NCBI GenBank assembly: GCA_947441065.1
Contig: CANESI010000010.1
Span: 1-64,000 of the forward strand
Reading direction: 5' to 3'
Length of the DNA: 64,000 bases
Source of the DNA: Caulobacteraceae bacterium
GTDB lineage: Bacteria > Pseudomonadota > Alphaproteobacteria > Caulobacterales > Caulobacteraceae
In this document: in pieces, positions 1-64,000 of the stretch
Layout of the letters: the number at the start of each line of letters is the position of its first letter
Numbering within the stretch: position 1 is the first letter of the stretch
Program-made: the position numbers and the translations under genes
Notes under the pieces: model-generated
What the model was told of the DNA's origin: nothing
The model's database searches: none
Seen by the model: the letters and a program-made list of their open reading frames with translations, nothing else

Positions 1-1773
1 CGGCAAAGGTGTCCAGGTCAGTGAGGCGACCGTCGTCACCTCCGGGGTCTGGGCCGGGCGTTTGCCATTGAGCTGCGCTGCAGTGGTGCCGCCATCGACC
101 CGCGCATGGGTCGCCGAGATCGCCGCGCGCAGCTTGAGCGTCTGGGTCAGATCGGTCGAGGCTTCGGCTTCGATACCGTAGGCATCAATCTGTCCGGCAT
201 TTTGGCGCTGGCGAAGGACGCCGCCCGCCGGAATGAACCCGGCGGTTGGGAAGGTCTTTGGCCCGACTCCGACCGTGACATTGGTGATCGGGTCGCTGAT
301 GCGATTGACGAATCCGCCAAGGCTCCAGGTCCAAGCCTGATCGCCGCCGATGGCCAGATCAAGCCCGCCCAACCGCTCGGGCTTGAGGCCGGGATTGGCC
401 TCGGTCACGTCATTGCCAACGCGGAAGGGCCGATGAAGCTCATTCAAGGTCGGGGTCCGGAAACCGGAATAGACCGCGCTTCTGATCCACTGGTTCTCCC
501 CCAGACTGCGGCGAAGGCCAAGGCGGGCCGTGGGCTGGATGCCATCCTTATTAGCCGAGGTCTGATCTAAGGTCACGGCACCGGTCTGGATATCGCGCTC
601 GCGGCGGAAGCCATCACTGGCCGACCAGCGGTCCACCCGCGCCCCGCCGGCCAGCAACCAAGGCCCCATCTGGCGCGAGGCCTCGGCATAGGCACCGATC
701 ACCTGGGTCTGCCCCCCGGCGCGGCGATCGCGGGTAAAGACGCCGTTCAGATACCGGAACCTTTCGTGCACCTCGCCGTCGGTCAGTCGCGCGTCGGCTC
801 CGACCTCAGCACTCCAACCGGGCTGAACCCAGCGCCAAGCGGCGTTGGCGCCGTAGCCCGTCGAGGGGGTCTCATATTGCTCATTGGCTGGGGTGGTGGT
901 CGCCCGCCCTGCGGCCACGGCGGCGGAACTGTTGGCCAGATCGGACTGGCGAGCCCAAGCCTGCAGCCGCCAACCGGCCGCATTTAGCCTCGCATCGCGC
1001 ACCAGCGTCAGGCTGGCCTGCTGGCCCTCAACCCGGCTATTGGCCCCGCGAAGGCCAGCGCCTCGCCCTTCTTCATAGGCACCGATCCGCAGAGCCCCGA
1101 CGGCATTGCCAATATCGCCCTGCAAGCGAGCGGAAGCGGTCCATGTGTCCAGACCCGCCCGGACATCTGCCGCGCCCGCCTTTGCGCCGCGCACCGGCAC
1201 ATAGCCGTCCGACTGTTCCTTGCTGCCCACGATCAAGAGCGGACCCGTGGCCGCAGACAGGGCCAGCCTTTGTGCGCCCAATTCACCCGCCGAAAGGTCC
1301 AAGATATAGCCGCTATCCGGTCCGGCCTCATCAAGGCTGACCACACCGGTCAAGGCTCCTGCGCCATAGGCCCCAGCACCGGCACCACGAACGACCGAAG
1401 CTCCTGACAGACCTTCTGGAGGCAGCGCGGTCCAGATGACCCAACCGCCGAAGGGATCGTTTTGGGGCACGCCGTCGAGTGTCACGAGGGCCCGGCCAGC
1501 GCCGGACGGGGCTATGGCCCTCAAAGACACCCCTTGCGAGGTCGGATTGGCCGAAAGGCTGGAGGTGCGGCGAAACAGAGAGGCCCCCGGAACCGCTTTC
1601 AAAGCCTCGTCCAGACGCGGCGAGGCCTGTAGGTCCTGCGCCTTCAATCGAACGATAGAAAAGACCGGATCGGTGGGGGATGGAGACAGACGGGCCGCCC
1701 GAACGACGATGGTTTCAACCGGCGCGGCTTCGACCTGCGCGAGCGGTTGGGCGTTAGGCATATCCATAATCAT
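1..1773 (-). CDS. TonB-dependent outer-membrane receptor, 3' end cut by window edge
   Basis: The minus strand is open for 591 codons from ATG 1773 to the left edge. An in-frame TGA at 1798-1800 and an AGGA about 12 bases upstream fix the start. The N-terminal part reads as a plug domain (APVETIVVRAARL, then VTLDGVPQNDPFGG and VVRGAGAGAYGAGALTG). Beta-barrel text follows (YSGFRTPTLNELHRPF, NPGLKPERL), typical of vitamin or siderophore receptors. TonB receptors import large ligands across the outer membrane using TonB-ExbBD energy. The odd point is that no hydrophobic signal peptide is visible: the product starts MIMDMPNAQPLAQVEAAP, which resembles an already processed N-terminus. The ligand cannot be inferred. 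It is divergent from the PQQ dehydrogenase at 1952. Confidence 0.85.
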   Translation of the reverse strand, partial: MIMDMPNAQPLAQVEAAPVETIVVRAARLSPSPTDPVFSIVRLKAQDLQASPRLDEALKAVPGASLFRRTSSLSANPTSQGVSLRAIAPSGAGRALVTLDGVPQNDPFGGWVIWTALPPEGLSGASVVRGAGAGAYGAGALTGVVSLDEAGPDSGYILDLSAGELGAQRLALSAATGPLLIVGSKEQSDGYVPVRGAKAGAADVRAGLDTWTASARLQGDIGNAVGALRIGAYEEGRGAGLRGANSRVEGQQASLTLVRDARLNAAGWRLQAWARQSDLANSSAAVAAGRATTTPANEQYETPSTGYGANAAWRWVQPGWSAEVGADARLTDGEVHERFRYLNGVFTRDRRAGGQTQVIGAYAEASRQMGPWLLAGGARVDRWSASDGFRRERDIQTGAVTLDQTSANKDGIQPTARLGLRRSLGENQWIRSAVYSGFRTPTLNELHRPFRVGNDVTEANPGLKPERLGGLDLAIGGDQAWTWSLGGFVNRISDPITNVTVGVGPKTFPTAGFIPAGGVLRQRQNAGQIDAYGIEAEASTDLTQTLKLRAAISATHARVDGGTTAAQLNGKRPAQTPEVTTVASLTWTPLP

Positions 1774-1861
1774 TCGAGACGTCGTCCTGTTTAAAGATCA
1801 AACCCGACCGAAGGCGCTTAATGGGCGCGAAGCAACCCTTTATTGGCCCTTGAACCGTTGC

Positions 1862-1877
1862 CATCGGCGCGCCGATG
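1862..1877. repeat. 16-bp perfect palindrome between divergent genes
   Basis: CATCGGCGCGCCGATG equals its own reverse complement. It lies between the TonB receptor and the PQQ dehydrogenase, which diverge here, so it is placed to act as an operator for either gene. No regulator is encoded next to it and no second copy was noticed. Confidence 0.35.
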
Positions 1878-1951
1878 CAACATGATCGGTGTCAACCTAG
1901 ATACTAATCAATCGTCTCGCGACAAGTGGGTCGAAATCAGGGTGGGAACAG

Positions 1952-4057
1952 ATGGGTAAATTTACAATCATTGGGGCGCTAACCGCGTCCCTGCTTTTAG
2001 CAGCATGTCAGCCCGGCCCTAAGGCGGGCAAGGTCGATGCCGTTCGCTTGACCGCGGCCGATGCCGATAGCAGTAACTGGATGTCCTATGGACGGACCTA
2101 TTCGGAACAGCGCTTCAGCCCCCTGACTCAGGTCAATACCGACACGGTTGCGAAGCTGGGCGTGGCCTGGTCGCACGAATTTGACACTGACCGCGGTCAA
2201 GAGGCCACGCCTCTGATCATCGACGGCACCCTCTACACCACCACCAACTGGTCCAAGGTCTATGCGTTCGACGCCAAGACCGGCGCGCCCAAGTGGTCCT
2301 ATGACCCCAAGGTCGATGGCAAGCGCGGCTTCAGCGCCTGCTGTGACACAGTCAATCGCGGCGTCGCGGTTTGGAACGGCATGGTCTATGTCGGAGCCCT
2401 CGATGGCCGCCTGATCGCTCTGGATGCCGAGACCGGCAAGGTCAAATGGTCCGTCGTGACCGTCGACCAGTCCAAGCCCTACACCATCACCGGTGCCCCC
2501 CGTGTCATCAAGGGCAAGGTCATGATCGGCAATGGCGGCGCCGAATATGGCGTGCGCGGCTATCTGTCAGCCTATGACGCGGCCACCGGCAAGATGGCCT
2601 GGCGTTTCTATACGACCCCCAATCCAGAGGGTAAGCCAGACGGCGCGGCCTCGGACAAGATTTTGGCTGAGAAGGCCAAAGGCACTTGGTTCGGTGAAGG
2701 TTGGAAGAAGACCGGCGGCGGCGGCACCGTGTGGGACGCCATGGCCTATGACCCAGACCTCGATATTCTCTATATCGGTACCGGCAATGGCTCGCCTTGG
2801 AACCATCTGAAGCGTTCGGACGGCAAGGGTGACAACCTGTTCCTGTCCTCCATCGTGGCGCTCAAGCCCGACAATGGCGACTATGTCTGGCACTATCAGA
2901 CCACCCCCGCCGACAGCTGGGACTATACCGCCACGCAGCACATCATGCTGGCCGAAATGGATATTGACGGTAAGGCCCGAAAGGTCGTGATGCAGGCCCC
3001 CAAGAACGGCTTCTTCTACGTTCTGGACCGCGCGACCGGCGAACTGATCTCGGCCAAGAACTACATCCCCATCACCTGGGCCACGGGCGTCGACCAGAAG
3101 ACTGGCCGTCCCATCGAGGTGCCCGGCGCACGGTATGAAAAGAACCCTGCCCTGGCCATGCCCGCCCCCTATGGCGGTCACAACTGGCACCCGATGGCCT
3201 ACAGCCCCAAGGAAAACCTCGTCTATATCCCAGCCATGACGGTGCCTTTCGGCTATATGGATGACGGCAAATATACCCATCAGCAGGGCAAGTGGAATGT
3301 CGGCATTGATACGCTGGCCACCGCCCTTCCAGACGGTGACGCGGCTCGTAAGGCTGTTAAGGCCATGATGAAGGGCCACCTGATCGCTTGGGATCCCGTC
3401 GCGCAAAAGGCACGCTGGACCGTAGAACACCCCTATTTCTGGAACGCTGGCGTTCTGGCAACAGCCGGTGATCTGGTGTTCCAAGGCTCGGCTGAAGGCG
3501 TTTTCGCAGCCTATAATGCCAAGGATGGCTCCAAGGTTTGGAGCTACAAGACCCATAACGGCATCATTGCAGCCCCCTCGACCTATTCGATCGATGGTGA
3601 GCAATATATCGCCCTGATGGTTGGCTATGGCGGCGCGGCACCTCTGGCGGCGAATGTCTTCCTGCCCGACCGTCAGCGTCTGCCAGGCCGTCTGATCGTC
3701 TTCAAGCTGGGCGGAACCGCCAAGGTTCCCGAACAGCCTCTGGCGGAGAAGATGCAGATCGACCTGACTGGCGTGACCTCTAAGGGCTCCGTCACAGATG
3801 GCTTCGCGCTCTATCACGCCAACTGCTCGGTCTGCCACGGTGCGAGCGTCTCTGGCACCTATCTGCCAGACCTGAAGACATCGCCGATGTTGCTGTCAGC
3901 CGAAAACTGGAAGTCCGTCGTCATTGATGGCGCGCGCCAGCCCATGGGCATGATCAGTTTCAAGGACTATCTGACCAACGATCAGTCCGAATCGATCCGG
4001 GCCTATGTCCTGAGCGAATCCGCTAAGGCCAAGGCCGAAATGGCGAAAGCCAAATAG
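1952..4057 (+). CDS. PQQ-dependent quinohemoprotein dehydrogenase with C-terminal cytochrome c, lipoprotein
   Basis: A 701-residue product that oxidises alcohols (or aldehydes or similar substrates) in the periplasm with PQQ and passes electrons to its own heme. Residues 1-19 form a lipoprotein signal with lipobox LAAC (Cys19). An eight-bladed quinoprotein propeller follows, with the vicinal disulfide pair Cys130-Cys131 (SACCDTVNRG) that stacks on PQQ, the DSWDYTATQ segment typical of the active site, and repeated W-docking motifs. The C-terminus carries CSVCH at 625-629 as the heme c site. The overall plan matches type II quinohemoprotein alcohol dehydrogenases. The lipid anchor is unusual for the family. 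No PQQ synthesis genes lie in the window. Substrate is unknown. Confidence 0.92.
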   Translation: MGKFTIIGALTASLLLAACQPGPKAGKVDAVRLTAADADSSNWMSYGRTYSEQRFSPLTQVNTDTVAKLGVAWSHEFDTDRGQEATPLIIDGTLYTTTNWSKVYAFDAKTGAPKWSYDPKVDGKRGFSACCDTVNRGVAVWNGMVYVGALDGRLIALDAETGKVKWSVVTVDQSKPYTITGAPRVIKGKVMIGNGGAEYGVRGYLSAYDAATGKMAWRFYTTPNPEGKPDGAASDKILAEKAKGTWFGEGWKKTGGGGTVWDAMAYDPDLDILYIGTGNGSPWNHLKRSDGKGDNLFLSSIVALKPDNGDYVWHYQTTPADSWDYTATQHIMLAEMDIDGKARKVVMQAPKNGFFYVLDRATGELISAKNYIPITWATGVDQKTGRPIEVPGARYEKNPALAMPAPYGGHNWHPMAYSPKENLVYIPAMTVPFGYMDDGKYTHQQGKWNVGIDTLATALPDGDAARKAVKAMMKGHLIAWDPVAQKARWTVEHPYFWNAGVLATAGDLVFQGSAEGVFAAYNAKDGSKVWSYKTHNGIIAAPSTYSIDGEQYIALMVGYGGAAPLAANVFLPDRQRLPGRLIVFKLGGTAKVPEQPLAEKMQIDLTGVTSKGSVTDGFALYHANCSVCHGASVSGTYLPDLKTSPMLLSAENWKSVVIDGARQPMGMISFKDYLTNDQSESIRAYVLSESAKAKAEMAKAK

Positions 4058-4072
4058 GTCGATCTAGACCCT

Positions 4073-4102
4073 CAGGGACTCCCTCGAAAGACGGGTCCCT
4101 GA
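4073..4102 (+). terminator. Hairpin after the PQQ dehydrogenase
   Basis: CAGGGAC pairs with GTCCCTG across a loop of about 16 bases, 15 bases after the stop codon. It has no T run of its own, so it may be an RNA-stabilising or accessory hairpin in front of the stronger terminator at 4116. Confidence 0.35.
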
Positions 4103-4115
4103 ACCGATCCAGATC

Positions 4116-4148
4116 AACCCTCTCCCTGACCTCAGGGGGAGGGTTTTT
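4116..4148 (+). terminator. Rho-independent terminator of the PQQ dehydrogenase
   Basis: AACCCTCTCCCTGA and TCAGGGGGAGGGTT form a 14-bp stem with one wobble pair and a 2-base loop, followed by a T run. The stem text resembles the arms of repeat family A, so this may be a decayed copy of that repeat now used as a terminator. Confidence 0.75.
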
Positions 4149-4309
4149 CTATGGGCCGCTGACCTGTACCCACATTGACGCGCTGTTCGATCGCGAGGTT
4201 ACCCAAAGAAATTACTATCACTATTTAAGAATTTAATGTTTAAACCACATTTATAGACTGTAAATTGAAATTGATTCCGATAGCTGACAAGGTGTGGATT
4301 CTCAAGACG

Positions 4310-5050
4310 ATGAAAACGATAGCTTTCATTTCGAATAAGGGCGGAACCGGCAAGACCACCCTGTCGGTGAATATGGCGGTCACCGCTCATAACCTTGGAT
4401 ACAGGGTTATGATTGGTGATTTGGACCCCCAAAGATCATCCGTCGACTGGGCCAAAGGGCGCAAGGCGGACGGCCCAGCAGTCAGTCCGTTCAAACGCGG
4501 CTCACTCTTCCCCGCGCAATTTGCGGCGGACAGGGCCGGGCTCGACCTTCTCATTCTCGACACACCCTCAGCCTCTCCGGAAATCTCGCTCCAAGCGGCA
4601 AAGGCGGCCGACCTATCGGTGCTGGTCTCCCGCCCGACGGTGATGGATCTGCGAACCATGACTGACATGGTCACGACCCTGAAGTCACTCAAACTCAAGA
4701 GCGTCATTCTGCTCAATCAGGCCCCATCACAACGCAATGGTCGGGAGCCGACCTTGGTAAAGGAAGCGATCGACATTCTTGTCGGCTTTGGCCTTCCTGT
4801 CGCGCCCTGCTGTTTTCGCTCCCGGACGGCTTTTCAGGCCTCCATATCCTGCGGACTGTCGGCGGCTGAACAGTTTCCAGGCAGCGCGGCTGCGAAGGAG
4901 ATTGAGGCCGTTTGGGCCTATCTTGCTGACCAGCTTGCGCTCAAAAGCAAACTGAAAACCCCTAGCCCAAAGATCGAAACGCCAGAGCGACTACAGTCCA
5001 TCTGGTACAGGCCGCGCATGCAGGTCGATCCCCAAGCCCTTGCAGGCTAG
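4310..5050 (+). CDS. Orphan ParA-family ATPase
   Basis: A 246-residue P-loop ATPase of the ParA/MinD class. It has the deviant Walker A KGGTGKT at 10-16 with the signature Lys10 and Lys15, a DLDPQ motif after strand 2, and a Walker B-like LLILDTPSAS. Such proteins position chromosomes, plasmids or protein clusters. The frame opens at TTG 4265, but the ATP site normally starts close to the N-terminus, so ATG 4310 is preferred; no strong RBS precedes either. No N-terminal HTH and no ParB gene are present, so this is neither a plasmid ParA nor the chromosomal ParAB pair. The next plus-strand gene is TipN-like, and TipN is known to interact with ParA in Caulobacter. Its stop shares a CTAG with the convergent gene at 5047. 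Confidence 0.85.
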   Translation: MKTIAFISNKGGTGKTTLSVNMAVTAHNLGYRVMIGDLDPQRSSVDWAKGRKADGPAVSPFKRGSLFPAQFAADRAGLDLLILDTPSASPEISLQAAKAADLSVLVSRPTVMDLRTMTDMVTTLKSLKLKSVILLNQAPSQRNGREPTLVKEAIDILVGFGLPVAPCCFRSRTAFQASISCGLSAAEQFPGSAAAKEIEAVWAYLADQLALKSKLKTPSPKIETPERLQSIWYRPRMQVDPQALAG

Positions 5051-5352
5051 CCATTAGCGCGCAGGGCAAGCGGGTCTTTGTCGACGTCGTCGTTCACGCC
5101 TTCAGCCAGCCATGCAGCCTGAACCCCGGCAACGGTTAGGCGACATACCAGCCAATCGGGCGCGAGAGGATTGGCGAACCAAGGCTCGGCCCATCCGCAG
5201 TCGACGCAGGACTGAATGATCGCCGAATGGATCCTCTGACCACTGTCATCGAACAGGGGCAGCTTATAGCCCGGCTGGTTCAGACCCATGCACAGATAGA
5301 GCAACTCACCCTTGCGGGGCTGCCTGCCATTCTTTGGGTCAAACCTGCTCAT
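5047..5352 (-). CDS. Small Cys-containing protein of unknown function
   Basis: A 101-residue product from ATG 5352. It contains a CVDCGW motif plus two further cysteines (LYLCMG and LVCRL), which could bind a metal, but no known domain is recognised. It lies between the ParA-type gene (convergent, stops sharing CTAG at 5047-5050) and the TipN-like gene (divergent, about 210 bases away). The acidic C-terminus (NDDVDKD) and Lys/Arg-rich start give a charged protein with no membrane segment. The frame is fully open, has a proper ATG and is not a shadow of another gene, so it is likely real. Confidence 0.6.
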   Translation of the reverse strand: MSRFDPKNGRQPRKGELLYLCMGLNQPGYKLPLFDDSGQRIHSAIIQSCVDCGWAEPWFANPLAPDWLVCRLTVAGVQAAWLAEGVNDDVDKDPLALRANG

Positions 5353-5565
5353 CGCGCCTGAGATTCCAACCCTTGAGACATGATTTCCGAAAACAAAACC
5401 CTATAACGGCTCCATCTCGTCCTTGTCCCCAACAATAGGCATGGCCTATCCGAAGAAAAGCGTAAAAGCATCTTTGCGGACGCCCTGTTACTCGATAGTT
5501 TTCCGGAAGCGGATGAACCCTCCGGCACCTATTTTCCGGTGTGCATGCCGCAGACAAGGTCGGCA

Positions 5566-8286
5566 ATGAAGGTCAAAAAGACATCAGGCTCTGGAAGCGG
5601 CGCGTCCAATATCGGCGATGCGACGACCCAAGCGCCGTTTGACGCCGCCACAGATGGGCCAAACTCTGCCTATGACTATAGCCCAACAGCGCTTGAGCCC
5701 GATGCCGAGCCCCCTCACGGCACCCGCAATCCGCTTGAGAAGGCCTCAGCCGCCATGGCGCAGCGCGACACTGAGACCCGGCTGACCGAAACGGGCTTGC
5801 AGGACGATGACCTTGAGACGCCCACACAGATGCGTTCTGATCAGTCGCTCGGTGCCCTCGCCACAACGGATCAAGCAGTCGAGGTCGAGACCAGCCCAGA
5901 AACCTCTCCCACGCAGCAAGACGAGACGCCCCTCTTTGCGCCGCGCGTTGTTACTGGTCCGGCTAGGCCGAAGACCGCCACCAAGCGCACTACGGCCTCA
6001 CTGGAGGTCTATCTGTTCGCGCTCCTCGCCTCGGCCCTGTGGATCGGCGGATTGCTAGCCTTTGCCGTCGGATTTCAAAGCCGCGTGGGCCCCTTTGCCT
6101 TCGAACCCTTTACCACGGCGGTCTTCGGCTTCTTGGCCCTCGCCCCGGTCGGCTTCATCGGCTTCTCGGCCTTTGCCTTCAATCAAGGTGCCCGGTTCGC
6201 GCGCGAGGCTGAGCGGGCCAAGGGTCTGGCCGAGGATCTCGCCGCTCCGGTCACCAACGCCGCTGTGGCGGCAGGGTCAGCCGTTGCCGCCATCCGTTCG
6301 GAGATCAATGGGGCAACCGATGCTGCCAGCCGGGCGCGGATCGAACTGACCGCCCTGCGCGAAGGTCTGGCCGAAGAAACCCGCCGCCTCCTCGAAGCGG
6401 CCAACGAGTCGATCCGCACGACCCAGCACGTGACCCAAGTGATGAGCGAAGAACGAGAAGCCCTCGGCCGGGTCACCTCTGCGCTCGATCATCAGGCCGA
6501 CCGCGTGGTCAGCAGCGTCGAGCGTCAAGCCCGGATGGTCGCCGAAGCCTCTGATCTGGCGGAGACCCAATTGCGCGAAGCCGAAGCGTCCCTGACCGCG
6601 CGGGCCGCCGACCTGACCGCCGCCGCCGAAGATGCCAATCGCGGCACCCAGGCGGCTGGCCAAGGCCTAGAGGTCCAGATCGAGCGTCTCGAAAGCGCAA
6701 GCCGCACGGTTTATGATCGCATGAGCGACGCCGACGCCGGAATGGATCGGCAAAGGGTCATGTTGTCCGCCACCGTCGACAGCCTAAAGGCCGAGCAGGA
6801 ACAGTTCGAGCAGACCTTTGCTGAACGCCACGACCAGTTGGCCATTCTGGTCAGCCAGTCGATTGAGGCTGCGAACGCCGTGACCCAATCGGTCACCGAC
6901 GCCAATCAGCAGTTCGATGATCTCGCAGGCACCAGCATTGACCGCGCCGAGGCCATGAGCGATGCCGCCCGCCAACACAGGGCCGCCATTGCCAGCGCCG
7001 CTGTTGACTCGCTCAGCGCCCTGACCGACGCATCCCTGCGCCACCGCGACGTGCTTCTGGCTGAAACCCAGTACATGATCGACACGATGGTGCAGGCCGC
7101 CGAGGAGGCCCGTCTGGCGGCTGAAGAGCAGATGGCCCACGTCAAGGGACAGATCGATCAGTTGGGCGAGGCCTCCTTCACCGCTGGTCAACAGGCTGAA
7201 GCCATGTTCGAGGCGCGCCTCAGCGAAGCGCGGACCTTGATTGAACAGTCCGCTCGCCTTGCCGAAGAGGCCGGCGCGCGCTCGTCAGAGCAATTGACCG
7301 AGGGGCTGGTCTCGACCCGCGCCGTGGTGTCTGAATTTGCCGAGCTTCTGGCCAGCCTCGAAGCGCGCATGGCCAACCTGCCCAAGGAAGCGGCACGTCA
7401 GGCTGAGATCGTCACCTCAGGACTGGCTCAAGGCCTGATCCAAGGCATTGAGGACCTGACGCTCGCCGCGCGGCGCGCCGCTGAGGACAGCCAGACCTTC
7501 GATGTTGAGTTCAAAGATCGCGTCCGGCGCAACTATGAGGCGCTCGGCCTTGCGGTCATGCAGTTGGAAGCCATGGGCAAGAGAACCCCGTCGCCGGTCT
7601 CTGCCCCCTTAGCCGAAAGGCCACCGCTGGCGGTCAGTTCCAGCTTACGCCAACCCGTCGCGGGTCGCCCCGTCTTGCGCACGCCACCGGCCTCACCGAC
7701 AAGGCCTGCCCCCCTCACGCGGCCCTTGGTCCGTCCCGACGACAGTCCGCCGCGTCCGCGCCTGAAATTGACGCCCGCCATTGAGGCACCGCCTGCTCCG
7801 ACCCCAGCACCAACCGCTGAACCGGTACCTTCCGTCACACCTGTGAACCTTGGCAGCGGCGCGGAAAAGTCTGACCAATGGACGTGGAAGGACCTTCTGA
7901 CCTCACTGGAAGAGGACTTTGTCGAGGATGAACAGCTTGGGCCGATCTTGGCTCAGGAGATCCACGATATGAAGATCGACACCCAATCGCTTCTACCAAG
8001 GGCAAGCGTTGAGGAGATCGCTTCATCGATCAATGCTGGCGACTATGATGCGGCCTTGGATAAGGTCACCGCCTTGGCCCAGAACTCGATCCGCCGCCTA
8101 GCCAAACGCCTGCAGTCTGACCGGGGCCTGATGACCAAGGCTGAGCGGTTTGTCGAAATTCAATCCAATATGATCGTCGATGCCGCCTCGCGCGATCGCG
8201 AGGGCTTCCTCATGCCGACCCTTTTGTCCAATGAGCAGGGCCGCGCCTATCTGCTCTATGCCGCAGCCCTCGCCGATACGGAATAG
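5566..8286 (+). CDS. tipN: TipN-like polar membrane coiled-coil protein
   Basis: About 906 residues from ATG 5566, which has AAGG 9 bases upstream; GTG 5539 or ATG 5545 would add a few residues. The order is a charged N-terminal region (1-145), two membrane segments (about 149-170 and 181-206), a long Ala/Glu/Arg-rich coiled coil (about 210-660), a Pro-rich linker (about 674-770) and a conserved acidic and helical C-terminal block starting SDQWTWKDLL. This is the plan of Caulobacter TipN, the birth-scar or new-pole marker that orients the division axis and affects ParA-driven chromosome segregation. The assignment rests on architecture and length, not alignment. The epimerase gene follows after 11 bases. 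Confidence 0.62.
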   Translation: MKVKKTSGSGSGASNIGDATTQAPFDAATDGPNSAYDYSPTALEPDAEPPHGTRNPLEKASAAMAQRDTETRLTETGLQDDDLETPTQMRSDQSLGALATTDQAVEVETSPETSPTQQDETPLFAPRVVTGPARPKTATKRTTASLEVYLFALLASALWIGGLLAFAVGFQSRVGPFAFEPFTTAVFGFLALAPVGFIGFSAFAFNQGARFAREAERAKGLAEDLAAPVTNAAVAAGSAVAAIRSEINGATDAASRARIELTALREGLAEETRRLLEAANESIRTTQHVTQVMSEEREALGRVTSALDHQADRVVSSVERQARMVAEASDLAETQLREAEASLTARAADLTAAAEDANRGTQAAGQGLEVQIERLESASRTVYDRMSDADAGMDRQRVMLSATVDSLKAEQEQFEQTFAERHDQLAILVSQSIEAANAVTQSVTDANQQFDDLAGTSIDRAEAMSDAARQHRAAIASAAVDSLSALTDASLRHRDVLLAETQYMIDTMVQAAEEARLAAEEQMAHVKGQIDQLGEASFTAGQQAEAMFEARLSEARTLIEQSARLAEEAGARSSEQLTEGLVSTRAVVSEFAELLASLEARMANLPKEAARQAEIVTSGLAQGLIQGIEDLTLAARRAAEDSQTFDVEFKDRVRRNYEALGLAVMQLEAMGKRTPSPVSAPLAERPPLAVSSSLRQPVAGRPVLRTPPASPTRPAPLTRPLVRPDDSPPRPRLKLTPAIEAPPAPTPAPTAEPVPSVTPVNLGSGAEKSDQWTWKDLLTSLEEDFVEDEQLGPILAQEIHDMKIDTQSLLPRASVEEIASSINAGDYDAALDKVTALAQNSIRRLAKRLQSDRGLMTKAERFVEIQSNMIVDAASRDREGFLMPTLLSNEQGRAYLLYAAALADTE

Positions 8287-8297
8287 CCATCATCGCC

Positions 8298-9278
8298 GTG
8301 CGCCAACTGACCTTTAGCGACGAGCGCTGGCCCATTGCGGGCGGCTTTGTCATCGCGCGCGGGGCCAAGACCGAGGCCCATGTGGCACTGGTCACGATCA
8401 CCCAAGATGGCATGACCGGTCGCGGTGAAGCCGTTCCCTATGGCCGTTATGGTGAGACCATGGCCGGGGTGCAGGATCAGATTGAGCAGGTTCGGGCCGC
8501 CATTGAGGCCGGTGCTGACCTTGCCGCGCTGCAGACCCTCCTGCCCGCTGGCGCGGCCCGCAATGCGCTGGACTGTGCCCTCTGGGACCTTCAGGCCAAG
8601 CAAACGGGCGTTCCCGCCGCCGCACGCGCGGGCTATGCGCGTCTGGACCCAGTCAAGACGGCCTACACCATCAGCCTTGGCACGCCCGAAGCCATGGGTG
8701 AGGCCGCTGCGAGGTCCGCGAAACGTCCCATGCTCAAGCTGAAGATCGGCGGGCCAGATGATCTGGACCGGGTCGAGGCCGTCCGGGTCGCCGCCCCGCT
8801 GACCCGACTGGTGGTCGACGCCAATGAGGCCCTCAGCTTTGACGATCTGGTCCGCCTGGCCCCGGACTTCGCCAAGCTGGACGTCAAGCTGATCGAACAG
8901 CCCCTCAAGGCGGGAGAAGATGAGGCTTTGGAAGGCTATCAGAGCCCGGTCCTCCTCTGCGCCGACGAGAGCCTGCACACGCGCCAAGACATTGCCCTCT
9001 GCGCCCGGCGCTATGGGGCGGTCAATATCAAGCTCGACAAGACCGGCGGCCTTACCGAGGCCCTCCTCCTGAAGGCAGAGGCGCAGGCCTTGGGCCTAGA
9101 GGTCATGGCCGGTTGCATGGTGGCCACGTCCCTCTCTATGGCCCCCGCTATGATCATCGCCCAAGGGGTCGGGTTCGTAGATCTCGACGGGCCACTCCTC
9201 TTGGCCAAGGACCGCGAGCCGGGATTGGAATTTGTTGGCTCCGTGATCATGCCGCCAAGCCGCGACCTTTGGGGGTGA
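8298..9278 (+). CDS. Dipeptide (L-Ala-D/L-Glu) epimerase, enolase superfamily
   Basis: A 326-residue protein of the muconate-lactonising/enolase group. It shows the KxK pair Lys147/Lys149 (LKLKIGG), metal ligands in VDANEA (Asp174), LIEQPL and CADES (Asp223), and the opposite-face base Lys245 (INIKLDKTGG). This set identifies L-Ala-D/L-Glu epimerases, which convert the murein dipeptide L-Ala-D-Glu to L-Ala-L-Glu so it can be recycled. Other dipeptide specificities occur in the family. It starts at GTG, 11 bases after the TipN-like gene, so the two are probably co-transcribed. Confidence 0.88.
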   Translation: MRQLTFSDERWPIAGGFVIARGAKTEAHVALVTITQDGMTGRGEAVPYGRYGETMAGVQDQIEQVRAAIEAGADLAALQTLLPAGAARNALDCALWDLQAKQTGVPAAARAGYARLDPVKTAYTISLGTPEAMGEAAARSAKRPMLKLKIGGPDDLDRVEAVRVAAPLTRLVVDANEALSFDDLVRLAPDFAKLDVKLIEQPLKAGEDEALEGYQSPVLLCADESLHTRQDIALCARRYGAVNIKLDKTGGLTEALLLKAEAQALGLEVMAGCMVATSLSMAPAMIIAQGVGFVDLDGPLLLAKDREPGLEFVGSVIMPPSRDLWG

Positions 9279-9305
9279 GCCTTTAGTTCGACGGGCCGTG
9301 GACGA

Positions 9306-9390
9306 CCCCCTCACCCGACCCTCCCCCCCAAGGGGGCGAGGGCTTATCGGTGCTAGCCCTCTCCCTGTGGGAGAGGGTTGGGTGAGGGCC
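9306..9390. repeat. Intergenic palindromic repeat family A, copy 1
   Basis: An outer inverted repeat (CCCTCACCCGACCCTCC with GAGGGTTGGGTGAGGG) encloses inner GGGCGAGGGCTT and AGCCCTCTCCC arms. The same order recurs at 39261 and 42320. It lies between convergent genes and could fold into a long hairpin in RNA. Confidence 0.85.
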
Positions 9391-9412
9391 TTACTTGTTT
9401 TCTTAAACGAAA

Positions 9413-9520
9413 CCCCCTTCCCCGGCTTCGCCGGTACTTCCCCCAGAGGGGGAAGATCTTGGAGTTTTAAATCTTCCCCCTCTGGGGGAAGTGGCCCGAA
9501 GGGCCGAAGGGGGCCTTGTT
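9413..9520. repeat. Intergenic palindromic repeat family B, copy 1
   Basis: Starts CCCCCTTCCCCGGCTTCGCC, contains two facing CTTCCCCCAGAGGGGGAAG-type palindromes separated by a short variable loop, and ends GAAGGGGGCCTTGTT. Further copies are at 26788 and 41971, all in the same orientation on the plus strand. The end is 5 bases from the stop of the MFS gene. Confidence 0.85.
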
Positions 9521-9524
9521 TTCC

Positions 9525-10685
9525 TTACGCCTTCAAACCCGCCGTCAAACTGCGAAGCTTCAACGCGACCAACAGTCCAGTCAGGGCCATGAGCGCCATC
9601 GCCCAATAGCCCCTGGCCCCAACATGGTCGAACAGGGGGCCAGACACACTGGTGGCCAGTCCGATCAGTAGACCGCTCGATAGGGCCGAATTGACCACCT
9701 GAGCCGCCGAGGCACTTTCAGGCGGGCTGTGACGCTCGATCAGGGGCAAGGAGGCCATGAACACCGCCGCGAAGGTCAAGGCGTGCAGGGCTTGCAAGGC
9801 AAAGAGCATCGGCACCGGCGGTGAAAAGCCCATCGCGATCCAGCGTAGGACCGCGCAGACGCCGCCGATGATCAACATGGTCTCAGGGCCAAGGCGCCGA
9901 CGCACCCCTTCGAGGAACCACATAAAGCCGACCTCGGCGATCACACCCCAGCCCCAGAGGGCTCCGATGGTGCTGGCCGGGATGCCTTGGGCCTGCCAGA
10001 TCAGAGTGGAAAATGCATAATAGAAGGCGTGGGCGGCTTGAATCAGGCCGCTGGAAAAGATGGCCCACAGAAACATTGGGCTCTGGAACAGATTACCGAG
10101 GCCTTTCAGACGATCGCGACTGTTCAGTTGCGCGCCCTCCTGCACCGGCTCAGGGGGCAGCAGGATCCAAGCGCCAAGGCCGCACAGGGCGGAAAAGCCT
10201 ATGGTCGCATAGAGGATCGCTTGGTGGGAAAAGAGGGTCAGCGCCCACCCCATCCCGATATTGGCCAGCACAAAGGCGACCGACCCGATCCCGCGCGGCC
10301 AGCCATAGGCAAAGCCTTCTCGCCGCGCCATTCTCAGGCCCAAAACGTCGGTGAGGGGCGGAAGCGTAGCGACCAGAGACGAGGCCAAAAACCAGGCCGC
10401 AAACCAGAACCAAAAGCCCTCTAACAGCGAAATGGCCCCATAGGCGATGGCCGAGCCTGCCGCCAACAGCATGACCGGTGTGCGCCGCAGCCGAAAACCA
10501 TCCGCCCAAAGCGCAATCAATGGACCGGTGACGGTGCGTGCGATCATGGGCGCAGACAGGATCAGGCCGATCTGCGCGCCGCTTAGGCCCTCTGCCCGAA
10601 ACCAGGCCGGCATGAAGGGTGTGCTGATCCCCATCACCGTAAAGATGGTGGCGTAGAACAGGCCAAGGGGCATCCACTGTTTCAT
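9525..10685 (-). CDS. MFS transporter, 3-phenylpropionate-permease-like (HcaT type)
   Basis: A 386-residue protein with about 12 hydrophobic helices, starting MKQWMPLGLFYATIFTVMGI. The pattern (PFMPAWFRAEGLSGAQIGLILSA split across helices 1-2, IALWADGFRLRR in loop 2-3) fits the MFS_1_like/PPP family that includes HcaT and nucleoside permeases. It sits at the inner membrane; the substrate cannot be read from sequence. It follows the 135-residue gene at 10721 by 35 bases on the same strand and may be the last gene of that operon. Repeat B copy 1 abuts its 3' end. Confidence 0.78.
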   Translation of the reverse strand: MKQWMPLGLFYATIFTVMGISTPFMPAWFRAEGLSGAQIGLILSAPMIARTVTGPLIALWADGFRLRRTPVMLLAAGSAIAYGAISLLEGFWFWFAAWFLASSLVATLPPLTDVLGLRMARREGFAYGWPRGIGSVAFVLANIGMGWALTLFSHQAILYATIGFSALCGLGAWILLPPEPVQEGAQLNSRDRLKGLGNLFQSPMFLWAIFSSGLIQAAHAFYYAFSTLIWQAQGIPASTIGALWGWGVIAEVGFMWFLEGVRRRLGPETMLIIGGVCAVLRWIAMGFSPPVPMLFALQALHALTFAAVFMASLPLIERHSPPESASAAQVVNSALSSGLLIGLATSVSGPLFDHVGARGYWAMALMALTGLLVALKLRSLTAGLKA

Positions 10686-10720
10686 GGACGAGCCCTAGCA
10701 GAGTCGGTCCACAAGGTCGC

Positions 10721-11128
10721 TCAGCTTCCCGGCATCACGGGCAAGACCAGCATGCGCCTGTCGGCCATCGCCTGATAGAGGGTCAAGATCTCGCGATCTA
10801 GCGTCACGTCGCCCTTGGCCTCCACCGCCTCATGAACGGCGATCAGGGCCAGACGAAGCTTGGCGTTTAGGGCGTCCAAAGCCGTGATCGAGAGATCATC
10901 GGTCGAGGCCGCTAACGGCGCACCGGCCTTGGACAGCAGGGCCGAGATGGCACCGTTCTCCCAAACCCGAACAGCCGCTCCCATTTCCGTCTCTTGGCTG
11001 GCGAGCAGGGAGTTCATGCCGATGACCGAAATGCGGCTGGCCATATAGTCACCCACCGATTCCTGCGGCGGCGGCTCGATCAGAGCCATGAAATTACCCA
11101 TCAGAACTTCTGCGGCGGTGGGGGTCAT
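10721..11128 (-). CDS. Small helical protein of unknown function in kinase operon
   Basis: A 135-residue soluble, helix-rich product (MTPTAAEVLMGNFMALIEPP) with no motif I recognise. Its ATG overlaps the TGA of the kinase gene (ATGA, 11125-11128), so translation is coupled to the kinase. This makes it likely to be a partner or accessory of the kinase rather than an independent gene. No Cys pairs, membrane segments or signal peptide are seen. Confidence 0.65.
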   Translation of the reverse strand: MTPTAAEVLMGNFMALIEPPPQESVGDYMASRISVIGMNSLLASQETEMGAAVRVWENGAISALLSKAGAPLAASTDDLSITALDALNAKLRLALIAVHEAVEAKGDVTLDREILTLYQAMADRRMLVLPVMPGS

Positions 11129-12138
11129 GCCCAGCCCTCCAAGGATGCAAGGCGATCAGCAATGATCTTGTCGTGACGACGGGCCGTGTACCAACCCGAG
11201 AGGGCCAGAACCGGGTCCTTGCCGCCGCTATCGCGATATTCACGGGCCGATGAGGTCCAGATGGCTTGGCCCTTGACCGCATTGAACAGCGACCACCAGT
11301 CCAACGCCTGTTCATCAACCTTGAGACCGCTGACCCGTTCCCAGAGCGTCAAGGCCTCGGCGCGCGGCATCATGCCCCCAACCTTGTCGGGATCAAAATG
11401 GCCCCAAAGCGGGTCAATGGCCCAGCCCAGATCTTCCATCGGATCGCCCAGATGGGCCATTTCCCAATCGAGGATAGCGATGATCTTGCCCTCCCCGTCA
11501 TGCAGGAAGTTACCGGTGCGATAGTCGCCGTGGACGACACTGATCTTCTGAGCGGGCGGCGGTGGATTGCGCCGAAGCTTGCGGATCGCGGCCCAGACGA
11601 TGGGTTGAGGATGGAGTTGGTCGGTCTCGATGACCTTGGCCCAATAGTCCAATTCCTTGGACCAACAGGCGGCAGGTTCGGGCATTTCGGCCACTTCGCT
11701 GATCTGCAGGCCAACCGGATCGGCCTTGGCGATGGTGCCGAGGATCGAGAAGAACTGCTCGCCGATGGTCGCGGCATGGGCAGCATAGGGATCCACCGTG
11801 AAGGGACTGGCAGCCTTGCCCCCATCAATGCGGCCCATGATGAAGAAGGGGCGCTCCAACTCGGTCTCGGCCATTTCCAGCGCCACCGGCTCAGGCGCAG
11901 GAACCCCGCGACCATAGAAGGACTGATAGGCCAAGAATTCTAAGCGCCGGTCCGTATCGATCAGGCTACCGACCGGGTCGCGGCGCAGGATCAAGCCCTT
12001 GCGCTCGCCATCGACGTCAACATCGAACCGGTAGGTTTCACGGCTGGCCCCGCCGGGAATCCGGGTCAGGTCAAGCACCTGCACCGGACGACCCCAGAGA
12101 CGACCCAAATAGCTCGAGAGCTGGTCGGCCAAACTCAT
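11125..12138 (-). CDS. APH-type phosphotransferase, like the kinase half of ACAD10/11
   Basis: A 337-residue kinase of the aminoglycoside/choline phosphotransferase fold. It has the nucleotide loop IPGGASRETYRF, the catalytic loop HGDYRTGN at 203-210 and the metal site LDWE (Asp224). The wording of these motifs, with GDPMEDLGWA after them, resembles the N-terminal kinase domain of ACAD10/ACAD11 and bacterial LvaA-like enzymes, which phosphorylate 4-hydroxyacyl-CoA. It is not expected to be a resistance enzyme. It overlaps both neighbours by ATGA, so three genes are translationally coupled. An acyl-CoA dehydrogenase of ACAD10/11 type lies far away at 46017. Confidence 0.82.
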   Translation of the reverse strand: MSLADQLSSYLGRLWGRPVQVLDLTRIPGGASRETYRFDVDVDGERKGLILRRDPVGSLIDTDRRLEFLAYQSFYGRGVPAPEPVALEMAETELERPFFIMGRIDGGKAASPFTVDPYAAHAATIGEQFFSILGTIAKADPVGLQISEVAEMPEPAACWSKELDYWAKVIETDQLHPQPIVWAAIRKLRRNPPPPAQKISVVHGDYRTGNFLHDGEGKIIAILDWEMAHLGDPMEDLGWAIDPLWGHFDPDKVGGMMPRAEALTLWERVSGLKVDEQALDWWSLFNAVKGQAIWTSSAREYRDSGGKDPVLALSGWYTARRHDKIIADRLASLEGWA

Positions 12139-13244
12139 TTTGCGAAGTCCGTCACGCCGGTGAAGCCTGCGGGCTCATAGGCCCCCAACACCAGTTGCTC
12201 CAGCACGCCCCGGCCAACCCGCGTGCGACCGTGGGCATCAACATAGGTGACCTTCGAGATGGCTTGGATATGCAGATTATGCATCTGCTGAACATCAACA
12301 TCCTTCAGGATGATGTCTTCGCGCTCGACCTCGAGCATCCCGTGCGAAATGCCGTGGCCCCAGGTCGGATGGGTATAGCCAATGCCGCGCATAAAGAACT
12401 GATGTTCAGGTTCAAAGGTCACCGACCCCTTGCCACCCTCTTCATCAACCAGATCAATAACCGCGCGGGTGGCGTGACGGGTGCCGGACTTCCACTCGAC
12501 CTTGGCCTTGGCGGCCTCAAAGTGAGCATGTTCCTCCGCATTGGACTGATCCGCAGCCCAGACCGCGCGCGTGTTCCAAGGCCGTCCATGGGCGTCATCA
12601 TTGGTGTGGAAGAAGAAGCTGCCATCCTCAAAGCTGGTCGGGGACCAGAGCCAATAGAACTGCATCGGTGCAGGCGGCATCATCTCTTGCGGATCGCGTG
12701 AGCCGACGGGACGCACGCCCCATGAGCGGTCGCGGGTGCCGCAAAAGCCATCGACGCTCTCGCGCTTGCCGTCGACTTCGATCCAACCCGTATAGTGGCC
12801 GTTCTGGGTCAGGCGGGTATAGTCCATGAAGGCGCGCGGACCGATGCGGCGCATGAAGCGCGGCTCTTCAATCGGGAAGGACCGGCCGACAAATTCGATA
12901 TCGGCCTTAATGCCGTTCTTGGCGTCGTCAACAATGACCCGCAGCTTTTGTAGCGGCTCTTGAATCTCGATGCTGATCGGGCCAGCGGCGATGTTCATCC
13001 GCTCCATATTCAGGCAGGCGCTGGCATGGAGACAGACCTGCACGCCGTCGCGGATGACGCTGAAGTGCGCGTCAATAACGTTCAGGTGCGGATAGACCCC
13101 AAGGGCCACGGCAAACATCCGGTCACCCTCAGCGGCATAGCCATTGAAGAAATAGCGATCATAGAAATTCCGGTCGGTGCCGGAATAGGCGATGGGTTCA
13201 GGGGTCTGGTGAAGGGGATAGTCGTCCCCGCGGGTCAAGGTCAT
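12135..13244 (-). CDS. AttH/CrtC-like (DUF7064/DUF7065-type) protein
   Basis: A 369-residue soluble protein. ATG 13244 has AAGGA 8 bases upstream (AAGGACGACAACC), better than the in-frame ATG at 13274. The beta-rich text with GRSFPIEEPRFMRR, GFCGTRDRSWGVRP and FYWLWSPTSFEDGSFFFH resembles the calycin-like AttH/CrtC superfamily. As I recall, members with the RDRSWGVR motif are often found beside APH-type kinases in actinobacteria and sphingomonads. The reaction is unknown; a role in binding or converting a hydrophobic hydroxylated substrate is inference. It leads the operon and is divergent from the DUF423 gene, with 124 bases between them. Confidence 0.6.
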   Translation of the reverse strand: MTLTRGDDYPLHQTPEPIAYSGTDRNFYDRYFFNGYAAEGDRMFAVALGVYPHLNVIDAHFSVIRDGVQVCLHASACLNMERMNIAAGPISIEIQEPLQKLRVIVDDAKNGIKADIEFVGRSFPIEEPRFMRRIGPRAFMDYTRLTQNGHYTGWIEVDGKRESVDGFCGTRDRSWGVRPVGSRDPQEMMPPAPMQFYWLWSPTSFEDGSFFFHTNDDAHGRPWNTRAVWAADQSNAEEHAHFEAAKAKVEWKSGTRHATRAVIDLVDEEGGKGSVTFEPEHQFFMRGIGYTHPTWGHGISHGMLEVEREDIILKDVDVQQMHNLHIQAISKVTYVDAHGRTRVGRGVLEQLVLGAYEPAGFTGVTDFAK

Positions 13245-13368
13245 GGTTGTCGTCCTTCGCTCTATCGTTTCCACACCAGCTCAAACCGTCTGTCGCGGCC
13301 ATATCGCTTTGTTCGGGGTCACGTTAAGGTCCTGTGCAGGCTTTGCAACGGTGACGAAGGGTCAAGCA

Positions 13369-13755
13369 ATGACGTCGCGACAAAATATCCTGATGGCATT
13401 GGCCGCAGTCAGCGGATTGCTCGCCGTTGGTGCCGGGGCCTTTGGGGCGCACGCGATCACGGACCTGAAGGCCCAGGACTGGCTCAAGACCGGCGCGCAC
13501 TATCAACTGGTCCACGCGGTCGCGGCTCTGGTGGCGTTGAGCCTAACCAGAGCAGGGCTGGAGCGGATGCAGACCGTGGCCGGTTTGTTCCTCGGCGGCG
13601 GCCTGATCTTTGCCGGAACGCTCTATGCCATGGCGCTGGGAGCGCCTCGGATCTTAGGGGCCGTGACGCCTATCGGTGGGCTTGGCCTGATGGCGGGTTG
13701 GAGCCTCTTGGCTTGGCAGGCCTACCGCGCGGGCTTGGGCAAGGCCAAACCATAG
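13369..13755 (+). CDS. DUF423 family membrane protein
   Basis: A 128-residue protein with four membrane helices and the family pattern GAGAFGAHAI...LKTGAHYQLVHAVA...GGLIFAGTLYAMAL...TPIGGLGLMAGW. ATG 13369 follows AAGGG and matches the usual N-terminus; the upstream open frame is in the promoter region. The family (YgdD/YwdK) has no settled function. The 3' end overlaps the convergent Bcr/CflA-type transporter by 34 bases. Confidence 0.88.
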   Translation: MTSRQNILMALAAVSGLLAVGAGAFGAHAITDLKAQDWLKTGAHYQLVHAVAALVALSLTRAGLERMQTVAGLFLGGGLIFAGTLYAMALGAPRILGAVTPIGGLGLMAGWSLLAWQAYRAGLGKAKP

Positions 13756-14924
13756 AGGGCCCACGCGCTGCCAAAGACACTGACCAAGATGATCAGGGCC
13801 ATGGGCTTGGCGCTTCCATCATGCATCATCCCCGCCAAGGCCGAAGATACGGCTCCAACGCCAAAGGCTGATCCGCCCAGCATGGCCGCGACCGATCCGG
13901 CGCGGAGGGGATCGATGGTTAAGGCCCCCGCCGCCGTATTGGACTGCATGAAGCCGAAGGTGGTCATCAGGGCAAAGATCGGCAAGAACACGCCCCAAAA
14001 TCCGCCAAAGCCGGTTGAGGTCGTGACCATCATCAGCACCCCAATCACCAAGGTCACGATGCTGGCGACACTCAAGATGCGATCTAAGCTATGGCGACGC
14101 AGCAGGTGACGGTTCACCTGACCTGCGCCAATCAATCCGATCGCATTGACCCCGAAATAGAGCCCAAACTGCCCCGGCGAAATGCCGTAGGTGGTGATGA
14201 ACAGGTCTGCTGAGGACGAGACATAGGCAAAGAGGCAGGCGCTATTGAGCGCCCCGGCCAACAGATAGCCCATCAGACGGGGATTTTTCAGCAAGATGCC
14301 ATAGGCCTGAAAAGGGTTCTCCGCCCGCGCCTGTGCCGCTGTTTCGGGCGAGCGCGTCTCCTTGAGCAAGAAAATCACCGCCAGACCCACCACCGTTCCA
14401 AACAGCGCTAGGCACCAAAAGATCGCGCGCCATCCAGCGAGACTAAGGACGACACTACCGAGCATCGGGGCCAGGATCGGGGCCATCCCCATGACTAGGG
14501 TCATCAGGGATAGGACCCGCGCCATCTCTTGGCTGCTGAACAGATCGCGCACCACAGCGCGGGATACGACCGCCCCAGCGCACCCACCCAGAGCCTGAGC
14601 CACCCGTGCCGCCCACAAGACCTCAATGGTTGGGGCAAGGGCGCAGGCGATCGATGAGGCGACATAGACACTGATGCCAATCAGGACCGGAAGGCGTCGT
14701 CCGAACCGATCAGAGGCCGGACCAACAAAGAACTGACCAAAGGCTAGGCCTGCGAAAAAAATGGCCAAACTGGTCTGTACGGCTTGCGGTGTGGTCTGCA
14801 GATCGCGGCCAATGGCGGGGAAGGCTGGCAGATACATGTCGATGGACATGGGGGCGAAGGCTGTCAAGGTGCCCAGCAGCATGACAATGCCAAAGGTCGA
14901 CGAACGGATTTGGGTCTCGGTCAT
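13722..14924 (-). CDS. MFS multidrug transporter, Bcr/CflA family
   Basis: About 400 residues and 12 helices, with the family N-terminus (APMSIDMYLPAFPAI), GPASDRFGRRLPVL in loop 2-3 and GGCAGAVVSRAVVRDLF in helix 5. This drug:H+ antiporter group exports chloramphenicol, bicyclomycin or sulfonamide-like compounds; the native substrate is unknown. ATG 14924 is preferred, but a GTG at 14942 is possible and neither has a strong RBS. Its 3' end overlaps the DUF423 gene by 34 bases tail to tail. Confidence 0.85.
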   Translation of the reverse strand: MTETQIRSSTFGIVMLLGTLTAFAPMSIDMYLPAFPAIGRDLQTTPQAVQTSLAIFFAGLAFGQFFVGPASDRFGRRLPVLIGISVYVASSIACALAPTIEVLWAARVAQALGGCAGAVVSRAVVRDLFSSQEMARVLSLMTLVMGMAPILAPMLGSVVLSLAGWRAIFWCLALFGTVVGLAVIFLLKETRSPETAAQARAENPFQAYGILLKNPRLMGYLLAGALNSACLFAYVSSSADLFITTYGISPGQFGLYFGVNAIGLIGAGQVNRHLLRRHSLDRILSVASIVTLVIGVLMMVTTSTGFGGFWGVFLPIFALMTTFGFMQSNTAAGALTIDPLRAGSVAAMLGGSAFGVGAVSSALAGMMHDGSAKPMALIILVSVFGSAWALYGLALPKPAR

Positions 14925-15060
14925 GGGCAGGTCATGAACCACCCGGCAAGGCTGGGCAAGCCCAAGGTGGCAAAAGAGCTTGGCACACAGCCCCTCTGCC
15001 CCCTATCCATATAGGCAAGACGAAGGCGGGCCTAAAAGGTCTAGGGGATGGGGTAAAGAC

Positions 15061-16020
15061 ATGACCGCACTGCAACGGCTGATGCCGCCGGTCCAATATG
15101 CCGAACTCAACGGTATCCGAATGGCCTTCTATGAGGCCGGTCCACGCGGCGGCATTCCGGTGATCTTCTGTCATGGCTGGCCAGAACTGGCCTTTTCTTG
15201 GCGTCACCAACTCAAGGGGATGGGCGATGCCGGTCGCTGGGTCATAGCGCCCGATCAGCGCGGCTTTGGCCTGACCTCGTCGCCAGAGGCTGTCACCGAC
15301 TTTGATATGGAGCACCTGACCGACGATCTTATCGGTCTGCTGGATCATCTGGGCATCGAGAAGGCCATCTGGTGCGGGCACGATTGGGGCGGGCTGATCG
15401 CTTGGCAAATGCCCCTGCGCCATCCGGATCGCACAGCCGGGGTCATGGGCCTGAACACCCCCTTCATCCCACGCCTGTCCCGCGACCCCATCGCGCTCTA
15501 TCGCGACAATTTGGGCGAGGACATGTATATCGTCTATTTCCAAAAGCCGGGTGAGGCCGAGGCCGTCTTTGAGGCCGATCTGGAAAAAACCTTCCGCTTT
15601 AATCTGCGCCGCCCCAACGCAGCCATGGCCAAAGAGGCCCGCGAGCCGATCTACAAGGCCATACCCAACTATGTGCCCAGCGCGGCTGACAGCCCGATCC
15701 TGACGGATGAGGAACTGGGCGTCTATGTCGAGATGTACCGCCATTCTGGCTTTCGCGGCGGCATCAACTGGTATCGCAACTTTACCCGCAATTGGGAGAA
15801 CTCCGCCCATCTGGTAGACCGGGTCGATGTTCCGTCGCTGATGGTCATGGCCGAGAAGGACGCCGTCCTGCCGCCCTCCATGGCCGACAAGATGGGCAAA
15901 TATTGTTCGGATTTGGAAAAGGCGCTGGTCCTAGACTCCGGTCACTGGACACAGCAGGAAAAGCCCGACGAGGTGAATGCAATCTTTTTAGACTGGCTCA
16001 ATCGCCGGTTTCCGCGCTAG
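15061..16020 (+). CDS. Epoxide-hydrolase-like alpha/beta hydrolase
   Basis: A 319-residue alpha/beta hydrolase with the oxyanion motif HGWPE, the nucleophile elbow GHDWGG (Asp108) and the late GHW motif (His295). An Asp nucleophile together with HGWPE is the signature of soluble epoxide hydrolases; the related haloalkane dehalogenases usually lack that HGxP. ATG 15061 has GGGGTAA upstream and gives the family length, so the longer frame from 14980 is rejected. The proline iminopeptidase gene follows after 9 bases, suggesting an operon. Confidence 0.85.
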   Translation: MTALQRLMPPVQYAELNGIRMAFYEAGPRGGIPVIFCHGWPELAFSWRHQLKGMGDAGRWVIAPDQRGFGLTSSPEAVTDFDMEHLTDDLIGLLDHLGIEKAIWCGHDWGGLIAWQMPLRHPDRTAGVMGLNTPFIPRLSRDPIALYRDNLGEDMYIVYFQKPGEAEAVFEADLEKTFRFNLRRPNAAMAKEAREPIYKAIPNYVPSAADSPILTDEELGVYVEMYRHSGFRGGINWYRNFTRNWENSAHLVDRVDVPSLMVMAEKDAVLPPSMADKMGKYCSDLEKALVLDSGHWTQQEKPDEVNAIFLDWLNRRFPR

Positions 16021-16029
16021 GGCGAGACC

Positions 16030-17019
16030 ATGGACCCGACAACCGCCTCGACCCTCGCCAGCCCCGCCATGCGCCGGGGCCTCTATATTGAGAACCAGCC
16101 CTTCAACAGCGGCTTCCTGCCCGAACAAGACGGTCATTCGGTCTTTTTTGAAGAGTGCGGGCGGCCCAAGGGCAAGCCCTGCCTGATCCTGCATGGCGGG
16201 CCGGGTGGTGCGATCAATCCGACCATGAGACGCTATTTCGATCCTTCACGCTGGCACATGGTCCTGTTTGATCAGCGCGGATGCGGGCGCTCGACCCCTA
16301 ATGCCTCGCTCGAGGATAATACGACCTGGACCTTGATCGAAGATATTGAGCGACTGCGCGTTCAGTTAGGCCTTGAAAAATGGACCGTCTTTGGCGGCTC
16401 GTGGGGCTCGACGCTGGCCCTTGCCTACGCCATCACCCATCCAGAACGGGTTGAGGCTCTGGTCCTGCGCGGCATCTTTATGGGCTCTCAGCGCGAGTTG
16501 CATTGGTTCTATCAGAACGGGGCCTCGATGCTGTTTCCCGATGTGTGGGAGCGTTATGTCGCGCCGATCCCGGTGGCGGAGCGCGGCAATCTGATGGCGG
16601 CTTTCCATAAGCGCCTCACAGGCTCCGACCCCGTCGCGCAAGCGGAGGCGGCAGCGGCTTGGAGCCAATGGGAGGGCGACACCATCTCCATCCGTGGCCC
16701 TGTAGATCGCCCTGACAAGTTCAACGAGACCGCCTTCGCCGTCGCCTTTGCTCGGATCGAGTGCCACTATTTCATGAATGGCTGTTTCTTCGAGGAAGAC
16801 GACTGGATCATCAAAAACCTTGACCGCATCCGTCATATTCCCGGCTGGATCGTGCAGGGGCGCTATGATGTGGTAACCCCGATGGACGCGGCTTGGCGGG
16901 TCAAGACCGGCTGGCCGGAAGTGAACTTCAACCTGATCTGGGATGCGGGTCACGCCTCAACAGAGCCGGGCGTCATCGACGGACTGGTCCGGGCCACAGA
17001 CGCGGCCTTCAGCCGCTAG
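16030..17019 (+). CDS. pip: Proline iminopeptidase (family S33)
   Basis: A 329-residue enzyme that removes N-terminal proline from peptides in the cytoplasm. It shows HGGPGG (oxyanion hole), DQRGCGRS, the nucleophile elbow GGSWGS with Ser124, and DAGHAS near the C-terminus as the catalytic His. Length and motif order match bacterial proline iminopeptidases. A GGCGAG RBS precedes ATG. The stop codon shares CTAG (17016-17019) with the convergent rodA gene. Confidence 0.92.
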   Translation: MDPTTASTLASPAMRRGLYIENQPFNSGFLPEQDGHSVFFEECGRPKGKPCLILHGGPGGAINPTMRRYFDPSRWHMVLFDQRGCGRSTPNASLEDNTTWTLIEDIERLRVQLGLEKWTVFGGSWGSTLALAYAITHPERVEALVLRGIFMGSQRELHWFYQNGASMLFPDVWERYVAPIPVAERGNLMAAFHKRLTGSDPVAQAEAAAAWSQWEGDTISIRGPVDRPDKFNETAFAVAFARIECHYFMNGCFFEEDDWIIKNLDRIRHIPGWIVQGRYDVVTPMDAAWRVKTGWPEVNFNLIWDAGHASTEPGVIDGLVRATDAAFSR

Positions 17020-18170
17020 AGCAGGGTGCCGCGTCCACTGGTGATTTCGGAATAGCGGTGAACCCGGACCGACTGGACCAGTCCAAAACCGACCATGACG
17101 GTCAGCATAACTGTGCCGCCGTAGGACAGTAGCGGCATGGGCACACCCACAACCGGGGCAAGGCCCATGACCATCGCCCCATTGATCATCACATAGAGCG
17201 CGAAGGTCGCGGTCACGCCCGCTGCCCCTAGGCGGCCAAAATGGCTGTGGGAAACGCTAGCAATGCGCAGGGCAATGGTGATGGCGGCGGCAAACAGCAG
17301 CAGCACAGATATACAACCGATAAAGCCAAATTCCTCCGCCAAGGTGGCGAAGATGAAGTCGGTGTGTTTTTCTGGCAGGAAGTTCAGCTGGCTTTGCGAG
17401 CCCAAGCCATAGCCCTTGCCAAGCAGACCGCCAGAGCCCAGCGCAATCTTGGACTGCAAAATGTGATAGCCAGACCCGGAGGGATCGGCCTCCGGATTAA
17501 GGAAGGTCAAGATTCGACTGCGCTGATAGTCATGCAGCACGAACATCACAAAGGGTGGAATTGAGGCGGCGAGTGTCACGGCCAAGGCGACCACGACCCT
17601 GAGGCTCAGACCTGCCAAGACCATAACCGCGCCGCCACTGGACGCTAACAGAACCGCCGTGCCAAGATCCGGCTGATGGGCCACCAACAGGGTGGGCAAG
17701 GCGATCAAAACGACCGGCACCACCAGACGCCACGAGAACTTGGCCGCCTCCGCCGAGAGGCCATGATAGAATCGGGCCAGCGCCAAAACCAAGCCGATCT
17801 TCATGATTTCAGACGGTTGCAGTCGCACAAAGCCGAGGTCTAGCCAGCGCTGGGCACCCAGCGATACGTCGCCCATAATCTCAACGGCGATCAGCAATAC
17901 CAGCCCCAACCCATAGACCGGATAGGCCGACATAAACCATAGACGCACGTCCACCGTCGCGAGCACGATCATCATGCCAATGCACAGGCCAAACCGAACC
18001 AGATGTTTCGCGGCCCAAGGCTCCCACGACAGGCCTGATATCGAATAGAGCATGGCCGCGCCCGTGGCCGCGATCAGGCACAGGACGAGCATCAAGGTCC
18101 AGTCAATCTGAGCCAGCTTGACGATCAAGCGGTCCCGTTCACCCGGACGGGTAATGGCGCTCGCAGTCAT
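17016..18170 (-). CDS. rodA: Rod-shape SEDS peptidoglycan polymerase RodA
   Basis: A 384-residue polytopic SEDS protein that polymerises glycan strands with PBP2 in the elongasome. Features include LGAQRWLDLG, QPSEIMKIGLVLALARFYH, HQPDLGTAVLL and the late GVPMPLLSYGG motif. Its ATG overlaps the mrdA stop (ATGA, 18167-18170), so it is coupled to its partner transpeptidase. It is the last gene of the mreB-mreC-mreD-mrdA-rodA order. Confidence 0.96.
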   Translation of the reverse strand: MTASAITRPGERDRLIVKLAQIDWTLMLVLCLIAATGAAMLYSISGLSWEPWAAKHLVRFGLCIGMMIVLATVDVRLWFMSAYPVYGLGLVLLIAVEIMGDVSLGAQRWLDLGFVRLQPSEIMKIGLVLALARFYHGLSAEAAKFSWRLVVPVVLIALPTLLVAHQPDLGTAVLLASSGGAVMVLAGLSLRVVVALAVTLAASIPPFVMFVLHDYQRSRILTFLNPEADPSGSGYHILQSKIALGSGGLLGKGYGLGSQSQLNFLPEKHTDFIFATLAEEFGFIGCISVLLLFAAAITIALRIASVSHSHFGRLGAAGVTATFALYVMINGAMVMGLAPVVGVPMPLLSYGGTVMLTVMVGFGLVQSVRVHRYSEITSGRGTLL

Positions 18171-20176
18171 GGGGTCGGGCCTCCCGAAAGGATGGGTGCA
18201 GCCACAGGCAAGATCGTCTCGCTGGGCGGCGGCGGGGCCTCACCCTCGACCTCACCCGCCGCAGGCACGGGAGCCTCGGGCATGGGTAGGGGCGATTCAA
18301 TCCGCGCGCGGATGGCGGCGTCTTTCAGCAAGACCACACGCATAATCTCCCGTGCCATTGGGGCAGCAACAGCCGCTCCACCACCGCCGTGCTGCACAAT
18401 GATCGACAGGGCATAGCGCGGCGCATCATAGGGCGCGAAGGCGACAAAGAGCGCATGGTCACGCAGGCGCCAAGGCAGTGACTCGTTCGTGCGCACGCCA
18501 CTGGCCCGCTCGGCGCGGCTTATGACGCGAACCTGTGCGGTACCGGTCTTTCCCGCCATCAAAACGGGGCCAAGACCCAACTGACTGGCGCGATAGGCGG
18601 TACCGGTCGTGTCATTGGCCACGGCCGCCATAGCCGATCGGACCATCTCCATATGCTCAGGCTTGAAGGGCAGGTCAGCCGCAGCGGCGCCGCTGGGGGT
18701 CTCAACGCCGCCGATGGACTTGATTAGGCGAGGATTGAGCGCCTTGCGTCCATTGGCCAAACGCGCGGTCATGACCGCGAGTTGAAGGGCATTGGCCGAC
18801 AGGGCCCCCTGCCCGATGCCGAAGCTGAGGGACTCCCCCGGATACCAAGGCTGCTTATATTGCCGACGTTTCCAAGCCGTCGATGGGACCAGTCCCGCCT
18901 TTTGGCCTGAAATCCCAATATCGAAGGTTTGCCCCATACCAAAGGCCTCAGCGACCCGCGCGATCCGGTCGGGGCCGATCTTCAAGGCCGTCTGGTAGAA
19001 ATAGATGTCGCAGGAGTTCTTGATCGCCTCATGCATATTCTGCGGACCGTGCCCGCCACGCTTCCAGCAGTGGAAGAAGCGATTGCCGAACCACATCTGG
19101 CCCGAACAGACAATGGTCTCATTCGGATCGACCATGCCTGAGTCCAACACCGCCAAGGCCGTCATCGGCTTGAAGGTCGAGCCCGGCGGATAGGTCCCGG
19201 AGAGGGCCTTGTCCAACAAAGGACGGCGCTCATAGTCGGACAGGGCCCGGTAGTCTGCAGTGGAGAGGCCCTTGACGAACTGGTTGGCATCAAAGCTGGG
19301 GGCCGAGGCCATGCAGATCAGGTCGCCGGACTGTATATCCATCACCACGCAGGCGCCGCTTTCCTCACCGAGCACTTCCAGCGCCCGGCTCTGAACATCG
19401 GCGTCGAGCGACAGGACGACCGTCTTTCCCGCGACGGGGTTAATATCGCCCTCAGGGTCCTTACGAACCTCACGGCCCAAGGCATCGACCTCGGTCTTAA
19501 CCGCACCCGACTTGCCGCGCAGGACGGTGTCGAGGGCCTTTTCCACGCCCTGCTTGCCGATACGAAAGCCAGGATGGTGCAGAAGCGGATCGGGATTGAG
19601 CCCCGCCGCTGCAACGTCGCGGTCCGAAACCTTGGCCACATAGCCGACCACATGGGCAAAGGCCCCGCCATGGGGATAGACCCTCGCCTCGCCCATATCG
19701 GCCGTGACGCCAGGAAGTTCGGGTGTCCGAACATTGACCCGTGAGAACTCCTCCCAAGTCAGGTCTTCGGCAACAGCGACGGGAACCAGCTTGGGACTGC
19801 GTGAAATTTCGCGCAGTAGCTGGCGACGTCGCTCCGGCGTGATCGGGATCAGTTGCGACAGGGCATCGAGCGTGGCGTCAATATCATTGATCTCGTCACG
19901 CACCACCAGAACGCGGAAATTGGGCCGGTTGGAGGCGAGCTCGACTCCGAACCGATCCATTATCCGGCCACGGGGCGGTGGGATCAGACGAAAATTGAAC
20001 TGGTTTTCCGTCGACATCAGGCGATAGCGGTCAAACTCTAGGAGCTGGAGCTGAGCCAATCGCCCGCCAAGCGCCAAGATGGTGCCGCCCGCCAAACCGC
20101 CCATCAGAAAGGCGCGCCGGTTGAAAACGCCCTGGCGCTCATTGACCTCAGAAAAGAAGATCGACGGTTCACTCAT
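18167..20176 (-). CDS. mrdA: Penicillin-binding protein 2 (transpeptidase)
   Basis: A 669-residue class B PBP that cross-links lateral-wall peptidoglycan. An N-terminal membrane anchor (about 20-45) precedes the dimerisation domain. The transpeptidase domain has the SxxK motif with Ser333 and Lys336 (PPGSTFKP), SCD from KNSCDIYFY as SxN/D and KTGTAQ. The C-terminal tail is rich in Pro, Glu and Ala. Start and stop overlap mreD and rodA by 4 bases each, so production is stoichiometrically linked. Confidence 0.96.
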   Translation of the reverse strand: MSEPSIFFSEVNERQGVFNRRAFLMGGLAGGTILALGGRLAQLQLLEFDRYRLMSTENQFNFRLIPPPRGRIMDRFGVELASNRPNFRVLVVRDEINDIDATLDALSQLIPITPERRRQLLREISRSPKLVPVAVAEDLTWEEFSRVNVRTPELPGVTADMGEARVYPHGGAFAHVVGYVAKVSDRDVAAAGLNPDPLLHHPGFRIGKQGVEKALDTVLRGKSGAVKTEVDALGREVRKDPEGDINPVAGKTVVLSLDADVQSRALEVLGEESGACVVMDIQSGDLICMASAPSFDANQFVKGLSTADYRALSDYERRPLLDKALSGTYPPGSTFKPMTALAVLDSGMVDPNETIVCSGQMWFGNRFFHCWKRGGHGPQNMHEAIKNSCDIYFYQTALKIGPDRIARVAEAFGMGQTFDIGISGQKAGLVPSTAWKRRQYKQPWYPGESLSFGIGQGALSANALQLAVMTARLANGRKALNPRLIKSIGGVETPSGAAAADLPFKPEHMEMVRSAMAAVANDTTGTAYRASQLGLGPVLMAGKTGTAQVRVISRAERASGVRTNESLPWRLRDHALFVAFAPYDAPRYALSIIVQHGGGGAAVAAPMAREIMRVVLLKDAAIRARIESPLPMPEAPVPAAGEVEGEAPPPPSETILPVAAPILSGGPTP

Positions 20177-20703
20177 TTGAAGCGGACGTCCGCATCCTCG
20201 AAACGCTCAATCAGTTGGTGGGCGAACGGATAGAGCGCAGCGGTTACGGCCCACTGCCAAAAGGCCCCAACCAGACTGGGCGCGGCTTGGACATCGATGA
20301 GGGTCACAAGATAGGCGGTCAGTTCAACGATCAGGCAGGTGATGGCATACCAGACCCAATTCATCGACTGTCCCTGCCCGCTGGCAAAACTGCGCGAGGC
20401 CAGAACACCGGCATAGCCAAACAGCAGCGAGAAGCCCCACAGGCCAAGGGATGCACCCCAAAGAACGTCCAGCAGCAAGCCCGAAACCATCAAAATGAAA
20501 GGCGGCAGGATCGAGGGCCGGATCACCGCCCAGACAAAGGCGGGTACCATCAAAAAGACAGGCTCCGGCGGCACAAGACCAAAGACCCTTATGGGCAGTG
20601 CAAATAGCAGGGTCAGCACCAGGCAGGTCAGTGTCGGGACCGCTAACCAGTTCCACGGATCCATCGAGCGTGCAGCCGTCTGACGCGAGGTCTGAAACGT
20701 CAT
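20173..20703 (-). CDS. mreD: Rod-shape-determining protein MreD
   Basis: A 176-residue inner-membrane protein with five to six hydrophobic segments (LAVPTLTCLVLTLLFALPI, FILMVSGLLLDVLWGASLG). MreD completes the MreBCD complex. ATG 20703 overlaps the TGA of mreC (ATGA). The longer upstream frame is only the mreC tail read out of frame, so it is excluded. Confidence 0.92.
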   Translation of the reverse strand: MTFQTSRQTAARSMDPWNWLAVPTLTCLVLTLLFALPIRVFGLVPPEPVFLMVPAFVWAVIRPSILPPFILMVSGLLLDVLWGASLGLWGFSLLFGYAGVLASRSFASGQGQSMNWVWYAITCLIVELTAYLVTLIDVQAAPSLVGAFWQWAVTAALYPFAHQLIERFEDADVRFK

Positions 20704-21812
20704 CGGGCCGGCTCCTCCGCAGCCGCGCTCGGCTGGGCAACCGGTTTGGCCAGCGCAGGCGGTGGCGCGATGGGCTTGACCAGCGCAGGGGCAGGCTTGG
20801 CCATCACAGGCTTCGTCGCGGAAGGCTTCGGCGCGACTGGAGCAACAACCGGCGCGGCGGCAGGCTTTGCTGTCAGCGCAGGTGGCAGGACGGACGACGA
20901 GGCCACTGGCGCGGGAACATCGGTCAAGGGCGGCATCTTCGAGGCCTGCAACGCCTTTTGGGCCGCAAGATCGGTGAAGTCCTTGAACAGAAGAATACGC
21001 ACAAGATCGATTGGCACAGAATCCGAACTCAAACGCACTCGCCATTGGCCATCCAAGCCCTTGACGGCCGTTCCAACAGGCAGGCCGCGCGGCAAGACAC
21101 CGCCATCGCCAGAACTCAAGATCCGGTCGCCATTACGAACCGGCTCAACGCCCCGCAAATAGTCCAAAGTCGGATTGGGACCGCCATCTCCAGACAGGAT
21201 CGCGCGCGCATTGGTGCGGTCTACGAGAACCGGCATGTGACTGGCGACATCGGTCAGCAGCAGAATGCGACTAATGCCCTGACCTGTCCCGACAACCCGG
21301 CCGACCAGACCGGCATCGCTCATCACCGGCTGACCGACCCTGACCCCCATCTCTTCACCGGCATTGGCGAGGCGAGTATTGGCAAAGGGACCGCGCGCAT
21401 CGAGTACGATCCGCGCCGTGACCATGGGGATCGGGGGATCAATCTTGACGCCAAGCAGCGCGCGGTAACGCGAATTGATGTCTTCCAACGCGATGGCCGC
21501 GTCTCGCCACTGTCGCAGCCGCGCATTTTCGAGCTTCAGGCGGCGATTTTCACTGACCGCAAAGAAATAGTCACCGATGCCGTCGCCAAGGGCCCGCGCC
21601 CAATCGGCTGGGGTTGATAGGACATCGGCGGCCGGCGCCACGACCCGATCAACAACCACACGCCCGGCCCCATAGGCCTCATCCTTATAGGTTTCGCGCC
21701 GATCGCTGAGTAAAAGGCCAAGAGCCGCCACGCCCGCGACAATCACCGCCATGGCTGCGGCCCAGGTTAACGGGACCTTGAGGTCTTGAAATGGCCCGTC
21801 CCTTAAGGACAA
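20700..21812 (-). CDS. mreC: Rod-shape-determining protein MreC
   Basis: A 370-residue bitopic protein that links MreB to PBP2 in the periplasm. It has one membrane segment (about 13-35), a coiled coil (about 80-115, NRRLKLENARLRQ) and the two-lobed beta domain (GPFANTRLANAG, GLVGRVVGTGQGISRILLLTD). An unusual Ala/Pro-rich tail of about 70 residues (290-370) follows, which may be disordered and span the periplasm. Coupled to mreD by a 4-base overlap. Confidence 0.94.
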   Translation of the reverse strand: MSLRDGPFQDLKVPLTWAAAMAVIVAGVAALGLLLSDRRETYKDEAYGAGRVVVDRVVAPAADVLSTPADWARALGDGIGDYFFAVSENRRLKLENARLRQWRDAAIALEDINSRYRALLGVKIDPPIPMVTARIVLDARGPFANTRLANAGEEMGVRVGQPVMSDAGLVGRVVGTGQGISRILLLTDVASHMPVLVDRTNARAILSGDGGPNPTLDYLRGVEPVRNGDRILSSGDGGVLPRGLPVGTAVKGLDGQWRVRLSSDSVPIDLVRILLFKDFTDLAAQKALQASKMPPLTDVPAPVASSSVLPPALTAKPAAAPVVAPVAPKPSATKPVMAKPAPALVKPIAPPPALAKPVAQPSAAAEEPAR

Positions 21813-21892
21813 CGCTGGTCTCCACGGCAGATCCGGACAGGGCCAAGATCATAGAAATTCGTCAGGACACGATAGGTGCCGCCAAGAGGCGG

Positions 21893-22951
<1,059 letters not shown>

Positions 22952-23195
22952 TCAGGGATTGAAGGGCGTCTTACCTAAGGTAGCGAATAGATGGTCTTTT
23001 GGCTGCAGTCCTTGACGGTTCATCCACACGAATTGCGTTGCGTAAGGACAATCGACAGACAAGAAGAACTCTTACTCGGTTTCAAGCCCTGCAGACAGGT
23101 CGGTTTGCCCTGTGAGCGCGTTGAATTCAAGGCATTTTGTGATTCGGTTTGACAGGCGTCTATAGGCACACCGCTCAAAAGGGTAAGAGAACAAA

Positions 23196-24080
23196 CTATC
23201 CGATCGCGGCTAAAACCACGCCGAGCGCGGTAATGGTCCCCGCGACGATCTGAGACAGGGTCAACCGCTCCGCAAAGAGCCTGCGCCCCATCAGGGCCGC
23301 GACCGGCATCTCGACAACGCCAACGGCGCGAACCGGACCCGCCGGGCTCATGGTCAAGGCGATAAACCAAAGGGCTGAGGCCCCTGCCCCAAAGAAACCC
23401 GCGCCCAAAGATGACTTCCACGCGCCGATCGCGCCCCTCAGCGCCTTGGGGTCAAGGATCATCAGGCCGATGATCAGCACGAGGGTCTGGATCGTTTGAA
23501 CCACCGCCACGGTCACGAGCGCTGAAAAGACCGCGTGATGCGGATCAAAGGCTAGGCCCCCTTGGCGAAAGGCATTGGCGCTTAGGGCGAAACAGGCCCC
23601 TGACGTCAGGCCGAGCAGAGCCGGGCTCCAGTCGCGAACCCCCTCCATCCGACGCGGCCAAGACAGATAGACGAGGCCCGCTGTTGCGATAAATAGCCCA
23701 GCCCAAGCGACCGGGCTGATCGGATCGTGGAACAGGAAGAACCCGACCAAGGCGGTAAAGGGCAGCGAGCTTTGCTGAAAGGCCGTGCCAATGGCAAAGC
23801 TGGACCGCTGCATCGACACCAAAAGCGCCGCCGTCGCCCCAACCTGCGCCAAGGCGCCAATGGCGCAGGCCATAAAGAAATAGGCGCTGAAATGACCTTG
23901 CGCCTGAGGCGTGATCAGCTTGGCCACAGCGATGAAGGCTAGCGTAAAGGGCAGTCCAAACAGAAACCGCACCAAGGTCGCGCCCCATGGACCCGCAACC
24001 CGCAATAGCCCGCGCTGCAAGGCATTGCGCGATACCTGCAGAACCGTCGCCGCGAGGGTCAGGGGGATCCAGATCAACAT
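23196..24080 (-). CDS. EamA-type (DMT superfamily) transporter
   Basis: A 294-residue inner-membrane protein with ten predicted helices in two EamA repeats (for example LIWIPLTLAATVLQVSRNAL and GALAQVGATAALLVSMQRSS). It probably exports a small metabolite. The substrate cannot be inferred. It is 65 bases downstream of leuA on the same strand, so co-transcription, possibly for amino-acid-related efflux, is conceivable. Confidence 0.82.
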   Translation of the reverse strand: MLIWIPLTLAATVLQVSRNALQRGLLRVAGPWGATLVRFLFGLPFTLAFIAVAKLITPQAQGHFSAYFFMACAIGALAQVGATAALLVSMQRSSFAIGTAFQQSSLPFTALVGFFLFHDPISPVAWAGLFIATAGLVYLSWPRRMEGVRDWSPALLGLTSGACFALSANAFRQGGLAFDPHHAVFSALVTVAVVQTIQTLVLIIGLMILDPKALRGAIGAWKSSLGAGFFGAGASALWFIALTMSPAGPVRAVGVVEMPVAALMGRRLFAERLTLSQIVAGTITALGVVLAAIG

Positions 24081-24145
24081 GAAACTATGGCCTCATCTCG
24101 CGCCCGGCCAGACCCAGAGCGAGAATGAGGATTAGGCACCGGTCT

Positions 24146-25732
24146 CTAGAACTGGCCAGCGACGAGGGGCTCTGGAGCCGACTTCTGCTTGCGCGCCATC
24201 AGGTTGTTGAGCGCATTGACATAGGCCTTGGCCGAGGCGGTCATGGTGTCAGTATCGGCGGCTTGACCGGTCGCGATGCGGCCATCCTCTTCCAGACGCA
24301 CCGAGACCTGAGCCTGAGCATCGGTGCCTTCGGTCACGGCATGGACCTGGAACAGGCGCAGGGCCGCCTCGTGGGGCACGATCTCGCGAATGGCGTTGAA
24401 GACGGCATCCACCGGACCATCGCCGGTTGAGGTCGCCTTCTGTTCGACGCCGTCAATGTCCAAGGTCAGGTCAGCCGATTGGCCTTCGGTGCCCGCAATG
24501 ACGCGCAGATGGGTCACGCGGATACGCTCCCCGCCCCGCGCCAAGGCATCATCGACCAGCGCAATAATATCGTCGTCATAGACGTGCTTCTTGCGGTCGG
24601 CCAAGTCCTTGAAGCGGACAAAGGCCTCCTTCAGGGCGTTCTGACCCAGCTCATAGCCCAGATCCTTCAGCTTGGCGCGGAAGGCGTGACTGCCGGAATG
24701 TTTACCCATGACCAGGGTCGAGGGGGCCTGACCGACCGACTCCGGGGTCATGATCTCGTAGGTCTCGCGGTTCTTCAGCATGCCATCCTGATGGATGCCG
24801 CTTTCATGGGCGAAGGCGTTCTTACCGACGATGGCCTTATTGTACTGGACCGCAAAGCCAGTGATGGCCGAGACATAGCGGCTGGCGCGGGTGATGTGGG
24901 TGCTGTCGATGCGGGTCTGGAAGGGCAGACGGTCGGCCCGAACCTTCAGCGCCATGACGATCTCTTCCAGCGCCGCATTACCGGCCCGCTCGCCAAGGCC
25001 ATTGATGGCACATTCCACCTGACGCGCCCCGCCCTGAACCCCGGCCAGAGAGTTGGCCACGGCCAGACCCAAGTCGTTATGACAGTGGGTCGAGAAGATC
25101 ACCCGGTCGGCGCCCTCGACATTCTGGGTCATCCAGCTGAACAGGTCGGCATATTCAGACGGATAGGTATAGCCGACCGTGTCCGGCAGATTGATCGTGG
25201 TGGCACCAGCCCGGATGGCCGCCTCGACGGCGCGGCGCAGGAACTGGCGCTCACTGCGGGTCGCGTCTTCGGCGGACCACTCGACATCATCACGCAGGTT
25301 GCGGGCATGGGTGACCGAGCGGGTGATGGTTTCCAGAACCTGTTCCGGTTCCATCTGCAGCTTATGCTTCATATGCAGGTCGCTGGTGGCGATCACCACG
25401 TGGATGCGGCCGCGGGCGGCAGGCTTCAAGGCCTCGGCGCAGCGGTCAATATCCACCTGATGGGCGCGGCACAGGCCCGCAATGGTGCTGGTCTTGACGA
25501 TCTTGGCGATCTCGCGAACCGCTTCGAAGTCACCATTGGAGGCGATGGGGAAGCCGGCCTCTATGACATCGACCCCCATCTCTTCCAAGATCTTGGCCAG
25601 TTCGAGCTTTTCATCCAGGCTCATGGAGGCGCCGGGCGATTGCTCGCCGTCGCGCATGGTGGTGTCAAAGATGATGACATTTTCGCGCGCCTTAGCAGCG
25701 GCTATGGCGGTCGTATCAATGGAAGCGGTCAT
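24146..25732 (-). CDS. leuA: 2-isopropylmalate synthase
   Basis: A 528-residue enzyme that condenses acetyl-CoA with 2-oxoisovalerate, the first committed step of leucine synthesis. The DRE-TIM barrel shows FDTTMRDGEQSPGA and the metal-binding HCHNDLG. A C-terminal LeuA regulatory domain (GTEGQSADLTLDIDG) provides leucine feedback. Length fits the type I enzyme. A leucine-rich ORF lies 84 bases upstream and may control it. Confidence 0.96.
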   Translation of the reverse strand: MTASIDTTAIAAAKARENVIIFDTTMRDGEQSPGASMSLDEKLELAKILEEMGVDVIEAGFPIASNGDFEAVREIAKIVKTSTIAGLCRAHQVDIDRCAEALKPAARGRIHVVIATSDLHMKHKLQMEPEQVLETITRSVTHARNLRDDVEWSAEDATRSERQFLRRAVEAAIRAGATTINLPDTVGYTYPSEYADLFSWMTQNVEGADRVIFSTHCHNDLGLAVANSLAGVQGGARQVECAINGLGERAGNAALEEIVMALKVRADRLPFQTRIDSTHITRASRYVSAITGFAVQYNKAIVGKNAFAHESGIHQDGMLKNRETYEIMTPESVGQAPSTLVMGKHSGSHAFRAKLKDLGYELGQNALKEAFVRFKDLADRKKHVYDDDIIALVDDALARGGERIRVTHLRVIAGTEGQSADLTLDIDGVEQKATSTGDGPVDAVFNAIREIVPHEAALRLFQVHAVTEGTDAQAQVSVRLEEDGRIATGQAADTDTMTASAKAYVNALNNLMARKQKSAPEPLVAGQF

Positions 25733-25816
25733 GTGAGTTGCTCTTGGCGTTGGTCATGGACGGTTTAGGGTTTTGTCTTTCACCCCCTGCACGTCCGGCC
25801 GCGATAGATACGCGCC

Positions 25817-25915
25817 TCAGAACGCCCAGGGGCAGCTAAGCCCTAGGACCCCACCCAAGAGGGGGTACAGCACTGCCGAAGCAACCTGTCCAGTCATGTG
25901 AAGACACATATTCAT
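25817..25915 (-). CDS. Putative leucine-rich leader peptide of leuA
   Basis: A 32-codon ORF with the core VLYPLLGGVLGL. Six of 32 residues are Leu, read by five different codons including the GC-poor CTA and adjacent CTC-TTG. It ends 84 bases before leuA on the same strand. Leu-rich leader ORFs regulate leu genes by attenuation in several proteobacteria. GC-rich stems can be drawn over and after the Leu codons, but no clear U-tract terminator was found on this strand, and its RBS is weak. The call is therefore tentative. Confidence 0.35.
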   Translation of the reverse strand: MNMCLHMTGQVASAVLYPLLGGVLGLSCPWAF

Positions 25916-25998
25916 GCCACGCTTCTAACGAATCTTCGAGATTTGAGCAAGCCTCTTGCGCCGAAGGGGTGCATTTTACGGCTCACGGCAAGAAATTT

Positions 25999-26739
25999 TC
26001 ACTTTGTCCGGTCATTTGGTGAAATTTCATTCCCATCGTGCTTCATCCAGCGCCGCGCGACAAATCCGGCTCCGAGCCAAACCGCCGCCGCCAAAACAAG
26101 CAGGATTATGGGCTGATAGCCCCCGCCCTTCATGGCTTGGACGATACTATTGCCGGCAAAGGCGGTCAGGGCGATCTTGGGGATGATGCCAAGGGCCGTG
26201 CCGGCGAGAAAATGGCGAAAACGCATGGGTGTCACGCCTGCGGCCATATTGACGACGATAAAGGGCGCCGACGGCACCAGACGCACGATCAGGCTGGCCA
26301 TAAAACCGTTGCGGCCAATCAGCCCCATGAAGCGCGTCACGCCCTCACCGCCCCCGACACTGCCCAGCGCTGACAGGGCCCCGCTGCCGATCTTGCGGCC
26401 TAGCCCAAAGCCCACCACCGCCGAAACCAGCGTGCCGATCCAGCTATAGGTCAGTCCAACCCACGGACCGAAGGCGAGGACCGTCGCGGCGATCAAGACA
26501 AACTGCGGCACACCCAAAAAGGCCATCAGGGCAAAGACCGCCACCGCGACGGGCAGGGCAAAGGGGCCGTGGGGCGCGCTGTCCAGCCAATGCTCGACCG
26601 TCGTTTCGCCATTAAAACCCAAGAGCTGAGCGCCGAACACAAAGACAATTCCCACGCCGCCAAACAGCACGAATGACACACCAACGCTGCGCCAAGCGCG
26701 GGCGTCCATATTCATCAGGAATCGGATCAGTGCGGTCAT
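25999..26739 (-). CDS. TVP38/TMEM64 (SNARE-associated) family membrane protein
   Basis: A 246-residue polytopic protein. ATG 26739 has AAGGAACCC in front; the longer frame reads back into repeat B and is rejected. The family core is visible: FLGVPQFVLIAATVLAFGP, FGLGRKIG, and the G-rich loop GLIGRNGFMASLIVRLVPSAPF with VNMAAG. These DedA-superfamily proteins are linked to lipid-carrier or lipid scrambling functions. The exact role here is unknown. Confidence 0.85.
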   Translation of the reverse strand: MTALIRFLMNMDARAWRSVGVSFVLFGGVGIVFVFGAQLLGFNGETTVEHWLDSAPHGPFALPVAVAVFALMAFLGVPQFVLIAATVLAFGPWVGLTYSWIGTLVSAVVGFGLGRKIGSGALSALGSVGGGEGVTRFMGLIGRNGFMASLIVRLVPSAPFIVVNMAAGVTPMRFRHFLAGTALGIIPKIALTAFAGNSIVQAMKGGGYQPIILLVLAAAVWLGAGFVARRWMKHDGNEISPNDRTK

Positions 26740-26786
26740 GGGTTCCTTATAGAGCGGAGTGACGGGTAAGACACCTGCCACCGTAA

Positions 26787-28196
<1,410 letters not shown>

Positions 28197-28208
28197 GGAC
28201 CTCACCCC

Positions 28209-29237
28209 GTGACCGACCAACTGGCCTTAGCGGCAGCGTTGGCTTGGGCAACGGGGACCGTGGTCGCAGGACTGGTGTCCCGTTGGGGACCGGTTGATCC
28301 GCCAAGGGATCGGGGCGCGCACAAGGCCCCGACACCCACCAGCGGCGGCCTTGGGATCATGGCCGGCACCTGCGCCGGCCTCGTCCTCTTGGCCAGCCAA
28401 TTGCCCAAAGACCATCTGGCACCGCTCGTCGCCCTATTGGGCATGGCGCTTGCCATGGGGGTGTTAGGCCTGATCGACGACATTTTTGATCTGAATGCCC
28501 GGCTAAAGCTTGGCATCCATGTCGCGCTGGCCATCGCCTTTGCGGCCTTCGTGGCAAAGATCGGGGTTCTGCCGTTGGCGGCGGGGCTCGACCTGCCGCT
28601 GCTGCCGATCTTCAGCATCCTCGGCACAGCTCTGTGGATCGTGGTTCTGGTCAATGGCTTGAATTTCATCGACGGGGCCAATGGGCTGGCTCCTGGCGCC
28701 GCCATCATCATTCTGGCCGCCATAGGCCTGCTGGCCGGGCTTCAGGGGCAGAGCGCCCTGAGCGCCGTCGCCATCATCGCGGCAGCCGCCTCTCTGGGGT
28801 TCTTGCCGTGGAACCTGCCGGGCGGGCGGGTGTTTCAAGGCGATGCGGGGGCCCTGTTCAGTGGCTTTCTGATCGCGGGCCTCGCCGTGCTGATGGCCGA
28901 CCCGAAAGCAGGCGGTCGTCTATCGCCCTATCCCGTGGTCTTTGCCAGCCTACCGCTGCTCTCCGACGTGTTCTTGACCCTGTTGTCACGCGCGCGTCGA
29001 AAACAGGGCCTCTTAACCGCCCATCGAGACCATCTGTTTCAGCGCTGGCTGATCGCTGACCCCAAGCGCACCCATGCAGGCCTATCGGTCAGGTTCTGGA
29101 TCCTAACCGCCGCCTTCGCTGGACTGGGCGTCATAGCCGAGACCACACAAGTGGGCTCACAGGCAGGCCTCCTGGCCCTCAGCATCCTGATCTGCGTCTT
29201 GCTGTGGCGGCGTTGGGATCGGTCGCTTCAGGCCTAG
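28209..29237 (+). CDS. WecA/MraY-type polyprenyl-phosphate sugar-1-phosphate transferase
   Basis: A 342-residue polytopic enzyme that moves a phospho-sugar from a UDP-sugar to a C55 lipid carrier. The motifs are HKAPTPTSGG (about 38-47), Asp90-Asp91 (LIDDIFDL), NFIDGANG (152-159), GDAG (211-214) and the cytoplasmic HRDHLFQR (272-279). It is closer to WecA/WbpL-type transferases than to MraY. It probably starts an O-antigen, capsule or holdfast-like glycan. It starts at GTG after aspartate aminotransferase. Its stop shares CTAG with the polyprenyl synthase. Confidence 0.88.
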   Translation: MTDQLALAAALAWATGTVVAGLVSRWGPVDPPRDRGAHKAPTPTSGGLGIMAGTCAGLVLLASQLPKDHLAPLVALLGMALAMGVLGLIDDIFDLNARLKLGIHVALAIAFAAFVAKIGVLPLAAGLDLPLLPIFSILGTALWIVVLVNGLNFIDGANGLAPGAAIIILAAIGLLAGLQGQSALSAVAIIAAAASLGFLPWNLPGGRVFQGDAGALFSGFLIAGLAVLMADPKAGGRLSPYPVVFASLPLLSDVFLTLLSRARRKQGLLTAHRDHLFQRWLIADPKRTHAGLSVRFWILTAAFAGLGVIAETTQVGSQAGLLALSILICVLLWRRWDRSLQA

Positions 29238-30268
29238 GCGGCGCGGCTGACCGAGAAGTCGGCCAGAGCCTCGAGGGCCTGACGCCAATCATTGTTCGGG
29301 AATACCGCCAACGCGGCCTTGGCCGTTTCGGCATAGTCCACCGCCAGATCGAGGCTGGCATCGAGTGCGCCCGTGCTCAGGATAAGATCACGCGCGCGAA
29401 GGAAGTCCGCGTCGGTCTGATCCAGCCGCCCCACCGTCCGCTCCCAGAAAGCCGTCTCGGCCGCGCCCGTGCGGGCCATGGCCAAGAGCAGCGGCAAGGT
29501 CGCCTTGCCCTCTCTGAAATCATCACCGGCATTCTTGCCCAGCGTCTCGGTCTTGCCGCCATAGTCCAGCGCATCATCGGTCAGTTGGAAGGCCAGCCCA
29601 AGATTGAGGCCATAGGCGCGCAGGGCTTGGATATCGGTCTCAGACGCGCCACTGACCACCGCGCCCGCTTCGGCGGCGGCGGCGAACAGTTCGGCGGTCT
29701 TGGCCTTGATGATTTCCAGATAGGTGTCCTGATCCAGCGCCAGATCATGGGCGCGGGTTAGTTGCAAAACCTCGCCCTCAGCAATGACGCTAGAGGCATG
29801 GGCCAGAATATTCAGCGCCCGTAAGGACCCCGTCTCGACCATCAGCTCGAACGAGCGGGCGAACAGAAAGTCTCCGACCAGAACGCTGGAGGCCCCGCCC
29901 CAGATCAGGTGCGCGGCAACCTTGCCTCGGCGGAGCGTGCTGCCATCGACCACATCATCATGCAAAAGGGTCGCGGTGTGGATGAACTCGACCGCTGCCG
30001 CCAGCTTCAAGAAGCCGTCTTCGGGCAAGCCATTGGCGACCGTAGAGGCCTGCCCCCGCGCCAGCCGCGCGGCGGCGACCGTCAGGAGCGGCCTTAACCG
30101 CTTGCCGCCCGCCACGATCAGATGTTCGGCCAAGGCAGGGATCACCGGCACAGGGCTATCCATGCGCCCCATGATCAGGCTGTCGACGCCCGCCATATCC
30201 GACGCCGCCAAACGCACGAGGCGCTCGACAGAACCGATTGGTCGGGTGATGACCTCCGTGGCGTCCAA
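29234..30268 (-). CDS. ispB: Polyprenyl (octaprenyl/decaprenyl) diphosphate synthase
   Basis: A 344-residue trans-prenyltransferase that makes the ubiquinone side chain. The two Asp-rich motifs are D104-D105-x-x-D108 (LLHDDVVDGS) and D231-D232-x-x-D235 (QLTDDALDY), with GGKRLRP near the start. Chain length cannot be read directly, although alphaproteobacteria often make the C50 chain of Q10. The gene converges on the sugar-phosphate transferase (shared CTAG stops) and is divergent from the TrmN6-like gene. Confidence 0.93.
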   Translation of the reverse strand: MDATEVITRPIGSVERLVRLAASDMAGVDSLIMGRMDSPVPVIPALAEHLIVAGGKRLRPLLTVAAARLARGQASTVANGLPEDGFLKLAAAVEFIHTATLLHDDVVDGSTLRRGKVAAHLIWGGASSVLVGDFLFARSFELMVETGSLRALNILAHASSVIAEGEVLQLTRAHDLALDQDTYLEIIKAKTAELFAAAAEAGAVVSGASETDIQALRAYGLNLGLAFQLTDDALDYGGKTETLGKNAGDDFREGKATLPLLLAMARTGAAETAFWERTVGRLDQTDADFLRARDLILSTGALDASLDLAVDYAETAKAALAVFPNNDWRQALEALADFSVSRAA

Positions 30269-30411
30269 GATCTGGCTCCTCGCTGATGCCGCTAGCAGAC
30301 TAGACCCCTGCCCATCGCCTTCATACTGAATATGCGCTGACGGTTGCAGGAGACAAGGATTGCGGGATAGGTCAGGGGAGAGGCGAGCACAAGTCTTGAA
30401 GCGGTCAAACC

Positions 30412-31191
30412 ATGACGGAATCTGAATCAGACGGCGGCAAGGGGTCCAATTTGGCTCAATCTTGGTCGCAAGACACTGTCATGAACGGCAAGGTCGTCCT
30501 GCGCCAGCCGATCAAGGGCTATCGCGCGGGGCTGGATGCGGCCCTGCTGGCGGCATGCTGTGACGCGGTTTCGGGCCAAAGGGTTGTGGAGGCAGGCTGC
30601 GGCGTCGGTGGAGCCTTGCTGGCGGCTGCGACGCGCTGTCCGGGGGCTGCGTTCTTCGGGATTGAGCGCGACCCTCAGGCGGCGTCCCTGGCCCGTGACA
30701 ATATAGCGCTCAATGGTCTGCAAGATCGGGTTCAAATCGTTGAGGCCGCCCTGCCCGCCTCCGTCGCCAAGCTGGGGCTAGAGCCGTTTGACGCGGCCAT
30801 CAGCAATCCGCCCTTCTTTGATGATCCCGCCAGCCTGCGTGCGCCAGATGCCAGTCGCTTAGGCGCCTATATGGCCGAAGAGGGCTTGGGCGCCTGGATC
30901 GGCTTTTTGCTGAAATCGGTGCGCGAGGGTGGCAGCGTCACCGTCATCCACCGCGCCGACCGTTTGGGCGATATTCTTGGCCTTCTGGCCCCCAAGGCTG
31001 GGTCGGTCAGGATCAGACCCATCGCCCCGTTCTCGGATGCCCCCGCCAAGCGGGTTCTGGTGCGCGCCATCAAGACCGGCAAGGCCCCGATGGTGCTGCT
31101 CGCGCCGCTCGTACTGCATGAACGCGGCGGGGGGCATACGGTGCAGACCGAGGCGATCCTGCGCGGAGAGGCGGCACTGGGTTGGGAGTGA
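30412..31191 (+). CDS. TrmN6-like tRNA1(Val) adenine-N6 methyltransferase
   Basis: A 259-residue SAM-dependent methyltransferase. LRQPIKGYRAGLDAALLAA is the family N-terminal signature, VVEAGCGVGGALLAA binds SAM and NPPF (132-135) is the N6-adenine catalytic motif. The predicted reaction is m6A37 in tRNA1(Val). An internal ATG at codon 24 is a possible start, but the region before it fits the family. Alone on its strand, divergent from ispB, which matches a neighbourhood seen in other alphaproteobacteria. Confidence 0.85.
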   Translation: MTESESDGGKGSNLAQSWSQDTVMNGKVVLRQPIKGYRAGLDAALLAACCDAVSGQRVVEAGCGVGGALLAAATRCPGAAFFGIERDPQAASLARDNIALNGLQDRVQIVEAALPASVAKLGLEPFDAAISNPPFFDDPASLRAPDASRLGAYMAEEGLGAWIGFLLKSVREGGSVTVIHRADRLGDILGLLAPKAGSVRIRPIAPFSDAPAKRVLVRAIKTGKAPMVLLAPLVLHERGGGHTVQTEAILRGEAALGWE

Positions 31192-31202
31192 TGGCCCCAT
31201 AG

Positions 31203-31251
31203 AAAAACCACCCAGAGGGCCAACCGGGCGATCCGGTCGGGCTCTGGGTGG
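31203..31251 (-). terminator. Rho-independent terminator of ilvC
   Basis: CCACCCAGAG at 31208 pairs with CTCTGGGTGG at 31242, and the inner GACCGG/CCGGTT arms extend the stem. Read on the minus strand it is followed by TTTTT. It lies 35 bases past the ilvC stop and, on the plus strand, just after the methyltransferase stop. Confidence 0.88.
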
Positions 31252-31285
31252 CCTGCGTTCTCTGGCTGCCCGAAGGCGGCTTAGA

Positions 31286-32392
<1,107 letters not shown>

Positions 32393-32481
32393 TCAAGGTC
32401 TGGGTGCATTGCGCGCAAGCTCTTGCCCTTATATGTGCTGGAATAGTGGATCTGAACCGGCCGCTTTGAGGAATATCGCCC

Positions 32482-33045
32482 ATGTCACGACTAGCGACGC
32501 CACATGACGTGGTGGTCTATTGGCAAAATGCGGGACCCAGCAAATGGTTCGCCAAGAACGACCGGTTTGACGAGGCCCTGAGCCTGCGGTTCGAACCGAT
32601 GCATATGGCTGCCGCACGCGGCGAGCACGATGATTGGGAAGCCCAAGGCGCTGTCGGTGCGCTGGGCCTCATTCTTCTGTTCGACCAGATCCCCCGCAAT
32701 ATCTATCGCAAGACGGCCCACGCCTTCGCCACCGACGGCCGCGCCCGGTCCATTGCCCGCAAGGCCGTTGCCAGTGGCTTTGATCAGGAGATGGAGCCGC
32801 CCCTTCGGCCCTTTTTCTATCTGCCCTTTGAACACTCCGAGGACCCCAGCGATCAGGCCTTTTCCGTCGAGCTGTTCAGTGCCCACAGCCTGTCCAGCGG
32901 CGATGAGGACAGCCTAAAATGGGCCATCGCCCATAGCCAAATCATCGAGCGGTTTGGGCGCTTTCCACACCGCAATCCGGCCCTTGGTCGGTCAACGACG
33001 GTGGAAGAAAAGATGTTCCTGAGCGAAGGTGGGTTCGGCGGTTGA
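32482..33045 (+). CDS. DUF924 family protein
   Basis: A 187-residue soluble protein with the DUF924 hallmarks [12 protein letters not shown] and [11 protein letters not shown], preceded by [23 protein letters not shown] lies 9 bases before the ATG. The fold is TPR-like and the function unsettled. It is divergent from ilvC and upstream of thyA, with 64 bases between. Confidence 0.9.
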
Positions 33046-33109
33046 TGGAACTGTTGGATTTCTGCCCGCCCGCCCTTTAGCCTGCCTTGAGCCTAAGGGT
33101 CAGAATCAT

Positions 33110-33949
33110 ATGAATGCACACGCCCCCGCCTCTGCCGCAATGACCGCTGCCCATCCTGAGCAGCAATATCTTGATCTGTTGGCCGATATCCTCGCCAACG
33201 GCTCCTTTCGGCAGGACCGGACCGGGACGGGCGCCAAAAGCCTGTTCGGGCGGCAGATGCGCTTTGATCTGGCCGCTGGCTTTCCGCTCCTGACCACCAA
33301 GAAGCTGCATCTGAAATCGATCATTGTGGAACTGCTCTGGTTCCTGCGCGGCGATACCAACGTCAAATATCTGCATGATCATGGGGTTAGCATCTGGGAT
33401 GAGTGGGCTGACGAGGCCGGTGATCTTGGCCCGGTCTATGGCAAGCAATGGCGCAGTTGGGCTGCCCCCGATGGGCGCGTCATCGATCAGATGGCGCAAG
33501 TCGTCCAGAGCCTGAAGACCAACCCCAATAGCCGGCGCCATATTGTCAGCGCTTGGAACCCGTCAGAGGTGGACGACATGGCCCTGCCGCCCTGTCACTG
33601 CCTGTTCCAGTTCTTCGTGGCCGACGGCAAGCTGTCCTGCCAACTCTATCAGCGATCCGCCGACATGTTCCTTGGCGTGCCATTCAACATCGCCTCCTAC
33701 GCCCTCCTGACCCTGATGGTGGCGCAGGCGACAGGGCTGGAGCCGGGGGAATTTGTCCATACGCTGGGTGACGCCCACATCTATTCCAACCATGTCGAGC
33801 AGTGCGAACTGCAACTGTCCCGCCAGCCTCGGGCCTTCCCGACCCTGATCATGGCCCCCAAGACCGACCTGTTCAACTTTGACTATGCCGACTTCAAATT
33901 GGAGGGCTACGACGCCCACCCCGGTATCAAGGCCCCCATCGCGGTTTGA
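33110..33949 (+). CDS. thyA: Thymidylate synthase
   Basis: A 279-residue enzyme that methylates dUMP to dTMP with methylene-THF. It contains [15 protein letters not shown], the catalytic Cys162 in [10 protein letters not shown], and [19 protein letters not shown] 33110 follows AAGGG; the longer frame lacks family similarity. folA follows 43 bases later, the common pairing that regenerates THF. Confidence 0.97.
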
Positions 33950-33992
33950 ACTGGCGCTTCCCCTCGGGCGCAGAAGCGACTAAATCCTTGTC

Positions 33993-34508
33993 ATGGCTCT
34001 GATCCCTATCGCTCTCGTCGTCGCTCGCGCGCGCAATAATGTCATTGGTGCCCAAGGGGGCATTCCTTGGCGGCTGAAGACCGATCTGGTGAATTTCAAG
34101 GCGGTGACCCTGTTTAAGCCGGTGATCATGGGCCGCGCGACCTGGGACTCCTTGCCGTTCAAGCCCCTGCCCGGGCGGTTGAACATTGTCCTGTCCCGCG
34201 ATGGATCATTCGAGCCCAAGGGTGCCCTGCCATGCGAGCGGCTGGATGAGGCCCTTGGCATTGCGCGCGAGCAGGCCGAAGAGGATGGGGCCGAAGAGGT
34301 CTGCGTCATCGGCGGGGCTCAGATCTATGCGGGCCTCATGCCCAAGGCCAAAAGGCTCTACATCACCGAGGTCGAGACCGAGGTAGAGGGTGATACCCTG
34401 TTCCCTGATTTTGACGAAACGGAATGGCGCGAAACCAAGCGGGAAGCCCATCCGGCAGGGCCTGACGATCAGTTCCCCTTCGTCTTTCGGGTTCTCGAAC
34501 GTCTTTAA
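33993..34508 (+). CDS. folA: Dihydrofolate reductase
   Basis: A 171-residue enzyme that reduces dihydrofolate. N-terminal VVARARNNVIGAQGGIPW, the acid Asp31 (WRLKTDLVNF), GRATWDSL and CVIGGAQIYAG follow the canonical order. It lies downstream of thyA in the same direction. No strong RBS is seen before ATG 33993. Confidence 0.95.
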   Translation: MALIPIALVVARARNNVIGAQGGIPWRLKTDLVNFKAVTLFKPVIMGRATWDSLPFKPLPGRLNIVLSRDGSFEPKGALPCERLDEALGIAREQAEEDGAEEVCVIGGAQIYAGLMPKAKRLYITEVETEVEGDTLFPDFDETEWRETKREAHPAGPDDQFPFVFRVLERL

Positions 34509-34620
34509 GCCGCCATATCGAACACGACCCTCTAGCAGGGGGTGACGGCGCGAACCATTTCGCTAATCTGCTTCGTGAACGCCGCTCACCTGACGAGGCG
34601 GCCGCAAGAGGAAGACGTCT

Positions 34621-35532
34621 GTGAACATCGAACTGGTCGCCGAAAACCTACAATTTCCTGAAGGCCCTATCGCCATGAACGATGGGTCCGTGATCTTGAC
34701 CGAGATCAAGCGCGGCACCCTGACCCGCGTCATGCCAGACGGCACAACCAGCGTGGTAGCCAATGTCGGCGGTGGACCGAACGGAGCCGCAATCGGCCCT
34801 GACGGCGCGATCTATGTGACCAATAATGGCGGCAGCTTTGAATGGCTCGACGTCAATGGCATGACCATCCCTGGCCCCACGCCCCCCAGCCATACGGGTG
34901 GATATATCCAACGCGTGGATCTTACGACCGGCGAGGTCCGCACCCTCTATAGCGAGTGCGATGGCAAGAAACTGGTCGGGCCGAACGATCTGGTCTTCGA
35001 TAAGCAGGGCGGGATGTGGTTCACCGATCACGGCTGCTCGACGCCAGAGGGGCGCAAGTTTGGCGCGCTCTACTATGCCCAGCCAGACGGTTCGAGCATC
35101 ACCCGCATCAAGGACCACTTTGTGTCGCCCAATGGGGTTGGTCTCTCGCCCGATGAGAAGACCGTCTATATGGCCGACACCAATCTGGGCCGCCTGTGGG
35201 CCTTCGACCTGACCGCGCCTGGCGTGGTGTCAGAGCCGCCGCCCTTCCAGCCTGCGCGGGTCGTGCACAATCTGCCCGGCTTCCAGTTGCTCGATAGTCT
35301 GGCCGTCGAGGCCGGCGGCAAGGTCTGTGTGGCGACGATTATCAATGGCGGGATCACCGCTTTCGACGAAGATGGCACGACCGAGCACTATCCCTTCCCG
35401 GACATTCTGGTCACCAACATCTGTTTTGGTGGCGCGGATATGAAGGATGCTTGGATCACGGCGTCGGGCACGGGCAAGCTCTATAAGTGCCGCTGGCCTC
35501 GCCCCGGCCTGAAGCTGAACTACAACGCCTAA
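34621..35532 (+). CDS. SMP-30/gluconolactonase family protein
   Basis: A 303-residue six-bladed propeller hydrolase. FPEGPIAMNDGSVILTE, GPNDLVFDKQGGMWFTD and SPNGVGLSPDEKTVYMAD are the metal-site motifs of SMP-30 lactonases. It starts at GTG with GAGGAAG in front. The substrate is some sugar or xenobiotic lactone. A bidirectional terminator follows. Confidence 0.88.
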   Translation: MNIELVAENLQFPEGPIAMNDGSVILTEIKRGTLTRVMPDGTTSVVANVGGGPNGAAIGPDGAIYVTNNGGSFEWLDVNGMTIPGPTPPSHTGGYIQRVDLTTGEVRTLYSECDGKKLVGPNDLVFDKQGGMWFTDHGCSTPEGRKFGALYYAQPDGSSITRIKDHFVSPNGVGLSPDEKTVYMADTNLGRLWAFDLTAPGVVSEPPPFQPARVVHNLPGFQLLDSLAVEAGGKVCVATIINGGITAFDEDGTTEHYPFPDILVTNICFGGADMKDAWITASGTGKLYKCRWPRPGLKLNYNA

Positions 35533-35538
35533 AAGAAA

Positions 35539-35568
35539 GGGGTGAGGGCTGAAACCAGCCCTCACCCC
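35539..35568. terminator. Bidirectional terminator
   Basis: A 13-bp perfect stem (GGGGTGAGGGCTG with CAGCCCTCACCCC) and 4-base loop lies between the convergent SMP-30 and flavin oxidoreductase genes. T-rich DNA follows on the minus strand (TTTCTTTT) and ATCAATTTTA on the plus strand. Confidence 0.85.
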
Positions 35569-35594
35569 ATCAATTTTATCGAAATTACAGTGAC

Positions 35595-36695
<1,101 letters not shown>

Positions 36696-36730
36696 GGGGG
36701 ATCTCGCAAATGTGAGGGAAATACCAATCC

Positions 36731-36756
36731 GGGCAGCCCTTTATCAAGGACTGCCC
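36731..36756 (-). other. Hairpin between acyl-CoA dehydrogenase and flavin oxidoreductase genes
   Basis: GGGCAG and CTGCCC arms, extended by CCTT/AAGG pairs, form a short strong hairpin. A T6 run lies upstream of it near the dehydrogenase stop. There is no T run after it, so it may be a weak terminator or mRNA-stability element. Confidence 0.35.
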
Positions 36757-36790
36757 GTCAGGAAGTGGGTCGAAAAAAGCTGGCCTTGGC

Positions 36791-38014
36791 CTAGAGGCCG
36801 AGGATCAGCTTGGCCATGATATTGTGCTGGATCTCGTTGGAACCGGCATAGATCGAGGCCTTGCGATAGTTGAGATAGGTGGGCGCTGCTGGGGCCGCAT
36901 AGTCTGGACCGGGACGCGCCTCATTGGTCTCGCCGCGCATTTCGGCCCAGGTGTCAGCGATGAAGGGCGCAGAATAGTTGCCCACCGCTTCGAGCGTCAG
37001 TTCGGTGATGGCCTGCTGAGCCTCAGAGCCTTCAAGCTTGAGCATCGACGAGGCTGGACCCACGGGCGTACCCGAAGCCATGGCCGAGAAGATACGCAGT
37101 TCGGTGGCGTTCAGGGTCTCAACCTTGATTTCCAAGCTCGCCAGCTTGCGACGGAAATCAGCATCTTGGATCAGGCTGGTGCCTTGGCCCGAAGCCTCGG
37201 TCGAGGCGATCTTGCGGACCTTGTGAAGCATGTTCATCAGGCCGGGCGCATAGGCATTGCCCCGCTCAAATTCGAGCAGGTACTTGGCATAGGTCCAGCC
37301 CATGCCCTCTTCGCCGATGCGGTTTGAAATCGGCACGCGGACATCTTCGAAGAAGACCTGATTGATCTCTTGCTCGCCTTCCACCGGACCATCGAGGGTC
37401 GGCAGGGGACGAATGGTGATGCCGGGAGTGTTCATTTCCAGAAGCAGGAACGAGATACCGTTCTGCGGCTTGGCCTCTTGGCTGGTACGCACCAGACAGA
37501 ACATCCAGTCCGCCCACTGGGCGTGGGTCGTCCAGATCTTCGAGCCGTTGAGCACATAGTCGTCACCATCACGCACGGCGCGCATCTGCAAGGAGGCCAG
37601 ATCGGAGCCGGAGCCGGGTTCCGAATAGCCCTGACACCACCAGATGTCTGACGTCAGGATCGGCGGCAGGTGCTTTTTCTTTTGCTCATCAGAGCCAAAG
37701 GCCATGATCACCGGAGCGACCATCTTCAGGCCCATGGGCGACGAGGTCGGAACGCCAGCCAGCGACATCTCCATATTGAAGATATAGTGCTGAGACGGCG
37801 TCCAGCCGGGACCGCCAAATTCGACGGGCCAATTGACCGCCGCCCAGCCCTTTTCGCCGAGCAGTTTTTGCCATTTGACCTGGCCAGCCTTGTCCAGATA
37901 GCCGTTCTTGGACTGAGCCATCTGACGGCGCAGGTCTGGATCATAGGCCTGTTCAATCCAGGACCGAACCTCATCGCGGAACTTCAAATCTTCGGGGGCA
38001 AAGGCCAGATCCAT
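36791..38014 (-). CDS. Acyl-CoA dehydrogenase, large-subunit (PimC/FadE26-like) type
   Basis: A 407-residue flavoprotein of the acyl-CoA dehydrogenase fold. WCQGYSEPGSGSDLASL and the FAD-binding segment are clear. At the usual catalytic Glu motif it reads YAGSNEIQ, so the Glu is missing. Glu250 in LEFERG lies near the position used by long-chain and steroid-type enzymes. This is the pattern of heteromeric dehydrogenases acting on branched or cyclic acyl-CoA. No small subunit is adjacent. It is coupled to the ABM gene (6-base gap). Confidence 0.88.
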   Translation of the reverse strand: MDLAFAPEDLKFRDEVRSWIEQAYDPDLRRQMAQSKNGYLDKAGQVKWQKLLGEKGWAAVNWPVEFGGPGWTPSQHYIFNMEMSLAGVPTSSPMGLKMVAPVIMAFGSDEQKKKHLPPILTSDIWWCQGYSEPGSGSDLASLQMRAVRDGDDYVLNGSKIWTTHAQWADWMFCLVRTSQEAKPQNGISFLLLEMNTPGITIRPLPTLDGPVEGEQEINQVFFEDVRVPISNRIGEEGMGWTYAKYLLEFERGNAYAPGLMNMLHKVRKIASTEASGQGTSLIQDADFRRKLASLEIKVETLNATELRIFSAMASGTPVGPASSMLKLEGSEAQQAITELTLEAVGNYSAPFIADTWAEMRGETNEARPGPDYAAPAAPTYLNYRKASIYAGSNEIQHNIMAKLILGL

Positions 38015-38020
38015 AATGGC

Positions 38021-38311
38021 CTACTCCACGGCGTCGAGATATTCGACCGATGGCGCACCGGCCATGGTCGGGCCCATCTTGGCACCGGCGGCTTTGAAAT
38101 AGTCGGTCTTGCCGTGGGCCTTCAGGCTATCTTCGTCGGCATAGAGTTCCAGCACCTTATAGATGCCTGGCTCCGTGCGGCTCTTGGTCAGTTGATAGGT
38201 CAGGCAGCCAGGCTCATTGGCCTTGACCGTGGCAGCGAGGTCTAGGAACACCGCTTCAAACTCAGCGGCCTTTTCGACTTGGACCTTCAAGGTTGCGACA
38301 ACGCCAATCAT
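38021..38311 (-). CDS. Antibiotic biosynthesis monooxygenase (ABM) domain protein
   Basis: A 96-residue single-domain protein. VVATLKVQVEKAAEFEAVFL and EPGCLTYQLTKSRTEPGIY are typical ABM text. These small ferredoxin-like dimers may be cofactor-free monooxygenases or binding proteins. It is the gene before the acyl-CoA dehydrogenase at 36791, with a 6-base gap. Confidence 0.88.
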   Translation of the reverse strand: MIGVVATLKVQVEKAAEFEAVFLDLAATVKANEPGCLTYQLTKSRTEPGIYKVLELYADEDSLKAHGKTDYFKAAGAKMGPTMAGAPSVEYLDAVE

Positions 38312-38418
38312 GTTCGTTTCTCCGTCTATTGGTTTTGAGTTTCTAATTTCAAACAGATGTTAGACCGATAGGCCCACAGGGCAACCATGACCTGACGGCA
38401 GGCTCAGAATTTCTTGAC

Positions 38419-39216
38419 CTAGCGCCCCTTAAAGTCGGCAGGACGCTTTTCGAGAAGGGCGTCGACGCCTTCCATATGGTCTTCGGTCAGGTGGCTGATG
38501 GCTTGAGCCGAGGCGCTCATCTCCATGATCGTGTCATAGGAGGCGGTCTGGCCGTGCTTGAGCAAGGACTTGGCAAGGCGCAGGGCGTGGGGCGGCTGCT
38601 GAGCGATCTTTTCCGCCATCTCTAGGGCGGTAGCCATCAGAACATCAGCGGCCACGACGCGGCTAACCAGACCCCATTCGCAGGCCTGCTGAGCGCTGAT
38701 CACATCGCCGGTGAACAGAAGCTCGCTCGCGCGGCTCATGCCGATGGTGCGCGGCAGGAGCCAAGCCCCGCCATCGCCCGGGATCAGGCCAAGCTTGAGG
38801 AAGGTGACGCCGAACTTGGCGCTGTCGGCGGCAATGCGAATATCAGTCATGCACGCAACGTCACAGCCAAGGCCGATGGCTGGGCCGTTGACCGCCGCGA
38901 TCGAGGGCACTTCGAGGCCATAGATCGATTTGACGACGCGGTGGATGTTCTTGCGATAGCCGTCGCGGATCGCCACGCCCGTGCCGGCAAAGGCGCCGGA
39001 GCGGGTCTTCATGGCCTTGACGTCACCGCCCGCCGAAAAGGCGCGGCCTGCACCCGTCAGGATCACACAGCGGACCTCTTGGTCATCATTGACCTGCTCA
39101 CAGACCCGCTGGACCTCATCGCCATCGCCCGGCGCACCGAGCGCGTTCATAGCATCGGGACGGTTGAGGGTCAGGATCGCGACGTGACCGCGCTTTTCGA
39201 ATGTCAGCAGGCTCAT
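38419..39216 (-). CDS. Enoyl-CoA hydratase/isomerase
   Basis: A 265-residue crotonase-fold enzyme of acyl-CoA beta-oxidation. The oxyanion-hole segments are AFSAGGDVKAM and AVNGPAIGLGCDVAC, with a KFGVTFLKLGLIPGDGGAWLLPR stretch at the active site. GGAG precedes ATG 39216. It lies in the acyl-CoA catabolic block on the minus strand. Confidence 0.9.
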   Translation of the reverse strand: MSLLTFEKRGHVAILTLNRPDAMNALGAPGDGDEVQRVCEQVNDDQEVRCVILTGAGRAFSAGGDVKAMKTRSGAFAGTGVAIRDGYRKNIHRVVKSIYGLEVPSIAAVNGPAIGLGCDVACMTDIRIAADSAKFGVTFLKLGLIPGDGGAWLLPRTIGMSRASELLFTGDVISAQQACEWGLVSRVVAADVLMATALEMAEKIAQQPPHALRLAKSLLKHGQTASYDTIMEMSASAQAISHLTEDHMEGVDALLEKRPADFKGR

Positions 39217-39260
39217 GGGGATGTCTCCGTCAGAATCTTAGGCGACAAACGCAGGAGCCG

Positions 39261-39346
39261 CCCCCTCACCCAACCCTCTCCCCCAAGGGGGCGAGGGCTA
39301 GATAAGGAAAAGCCCTCTCCCTGAGGGAGAGGGTTGGGTGAGGGCC
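39261..39346. repeat. Intergenic palindromic repeat family A, copy 2
   Basis: CCCTCACCCAACCCTCTCCC pairs perfectly over 20 bases with GGGAGAGGGTTGGGTGAGGG, with inner arms as in the other copies. It lies between the dehydrogenase stop and the hydratase start on the same strand; a T6 run follows on the plus strand. Confidence 0.9.
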
Positions 39347-39353
39347 TTTTTTC

Positions 39354-40499
39354 TTAGGCTGCCGCGTCGATCGACAGGTGCTCATAGCGGCGCAGGTGAT
39401 GGTCGACGGAGCCGAACTGGCCTTCGATCATTGTGGCGCGCTTGAAGTAGTGGCCCACGGCCAGCTCGTCCGTCATGCCCATGCCGCCATGGATCTGGAT
39501 CGCGGCTTGGCCAACGAACTTAGCCGAGCGACCGATCTGGACCTTGGCTGCCGAAACGGCCTTGGCGCGGTCATGGGCGCTTTCGTCCAGCTTCAGGGTG
39601 GCCATATAGGTCATGGACAGGGACTGTTCGACATTGATGAACATGTCGACCATGCGGTGTTGCAGGACTTGGAAGGTGGCGATAGCCGCACCGAACTGCT
39701 TGCGCTGACGGGCATATTCCAAGGTGTTCTCGTGCATCCGGCGCATGGCACCGACGCCCTCGGCGCAGATGGCGGCGATGGCTTCATCGACAACCTTCTC
39801 GATCAGCGGCAGGCCTGCACCTTCGACGCCGATCAGGGCATCAGCAGGGATCGACACGTTCTCGAAATAGACTTCCGAGGCGCGCTGGCCGTCAACGGTG
39901 GGATAGTCGCGAGTCACGATGCCAGCCGAGGCCTTATCGACCAAGAACACCGACACGCCTGAGGCTTCGCGCTGGCTGCCGCCGGTGCGCGCGGTCACGA
40001 CCAGATGGGTGGCCCAAGGGGCGCCCAGAACAACCGCCTTATGACCGTTCAGCACATAGCCCGAACCGTCCTTCTTGGCCGTGGTCTTCAGGTCGGCCAG
40101 GTTGTACCGGCCCTGAGGCTCGGCATAGGCAAAGGCCGTGATGATTTCGCCGCCAATGATGCCGCCAATCAGGTCGGTCGCGCTGGCATGGCCGGAATAT
40201 TTCAGGAAGCCGCCGCCGATGACCACGGTGCCCAGATAGGGCTCGATGACCAGCGCCTTACCGCACTCTTCCATGACGATCATGTTTTCAATGGCCGAGC
40301 CACCCAGGCCGCCCAGATCTTCGGAGAAAGGAGCGCCAAGGATGCCGAGCTCTTCGGCGAAGGCCTTCCAATAGTCTGCACGCCAGCCGCTGGCCGACTT
40401 CACCGAAGCGCGACGGGTGTCGAAGCTGTACTTATCTTGCAGGAAGCTGGCGAGGGTATCGCGCAGCATTGATTGTTCTTCGGTGAAATTGAAATCCAT
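39354..40499 (-). CDS. Acyl-CoA dehydrogenase, small-subunit (PimD-like) type
   Basis: A 381-residue flavoprotein resembling the small subunit of pimeloyl-CoA dehydrogenase. It has FAYAEPQGRYNL in the substrate/FAD loop, QRKQFGAAIATFQVLQHRM and IQIHGGMGMTDEL. Its partner is likely the gene directly upstream (40618). A perfect GGAGG-type RBS (AGGAGGACATCCCT) precedes the ATG. Repeat A copy 2 follows the stop. Confidence 0.88.
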   Translation of the reverse strand: MDFNFTEEQSMLRDTLASFLQDKYSFDTRRASVKSASGWRADYWKAFAEELGILGAPFSEDLGGLGGSAIENMIVMEECGKALVIEPYLGTVVIGGGFLKYSGHASATDLIGGIIGGEIITAFAYAEPQGRYNLADLKTTAKKDGSGYVLNGHKAVVLGAPWATHLVVTARTGGSQREASGVSVFLVDKASAGIVTRDYPTVDGQRASEVYFENVSIPADALIGVEGAGLPLIEKVVDEAIAAICAEGVGAMRRMHENTLEYARQRKQFGAAIATFQVLQHRMVDMFINVEQSLSMTYMATLKLDESAHDRAKAVSAAKVQIGRSAKFVGQAAIQIHGGMGMTDELAVGHYFKRATMIEGQFGSVDHHLRRYEHLSIDAAA

Positions 40500-40583
40500 A
40501 GGGATGTCCTCCTTTTTGGCCCCCTCGCGTCATAGGAGGGGTTGGGGATGGGGTGGCAGCAGCGTCAGCCGCTAAAAGAGCAT

Positions 40584-40606
40584 CCCTTCCCCACTGGGGG
40601 GAAGGG
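40584..40606. other. GC-rich inverted repeat between the paired acyl-CoA dehydrogenase genes
   Basis: CCCTTCCCC and GGGGAAGGG arms with a 5-base loop. The T-run lies before, not after, the hairpin on the coding strand, so it is not a classic terminator. It resembles half of repeat family B and may set the ratio of the two subunit mRNAs. Confidence 0.35.
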
Positions 40607-40617
40607 AAAAATAGTCT

Positions 40618-41835
40618 TCAGAGACCCAAAACCATCTTTGCGATGATGTTGCGCTGAATTTCGTTCGAACCGCCATAGATCGACGTCTTGCGGACGTTGA
40701 AATAGCTGGGGGCTGTGCGGTGCGCATAGTCCGGACCGATGGGGCGCATATTGTCGCCATCGGTTGGGAAGCCGCGGAAATAGGGCGCGCCATAGTGGCC
40801 CGCCGCTTCCAGAGCCAGCTCGGTGACCCGCTGCTGAACTTCGGTGCCCTTGATCTTCAGGACCGAAGATTCTGGTCCAGGACCCTTGCCCGCGCTTTCG
40901 GCGGCCAAGGTACGCAGTTCGGTATATTCCAGCGCCGTCAGATCAATTTCCAACTCTGCGACCTTACGCTTGAAGGCGGGATCTTGCAGCAGGGTCTGGC
41001 CGTCATCGCCCAGTTCGGTCGTGGCCATCTGGCGGATACGCTCGATGCCGCGCTTAGAGCGAGCCACGCCCGCAATGCCGGAACGCTCGTGGGCCAGCAA
41101 GAACTTGGCGCAGGTCCAGCCCTTGTTCTCGTCATAGATACGGTTCTCAACCGGCACCTTGACGTTCTCAAGCCAAACCTCGTTGACCTCATGCTCGCCG
41201 CCCAAGGTGATGATCGGGCGCACGGTGATGCCGGGGGTCTTCATATTGATCAGCAGGAAGGAGATACCTTCTTGGATCTTGGCGTTAGGGTCGGTACGGA
41301 CCAGACAGAAGATCCAGTCGGCATATTGCGCCATCGTGGTCCAGGTCTTCTGGCCATTGACCAGGTAATAGTCCTTGCCGTCAGCCGGGTCGGTGAAACG
41401 CTCAGCCTTGGTCTTCAACGAGGCAAGGTCCGAACCTGCGCCGGGCTCGGAATAGCCCTGGCACCACCAGATGTCGCCGTTCAGCGTTTCGGGCAAGAAG
41501 CGCTGCTTCTGCTCAGGCGTGCCGAAGGTGTAGATCACGGGGCCGACCATGTTGATACCGAAAGGCATGACGCCAATCGTGTCAGCAGCGGCGCACTCTT
41601 CGCCCCAAATATAGCGCTGGGTCGAGGTCCAGCCTGGGCCGCCCTCAGAGGTTGGCCAAGCGGGGTTCACCCAGCCCTTGGCGGCCAAAACGCGGTGCCA
41701 AGCGAGGAAATCTTCTTTGGAGAGTTCTTCACCCTCGTCCTGCTTACCACGCAGGGAGTCAGGATAGTGTGCAGCGATAAAGGCGCGGACCTCATCGCGA
41801 AATGCGAGATCTTCCGGCGAAAAGTCGAGGTTCAT
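40618..41835 (-). CDS. Acyl-CoA dehydrogenase, large-subunit (PimC-like) type
   Basis: A 405-residue flavoprotein. ATG 41835 has GGGAG nearby and gives the usual MNLDFSPEDLAFRDEVRAF start; the longer frame is rejected. WCQGYSEPGAGSDLASL and YGGSNEIQRN show the large-subunit type without the usual catalytic Glu. Glu250 (AHERSG) is the likely base. It is upstream of the PimD-like gene, so the two probably form an alpha2beta2 enzyme for dicarboxylic, branched or ring-derived acyl-CoA. Confidence 0.9.
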   Translation of the reverse strand: MNLDFSPEDLAFRDEVRAFIAAHYPDSLRGKQDEGEELSKEDFLAWHRVLAAKGWVNPAWPTSEGGPGWTSTQRYIWGEECAAADTIGVMPFGINMVGPVIYTFGTPEQKQRFLPETLNGDIWWCQGYSEPGAGSDLASLKTKAERFTDPADGKDYYLVNGQKTWTTMAQYADWIFCLVRTDPNAKIQEGISFLLINMKTPGITVRPIITLGGEHEVNEVWLENVKVPVENRIYDENKGWTCAKFLLAHERSGIAGVARSKRGIERIRQMATTELGDDGQTLLQDPAFKRKVAELEIDLTALEYTELRTLAAESAGKGPGPESSVLKIKGTEVQQRVTELALEAAGHYGAPYFRGFPTDGDNMRPIGPDYAHRTAPSYFNVRKTSIYGGSNEIQRNIIAKMVLGL

Positions 41836-41970
41836 GGCATGCTCCCAAGCGAAGGCGCCGTCTTGGCGCTCAAACTCCACCACAGAATAGGCCGAGGCCG
41901 CTCGATTGCAACGGTGACGTTAGCGTCAACGTCAATCAAAATTGCCGCATGTGGCTGGGATGCCGCGATA

Positions 41971-42078
41971 CCCCCTACCCCGGCTGCGCCGGTACTTCCC
42001 CCAGAGGGGGAAGATTTAAAGATCTAAGACCTTCCCCCTCTGGGGGAAGCGATGCGTAGCATCAAAGGGGGCCTTGTT
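41971..42078. repeat. Intergenic palindromic repeat family B, copy 3
   Basis: Same order as copies 1 and 2: CCCCCTACCCCGGCTGCGCC, two facing CTTCCCCC/GGGGGAAG palindromes with a short variable centre, and an AAAGGGGGCCTTGTT end. It is the first element of a four-repeat stack in the 576-base gap between two minus-strand genes. Confidence 0.85.
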
Positions 42079-42084
42079 CCTCTC

Positions 42085-42172
42085 TTCCGCTTTCCCCGCG
42101 AAGGCGGGGACCCAGACCCTTTCACTCAAGCGAAAACCGGCCCGCTGGACCTTTGCCTGTGCGGGAAATGCT
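42085..42172. repeat. Possible palindromic repeat (family D), single copy
   Basis: Starts CTTCCGCTTTCCCCGCGAAGG with a CCCCGC-GAAG-GCGGGG hairpin and ends with TGCGGGAAATGCTGAGC. This resembles widespread CCCGCGAAGGCGGG-type intergenic repeats of proteobacteria. Only one copy was noticed here, so the boundaries are approximate. Confidence 0.45.
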
Positions 42173-42202
42173 GAGCGTGTGAGCTTTAACCCGTCCTCCG
42201 CC

Positions 42203-42301
42203 GCGTCATTGCGAGGCGTGAAACGCCGAAGCAACCCAGGGGATCATCACCGAAGGCCTTAGTCAGTCCCCTAGGTTGCTTCGCTGCGCTCGCAATGACG
42301 C
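42203..42301. repeat. GTCATTGCGAG-type palindromic repeat (family C), single copy
   Basis: GCGTCATTGCGAG at the left end pairs perfectly with CTCGCAATGACGC at the right end, and inner GAAGCAACC/GGTTGCTTC arms pair as well. This core is a common intergenic repeat type in many bacterial genomes. No gene is present in this stretch. Confidence 0.8.
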
Positions 42302-42319
42302 GGAGGGAGGAGTGGATGC

Positions 42320-42405
42320 CCCCCTCACCCAACCCTCTCCCCCAAGGGGGCGAGGGCTTTTTCTGTCTTAGCCCTCTCCCTGTGGGAGAGGGTTGGGTGA
42401 GGGCC
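42320..42405. repeat. Intergenic palindromic repeat family A, copy 3
   Basis: A 20-bp perfect outer inverted repeat (CCCTCACCCAACCCTCTCCC and its complement) with inner GGGCGAGGGCTT/AGCCCTCTCCC arms. It ends 7 bases before the stop codon of the DMGDH-like gene. Confidence 0.9.
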
Positions 42406-42411
42406 TTATTC

Positions 42412-44925
42412 CTAAACCCCGCGAAGGGCGTTGTTTTCGGGATCGAACGGCGAATCGGCGATGACCGTGGCCTTGTGGCGTTCACCCAGGATGACGATCT
42501 CAAGCTCCGTGCCGATCTCGGCCAGGTCCGGACGAACCATGGCCAGAGCCAAGGACTTGTTGACCCGCCATCCATAGCCGCCGGAGGTCGCCCGCCCGAT
42601 CAATTCGTCACCCAGATAGAGGGGTTCGGACCCGCGCGCGTCGGCATCGGTCACGCCGCGGACCTCTAGCGTCACCGCCTTGTTGGCAAAGCCGCGTTCA
42701 CGCCAAGCCAGCAGGGCTTCCTTGCCGAAGAAACCGGGCTTCTTCAGCGAGATGAAACGGCTAAGACCTGACTCATAGGCGCAATATTCAATCGACAGTT
42801 CGCGCGGGATCAGCTTGTAGGACTTTTCAAGACGCATGGAATCCATGGTCCGGATACCGAACGGCTTGATGTCAAACTCAGCGCCAGCCTCCATCAAGAG
42901 GTCGAAGATGTAGTTCTGCATCTCAATCGGATGGTGGATTTCCCAGCCCAGCTCGCCGACGAAATTGACGCGCAGGGCCTTCACCATCGCCGCCCCAACA
43001 TCGATGGTCTTGCCGGTCAGCCAAGGGAAGGCCTCGTTAGACAGGTCGGTCTTGGTGACCTTGCCGAGGACCGCGCGCGACAGGGGACCCGCTAGAACCA
43101 GCACGCCATGAGCGGTCGTGACCTTTTCGATCCGCACCGTGCCATCGAGCGGCAGGGCCTTGATCAGATAGTCATAGTCGTGACGCTCGAGCGCTCCGGC
43201 CGAGACCAGATAGAACCGCTGCGGGGCTTCCTTAAAGACAGTAAATTCAGCCCGCACGCCGCCCTTGGCGGTCAAGAGATAGGTCAGGCTGACCTTGCCG
43301 ACGACGGAGGGGACCTTGTTGGTGAACAGCCCATCGAGCCAAGCCTCAGCACCGGGGCCAGAGACCTCGAACTTGGCAAAGGCGCTCATGTCCTGAAGGC
43401 CGACCTTGGAGGTCACATGGCGGCATTCGGCTCCGACATGCTCGAAATAGTTCGAGCGGCGGAAGCTCCACTTTTCGCGAATAGGCTCTCCGTCCACCTG
43501 TTCGGGGTGGTTCTCGTTGAGCAGCACATCGGGCTTATCCAGATCCGCCTCAGTCAGGGCATAGCCTTCTGGTGCGAACCAGTTGGGGCGCTCCCAGCCA
43601 TAGATCGAGCCAAAGACCGCGCCCAGAGCCTTCATCCGATCATAGCAGGGCGTGCGGCGCAGACCGCGCGCGGCGGTGCGCTCTTCGTCGGGATAGTGCG
43701 GGGTAAAGACCTTGGCATAGGCCTCTTCGTTCTTTTCAGTCAGATAACCTTGACCGGCATAGGGGCCAAAGCGGCGTGGATCGACGCCCATCATGTCGAT
43801 GGTCGGCTCGCCATCGACGATCCAATGCGCCAATTGCCAGCCTGCCCCGCCCGCAGCGGTGACGCCGAAGCTGTGGCCTTCATTGAGCCAGAAGTTCTTC
43901 AAGCCCCAAGCCGGGCCAACGATGGGGCTGCCGTCGGGCGTATAGGCGATGGCGCCATTATAGACGCGCTTGACGCCGACCTCGCCGAAAGCCGGAACGC
44001 GGGTGATGGCGGTTTCAATATGGGGGGCCAGACGGTCGAGGTCCTCTTGGAACAGCTCATATTCCGACTGTGGATCAGGGCCATCAACATAGCAGACCGG
44101 CGCGCCGACCTCGTAGGGGCCAAGCAGAAGGCCGCCAGCCTCCTCGCGCATGTACCAGGAACTGTCGCTTTCGCGCAGGACGCCCATTTCAGGCAAACCC
44201 GCAGCCTTGCGGGCCTGAATAGCGGGGTGAGCCTCGGTGACAATATATTGGTGCTCGACTGGAATGACCGGCAAATCAAGGCCGACCATCGCGCCGGTGC
44301 GCCGAGCAAAGTTGCCGGTGGCGGAGATGACATGCTCGCAGGTAATGTCGCCCTGATCGGTCTGGACCAGCCATTCGCCATTGGCCTGCTGCACAATGCC
44401 GGTCACGGTGGTCTGGCGATAGATGGTCGCGCCGCGATCACGAGCTCCGCGCGCTAGGGCCTGGGTCAGGTCGGCGGGCTGGATATAGCCGTCGGCGGGA
44501 TGCTGGATCGCGCCGAGTAGGTCGTCGGTCTCGCACAGGGGCCAGATTGCCTTGACCTCATCAGGGGTCAGGAACTTGACATCCACGCCGATGGTCTTGG
44601 CCACGCCGGCATAATATCTGTACTCGTCCATCCGGTCCTTGGTCCGAGCCAGACGGATGTTGCTGACATTGCTAAAGCCGACCTTCAGATCGGTCTCGGC
44701 TTCAAGCGTGGGGTAAAATCCCACGGAATATTTGTGCATCTGGCCAACCGAGTAGCTCAGATTGAACAGGGGCAGCAGGCCTGCCGCGTGCCAAGTCGAA
44801 CCGGAGGTCAGTTCCTTGCGTTCGATCAGAACCACATCGCTCCAGCCCAGCTTGGCCAGATGGTAAAGGGTGCTGACACCGACGACTCCGCCGCCAATGA
44901 CGACCGCACGCGCGTGAGTTTTCAT
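42412..44925 (-). CDS. Dimethylglycine/sarcosine dehydrogenase-like FAD enzyme with GcvT domain
   Basis: An 837-residue two-domain protein. The N-terminal DAO domain has VVIGGGVVGVSTLYHLAKLG (9-27) and SGSTWHAAG, whose His46 is the position of covalent flavin attachment in DMGDH. The second half is an aminomethyltransferase (GcvT) domain that normally carries formaldehyde to THF (RTMDSMRLEKSYK, FGKEAL). It demethylates a methylated amine, likely dimethylglycine or sarcosine, in the cytoplasm. It stands alone between a repeat stack and exoX. Confidence 0.88.
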   Translation of the reverse strand: MKTHARAVVIGGGVVGVSTLYHLAKLGWSDVVLIERKELTSGSTWHAAGLLPLFNLSYSVGQMHKYSVGFYPTLEAETDLKVGFSNVSNIRLARTKDRMDEYRYYAGVAKTIGVDVKFLTPDEVKAIWPLCETDDLLGAIQHPADGYIQPADLTQALARGARDRGATIYRQTTVTGIVQQANGEWLVQTDQGDITCEHVISATGNFARRTGAMVGLDLPVIPVEHQYIVTEAHPAIQARKAAGLPEMGVLRESDSSWYMREEAGGLLLGPYEVGAPVCYVDGPDPQSEYELFQEDLDRLAPHIETAITRVPAFGEVGVKRVYNGAIAYTPDGSPIVGPAWGLKNFWLNEGHSFGVTAAGGAGWQLAHWIVDGEPTIDMMGVDPRRFGPYAGQGYLTEKNEEAYAKVFTPHYPDEERTAARGLRRTPCYDRMKALGAVFGSIYGWERPNWFAPEGYALTEADLDKPDVLLNENHPEQVDGEPIREKWSFRRSNYFEHVGAECRHVTSKVGLQDMSAFAKFEVSGPGAEAWLDGLFTNKVPSVVGKVSLTYLLTAKGGVRAEFTVFKEAPQRFYLVSAGALERHDYDYLIKALPLDGTVRIEKVTTAHGVLVLAGPLSRAVLGKVTKTDLSNEAFPWLTGKTIDVGAAMVKALRVNFVGELGWEIHHPIEMQNYIFDLLMEAGAEFDIKPFGIRTMDSMRLEKSYKLIPRELSIEYCAYESGLSRFISLKKPGFFGKEALLAWRERGFANKAVTLEVRGVTDADARGSEPLYLGDELIGRATSGGYGWRVNKSLALAMVRPDLAEIGTELEIVILGERHKATVIADSPFDPENNALRGV

Positions 44926-45082
44926 GAAAAGATCCTGCTGGAAGACATATGCGCCGCAAAAGCCACGCAGTTTTTGACCTTAGGGTGTTGAGACGCAGAG
45001 CCAAGAGAATAGACGCGCCGCTTAGATGGAACAAATACGACTTTGGCAAGTCCGCCCCTTGACCATCCCTTCAAGGCTTAGA

Positions 45083-45787
45083 TTAGCCCACTCGGCGCGC
45101 CAATTCCCTTTTGGCGTTCCAGATGGCGTCCTGATCCATATCGGTTTGGCGCGCCATCCAGTTCAAATAGTCTTGCGGCGCCTCAGCCCAGGCCATGCCG
45201 CGATGTTTGCCAAAGGGGATGTTCGGCATCAGCTTGGGCTCGAGGGTCCAAGCGATCATGTCCTCGACCGAGGCCAGCGGCATCATGGCGGCGAGCAGGT
45301 TAGCCGTTACCCACGCATCGGGCCCCGCCCGGTGCGGCGGCATGGCATGTTCGGCCGGAAGCTTCAGGCCCAGCCAATAGCGCAGAACCTGATTGGTATG
45401 GCGCGGCGCGTCAGGCCAGATCCTCAGGGCAACCTTGTAGGTACAGATCCAGGGCAAGTCGTCGGTAATGACAGGCGTGATAAACTGCTGCTCGAAGGCG
45501 CTATTGTGGGCGACCAGCACATCGGGGGTCTCACCGCCCCATATCGCCTTCCGAAGCAATTCGTCCGTGCAGACCGGCGTTTCGGGCGGAAAGTCGTCCT
45601 CGGTGATGTGATGAACGGCCATGGTCTCGGGCGGAATGCCATGTAAAGGCCGATAGAGCCGCGCCATCGCCCGCTCAACGCGATAGCTGTCGCCATCGGC
45701 CAACAGGTCAGCACGGCCAAATTCGATGATCTCGGCTGGAGGCTCGGTGCCGGTGGTTTCTAGATCAATGACGCGCAGACGAACCAA
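45083..45787 (-). CDS. exoX: ExoX-type DEDDh 3'-5' exonuclease
   Basis: A 234-residue nuclease of the DnaQ fold. The DEDDh residues are Asp8 and Glu10 (VIDLETTG), the VAHNSAFEQQF motif and the HRAGPDAWVT motif. WICTYKVALRIWP and the C-terminal FGKHRGMAWAEAP block follow E. coli exonuclease X closely in order and spacing. It degrades single- and double-stranded DNA ends in mismatch repair and recombination. The start is TTG 45787 with GGGAG 5 bases upstream; no better ATG exists. Confidence 0.85.
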   Translation of the reverse strand: MVRLRVIDLETTGTEPPAEIIEFGRADLLADGDSYRVERAMARLYRPLHGIPPETMAVHHITEDDFPPETPVCTDELLRKAIWGGETPDVLVAHNSAFEQQFITPVITDDLPWICTYKVALRIWPDAPRHTNQVLRYWLGLKLPAEHAMPPHRAGPDAWVTANLLAAMMPLASVEDMIAWTLEPKLMPNIPFGKHRGMAWAEAPQDYLNWMARQTDMDQDAIWNAKRELARRVG

Positions 45788-46016
45788 GAGAGGCTCCCGA
45801 TGCCAATTTCACCACCGAGTCTGTTCGGCCGTACCCGATAGTATGAGTTATTTTTGAAATGTCGCGCTCCCTTATCCCCCAGATCGGGATCCCCAAGACA
45901 GGGCGAGACGTCGGAGGTGCGGCAAAGAAACAGGCCGTGTGGGACGGGTTCTGGCTAGCGTAGTTCAAACGTCTGTTTTAAAGTCCGACGCAGGTGATGG
46001 AAAAAGGAACAAAGCA

Positions 46017-47336
46017 GTGAACAAACCTCTTGGACGGGCCGGGACGGCCTTTGGTTTCAATCCTAACGACGATCTGAACGATCTGAGAATTTCCGAAGCC
46101 GCTGTTCCTCTGTTGGAACATGTGAAGCGCTTCATCGCTGAAACAGTCGAGCCGATGTCGGTTGAGTTTCACCGCTTGGGTGAAGGCCGCGCCGATCGCT
46201 GGAGCTATGCGCCTGGCCAGCTCGAAGTGCTGGAAGCGGCCAAGGACAAGGCCAAGGCCGAGGGCCTGTGGAACTTCTTCCTGCCTGACGCCGAAACCGG
46301 TGAAGGCCTAAAGAACCTCGACTATGCCTATATCGCCGTTGAGTTGGGCAAGAACTCGCTGGCCTCCGAGACCATGAACTGCTCGGCGCCAGACACCGGC
46401 AACATGGAAGTGTTGGAACGGGTCGGCACGCCAGCCCAAAAGGAAAAGTGGCTGAAGCCTCTGCTGAGCGGTGAAATCCGTTCGGCCTTCGCCATGACCG
46501 AGCCAAACCGCGCCTCGTCGGACGCTAAGAATGTCGGCATGACCGCCGTCCTCGAAGGCGACGAATGGGTCATGAACGGCGAGAAGTTCTACATCTCTGG
46601 TGCAGGCGATCCGCGCTGTAAGATCATGATCACCATGGTCAAGACCAGCCCTGACGCCGCCCCGCACAAGCAGCAGTCGCAGATCCTCGTGCCCATCGAC
46701 ACCCCGGGCGTGAAGATCCTCGGCCCCATGCACGTGTTTGGTGAAGACGATGCGCCGCACGGCCACATGCACATCCTGTTCGACAATGTGCGCGTGCCCA
46801 AAGAGAACATGTTGCTCGGCGAAGGCCGCGGCTTCGAGATCTCGCAACTGCGCCTTGGCCCTGGCCGTATCCACCACTGCATGCGCTCCATCGGTCAAGC
46901 CGAACGGGCTCTGGACCTGATGGTTCAGCGCGGCGTGTCGCGTGAAGCCTTCGGTCGCAAGCTGGCCTATCTGGGCGGCAACGTCGAGATCATCTCCCGC
47001 GCGCGCATCGACATCGAAGCCATGCGTCTGATGGTCCTCAAGGCCGCGAAGGCCATGGACGTGCTCGGCAATCGTGAAGCGCGCATCTGGGTCCACATGG
47101 TCAAGGCCATGGTCCCCGAGCGGGTTTGCCAGATCATCGATCAGGCCATGCAGATGCACGGCGCAACCGGCGTGTCACAGTGGACACCTCTGTCGCGCAT
47201 GTATGCTGGCCAGCGCACCTTGCGCATCGCTGACGGTCCGGACGAGGTCCACCACCTGGTGGTCGGTCGTAACGAGATCCGTCAGTATGAAGGTGGGGCT
47301 GAAGACTCCACCTCCGGCGTCGTCTGGCGCAACTAG
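46017..47336 (+). CDS. Acyl-CoA dehydrogenase of the ACAD10/11 type
   Basis: A 439-residue flavoprotein. GTG 46017 has AAGGA 8 bases upstream (GGAAAAAGGAACAAAGCA), so the longer frame from 45939 is rejected. FAMTEPNRASSDAKN and MQMHGATGVSQWTPL are family text. At the canonical Glu it reads ADGPDEVH, so Asp406 is in the catalytic place, as in human ACAD10/11, and Asp409 follows. These act on phosphorylated 4-hydroxyacyl-CoA in mammals and LvaC-like systems. The kinase half is a separate gene at 11125. Confidence 0.88.
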   Translation: MNKPLGRAGTAFGFNPNDDLNDLRISEAAVPLLEHVKRFIAETVEPMSVEFHRLGEGRADRWSYAPGQLEVLEAAKDKAKAEGLWNFFLPDAETGEGLKNLDYAYIAVELGKNSLASETMNCSAPDTGNMEVLERVGTPAQKEKWLKPLLSGEIRSAFAMTEPNRASSDAKNVGMTAVLEGDEWVMNGEKFYISGAGDPRCKIMITMVKTSPDAAPHKQQSQILVPIDTPGVKILGPMHVFGEDDAPHGHMHILFDNVRVPKENMLLGEGRGFEISQLRLGPGRIHHCMRSIGQAERALDLMVQRGVSREAFGRKLAYLGGNVEIISRARIDIEAMRLMVLKAAKAMDVLGNREARIWVHMVKAMVPERVCQIIDQAMQMHGATGVSQWTPLSRMYAGQRTLRIADGPDEVHHLVVGRNEIRQYEGGAEDSTSGVVWRN

Positions 47337-47349
47337 GCTTGAAAATCAG

Positions 47350-47384
47350 GCCGCCCGGGCAGCGAAGGCTCGGGCGGCTTTTTT
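47350..47384 (+). terminator. Rho-independent terminator after the ACAD10/11-type gene
   Basis: GCCGCCCG and CGGGCGGC form the stem with a G-C rich loop, followed by TTTTTT. It is 14 bases after the stop codon. Confidence 0.88.
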
Positions 47385-47458
47385 CTAGGCGCTGCCCTCC
47401 CCGTCTGCGGGGACCGACAGGGCGCGCATGATCCGATCTAAAACGGGATAGTTTTTAA

Positions 47459-48421
47459 GTGACACATACGGGTCTTGAGTTTGCGGGTTTTGAGTCCGCC
47501 GATACGGTCAGCGCGCGCCTAGCGTCCGTCGGCTATATCTCCACAGCGTCGATCTCCACCGCCGTCTATCTGGCCCACCATCTGCGCAAGCCGATCCTGA
47601 TCGAAGGGCCTGCTGGCGTCGGCAAGACCGATCTGGCGAGGTCCCTTGCCCAGTCCATGGAATTCCCGCTCCTGCGGATGCAGTGCTATGAGGGCCTCGA
47701 CGAGAGCAAGGCGCTCTATGAGTGGAAATATGGCAAGCAACTGCTCTACACCCAGATCCTCAAGGAAAAGATCCACCACCTGATCGGCGATGCCGACGGT
47801 CTGGACGAGTCCTTCAAGAAGCTCGCCGGCTTCCAAGACCTGTTCTTCTCGCGCGAATTCCTCGAGCCTCGCCCCCTTTTGAAGGCGATGGAACAGGCTG
47901 GCGGCTCTGTGCTGCTAATCGACGAGATCGACAAGTCCGACGAAGAGTTTGAGGCGCTGCTGCTCGAAGTCCTGTCCGACTATCAGGTCACCGTGCCCGA
48001 AATTGGCACCATCGAGGCCATCGTGCCGCCGCTGGTGATCTTGACCTCAAACAATACCCGCGAGCTGGGCGACGCGCTCAAGCGCCGCTGCCTGCACCTG
48101 CACATCGACTTCCCCAATGCCGACCTTGAGGCTCGGATCGTGCGCTCGCGCGTGCCAGACATTTCCGAGCGTTTGCTGGCGCAGCTCGTGGCCTTTATCC
48201 AACTGGTGCGTGACGAAAATATCCGCAAGCTGCCCTCGATCAGCGAGACCATCGACTGGGCCAAAACCTTGCTGCTGCTCCATGCCGACAGCCTTGATCC
48301 GGTCATGGTCCGCAACACGCTGAACGTGATCCTCAAGCGCCAGACCGACATTGCTGAGGTCAACAGCCAAGTCGATCAGCTGGTGCGCAAGGTCCTGACC
48401 GAGCAGGCTGAATCGGCCTGA
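47459..48421 (+). CDS. MoxR-family AAA+ ATPase
   Basis: A 320-residue AAA+ protein. Walker A is GPAGVGKT (50-57), Walker B is VLLIDEIDKSD, and sensor 1 lies in LVILTSNNTREL. MoxR proteins are chaperones that assist maturation of metalloproteins or membrane complexes with a VWA partner. It starts at GTG 47459. Its TGA overlaps the ATG of the VWA gene (TGATG), so the two are coupled. Confidence 0.9.
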   Translation: MTHTGLEFAGFESADTVSARLASVGYISTASISTAVYLAHHLRKPILIEGPAGVGKTDLARSLAQSMEFPLLRMQCYEGLDESKALYEWKYGKQLLYTQILKEKIHHLIGDADGLDESFKKLAGFQDLFFSREFLEPRPLLKAMEQAGGSVLLIDEIDKSDEEFEALLLEVLSDYQVTVPEIGTIEAIVPPLVILTSNNTRELGDALKRRCLHLHIDFPNADLEARIVRSRVPDISERLLAQLVAFIQLVRDENIRKLPSISETIDWAKTLLLLHADSLDPVMVRNTLNVILKRQTDIAEVNSQVDQLVRKVLTEQAESA

Positions 48422-49890
48422 TGGAGCGCACGCTCACCAACTATATCCGGGCCCTGCGCACCGCAGGCGCCGGCGTTTCGACGACCGAAGCCATTGATGC
48501 GGCGCGGGCGCTGGAGCTTGTCGGCTATCAGGACCGTGGGCTGCTGAAAATGTCTCTGGCGGCGGTGCTGGCCAAGTCGCAGGAGGAAGAGGTCCTGCAC
48601 GACCGCCTGTTCGACCTCTATTTCAGCTATGCCGAGACCAAGCCGCCCCGTCAGACCCAAAGCGAGGGCGAGGATCAGGAAGACAGCGACAGCGCCTCTG
48701 ACGGATCGGACCCTGACTCCGAAGGCCAAGAGTCCAACGGCCAACCGTCCAATGGTCAAAAACAGCCGGGCTCCGGCCAAGGCGGCGGCAGTGGTCAAGA
48801 CAAGACCGGTGAAGCGGGCGAGGATGCGCCGCTAGACCTGCTCGAACTGGCCCAGTCGGGCGATGCGACCCGCATGGCGATGGCCATGGCCCAGGCGGGT
48901 GCTCGCGCTGATGTCGATCAGATCCGCTTTGCCACCCAAGTGCCCTATTTCGTTCGCCGGATGCTCGAAGAGCTGGGGGCCGAAAAGCTCGACAAGCAGT
49001 TGATGGCGGCACTGGACGAACGGACCGAAGAGGGCACGGCCCGCGCCGAGGCCCTGATCGAGGCCCGCAGCACCCTGATGCGCAATGCCCGCGCCTATGT
49101 CGAAGCCCGGTTCGAAGTCTTTGGCCGCTCGGCCAGCGAAGCCTTCATGAACGAGGTGATGATGGACCGCTCTCTTGGTGCCCTGACCAAGAGCGATATG
49201 GAGCGGATGAAACCCATCATCGCCAAGATGGCTAAGAAACTGGCCGCCAAACATGCCCGTCGCCGCAAGGTCCGCAACAGAGGCCAGCTCGACCTGCGCC
49301 GCACCCTGCGCGCCAATGCCGGCAATGACGGTGTGCCCTTTGAGGTGATCTGGAAGACCAAGCGTAAGGACAAGCCCAAGATCGTCACCATCTGTGACGT
49401 GTCTGGCTCGGTCGCCCGTTATGTGCGGTTCCTGCTGCTGGTCCTCTATGCCCTGCGTGAGAAGGTCACGGATCTCGAGACCTTCTGCTTTTCTAGCCAT
49501 CTGGTTGATGTGAACCACGACCTTGAATCCCTGCCCTTTGATGCCGCGATGGACAAGATCCTGCGCGAGGTTGGCAATGGCAGCACCGACTATGGCCGCG
49601 CCTTCACCGATCTGAGCCGCCAATATGACAGCACCATCGACAAGCGCACGACCGTTCTGATCCTCGGGGATGGCCGCAACAATAATGGCGATCCGGCCAT
49701 GGGCATTTTCCAAGACATTGCCGCCAAGGCCAAGCGCGTCATTTGGCTGTGCCCCGAACATCCCGCCAGCTGGGGTTCAGGCGACAGCGCCCTGCTGCAA
49801 TATAAACCCTTCTGCTCCAGCCTGACCCACTGCTCGACCGTGGCCGATCTGGAACATGCCCTAGACGACGTGCTGCTGGCCTATGGCTAG
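48421..49890 (+). CDS. VWA-containing CoxE-like protein
   Basis: A 489-residue partner of the MoxR ATPase. An acidic, Gln/Gly/Ser-rich low-complexity linker (about 80-140) follows the N-terminal region. The C-terminal VWA domain has the MIDAS motif DVSGS (326-330) and TTVLILGDGRNN. The CoxE name comes from CO dehydrogenase loci, but no cox genes are here. The stop shares CTAG with the convergent gene at 49887. Confidence 0.88.
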   Translation: MERTLTNYIRALRTAGAGVSTTEAIDAARALELVGYQDRGLLKMSLAAVLAKSQEEEVLHDRLFDLYFSYAETKPPRQTQSEGEDQEDSDSASDGSDPDSEGQESNGQPSNGQKQPGSGQGGGSGQDKTGEAGEDAPLDLLELAQSGDATRMAMAMAQAGARADVDQIRFATQVPYFVRRMLEELGAEKLDKQLMAALDERTEEGTARAEALIEARSTLMRNARAYVEARFEVFGRSASEAFMNEVMMDRSLGALTKSDMERMKPIIAKMAKKLAAKHARRRKVRNRGQLDLRRTLRANAGNDGVPFEVIWKTKRKDKPKIVTICDVSGSVARYVRFLLLVLYALREKVTDLETFCFSSHLVDVNHDLESLPFDAAMDKILREVGNGSTDYGRAFTDLSRQYDSTIDKRTTVLILGDGRNNNGDPAMGIFQDIAAKAKRVIWLCPEHPASWGSGDSALLQYKPFCSSLTHCSTVADLEHALDDVLLAYG

Positions 49891-50315
49891 GCTTCGGTCT
49901 GTTTCAGCGCGCCGCTGGCCCTCAGGCCAACGAGGTACATCCCTGCCAAGACACTATTGGGCACGACATTGAGGCCAAAGCCGGTGGCAATGGACAGGCT
50001 ACAGTCGATGACAAACCAGGTGACCATGCCCGCCGTGATGGCGTTCCACAATGGACGACCCGCCGCGCCCATCGCACTGGCCGCACGGACCAAAACATAG
50101 AGGGTCGCAGTCCAGCCCAGCGACACCGCGCCCATCAGGGCTAGGCTGAACCTCAAGACGGGGGTGAAGGTCAGATCACCCGGCCCATTCAGACTTGTCA
50201 GCACAAACCGAACCGGCGCGCTGGTCGCCTCAAAGGCCCCGCCCGCCAAGACCGCGCCGAACAGGCCGATCGAAGCCACCCAGATGATGAAATAGGACCG
50301 CCAGAATTGGGTCAT
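49887..50315 (-). CDS. Small four-helix membrane protein of unknown function
   Basis: A 142-residue product with about four membrane segments (FIIWVASIGLFGAVLAGG, FSLALMGAVSLGWTATLYV, ITAGMVTWFVIDCSLS, VVPNSVLAGMYLVGL). ATG 50315 has GGGAGG 8 bases upstream. It is divergent from an XRE regulator 126 bases away, which probably controls it. No family is recognised. Confidence 0.75.
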   Translation of the reverse strand: MTQFWRSYFIIWVASIGLFGAVLAGGAFEATSAPVRFVLTSLNGPGDLTFTPVLRFSLALMGAVSLGWTATLYVLVRAASAMGAAGRPLWNAITAGMVTWFVIDCSLSIATGFGLNVVPNSVLAGMYLVGLRASGALKQTEA

Positions 50316-50372
50316 GATGATGTCCTCCCTTTTCCTCTCCATCCCGCCCTATCTGCCTCTGGTCAATTACCT

Positions 50373-50386
50373 TTCAAGTCATTGAA
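50373..50386. promoter_or_regulatory. Candidate operator in the XRE/membrane-protein intergenic region
   Basis: TTCAAGTCATTGAA is a palindrome with 5-bp arms and a 4-base centre, overlapping a wider TCAAT/ATTGA pair. It lies between the divergent start codons, where an XRE autorepressor would bind. Confidence 0.35.
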
Positions 50387-50441
50387 CGGGATCGGCGCGT
50401 GGGTGATAGTTTGATCCACAGCGCAAAGGACCCCGCCGCCC

Positions 50442-51260
50442 ATGTCAATATCGGACACACGTCCTGAGGCCGAAACGGGCTTTTCGCGGCTGTTGCGCGA
50501 TTGGCGGCAGAGACGCCATCTCTCTCAGCTTGATTTGGCCCTCAGCTCTGGCGTCTCGCAACGCCATGTCAGTTTCTTGGAGTCAGGCCGCGCCAATCCC
50601 AGCCGCGCCATGATCTTGCAACTGAGCGAGACCCTCGATGTGCCCCTGCGCGACCGCAATGACTGGCTAACCGCCGCTGGCTTTGCGCCCATCTTTCGCC
50701 ATCGCGCCTTGGATGATCCTCAGATGGATCAGGTCATGAACGCCGTGCGCATGATGCTGAAGGTGCATGAGCCCTATCCGACTGTTGCGCTTGATCGCGC
50801 ATGGAATGTGCGGATGTCGAACGGGCCCTTTGATCGGCTTGGGGCCATGCTCGGCGACGATATTTGGGAGCGGGTCGGCGGCGGTGAGCGCAATCTGATG
50901 CGGCTCTTCTTTCATCCGCAGGGGATACGGCCCTTCATCACCAACTGGTCCTCAGTTGGGCCCCTGATGTGGCGGCGGGCGCAGCGCGAGGCCGAAGCCT
51001 TGGCTGGGGCCGAGATGAAGGCCGTGCTGGACGATCTGGCCCCCTTGCAGGACAGCCATATCCTGTGGTCCGCCGCAGACACCGCGCTCCTGCCCGTCAT
51101 GCCCTTCACGATGCAGATCGAAGGGGTCAAGATTTCGATGTTTGCGGTCGTGGCCACCTTTGGCACGGCGCAGGATGTGACGGCGGACGAGCTGAGGATC
51201 GAAACCCTGTTCCCCGCTGATGCCGAGACCGAAAGCCTGTTTCGCGGCGCGGCCCCTTAG
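50442..51260 (+). CDS. XRE-family regulator with MmyB-like ligand domain
   Basis: A 272-residue regulator. An N-terminal HTH (LLRDWRQRRHLSQLDLALSSG, then SQRHVSFLESGRANPSR) is followed by a PAS-like MmyB domain (YPTVALDRAWNVRMSN, RLFFHPQGIRPFITNW). This class senses small ligands, probably fatty acids or similar, and regulates neighbouring genes. It is divergent from the membrane protein at 49887. Confidence 0.92.
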   Translation: MSISDTRPEAETGFSRLLRDWRQRRHLSQLDLALSSGVSQRHVSFLESGRANPSRAMILQLSETLDVPLRDRNDWLTAAGFAPIFRHRALDDPQMDQVMNAVRMMLKVHEPYPTVALDRAWNVRMSNGPFDRLGAMLGDDIWERVGGGERNLMRLFFHPQGIRPFITNWSSVGPLMWRRAQREAEALAGAEMKAVLDDLAPLQDSHILWSAADTALLPVMPFTMQIEGVKISMFAVVATFGTAQDVTADELRIETLFPADAETESLFRGAAP

Positions 51261-51340
51261 CCCTTGATAACCTCGCAGGTCGTTGCGAGCGCGCCAAAAG
51301 ACCCTAACAATCGACCTTCACAATTGGTCAGGAGACGACA

Positions 51341-51721
51341 ATGTCCGCAACGCCCCTCGAAATTGTCCGCCAGTTCATGACGCTCATGGAACCTTTGAAC
51401 TATGACGAGGCGCTCAAGCTCGTTTCCGCCAACTGCGAATATACCAATCCCCCGCCGATCGGCACGGTCCATGGCCCAGCCGGTGTTCGTGCGGTACTCG
51501 AACCCTTCTTTGGCCCGACCAAGGAAAATGAGTTCCGCGTCCTTCGCGAGGCAGCAGCAGGCCCAATTGTCATTCTAGAACGCCTAGACCGCCACCTGTT
51601 CGGTGACAAATGGGTCGAGCTTCCCGTGCCCGGCGTCTACGAGGTCCATGACGGCCTGATCACCTATTGGCGCGACTATTTCGACGCCCCAACCATCCTG
51701 TCACAACTGCCCGCCGCCTAG
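51341..51721 (+). CDS. Limonene-1,2-epoxide-hydrolase-like SnoaL fold protein
   Basis: A 126-residue NTF2/SnoaL fold protein. The epoxide hydrolase triad pattern Arg81, Asp83 and Asp112 (LERLDRHLF, WRDYFD) is complete, as in limonene-1,2-epoxide hydrolase. It may open an epoxide made in a terpene or ring catabolic pathway. GGAG precedes the ATG. A TauD-type gene converges after it. Confidence 0.85.
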   Translation: MSATPLEIVRQFMTLMEPLNYDEALKLVSANCEYTNPPPIGTVHGPAGVRAVLEPFFGPTKENEFRVLREAAAGPIVILERLDRHLFGDKWVELPVPGVYEVHDGLITYWRDYFDAPTILSQLPAA

Positions 51722-51731
51722 CCCCTAGCCG

Positions 51732-52568
51732 TCAGGAGGGGTCAACCGTCACCCGGCGCATGTGGCGGCGCTGGCCGGGATAGTCGTTGAGGGCATAGTG
51801 CCAGACCGAGCGATTGTCCCAGAAGGCGACCGATCCCGGGGTCCAGGCGAAGCGGCAGGTGCGAGCCTCTTGGCGACAGTGGTCGAACAGGAAGTCGAGC
51901 AGGGGCTTGCTCTCGCGCTTGCTCCAGCCCTCGAACCGCATCGTAAAGGCCGGATTGACATAGAGCGCCTTGCGGCCATTTTCCGGATGGGTCAGGACGA
52001 CAGGGTGGATAAATTCCCCGACAGCGCCCTCTGCCTCGACCACCGACATCGAGCCGCGCTTCTGGGCCGAATGACCCGCCGCAGAATATTCACGGCCAGC
52101 AGAATGGACTGCATTGAGGGTTTCCAGCGTCGCCCTCATACCCGGCGTCAAGGCATCATAGGCGGCGGCTTGGCTGGCAAAGAGGGTGTCGCCGCCCCAC
52201 TCCGGAATCTCAATAGCATAGAGGATCGAGCCGATGGCCGGGCGCTCGAGGAAGCTCGTATCCGAATGCCAACCCCCGCCAAAATTGGTCTTGTCTGACG
52301 GCTCCTTGATGATCTCCATCACCTCGGGATGATCGGCCATACCCGCCACATAGGGATGGATGTTCAGCGGACCAAAGCGCTTGCCGAAGTCCACCTGCTG
52401 GCCAGGGGTCAAGGTCTGGTCGCGAAAGAAGATGACCTGATGCTCGACCAAGGCGGCCCGGATCTGGGCGATGACGCCATCGGACAGACCTGCCGACAGA
52501 TCGACGCCCGAAATCTCTGCGCCGAGGGTCCCAGAGATCTTGCGGATGGACAGGGAAATTTCAGCCAT
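51732..52568 (-). CDS. TauD/TfdA-family alpha-ketoglutarate dioxygenase
   Basis: A 278-residue Fe(II)/2-oxoglutarate oxygenase. ATG 52568 with AAGGAACCGACT upstream is chosen; the longer frame has no family text. His101 and Asp103 (WHSDTSF) and a late VWHYALNDYPG segment give the metal triad, with an Arg after it for 2-oxoglutarate. The substrate (a sulfonate, phenoxyacid or similar) is unknown. It is divergent from a spinster-type MFS that may import its substrate. Confidence 0.88.
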   Translation of the reverse strand: MAEISLSIRKISGTLGAEISGVDLSAGLSDGVIAQIRAALVEHQVIFFRDQTLTPGQQVDFGKRFGPLNIHPYVAGMADHPEVMEIIKEPSDKTNFGGGWHSDTSFLERPAIGSILYAIEIPEWGGDTLFASQAAAYDALTPGMRATLETLNAVHSAGREYSAAGHSAQKRGSMSVVEAEGAVGEFIHPVVLTHPENGRKALYVNPAFTMRFEGWSKRESKPLLDFLFDHCRQEARTCRFAWTPGSVAFWDNRSVWHYALNDYPGQRRHMRRVTVDPS

Positions 52569-52725
52569 AGTCGGTTCCTTGCTTAATGCCACGACCCTTG
52601 CCTCGAAACGCTGCCAAGGCAAGGTCGAATTATCGTCGCAGGATGCTTGCCGAGCCCTCACATCCCGGCTCTACTGTGGGTTCAACGATGAGGCCGCAAG
52701 GGCCCGACCGCGAGGAAACACCGGA

Positions 52726-54075
52726 ATGACCGACGCCGTAGCCACGACGCCTGAGCCCAATTCTGTGCCCGCTGAAGCTCTCGACCATGAGCCCCTATCG
52801 CCCGCCTATCGCCGCTATGCGCTCGGGGTACTGCTGGCCATCTACACGCTCAATTTCCTTGACCGTCAGGTGATCAATATCTTGGCCGAGCCGATCAAAC
52901 AGGATCTGCAACTGGCCGATTGGCAATTGGGCATGATGACGGGTCTAGCCTTTGCACTCTTCTACACAGTCCTGATGCTGCCCATCGCGCGTTTGGCCGA
53001 GCGCGGTCACCGGCCTTGGATTATTGCCAGCGCCACGGCGATCTGGAGCTTCTTCACCATCCTATGCGGCATGAGCCAAACCTTTTTACAGCTCTTCCTC
53101 GCCCGGATCGGGGTCGGTGTCGGTGAGGCGGGCTGTAGTCCGCCCGCCCACTCCCTGATCAGTGACTATGTGCCCAAATCCATGCGCTCATCGGCCCTCG
53201 CCTTCTATTCGATAGGCACACCGCTGGGCAGTTTGCTGGGCATGGTCATGGGCGGTTTGGCCGCTGATGCCTTCGGATGGCGCACAGCCTTCTTGATCGC
53301 TGGAGCTCCGGGCCTGATCATGGCCTGCGTTGCCGCCATCACGCTCGTTGAGCCCCGGGTCAAAAAGCCCACGGTTGGGGAAAGCCCGAGCGTTGGTGCC
53401 GCGCTCCGCGAGATTGCCGGCAAAAAGACCTTCTGGCTGATCGCCTTCGGGGCCGGGTTCATGGCCTTTCAAGGCTATGGCCACCAGGCCTTCGCCGCCT
53501 CGTTCTTCCTGCGCAACCACGCTGAAGAACTTGCGCAGCTATCGGCTCAGTTTGGCCTCAAGCCCATCGGCTTGATTGGAATCGGTATGGGCCTGATCAC
53601 CGGCATCGGTGGGATTGTCGGAACCGTCCTTGGCGGACAGTTGGCCGATAGGCTCGGCGCCAAGGACCTGCGCCATCAGATGGCCATTCCCGCCATCGGC
53701 GCCTTGATTGGTTTTCCGGTCTATATCCTTGCCATGTTGCAGACCTCAGCGGCGTCCGCGCTGATCATGATGCTGCTTCCGACCCTGTTGAGCACCCTGT
53801 GGTACGGCCCGGCCTATGCCTCGTCTCAGAGTCTGGTGTCGCCCCGCACCCGCGCCACGGCGGCCGCCATCACCCTGTTCGTCGCCAATCTGGTCGGCCT
53901 AGGCTGCGGCCCGCTCTTTGTTGGCATCCTGTCGGATACCCTGTCAGGCCCCATGGGCATGGGCTCGGCCCTGGGCGTCAAATGGGCGCTCATACTTGGC
54001 TCACTCGGCCTTTTGGTCGCCGCCGCCCTGTTCTGGATCGCTCGCAATCACATCCGCGAAGACACGGTCAGCTAG
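52726..54075 (+). CDS. Spinster-type MFS transporter
   Basis: A 449-residue, 12-helix MFS protein. RRYALGVLLAIYTLNFLDRQ, GVGVGEAGCSPPAHSLISDY and FGWRTAFLIAGAPG are typical of the spinster family found beside catabolic genes in sphingomonads and Caulobacterales. ATG 52726 follows GAGGAA; the longer frame overlaps the divergent dioxygenase promoter. The substrate is unknown. Confidence 0.88.
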   Translation: MTDAVATTPEPNSVPAEALDHEPLSPAYRRYALGVLLAIYTLNFLDRQVINILAEPIKQDLQLADWQLGMMTGLAFALFYTVLMLPIARLAERGHRPWIIASATAIWSFFTILCGMSQTFLQLFLARIGVGVGEAGCSPPAHSLISDYVPKSMRSSALAFYSIGTPLGSLLGMVMGGLAADAFGWRTAFLIAGAPGLIMACVAAITLVEPRVKKPTVGESPSVGAALREIAGKKTFWLIAFGAGFMAFQGYGHQAFAASFFLRNHAEELAQLSAQFGLKPIGLIGIGMGLITGIGGIVGTVLGGQLADRLGAKDLRHQMAIPAIGALIGFPVYILAMLQTSAASALIMMLLPTLLSTLWYGPAYASSQSLVSPRTRATAAAITLFVANLVGLGCGPLFVGILSDTLSGPMGMGSALGVKWALILGSLGLLVAAALFWIARNHIREDTVS

Positions 54076-54090
54076 GACGGCGACCGCCAT

Positions 54091-54125
54091 AAAAATAGGG
54101 GGAGATGGACCAGCCATCTCCCCCC
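54091..54125 (-). terminator. Terminator of the acyl-CoA dehydrogenase at 54155
   Basis: An 11-bp perfect stem (GGGGGAGATGG with CCATCTCCCCC, 5-base loop) is followed on the minus strand by TATTTTTATGG. It also lies 16 bases after the MFS stop, so it may slow transcription in both directions. Confidence 0.85.
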
Positions 54126-54154
54126 GTCATTTCGAGCCTTAGCGATGGGTGGCC

Positions 54155-55366
54155 CTAGAGCCCCAAAACCGCCTTGGCCATGATGTTGCGTTGGATCTCG
54201 TTGGAGCCCCCGAAGATCGAGGTCTTGCGCATGTTGAAATAGGCTGGCGCGGCCTTGAAGGCGAAGTCGGGGCTGATAGCCTGAACATTATCGCCCTCGC
54301 GCGGGAAGCCTCGGAAATAGGGCTCGCCATAGTGACCCGCCGCTTCGAGCGTCAGTTCGGTCAGGCGCTGTCCGACCTCTGTGCCCTTGACCTTGAGCAT
54401 CGAGGCCTCTGGTCCGGGGCCCTTGCCGCTGCTTTCGCCTGCGAGGGTGCGCAGTTCGGTATATTCCAGAGCCGCCAAGTCGATCTCCAGATCCACGATC
54501 TTGCGGCGGAAATCGGGATCCTTGATCAGGGGCTGACCGTCGTCGGCCAGCACGCCTGCTGCCACTTCGCGCAGACGCTCAATGCCGCGCTTGGAGCGGG
54601 CAACGCCAGCAATGCCGGTACGCTCGTGGCCGAGCAGATATTTGGCGACCGTCCAGCCCTTATTCTCTTCACCAATGCGGTTCTCGACCGGCACGATGAC
54701 ATTGTCGAGGAAGGTATCATTGACCTCGTGGCCACCATCCATGGTGATGATCGGGCGCACGCTGATGCCGGGGGTCTTCATGTCGATCAGCAGGAAGGTG
54801 ATGCCCTCTTGCTTCTTGGCGTTCTGATCGGTGCGAACCAAGAAGAAGCCCCAGTCGGCGAAGTGGCCTTGGGTCGTCCAGGTCTTCTGGCCGTTGACGC
54901 GGTAATATTCCTTGCCGTCCTCGCCAGTGAAACGATCAGCGCGGGTCGACAGGCCAGCCAGATCGGAACCGGCACCGGGCTCGGAATAGCCTTGGCACCA
55001 CCAGATATCACCGGCGATGGTTGGTTTCAGGAGAGTCTCTTTCTGCTCGGGCGAACCGAAGGTGAAGAGCACCGGACCGATCATGCCGAGGCCAAAGGTC
55101 GGCTGGCTGGTATTGGCGCGGGCCAGTTCCTCAGAAAAGATATAGCGCTGAACCACATCCCAGTCGTTGCCGCCATGTTCCTTGGGCCAAGAGGGGGTCA
55201 GCCAGCCCTTGGCATGGAGGATCTTGTGCCAAGACACGATCTCTTCCTTGTTGAGGTGCTCGCCGGTGGCCTGCTTGTCGCGAATGGCTTGGGGGAAATT
55301 GGCTTCGATCCAGTGACGCACTTCCAAACGAAAGGCGGCGTGCTCAGGCGTGAAACTCAGGTCCAT
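54155..55366 (-). CDS. Acyl-CoA dehydrogenase, large-subunit type, paralogue of 40618
   Basis: A 403-residue flavoprotein very similar in text to the product at 40618 (WCQGYSEPGAGSDLAGL, FGGSNEIQRNIMAK). The canonical catalytic Glu is replaced by Gly, and Glu248 (GHERTG) is the likely base. It ends the TetR-linked cluster: the FAH gene starts upstream with a 147-base gap. No small subunit is adjacent, so it may borrow that at 39354 or act alone. Confidence 0.88.
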   Translation of the reverse strand: MDLSFTPEHAAFRLEVRHWIEANFPQAIRDKQATGEHLNKEEIVSWHKILHAKGWLTPSWPKEHGGNDWDVVQRYIFSEELARANTSQPTFGLGMIGPVLFTFGSPEQKETLLKPTIAGDIWWCQGYSEPGAGSDLAGLSTRADRFTGEDGKEYYRVNGQKTWTTQGHFADWGFFLVRTDQNAKKQEGITFLLIDMKTPGISVRPIITMDGGHEVNDTFLDNVIVPVENRIGEENKGWTVAKYLLGHERTGIAGVARSKRGIERLREVAAGVLADDGQPLIKDPDFRRKIVDLEIDLAALEYTELRTLAGESSGKGPGPEASMLKVKGTEVGQRLTELTLEAAGHYGEPYFRGFPREGDNVQAISPDFAFKAAPAYFNMRKTSIFGGSNEIQRNIMAKAVLGL

Positions 55367-55513
55367 CGAAAACTCCCATGATGCAACGGCTCATGCCAAG
55401 GCTAAGCGCCCTTTGGCATGACCAGTGTCTTAAGGTCCAAACTATCGCACCGGACCGTCTTGGCAAGCGACGCCCACCAACCTTTTTGATCCGTGGCTGA
55501 GATTTTTACGCGA

Positions 55514-56581
55514 TTACAGCGCCGCGACGATGTGGTTGGACAGGCAGCCCAAGCGGTCCACGCGGATGTCGACCCGGTCGCCCGGTTGCAGATAGGTCTT
55601 GGCGGCGCGCGCGCTCTTGATATAGCGCTCAATGACCTTCGCGATCAGAGGCCCTTTGCAGCCTGACAGTAGCCAAGCCAGCGCGCCCATCAGGCGGTCC
55701 TTGGTCGGCACACCGTGGAACACCGTGCCCGCAGGCGTTCCAGCCATGATCACGGTGCGTGCGGGGATGTCGGCGGCCTCACCGAAGGCCAAACGGGCCT
55801 CACCGCCCCAATAGGTCCAGCGCACATCGCGCTTGAGGCGGCACTGCCTGACAATCTCTTCCAAATCCCAGATCCAATCGGTCGCGGCTGCATGCTGGCG
55901 AACCTGACCATTGACACTAAGCTGCAGGGTCAAACGGCTGAGGAAGCTGGGCAGGTTGCGCGGCACCACGAACAGATCGCCCACAGGCATATAGTTTGGA
56001 CCACTCTTGCCCGAGGTGAAGCCCTTGCCCGACTGAGGATCGGTAACATCGACATTGCGCAGCAGGACGGCGCGGTCGGTGACATCATTACCAAGGATCA
56101 AGCCACCAAAGACCGGACTGCCCGGCATTAGAGCCTCTAAGGGCACCAGACAGAGCTCGACCTCAAAGTCCAGAAGCGCATCTCCCGCCGGTATGGGCGC
56201 ATCCCAAGCCGTTGGCTGAACGATCTTGGGAAACAGGAACGGCGAGCCGACCACCGTCGATTCCGCCGCATGTTCGGCATAGTTGGTGCCGACCCCGATG
56301 TTCTGATCCCCCAACCGGATGGGTAGGCCCAGATGGTCAGAGGAAACCTCGACCTCATCCTTCGCAGCCTGGACAAAGGCCCGAATGGCGTCCTGCCCGA
56401 GCCGATGGATAAGATCGATCGCATCCTCCGAGGCGGATGCGCACAGCGACGATAGATCGACACCCCGGATCTGACCCTCCTGATAGGTGCGAACAGCGAT
56501 CAGGCGCTCCCCATCCTGGGCCTTGGTCTGGGCAAAGGTCAGGGCCTCTTCGAGCGGGGCGATGTCTACCGTGCGGGTCAT
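55514..56581 (-). CDS. Fumarylacetoacetate-hydrolase-family protein
   Basis: A 355-residue FAH-fold protein. GVGTNYAEHAAES, FPKIVQP, the metal-site DFEVELCLV, ILGNDVTDR and a late GTPAGT are the family landmarks. Members cleave C-C bonds or hydrate or decarboxylate ring-cleavage products, and the exact reaction is unknown. An extra stretch (WLLSGCKGPLIAKVIERYIK) near the C-terminus is unusual. It follows the SDR gene by 10 bases. Confidence 0.85.
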   Translation of the reverse strand: MTRTVDIAPLEEALTFAQTKAQDGERLIAVRTYQEGQIRGVDLSSLCASASEDAIDLIHRLGQDAIRAFVQAAKDEVEVSSDHLGLPIRLGDQNIGVGTNYAEHAAESTVVGSPFLFPKIVQPTAWDAPIPAGDALLDFEVELCLVPLEALMPGSPVFGGLILGNDVTDRAVLLRNVDVTDPQSGKGFTSGKSGPNYMPVGDLFVVPRNLPSFLSRLTLQLSVNGQVRQHAAATDWIWDLEEIVRQCRLKRDVRWTYWGGEARLAFGEAADIPARTVIMAGTPAGTVFHGVPTKDRLMGALAWLLSGCKGPLIAKVIERYIKSARAAKTYLQPGDRVDIRVDRLGCLSNHIVAAL

Positions 56582-56591
56582 GGTCAGGGTC

Positions 56592-57371
56592 CTAGATCAG
56601 GCCGCGGTAGGAACCGCCGTCGAGTTGCATATTCTGGCCAGAGATGAACCCGGCCTGGGCACTACACAGATAGGCGCAGGCATCACCGAACTCTTCTGGG
56701 CGACCAAAGCGTTTGGCCGCGATGGTCTGGGCGATCTCGGCCCGCGCCTCTTCGAGCGTTATCCCCTTCATGCCCATCATCAGACGGGCCATTTGCTGTT
56801 GACGCTCTGTGTCAAAACGTTCTGGTAATAGGTTGTTAATGGTTACATTATCGGCTGCCACTTCAGGGACCAGAGCCTTGCAGGCTGCGGTCAGTCCAGC
56901 GCGGGCCGCCGTCGACAGACCCATCGGCCCCATCGGCGTCTTGACCATGGCGCTGGTGATATTGATGATGCGGCCAAACTTTCGCTCGCGCATGCCCGGC
57001 AGGACGCCGCGGATCAGCATAAGGGCCGGAACCATGTTGGCATTGACCGCACCGATCCAGTCGGCCTCTTCCCAGTTCTGGAAATGACCCGGAGGCGGAC
57101 CGGAATTGTTATTGACCAAGATATCGCAGTCACCCGCCTCGGCCAGCAGAGCGGCGCGGCCTTCGGGACTGTTAATATCGGCAACGACCGCGCGGACCTC
57201 TCGGCCCGTCGCAGCCGCCAGTTTGGCGCGGGCCGCTTCTAGCTTTTCGGCGTCGCGGCCATTGAGGGTGACAACGGCCCCCTCGCGCGACAGCGCAAAG
57301 GCGCAGGCATAGCCAAGGCCCTGTGATGAGGCGCAGACCAGCGCCTTGCGTCCCTCAAGTCCCAAATCCAT
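56592..57371 (-). CDS. SDR-fold protein with non-canonical active site
   Basis: A 259-residue short-chain dehydrogenase. The cofactor loop CASSQGLG (13-20) and LVNNNSGPPPG are clear. The usual Ser-Tyr-Lys reads Ser140 with Ser153 and Arg157 in the Tyr and Lys positions (GLSTAARAG). This matches a divergent SDR branch (BKR_3-like), which may lack standard redox activity. Its ATG overlaps the monooxygenase stop by one base (TGATG), so it is coupled. Confidence 0.85.
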   Translation of the reverse strand: MDLGLEGRKALVCASSQGLGYACAFALSREGAVVTLNGRDAEKLEAARAKLAAATGREVRAVVADINSPEGRAALLAEAGDCDILVNNNSGPPPGHFQNWEEADWIGAVNANMVPALMLIRGVLPGMRERKFGRIINITSAMVKTPMGPMGLSTAARAGLTAACKALVPEVAADNVTINNLLPERFDTERQQQMARLMMGMKGITLEEARAEIAQTIAAKRFGRPEEFGDACAYLCSAQAGFISGQNMQLDGGSYRGLI

Positions 57372-59023
57372 CAGACAGTTCCCTTCATATAGCGCTGCAA
57401 TGTCGCAAAGGTGGCGGGGGCATCATCGGCGAAGGCCGCGACCGCCAAGAGGTGCCCATCGGGCCGCACGAGCAGAGCGCCGCTGGCACTGAGGCCCATC
57501 GCCGCCGCCCAGTCGCCCGACTTGGCGATGAAATCGGTGCCTTCGACCAAGATGGTCAACGGAACATCCGAGCCCTTAGCCAAGGCCGTCCAAGCGGCAT
57601 GATCGGTTCCAGTCAGCAGGACAAAGCGGTCAGGCTGGCTGAGGCTCAAGGTCGTGCCGCCATCGCTTAAGAGCACGTGCGGCAGGCGCGCGCCGACAGC
57701 GACCTTTTGGGTAAATTCACTGATGGGAAGCTGATCATCGGCCTTTAGGGCATCGCCATAGGCAAAGCCAAGCTGTAGGCGCAGGCTGTCAAAATGGTCC
57801 TTCTGGAACATCACCGCCGCATCAACCGCCGCGCGCTTTTCAGGATCGGACAGCCGGTCATAAAAGACCTCGGGCTCGACCGAGGTCCCATAGCCATAGC
57901 CCAGCGCCTCGAACAACATGCGGATCCGCATCGCGTTCATGACACTTTGGCCCATATTGGCGTCGGCAATGGCGCGGCGCTCTTGGTCATAGCTGTCCAA
58001 GATCTCAGGGCTGCCCCAGCCCGCCTCGATGGCCGCGATCTTCCAAGTCAGATTGTCGATATCGCCAATGCCGGTATTGAGCCCTAGCCCGCCGGTCGGA
58101 GGGAAACGGTGTCCGGCATCACCGACGAGGAACACTTGGCCCTCACGATAGCGCCGCGCCACCTGGGCCGACATGACCCACGGCCGCTTGCCCTTGATCT
58201 GAAGGTCGGGAATGTCCGCACCGACTGCGCTCTCAACCAAGCTGCGGCAAAGATCATCGCTATAGTCTTCCGGCCGATCCTCTGGATTACAGGGGGTCAT
58301 CATCACCCAGGTCTTGCCAATATCGTAGGCGATCAAGACGCCATTGGGTCCGGGACCGAACAGGAAATAGAGGATGGCGGGACGGTCACCGACCTGGGCC
58401 CGCAGATCGGCCTCAAAATGGATCATCATATTGTTGCCGATGCCGTCCATCCCATCCATCGGAATGCCAAGGCTGTCACGCACAGGGCTTCCAGCCCCGT
58501 CGGCGGCAATCAGATAGCGGCTACGGACGATGATCTCTTCGCCCGTTTCGCGGTCCTTCAAGGTCGATTTGACGTGACCTTCGCCCTGTTCACAGCCCAG
58601 CCATTCCACGCCCCGGCGCACCTCAACGGTCGGCTGTTTGGCAACGGCGGCCTCAAGCACGGCTTCGAAATTGGGTTGTTCGATATTGATCAGGGGCCAA
58701 GGGGTGACCTCACGGACCGCCTCGTCCTGCCGCTCATAGGCCATGACCCCGATATCCGGCTTGCTGAGGGTCTCAACAAAGCGGACAAAGCGCCCCTCTT
58801 CGGTCGGCGTTGCCACAGCGTGGATCGCGTCCATCGACATGCCCGCCGCCGCGCAGATCTCCAGCGAGCGAGGATTGAGCGCGTGGGCCTTTGGGGCCTC
58901 AAGGCGAGACGGATATTTCTCAACCAGCAGGACCTTCAGCCCTTGGCGGCCTAGAAGTTGCGCACCGAGAAGGCCCACCGGACCGCCCCCAACGATCAGG
59001 ATGGGTACGTCAATCACACTCAT
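57371..59023 (-). CDS. FAD-dependent aromatic monooxygenase (PHBH/MhpA-like)
   Basis: A 550-residue class A flavoprotein hydroxylase. GGGPVG (12-17) binds FAD, and the late GDAGHRFPPTGGLGLNTGIGD segment (split by a Pro-rich turn) is the second FAD motif. It resembles 3-(3-hydroxyphenyl)propionate-type or phenol hydroxylases. ATG 59023 with AAGGA upstream is chosen over the longer frame. It leads the operon with SDR and FAH genes and is divergent from TetR. Confidence 0.88.
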   Translation of the reverse strand: MSVIDVPILIVGGGPVGLLGAQLLGRQGLKVLLVEKYPSRLEAPKAHALNPRSLEICAAAGMSMDAIHAVATPTEEGRFVRFVETLSKPDIGVMAYERQDEAVREVTPWPLINIEQPNFEAVLEAAVAKQPTVEVRRGVEWLGCEQGEGHVKSTLKDRETGEEIIVRSRYLIAADGAGSPVRDSLGIPMDGMDGIGNNMMIHFEADLRAQVGDRPAILYFLFGPGPNGVLIAYDIGKTWVMMTPCNPEDRPEDYSDDLCRSLVESAVGADIPDLQIKGKRPWVMSAQVARRYREGQVFLVGDAGHRFPPTGGLGLNTGIGDIDNLTWKIAAIEAGWGSPEILDSYDQERRAIADANMGQSVMNAMRIRMLFEALGYGYGTSVEPEVFYDRLSDPEKRAAVDAAVMFQKDHFDSLRLQLGFAYGDALKADDQLPISEFTQKVAVGARLPHVLLSDGGTTLSLSQPDRFVLLTGTDHAAWTALAKGSDVPLTILVEGTDFIAKSGDWAAAMGLSASGALLVRPDGHLLAVAAFADDAPATFATLQRYMKGTV

Positions 59024-59102
59024 AGGCGCTGGTCCTTGGTCTTGAATGGTCTTAAGCCATTCCTTATCGTTCCGGCTCACAGTAGGAATTTTATGAGATA
59101 TA

Positions 59103-59122
59103 TGTCAATTAATCGATTGGCA
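59103..59122. promoter_or_regulatory. Candidate TetR operator
   Basis: TGTCAATTAATCGATTGGCA is a 20-bp near-palindrome (TGnCAAT-n6-ATTGnCA) between the divergent monooxygenase and TetR genes, 30 bases before the likely TetR start. The position fits control of both. Confidence 0.5.
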
Positions 59123-59152
59123 TTATGTGGGTCTCAAATCGGAGTTCTGTTT

Positions 59153-59836
59153 TTGACCAGCCTTGACCTCTTTACCCGCGAAGCCCGCAACCTCGGCAAG
59201 AGCGCCCGCACCAAGGCCCGCTTGATGGACGCCGCCGTCAGCGTCTTTGCGCGTGATGGGTTTGAGGCCGCATCGGTCAATGAAATTACCCGTGCCGCAG
59301 AGGTCGCCAATGGCACCTTCTATGTCTATTTCAAAGATAAGGACGAGATCGCCACGGCGGTCGCTTACCGCATTGCCCATGATGTGGTGCAGCAACTCGA
59401 TGGCGCCATGGTCGGTGTTTCTGATGCGGTTGAACGGGTCAGCTGCGCCACCCGTCGGCTGCTCGATCTTGCCACAAGCACGCCGCAATGGGGTCAGGCC
59501 CTGTTCCGCGCCGTTTGGATCTACAACGATCTTCGCGACAGCGTCGTCAGCTATCTGCGCGCCGATTTGGAGCGGGGCGTGGCGCAAGGGGTCTTTACGG
59601 TTGAGATCGATGATTTCCTGATCAGCACCTTTTCGGCCATGACCATGTCCACCCTATTTCGGCGGCTTAACGGCGAGGCTGGACCAGACGCAGGCTCTCG
59701 CGTGGCGCAGTTACAGCTGCGTATGCTCGGCGTCGCGCCCGACGTGGCCAAGCGGGTCGCGTTCCAGGCGCTGGACCCCATCACCCTGACCATGCCGGTG
59801 ATCCCACGCGAAATGGACCGCAGCAAAAAGAACTGA
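59153..59836 (+). CDS. TetR-family regulator
   Basis: A 227-residue regulator from TTG 59153, which has GGAG 8 bases upstream and gives a normal-length N-terminus before the HTH. ATG 59093 (AGGA 5 bases upstream) would add 20 residues and cover the operator, so it is less likely. The HTH reads RLMDAAVSVFARDGFEAAS, then VNEITRAAEVANGTFYVYFKDKDE. The ligand domain is not diagnostic. It is divergent from the monooxygenase operon and is its likely repressor. Confidence 0.85.
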   Translation: MTSLDLFTREARNLGKSARTKARLMDAAVSVFARDGFEAASVNEITRAAEVANGTFYVYFKDKDEIATAVAYRIAHDVVQQLDGAMVGVSDAVERVSCATRRLLDLATSTPQWGQALFRAVWIYNDLRDSVVSYLRADLERGVAQGVFTVEIDDFLISTFSAMTMSTLFRRLNGEAGPDAGSRVAQLQLRMLGVAPDVAKRVAFQALDPITLTMPVIPREMDRSKKN

Positions 59837-59865
59837 TCGTTAGCGGGGACAGCCCGCTAACGATC
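59835..59865. terminator. Bidirectional hairpin terminator
   Basis: GATCGTTAGCGGG and CCCGCTAACGATC form a 13-bp perfect stem with a 5-base loop between the convergent TetR and M3 peptidase genes; the stem starts in the TetR stop codon. T runs are weak on both sides. Confidence 0.6.
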
Positions 59866-59874
59866 CGCACTCCG

Positions 59875-62046
59875 CTATTTGGTCGGAAAGCCGCGACGGG
59901 CCAAGAGCGGCTTCACATCGGGATCACGTCCGCGGAAGGCGCGATAGGCCTCTGCCCGGTCGGTCTCGTTACCGGTCTGCAGGACGATGGTCCGGAACCG
60001 ATCAGCAACCGTCCGGTCCCAAGGTCCGCCCGCCTCTTTAAAGGCGGCCCAGATATCCGCATCCATCACTTCGGACCACAGATAGCTGTAATAGCCCGCC
60101 GAATAGCCGTCTGACGTGAACAGGTGATTGAACTGTGGCAAGCGGTGCCGCATCACGATCTCCTTAGGCATGCCCATTTCAGCCAAGGTTTCACGCTCAA
60201 AGCGGTCTGGATCCGTAACCGAAACAGTGCGGTTATGCAGCTTCATATCGACAATGGCGCTGGACAGATATTCAACCGTCGCAAAGCCCTGATTGAAGGT
60301 GCTGGAAGCTTGGATCTTGTCGACCAAGGCCTTGGGCATCGGCGCGCCGGTCTTATAGTGCAGGGCAAACCGGTTCAGCACTTCAGGGGTCAAGAGCCAG
60401 TTTTCATTCACCTGACTGGGCATCTCGACAAAGTCGCGCGGCACCCGCGCCAGATCCGGATAATAGACATTCTGCAACAGGTAGTGGATGCCGTGCCCGA
60501 ACTCGTGGAACAGGGTGTCGGCATCATCAAGGCTGATCAGGGTCGGGGTCCCGTCTGTGCCGGCTGTGAAATTATTGTTGTTCGAGGCCAGAACGGTTCG
60601 CGTGCCACCGAGGCCCTGCTGGCTGCGATAGGTGGTCATCCAAGCGCCTGACCGTTTTCCGTCGCGCGCGAAATTATCCATATAGAACAGGCCAACCGGG
60701 GCTCCGGTCTTGAGGTTTGTCACCTCAAAGGTGCGAACCTTTGGCTCAAACACCGGCACATCGCCCGTATTTTCCTTAAAGCCCAGATCATAGAGCTGTC
60801 CCGCTGACCAGAACATGCCGTCGATCAAGCTGTTGAGCTGCAGATAGGGCTTCACCTCGGCTTCATTGAGGTCGTACTTCGCCTTACGGACCTTCTCAGC
60901 ATAGAAGCCATAGTCCCAAGGAGAGATGGTGATCTTGGCGGTCTTGCTCGCCTTAGCCTCGGCATCGGCGATCTTTTGCATGTCCGCGACCTCTTCCTTC
61001 ACGCGGGCCACAGCGGCGGGCCAGACGCGCATCATCAGGTCCATCGCCTTCGAGGGGTCCTTGGCCATGGTGTCGGCCATGCGATAGTGGGCGTGGGTCT
61101 CAAATCCGAGCAGAACCGCGCGCTCTTGGCGCAGCTTTAGGATCTCGGTGATGGTCTGATTGGTGTCATTGGCATCGCCATTGTCGCCGCGATTGACAAA
61201 GGCCCGCCAGACCTTTTCACGCAGGGCACGGTCGCTGGCATAGTCGAGCACCGGCTGCACGGCCGAGCGGGTGTTCTTGACCGCATAGCGGTTCGGCTGA
61301 CCTGCCGCCACAGCCGCCGATTTGAAGGCAGCGAGCAACGCGGGCTCAAGCCCGGCCAGAGTGGTCGCATCATCCACAAAGATCAGGGCCTGCTCGTCGC
61401 GCACCACCTTGCCGCCAAACTCTGCGAACCTTTGAGCCAGCGCGCTGTTGATCTCCATCAGCCGGGCCTTTTGCGCCCCGGCCAGATTGGCCCCGTTACG
61501 CACAAAGCCTTCATAGGACCGCTCGACCAAGCGCAACTGCGCGGGCGTCAGGTTCAGATTGGCGCGGTTGTCGTAAACGGCCTTATAGCGCTGGAACAGC
61601 TTAGGATCGAGCATCAGTCCGTCATAGAAGGATGACAGCTTAGGCTCCCACTCCGTTTCGAGCTGATTGACCCGGTTGTTCGAAAGGTTCGAGGTCTGCA
61701 CGCCCCACAGGGACTGAAGCCGGTCCATCTTGCTGCCGGCCAACATCATCGGCTCATGCACATTCTGGAAGGTGGCAGGCGCGGAATTGTCGCGCACGGC
61801 CTCAACCTCTTGCTTCATATCGGCCATGGCTTCGGTGAAGGCCGCTGGGAACTGTTCGACATCGAGCCTGTCCCAAGCCGGAACCCCTTGGAATGGCCCA
61901 GTCCACTCAGCGGTCAGCGGATTGGGCGCAGCCTTGGGCGCGGGGGCTTCAACGACGGTCGGGGCAGTCGTGGTCATGGGCTTTTCCATTGTCGCGCACC
62001 CGGCAAGGGCGCTGCTGGCCAGAAGGATCAGAAGGGCGGATTTCAT
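59875..62046 (-). CDS. M3 family metallopeptidase (Dcp-like), lipoprotein
   Basis: A 723-residue peptidyl-dipeptidase-like enzyme. Residues 1-17 are a lipoprotein signal (LAGC, Cys17), so it is predicted to be membrane-anchored in the periplasm or outer membrane. The zinc motif HEFGH is at 514-518, with the third ligand expected in the following helix. ATG 62046 with GGAGCGACCT upstream is chosen over the longer frame. Likely removes dipeptides from peptide C-termini during peptide use. Confidence 0.92.
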   Translation of the reverse strand: MKSALLILLASSALAGCATMEKPMTTTAPTVVEAPAPKAAPNPLTAEWTGPFQGVPAWDRLDVEQFPAAFTEAMADMKQEVEAVRDNSAPATFQNVHEPMMLAGSKMDRLQSLWGVQTSNLSNNRVNQLETEWEPKLSSFYDGLMLDPKLFQRYKAVYDNRANLNLTPAQLRLVERSYEGFVRNGANLAGAQKARLMEINSALAQRFAEFGGKVVRDEQALIFVDDATTLAGLEPALLAAFKSAAVAAGQPNRYAVKNTRSAVQPVLDYASDRALREKVWRAFVNRGDNGDANDTNQTITEILKLRQERAVLLGFETHAHYRMADTMAKDPSKAMDLMMRVWPAAVARVKEEVADMQKIADAEAKASKTAKITISPWDYGFYAEKVRKAKYDLNEAEVKPYLQLNSLIDGMFWSAGQLYDLGFKENTGDVPVFEPKVRTFEVTNLKTGAPVGLFYMDNFARDGKRSGAWMTTYRSQQGLGGTRTVLASNNNNFTAGTDGTPTLISLDDADTLFHEFGHGIHYLLQNVYYPDLARVPRDFVEMPSQVNENWLLTPEVLNRFALHYKTGAPMPKALVDKIQASSTFNQGFATVEYLSSAIVDMKLHNRTVSVTDPDRFERETLAEMGMPKEIVMRHRLPQFNHLFTSDGYSAGYYSYLWSEVMDADIWAAFKEAGGPWDRTVADRFRTIVLQTGNETDRAEAYRAFRGRDPDVKPLLARRGFPTK

Positions 62047-62222
62047 AGGTCGCTCCGGTGCCGTAGGGCGATGATTGAGAATTGAACTGACCTTAGCAGG
62101 CGATAGCCGGTCCGCGTCAGACCAAAAATGCAGCAAACGGACAGTTTGCCTTGCTCAGGCCCACCCTGCGTCGCTACGGTCCGGCCATATCGAGACTCCC
62201 CCCTCAGAAGGAACATCCCTCA

Positions 62223-62744
62223 ATGGCAATTTCACTCTACGACGTGTCCGTGACCTCATCCCTGCAGGTGCTCGGTGCCGTGACCGGTATTCTGGACCGG
62301 GGCATGGCCTTCTGCGTCGACAACAATATCGATCCGAACGAAATGGTCGCCGCGCGGCTCGTCGACGATATGCAGCCCCTGCACTTCCAGATCGTCTCGG
62401 TGTTTCACCATTCCTTGGGGGCGATCAACAGCGTCAAGGCTGGCATCGCCACGCCCCCGCCGCCCGTTGGTCCGCTCGACTATGCCGGTCTACAAAAGCA
62501 TGTGGCAGACGCCTTGGCAGGCCTGAAGGCCCTCACCGCCGACGAAATCAACGCGCTCGAAGGCAAGGACGTGACCTTTGAAATGGGCAGCTTCAAATTG
62601 CCATTCGTGGCCGAGGGCTTCTTGATGTCCTTCGCCCTGCCCAACCTGCACTTCCACGCCACCACCACCTACGACATCCTGCGCGCACGCGGCGTGCCAT
62701 TGGGCAAGCGCGACTATCTGGGTCAAATGCGCATGAAGGGCTAA
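62223..62744 (+). CDS. DUF1993 family protein
   Basis: A 173-residue soluble protein. MAISLYDVSVTSSLQVLGAV, MVAARLVDDMQPLHFQI and NLHFHATTTYDILRARGVPLG are hallmarks of DUF1993 (DinB-like four-helix fold). AAGGAA lies upstream of ATG 62223. The function is unknown. Confidence 0.92.
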   Translation: MAISLYDVSVTSSLQVLGAVTGILDRGMAFCVDNNIDPNEMVAARLVDDMQPLHFQIVSVFHHSLGAINSVKAGIATPPPPVGPLDYAGLQKHVADALAGLKALTADEINALEGKDVTFEMGSFKLPFVAEGFLMSFALPNLHFHATTTYDILRARGVPLGKRDYLGQMRMKG

Positions 62745-62767
62745 TCCGCCCTCCCCCATATCAGATC

Positions 62768-62805
62768 ACGCCGCCGAGGATCACTGGGTCTTCGGCGGCG
62801 TTTTT
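62768..62805 (+). terminator. Rho-independent terminator of the DUF1993 gene
   Basis: ACGCCGCCGA and TCGGCGGCGT form a 10-bp stem followed by TTTTTG, 23 bases after the DUF1993 stop. Confidence 0.9.
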
Positions 62806-62820
62806 GTCTCAGAGTTGGAC

Positions 62821-63591
62821 CTAAACGCCGCGGGTCTTGATACGCAGGGCATCCCAGCTATTGTCCGCCGTCCAGCCGCCATCGACGGGCAGGCTGACCC
62901 CGTTCACAAAACTGTCCTCCTGCGCCAAGAAGGCAATGGCGGCGGCAACATCTTCAGGCCGGGCAAAGCGGGCCATGGGGACGCGGTTGATAATGTCCTC
63001 ATCGCCGTAAGCTCCAGAGCCCTGATCAGCGACATCCATTTCGGTCTTGATCCAGCCGGGACAGACCGCATTGACCCGCACCCCGCGACCACCCCACTCG
63101 GCGGCCAAGGTCCGCGTCAGACCGATCAGGCCATGTTTGGAGGCATTATAGGCGCTGCGATGGATGACGCCGCCAAGGCCAGCGACGGAGGCGACATTGA
63201 CGATATTGCCGCTTTTGCGCGCCAGCATCTGCTTGCCCAAGGCTTGGCTGAGCAGGAAGGGACCTTGCAGATTGATGGCCATGACCTTCTGCCATTGGGC
63301 AAGGCTGGTCTCTTCGGCGGGAGAAATCAGGCTGATCCCGGCATTGTTGACCAGCACATCGGCTGCGCCATAGCCCTTGGCAACAAGGGCTGCCAACTCA
63401 AGTGCGAAGGCCTCTGACGAGACGTCACCGCAGATGGCAGCGACCTTCAAGCCTTCGGCCTGAAGCCGCGAGAGCGGGCCATCGAGAGGCTGCAAATCGG
63501 TCATCAGGACCTGATAGCCCTTGCGGCCCAGCAGCGCCGCCGTGGCAAAGCCAACACCTTGGGCCGCGCCCGTCACAACAGCCGTTCTCAT
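62821..63591 (-). CDS. Short-chain dehydrogenase/reductase
   Basis: A 256-residue classical SDR. The cofactor loop is TGAAQGVG (7-14), and Ser135, Tyr148 and Lys152 (SAYNASKHG) form the active site. AVCPGWIKTEM is typical of the family. ATG 63591 with AGGA 8 bases upstream is preferred over the longer frame. It resembles 3-hydroxybutyrate or 3-oxoacyl-ACP type enzymes; the substrate is unknown. Confidence 0.9.
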   Translation of the reverse strand: MRTAVVTGAAQGVGFATAALLGRKGYQVLMTDLQPLDGPLSRLQAEGLKVAAICGDVSSEAFALELAALVAKGYGAADVLVNNAGISLISPAEETSLAQWQKVMAINLQGPFLLSQALGKQMLARKSGNIVNVASVAGLGGVIHRSAYNASKHGLIGLTRTLAAEWGGRGVRVNAVCPGWIKTEMDVADQGSGAYGDEDIINRVPMARFARPEDVAAAIAFLAQEDSFVNGVSLPVDGGWTADNSWDALRIKTRGV

Positions 63592-63689
63592 CTCTATGGT
63601 CCTACGCAAAACAAAGCCCTGACCACACCCTAGCAATGCCGAAGCAACGGGGCGAATAGTCTCTTGTCATGCGCAAAAATGAAGAGCGG

Positions 63690-64000
63690 TTAGGCGCTGC
63701 GGCTTAGGGACGCGATCTGTCCGATGGCAGGCGAGGCGCGGCCCCCCACCAGATCGGCCAAGGCCTTGCGCGTTGCCTCCGGTCCAAAGGCATGATGGAT
63801 CGTCATCAGGCCCTTCATCTCTTGCGCAATCCGCGCGCTTTGAACCTGAGCCTTTTGCATCACCACGCCGGGGCCCCAGTCGCCTTCACGCTTGGCCAAT
63901 TGGAAGGGGATGAAGAGGAAACTGTGCTTAGGCGCGCCCTCGACCCGAACCTTCACCCTTGGCGCATCCCAGTGGGTGGCACCGACCATGCTGCTGAGCT
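63690..64000 (-). CDS. Unknown protein, 5' end beyond window edge
   Basis: The frame is open from TAA-side 63690 to the right edge without a stop, so the ATG at 63989 need not be the start. The C-terminal 100 residues (THWDAPRVKVRVEGAPKHSF, FGPEATRKALADLVGG) show no motif I recognise. There is no overlap with other genes. Confidence 0.55.
   Translation of the reverse strand, partial: LSSMVGATHWDAPRVKVRVEGAPKHSFLFIPFQLAKREGDWGPGVVMQKAQVQSARIAQEMKGLMTIHHAFGPEATRKALADLVGGRASPAIGQIASLSRSA

Follow-up and report, generated by a model that had tools for sequence, protein, structure and literature searches.

On balance, we favour the view that the DNA analysed here holds the tipN locus of a genus within the Caulobacteraceae, with a functional orphan ParF-type ParA ATPase as its neighbour, and that this adjacency is specific to the genus and does not prove that the two genes form a dedicated pair. 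The window, by which we mean the whole stretch of 64,000 nucleotides, corresponds to contig C10 of a 2.9-Mb genome (G000). Its near relatives are by name 'Caulobacteraceae bacterium' MAGs, whose isolate names suggest a freshwater habitat for the genus. Besides the window's own genome, 100 relatives were searched for TipN and ParA; a named collection and 398 genomes of the order were also searched. The features discussed below are as follows.

4111-4150, plus strand: likely terminator after the PQQ-dehydrogenase gene, an inverted repeat (19-nt arms, 84% complementary) followed by a T-run
4190-4309, plus strand: likely parA promoter, an AT-rich upstream region kept in G002 and G006 while the flanking intergenic sequence drifted
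4310-5050, plus strand: orphan ParA/ParF-type ATPase gene, 246 aa, with Walker A KGGTGKTT, DLDPQ and LLILDTP; dN/dS 0.11-0.13
5047-5352, minus strand: small-protein gene, 101 aa, with CVDCGW; predicted to adopt a winged-helix fold; its divergent position beside TipN-family genes is conserved
5353-5565, no strand: divergent intergenic region expected to hold the promoters of both the small gene and tipN; about 96% conserved in near relatives
5566-8286, plus strand: TipN ortholog gene, 906 aa
5566-5586, plus strand: basic N-terminal peptide of TipN, MKVKKTS (family consensus approximately MKxKKRxPLDF)
6013-6174, plus strand: two TM segments of TipN (residues ~150-168 and ~185-203), from hydropathy and alignment
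7885-8283, plus strand: conserved domain, composed of helices throughout, at the C-terminus of TipN (residues 774-906; pLDDT >90 for most residues)
8298-9278, plus strand: DgcA-type N-acetyl-D-Glu racemase / Ala-Glu epimerase gene, 11 bp after tipN
26836-26864, no strand: 29 bp separating aspC from a small membrane-protein gene; an orphan parA occupies this site in Caulobacter, and in the window it is empty

An earlier, sequence-only reading of this DNA had described a ParA-type ATPase without ParB, a small protein with CVDCGW and a large two-TM coiled-coil protein, and the ORF list and translation of the window bear out all three. The genes are real, since they are kept in close relatives at 84–96% identity with dN/dS values of 0.07–0.14. 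The description of the three as one locus is accurate as far as shared position goes, but ParA and TipN have separate upstream regions and the small gene, on the opposite strand, lies between them. This small gene is convergent with parA and overlaps its stop codon by 4 bases, and as between parA and tipN the 213-bp upstream region belongs to tipN alone. ParA is likely to be its own transcription unit, because the terminator-like repeat precedes it. A place for parA in a tipN operon is thus ruled out for the window by the intervening gene and the separate upstream regions; in the related genomes G004 and G005 parA may belong to such an operon. GANTC sites occur upstream of tipN (5362) and of parA (4273 and 4297), but the site at 5362 is absent from locus L142, and we therefore claim no co-regulation of ParA and TipN. 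Further upstream, positions 1952–4057 encode a PQQ-dependent alcohol dehydrogenase that carries a fused cytochrome c domain, adjoining an apparent TonB-dependent receptor gene.

Judging from its sequence, the protein of 906 residues can very likely be identified as TipN. The published description of TipN gives two TM segments at the N-terminus, followed by a large coiled-coil domain at the C-terminus (PMC9178275). The protein encoded in the window likewise shows two hydrophobic segments near its N-terminus, identified by hydropathy, followed by a long coiled-coil region that was read off the alignment rather than taken from a predictor. Pfam yielded no match, whereas a TipN homolog is found in 76 of the 100 relatives, including almost all of the same family, with 32–42% identity outside the genus. 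Matches in the named collection come from Caulobacter, Phenylobacterium and Asticcacaulis. The ortholog in C. vibrioides DSM 9893 (locus L196) aligns at 35% identity over residues 36–904, so that the similarity to TipN proposed by the sequence-only reading extends through the C-terminal domain. Depending on the start, L196 encodes 882 or 888 aa, again with two hydrophobic segments; the published length is, we assume, 888 aa, and we equate L196 with the published tipN on length and architecture. For the gene in the window, a start at 5566 is supported because the first residues, MKVKK, match the start of the orthologs. A conserved helical domain makes up the last ~130 residues, and a search of solved structures returned no match for it (best E 0.89). 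Compared with TipN of C. crescentus, the peptide reads MKVKKTSGSG, with the PLDF part missing, and the upstream neighbours differ, being ParA and the small gene here. Its orthology suggests a polar membrane location. In genus g21, TipN and FlgI are both absent from all four genomes, which fits a landmark for flagellum placement. There are exceptions: G082 lacks FlgI yet has a TipN-family gene adjoining the small gene, and G043 (85% complete) has FlgI and no TipN match.

TipN orthologs as a group begin with a basic peptide; a start of the form M[KR]x(1,2)[KR] occurs in 64 of the 75 named orthologs, against 3.5 expected after shuffling. Partner proteins of ParA/MinD ATPases act through a disordered N-terminus that carries positive charge (PMC10241942), and by analogy the TipN peptide is a candidate for the known contact between TipN and ParA. 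The action of TipN on ParA is only partly understood, and the conserved peptide offers a short contact candidate that can be mutated. The TipN-family genes of family f4 (L276–L298) encode another N-terminal motif in its place, approximately SDIxKKIxSIEPD.

The ATPase of the window retains the deviant Walker A motif KGGxGKT together with the Walker A' and B motifs. Its Pfam matches, AAA_31 (50.6 bits) and CbiA (48.5 bits), both exceed the cut-off, and the best solved-structure match is ParF (4dzz). The protein therefore resembles ParF of plasmid TP228 and the NCBIfam 'ParA family partition ATPase' group in size, Walker A motif and closest structure; it differs in having no ParG or ParB partner gene, and its score against NF041546 (125.1 bits) is below the curated cut-off of 180. 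No parB lies beside it. The only ParB_N match of the genome, on contig C2 (60625–60906), adjoins the best ParA-type match in the genome (C2, 61308–61850), and since the ParB thus sits with another ParA we class the window ATPase as an orphan. Other lone ParA ATPases without ParB are PpfA of Rhodobacter and ParC of Vibrio, two orphan ParAs that serve chemotaxis clusters; unlike these, the ATPase here has no adjoining chemotaxis genes, its neighbours being the PQQ dehydrogenase gene, the small gene and tipN. Its dN/dS indicates that purifying selection acts on the protein, which, with the intact motifs and a promoter-like region of its own, would be best explained by a functional ATPase. Most likely it would work like other lone ParA ATPases: ATP-bound dimers would cover the nucleoid without sequence specificity, a partner riding on a protein cargo would stimulate hydrolysis, and the resulting gradient would move or space that cargo.

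The genomic location of this ParA family is variable. Relatives outside the genus share at most about 48% identity and are scattered over many places in the genome. Caulobacter has an orphan parA downstream of mreB, flanked by a small membrane-protein gene on one side and aspC on the other (L251, 7343–8005; L103, 13768–14490; gene names read from the sequences). The window has the same two genes 29 bp apart with no ParA between them. A tree places the genus's ParA apart from the ParAs at this site and also from those found near flgI. Simple relocation of the aspC-site ParA was rejected, as grouping the two fails an AU test (p 1.4e-4) that is weakened by long branches and by the aspC set not being a clean clade. 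Some Caulobacter genomes have two tandem ParA paralogs at the aspC site (L255, L256 and L257).

Within the genus, the arrangement of ParA and TipN is consistent in all seven genomes. ParA is beside or directly upstream of TipN in G000, G002, G005 and G006; in G001 and G003 a single contig carries ParA, the small gene and the beginning of TipN; and in G004 two ParA parts are found at contig ends, one adjoining TipN. In G005, the two genes share a strand and ParA immediately precedes TipN with nothing intervening, and in G004 and G005 a two-gene ABC transporter (permease and ATPase) adjoins ParA. Outside the genus, the gene order suggested by the sequence-only reading was not recovered. None of the 30 other family genomes carrying both genes has ParA (matches at E 1e-12 or better) within 20 kb of TipN, the nearest case being 23.5 kb in Caulobacter sp. 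CCUG 60055 (G010). Among the 55 named loci with at least 4 kb of sequence upstream of TipN, ParA occurs within 4 kb upstream in three, all from this genus. The adjacency is best read as a genus-specific arrangement. By comparison, 24 of 69 named loci have a dgcA-type gene immediately following tipN in the same orientation, which makes it a far more conserved neighbour than parA.

That ParA and TipN nevertheless form a dedicated pair, a refinement of what the sequence-only reading had proposed, is conceivable, if doubtful. TipN would then be a hub like HubP of Vibrio, holding a second ParA at the new pole, with its basic disordered N-terminus stimulating the ATPase and setting cargo direction. 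We entertain this because TipN binds chromosomal ParA in Caulobacter crescentus (PMC9178275) and TipN orthologs carry the basic peptide, a feature in keeping with the N-termini of other ParA/MinD partners. HubP itself binds ParA1, acting on chemotaxis arrays via ParC/ParP and on the flagellum via FlhG (PMC8789113). The likeness to HubP of Vibrio cholerae, a polar membrane landmark engaging several ParA-type ATPases, is one of functional analogy only, as HubP has a LysM domain and a single TM segment whereas TipN is of another architecture. The adjacency is also kept in both sub-lineages of the genus. Between these, TipN (44% identity) and ParA (49%) are the two fastest-changing proteins of the block, against 60–84% for the rest, and fast change of both could suit co-evolving partners. 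However, the neighbouring genes are equally conserved in position: both sub-lineages keep the block that runs from the TonB receptor to rodA, with the TonB receptor, dehydrogenase, dgcA, MFS and rodA genes all in place. As the whole region is stable in the genus, the persistence of the pair says little by itself. Two further points speak against a dedicated pair: genomes outside the genus lack the adjacency, and in the window each of the two genes has an upstream region of its own. Moreover, the N-terminal motif of TipN is found where the ParA relative lies elsewhere or is missing, and could therefore serve the chromosomal ParA. Unless binding is shown, the adjacency is of modest interest.

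Alternatively, the orphan ParA might serve another cargo, such as flagellar or chemotaxis complexes, with only its gene lying at tipN, which we regard as unlikely. Relatives in at least four genera (L090, L097, L258, L259, L085, L091, L120 and L080) are located within ~4 kb of flgI, with a rod-binding protein gene adjoining and fliX close by, and possibly represent a flagellar ParA. These are not the sister group of the window ParA, however; the grouping is rejected (AU p 4e-5), although the flgI-site ParAs do not themselves form a clean clade, and the ParA type is missing from the flagellated genera g2 and g14. Very unlikely, in our estimate, is a leftover of plasmid partition kept without a positioning role. 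Plasmids often carry members of the ParF-type family (a match in 3811 records) and the gene family frequently changes place, but no plasmid match exceeds 60% identity, no remnant of a partner gene was seen, and the dN/dS of 0.11–0.13 indicates selection on the protein.

The sequence-only reading had suggested that the cysteine-containing small protein may regulate ParA. As worded, this is not supported: homologs from other genera lack the CxxC, and the linkage of the small gene is to TipN, not to ParA. Homologs were found in 27 of the 398 genomes of the order, in families f1 and f4. In 26 of these the gene is clearly divergent from a TipN-family gene, as recognised by the TipN profile, and the 27th lies at a contig end with a weak match. 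With CVDCGW confined to this genus and C70, in VCRLT, as the only invariant cysteine, a zinc or redox role of the CxxC was ruled out. An AF2 model of the small protein (pLDDT 78 with 4 sequences) has a helix-helix-strand-strand-helix order. Foldseek matches of this model are mostly MarR winged helices, none at E <0.001, and the best fold-comparison Z against a MarR-type structure is 8.0. The small protein (P0002) has no Pfam match, none of 12 members matches MarR, and a profile search of solved structures gave chance matches only. The protein, which is shorter than MarR-type winged-helix regulators, may resemble them in its predicted fold, and we regard this TipN-linked protein as a probable DNA-binding one. 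Possibly it acts as a local regulator of the divergent promoters; no inverted repeat of 8 nt or more that could serve as an operator was found between the small gene and tipN. We read its distribution as loss of the gene in most Caulobacteraceae. In a more far-reaching scenario, which we consider quite improbable, the basic peptide would activate ParA-type ATPases, TipN would be a HubP-like hub that in this genus took on a second, orphan ParA, and the winged-helix protein, which would have accompanied TipN from a common ancestor of at least two families onwards, would control the pair or bridge it to DNA. As a gene found only beside TipN-family genes, the putative winged-helix gene is an unstudied candidate partner or regulator of TipN in lineages related to the Caulobacter model.
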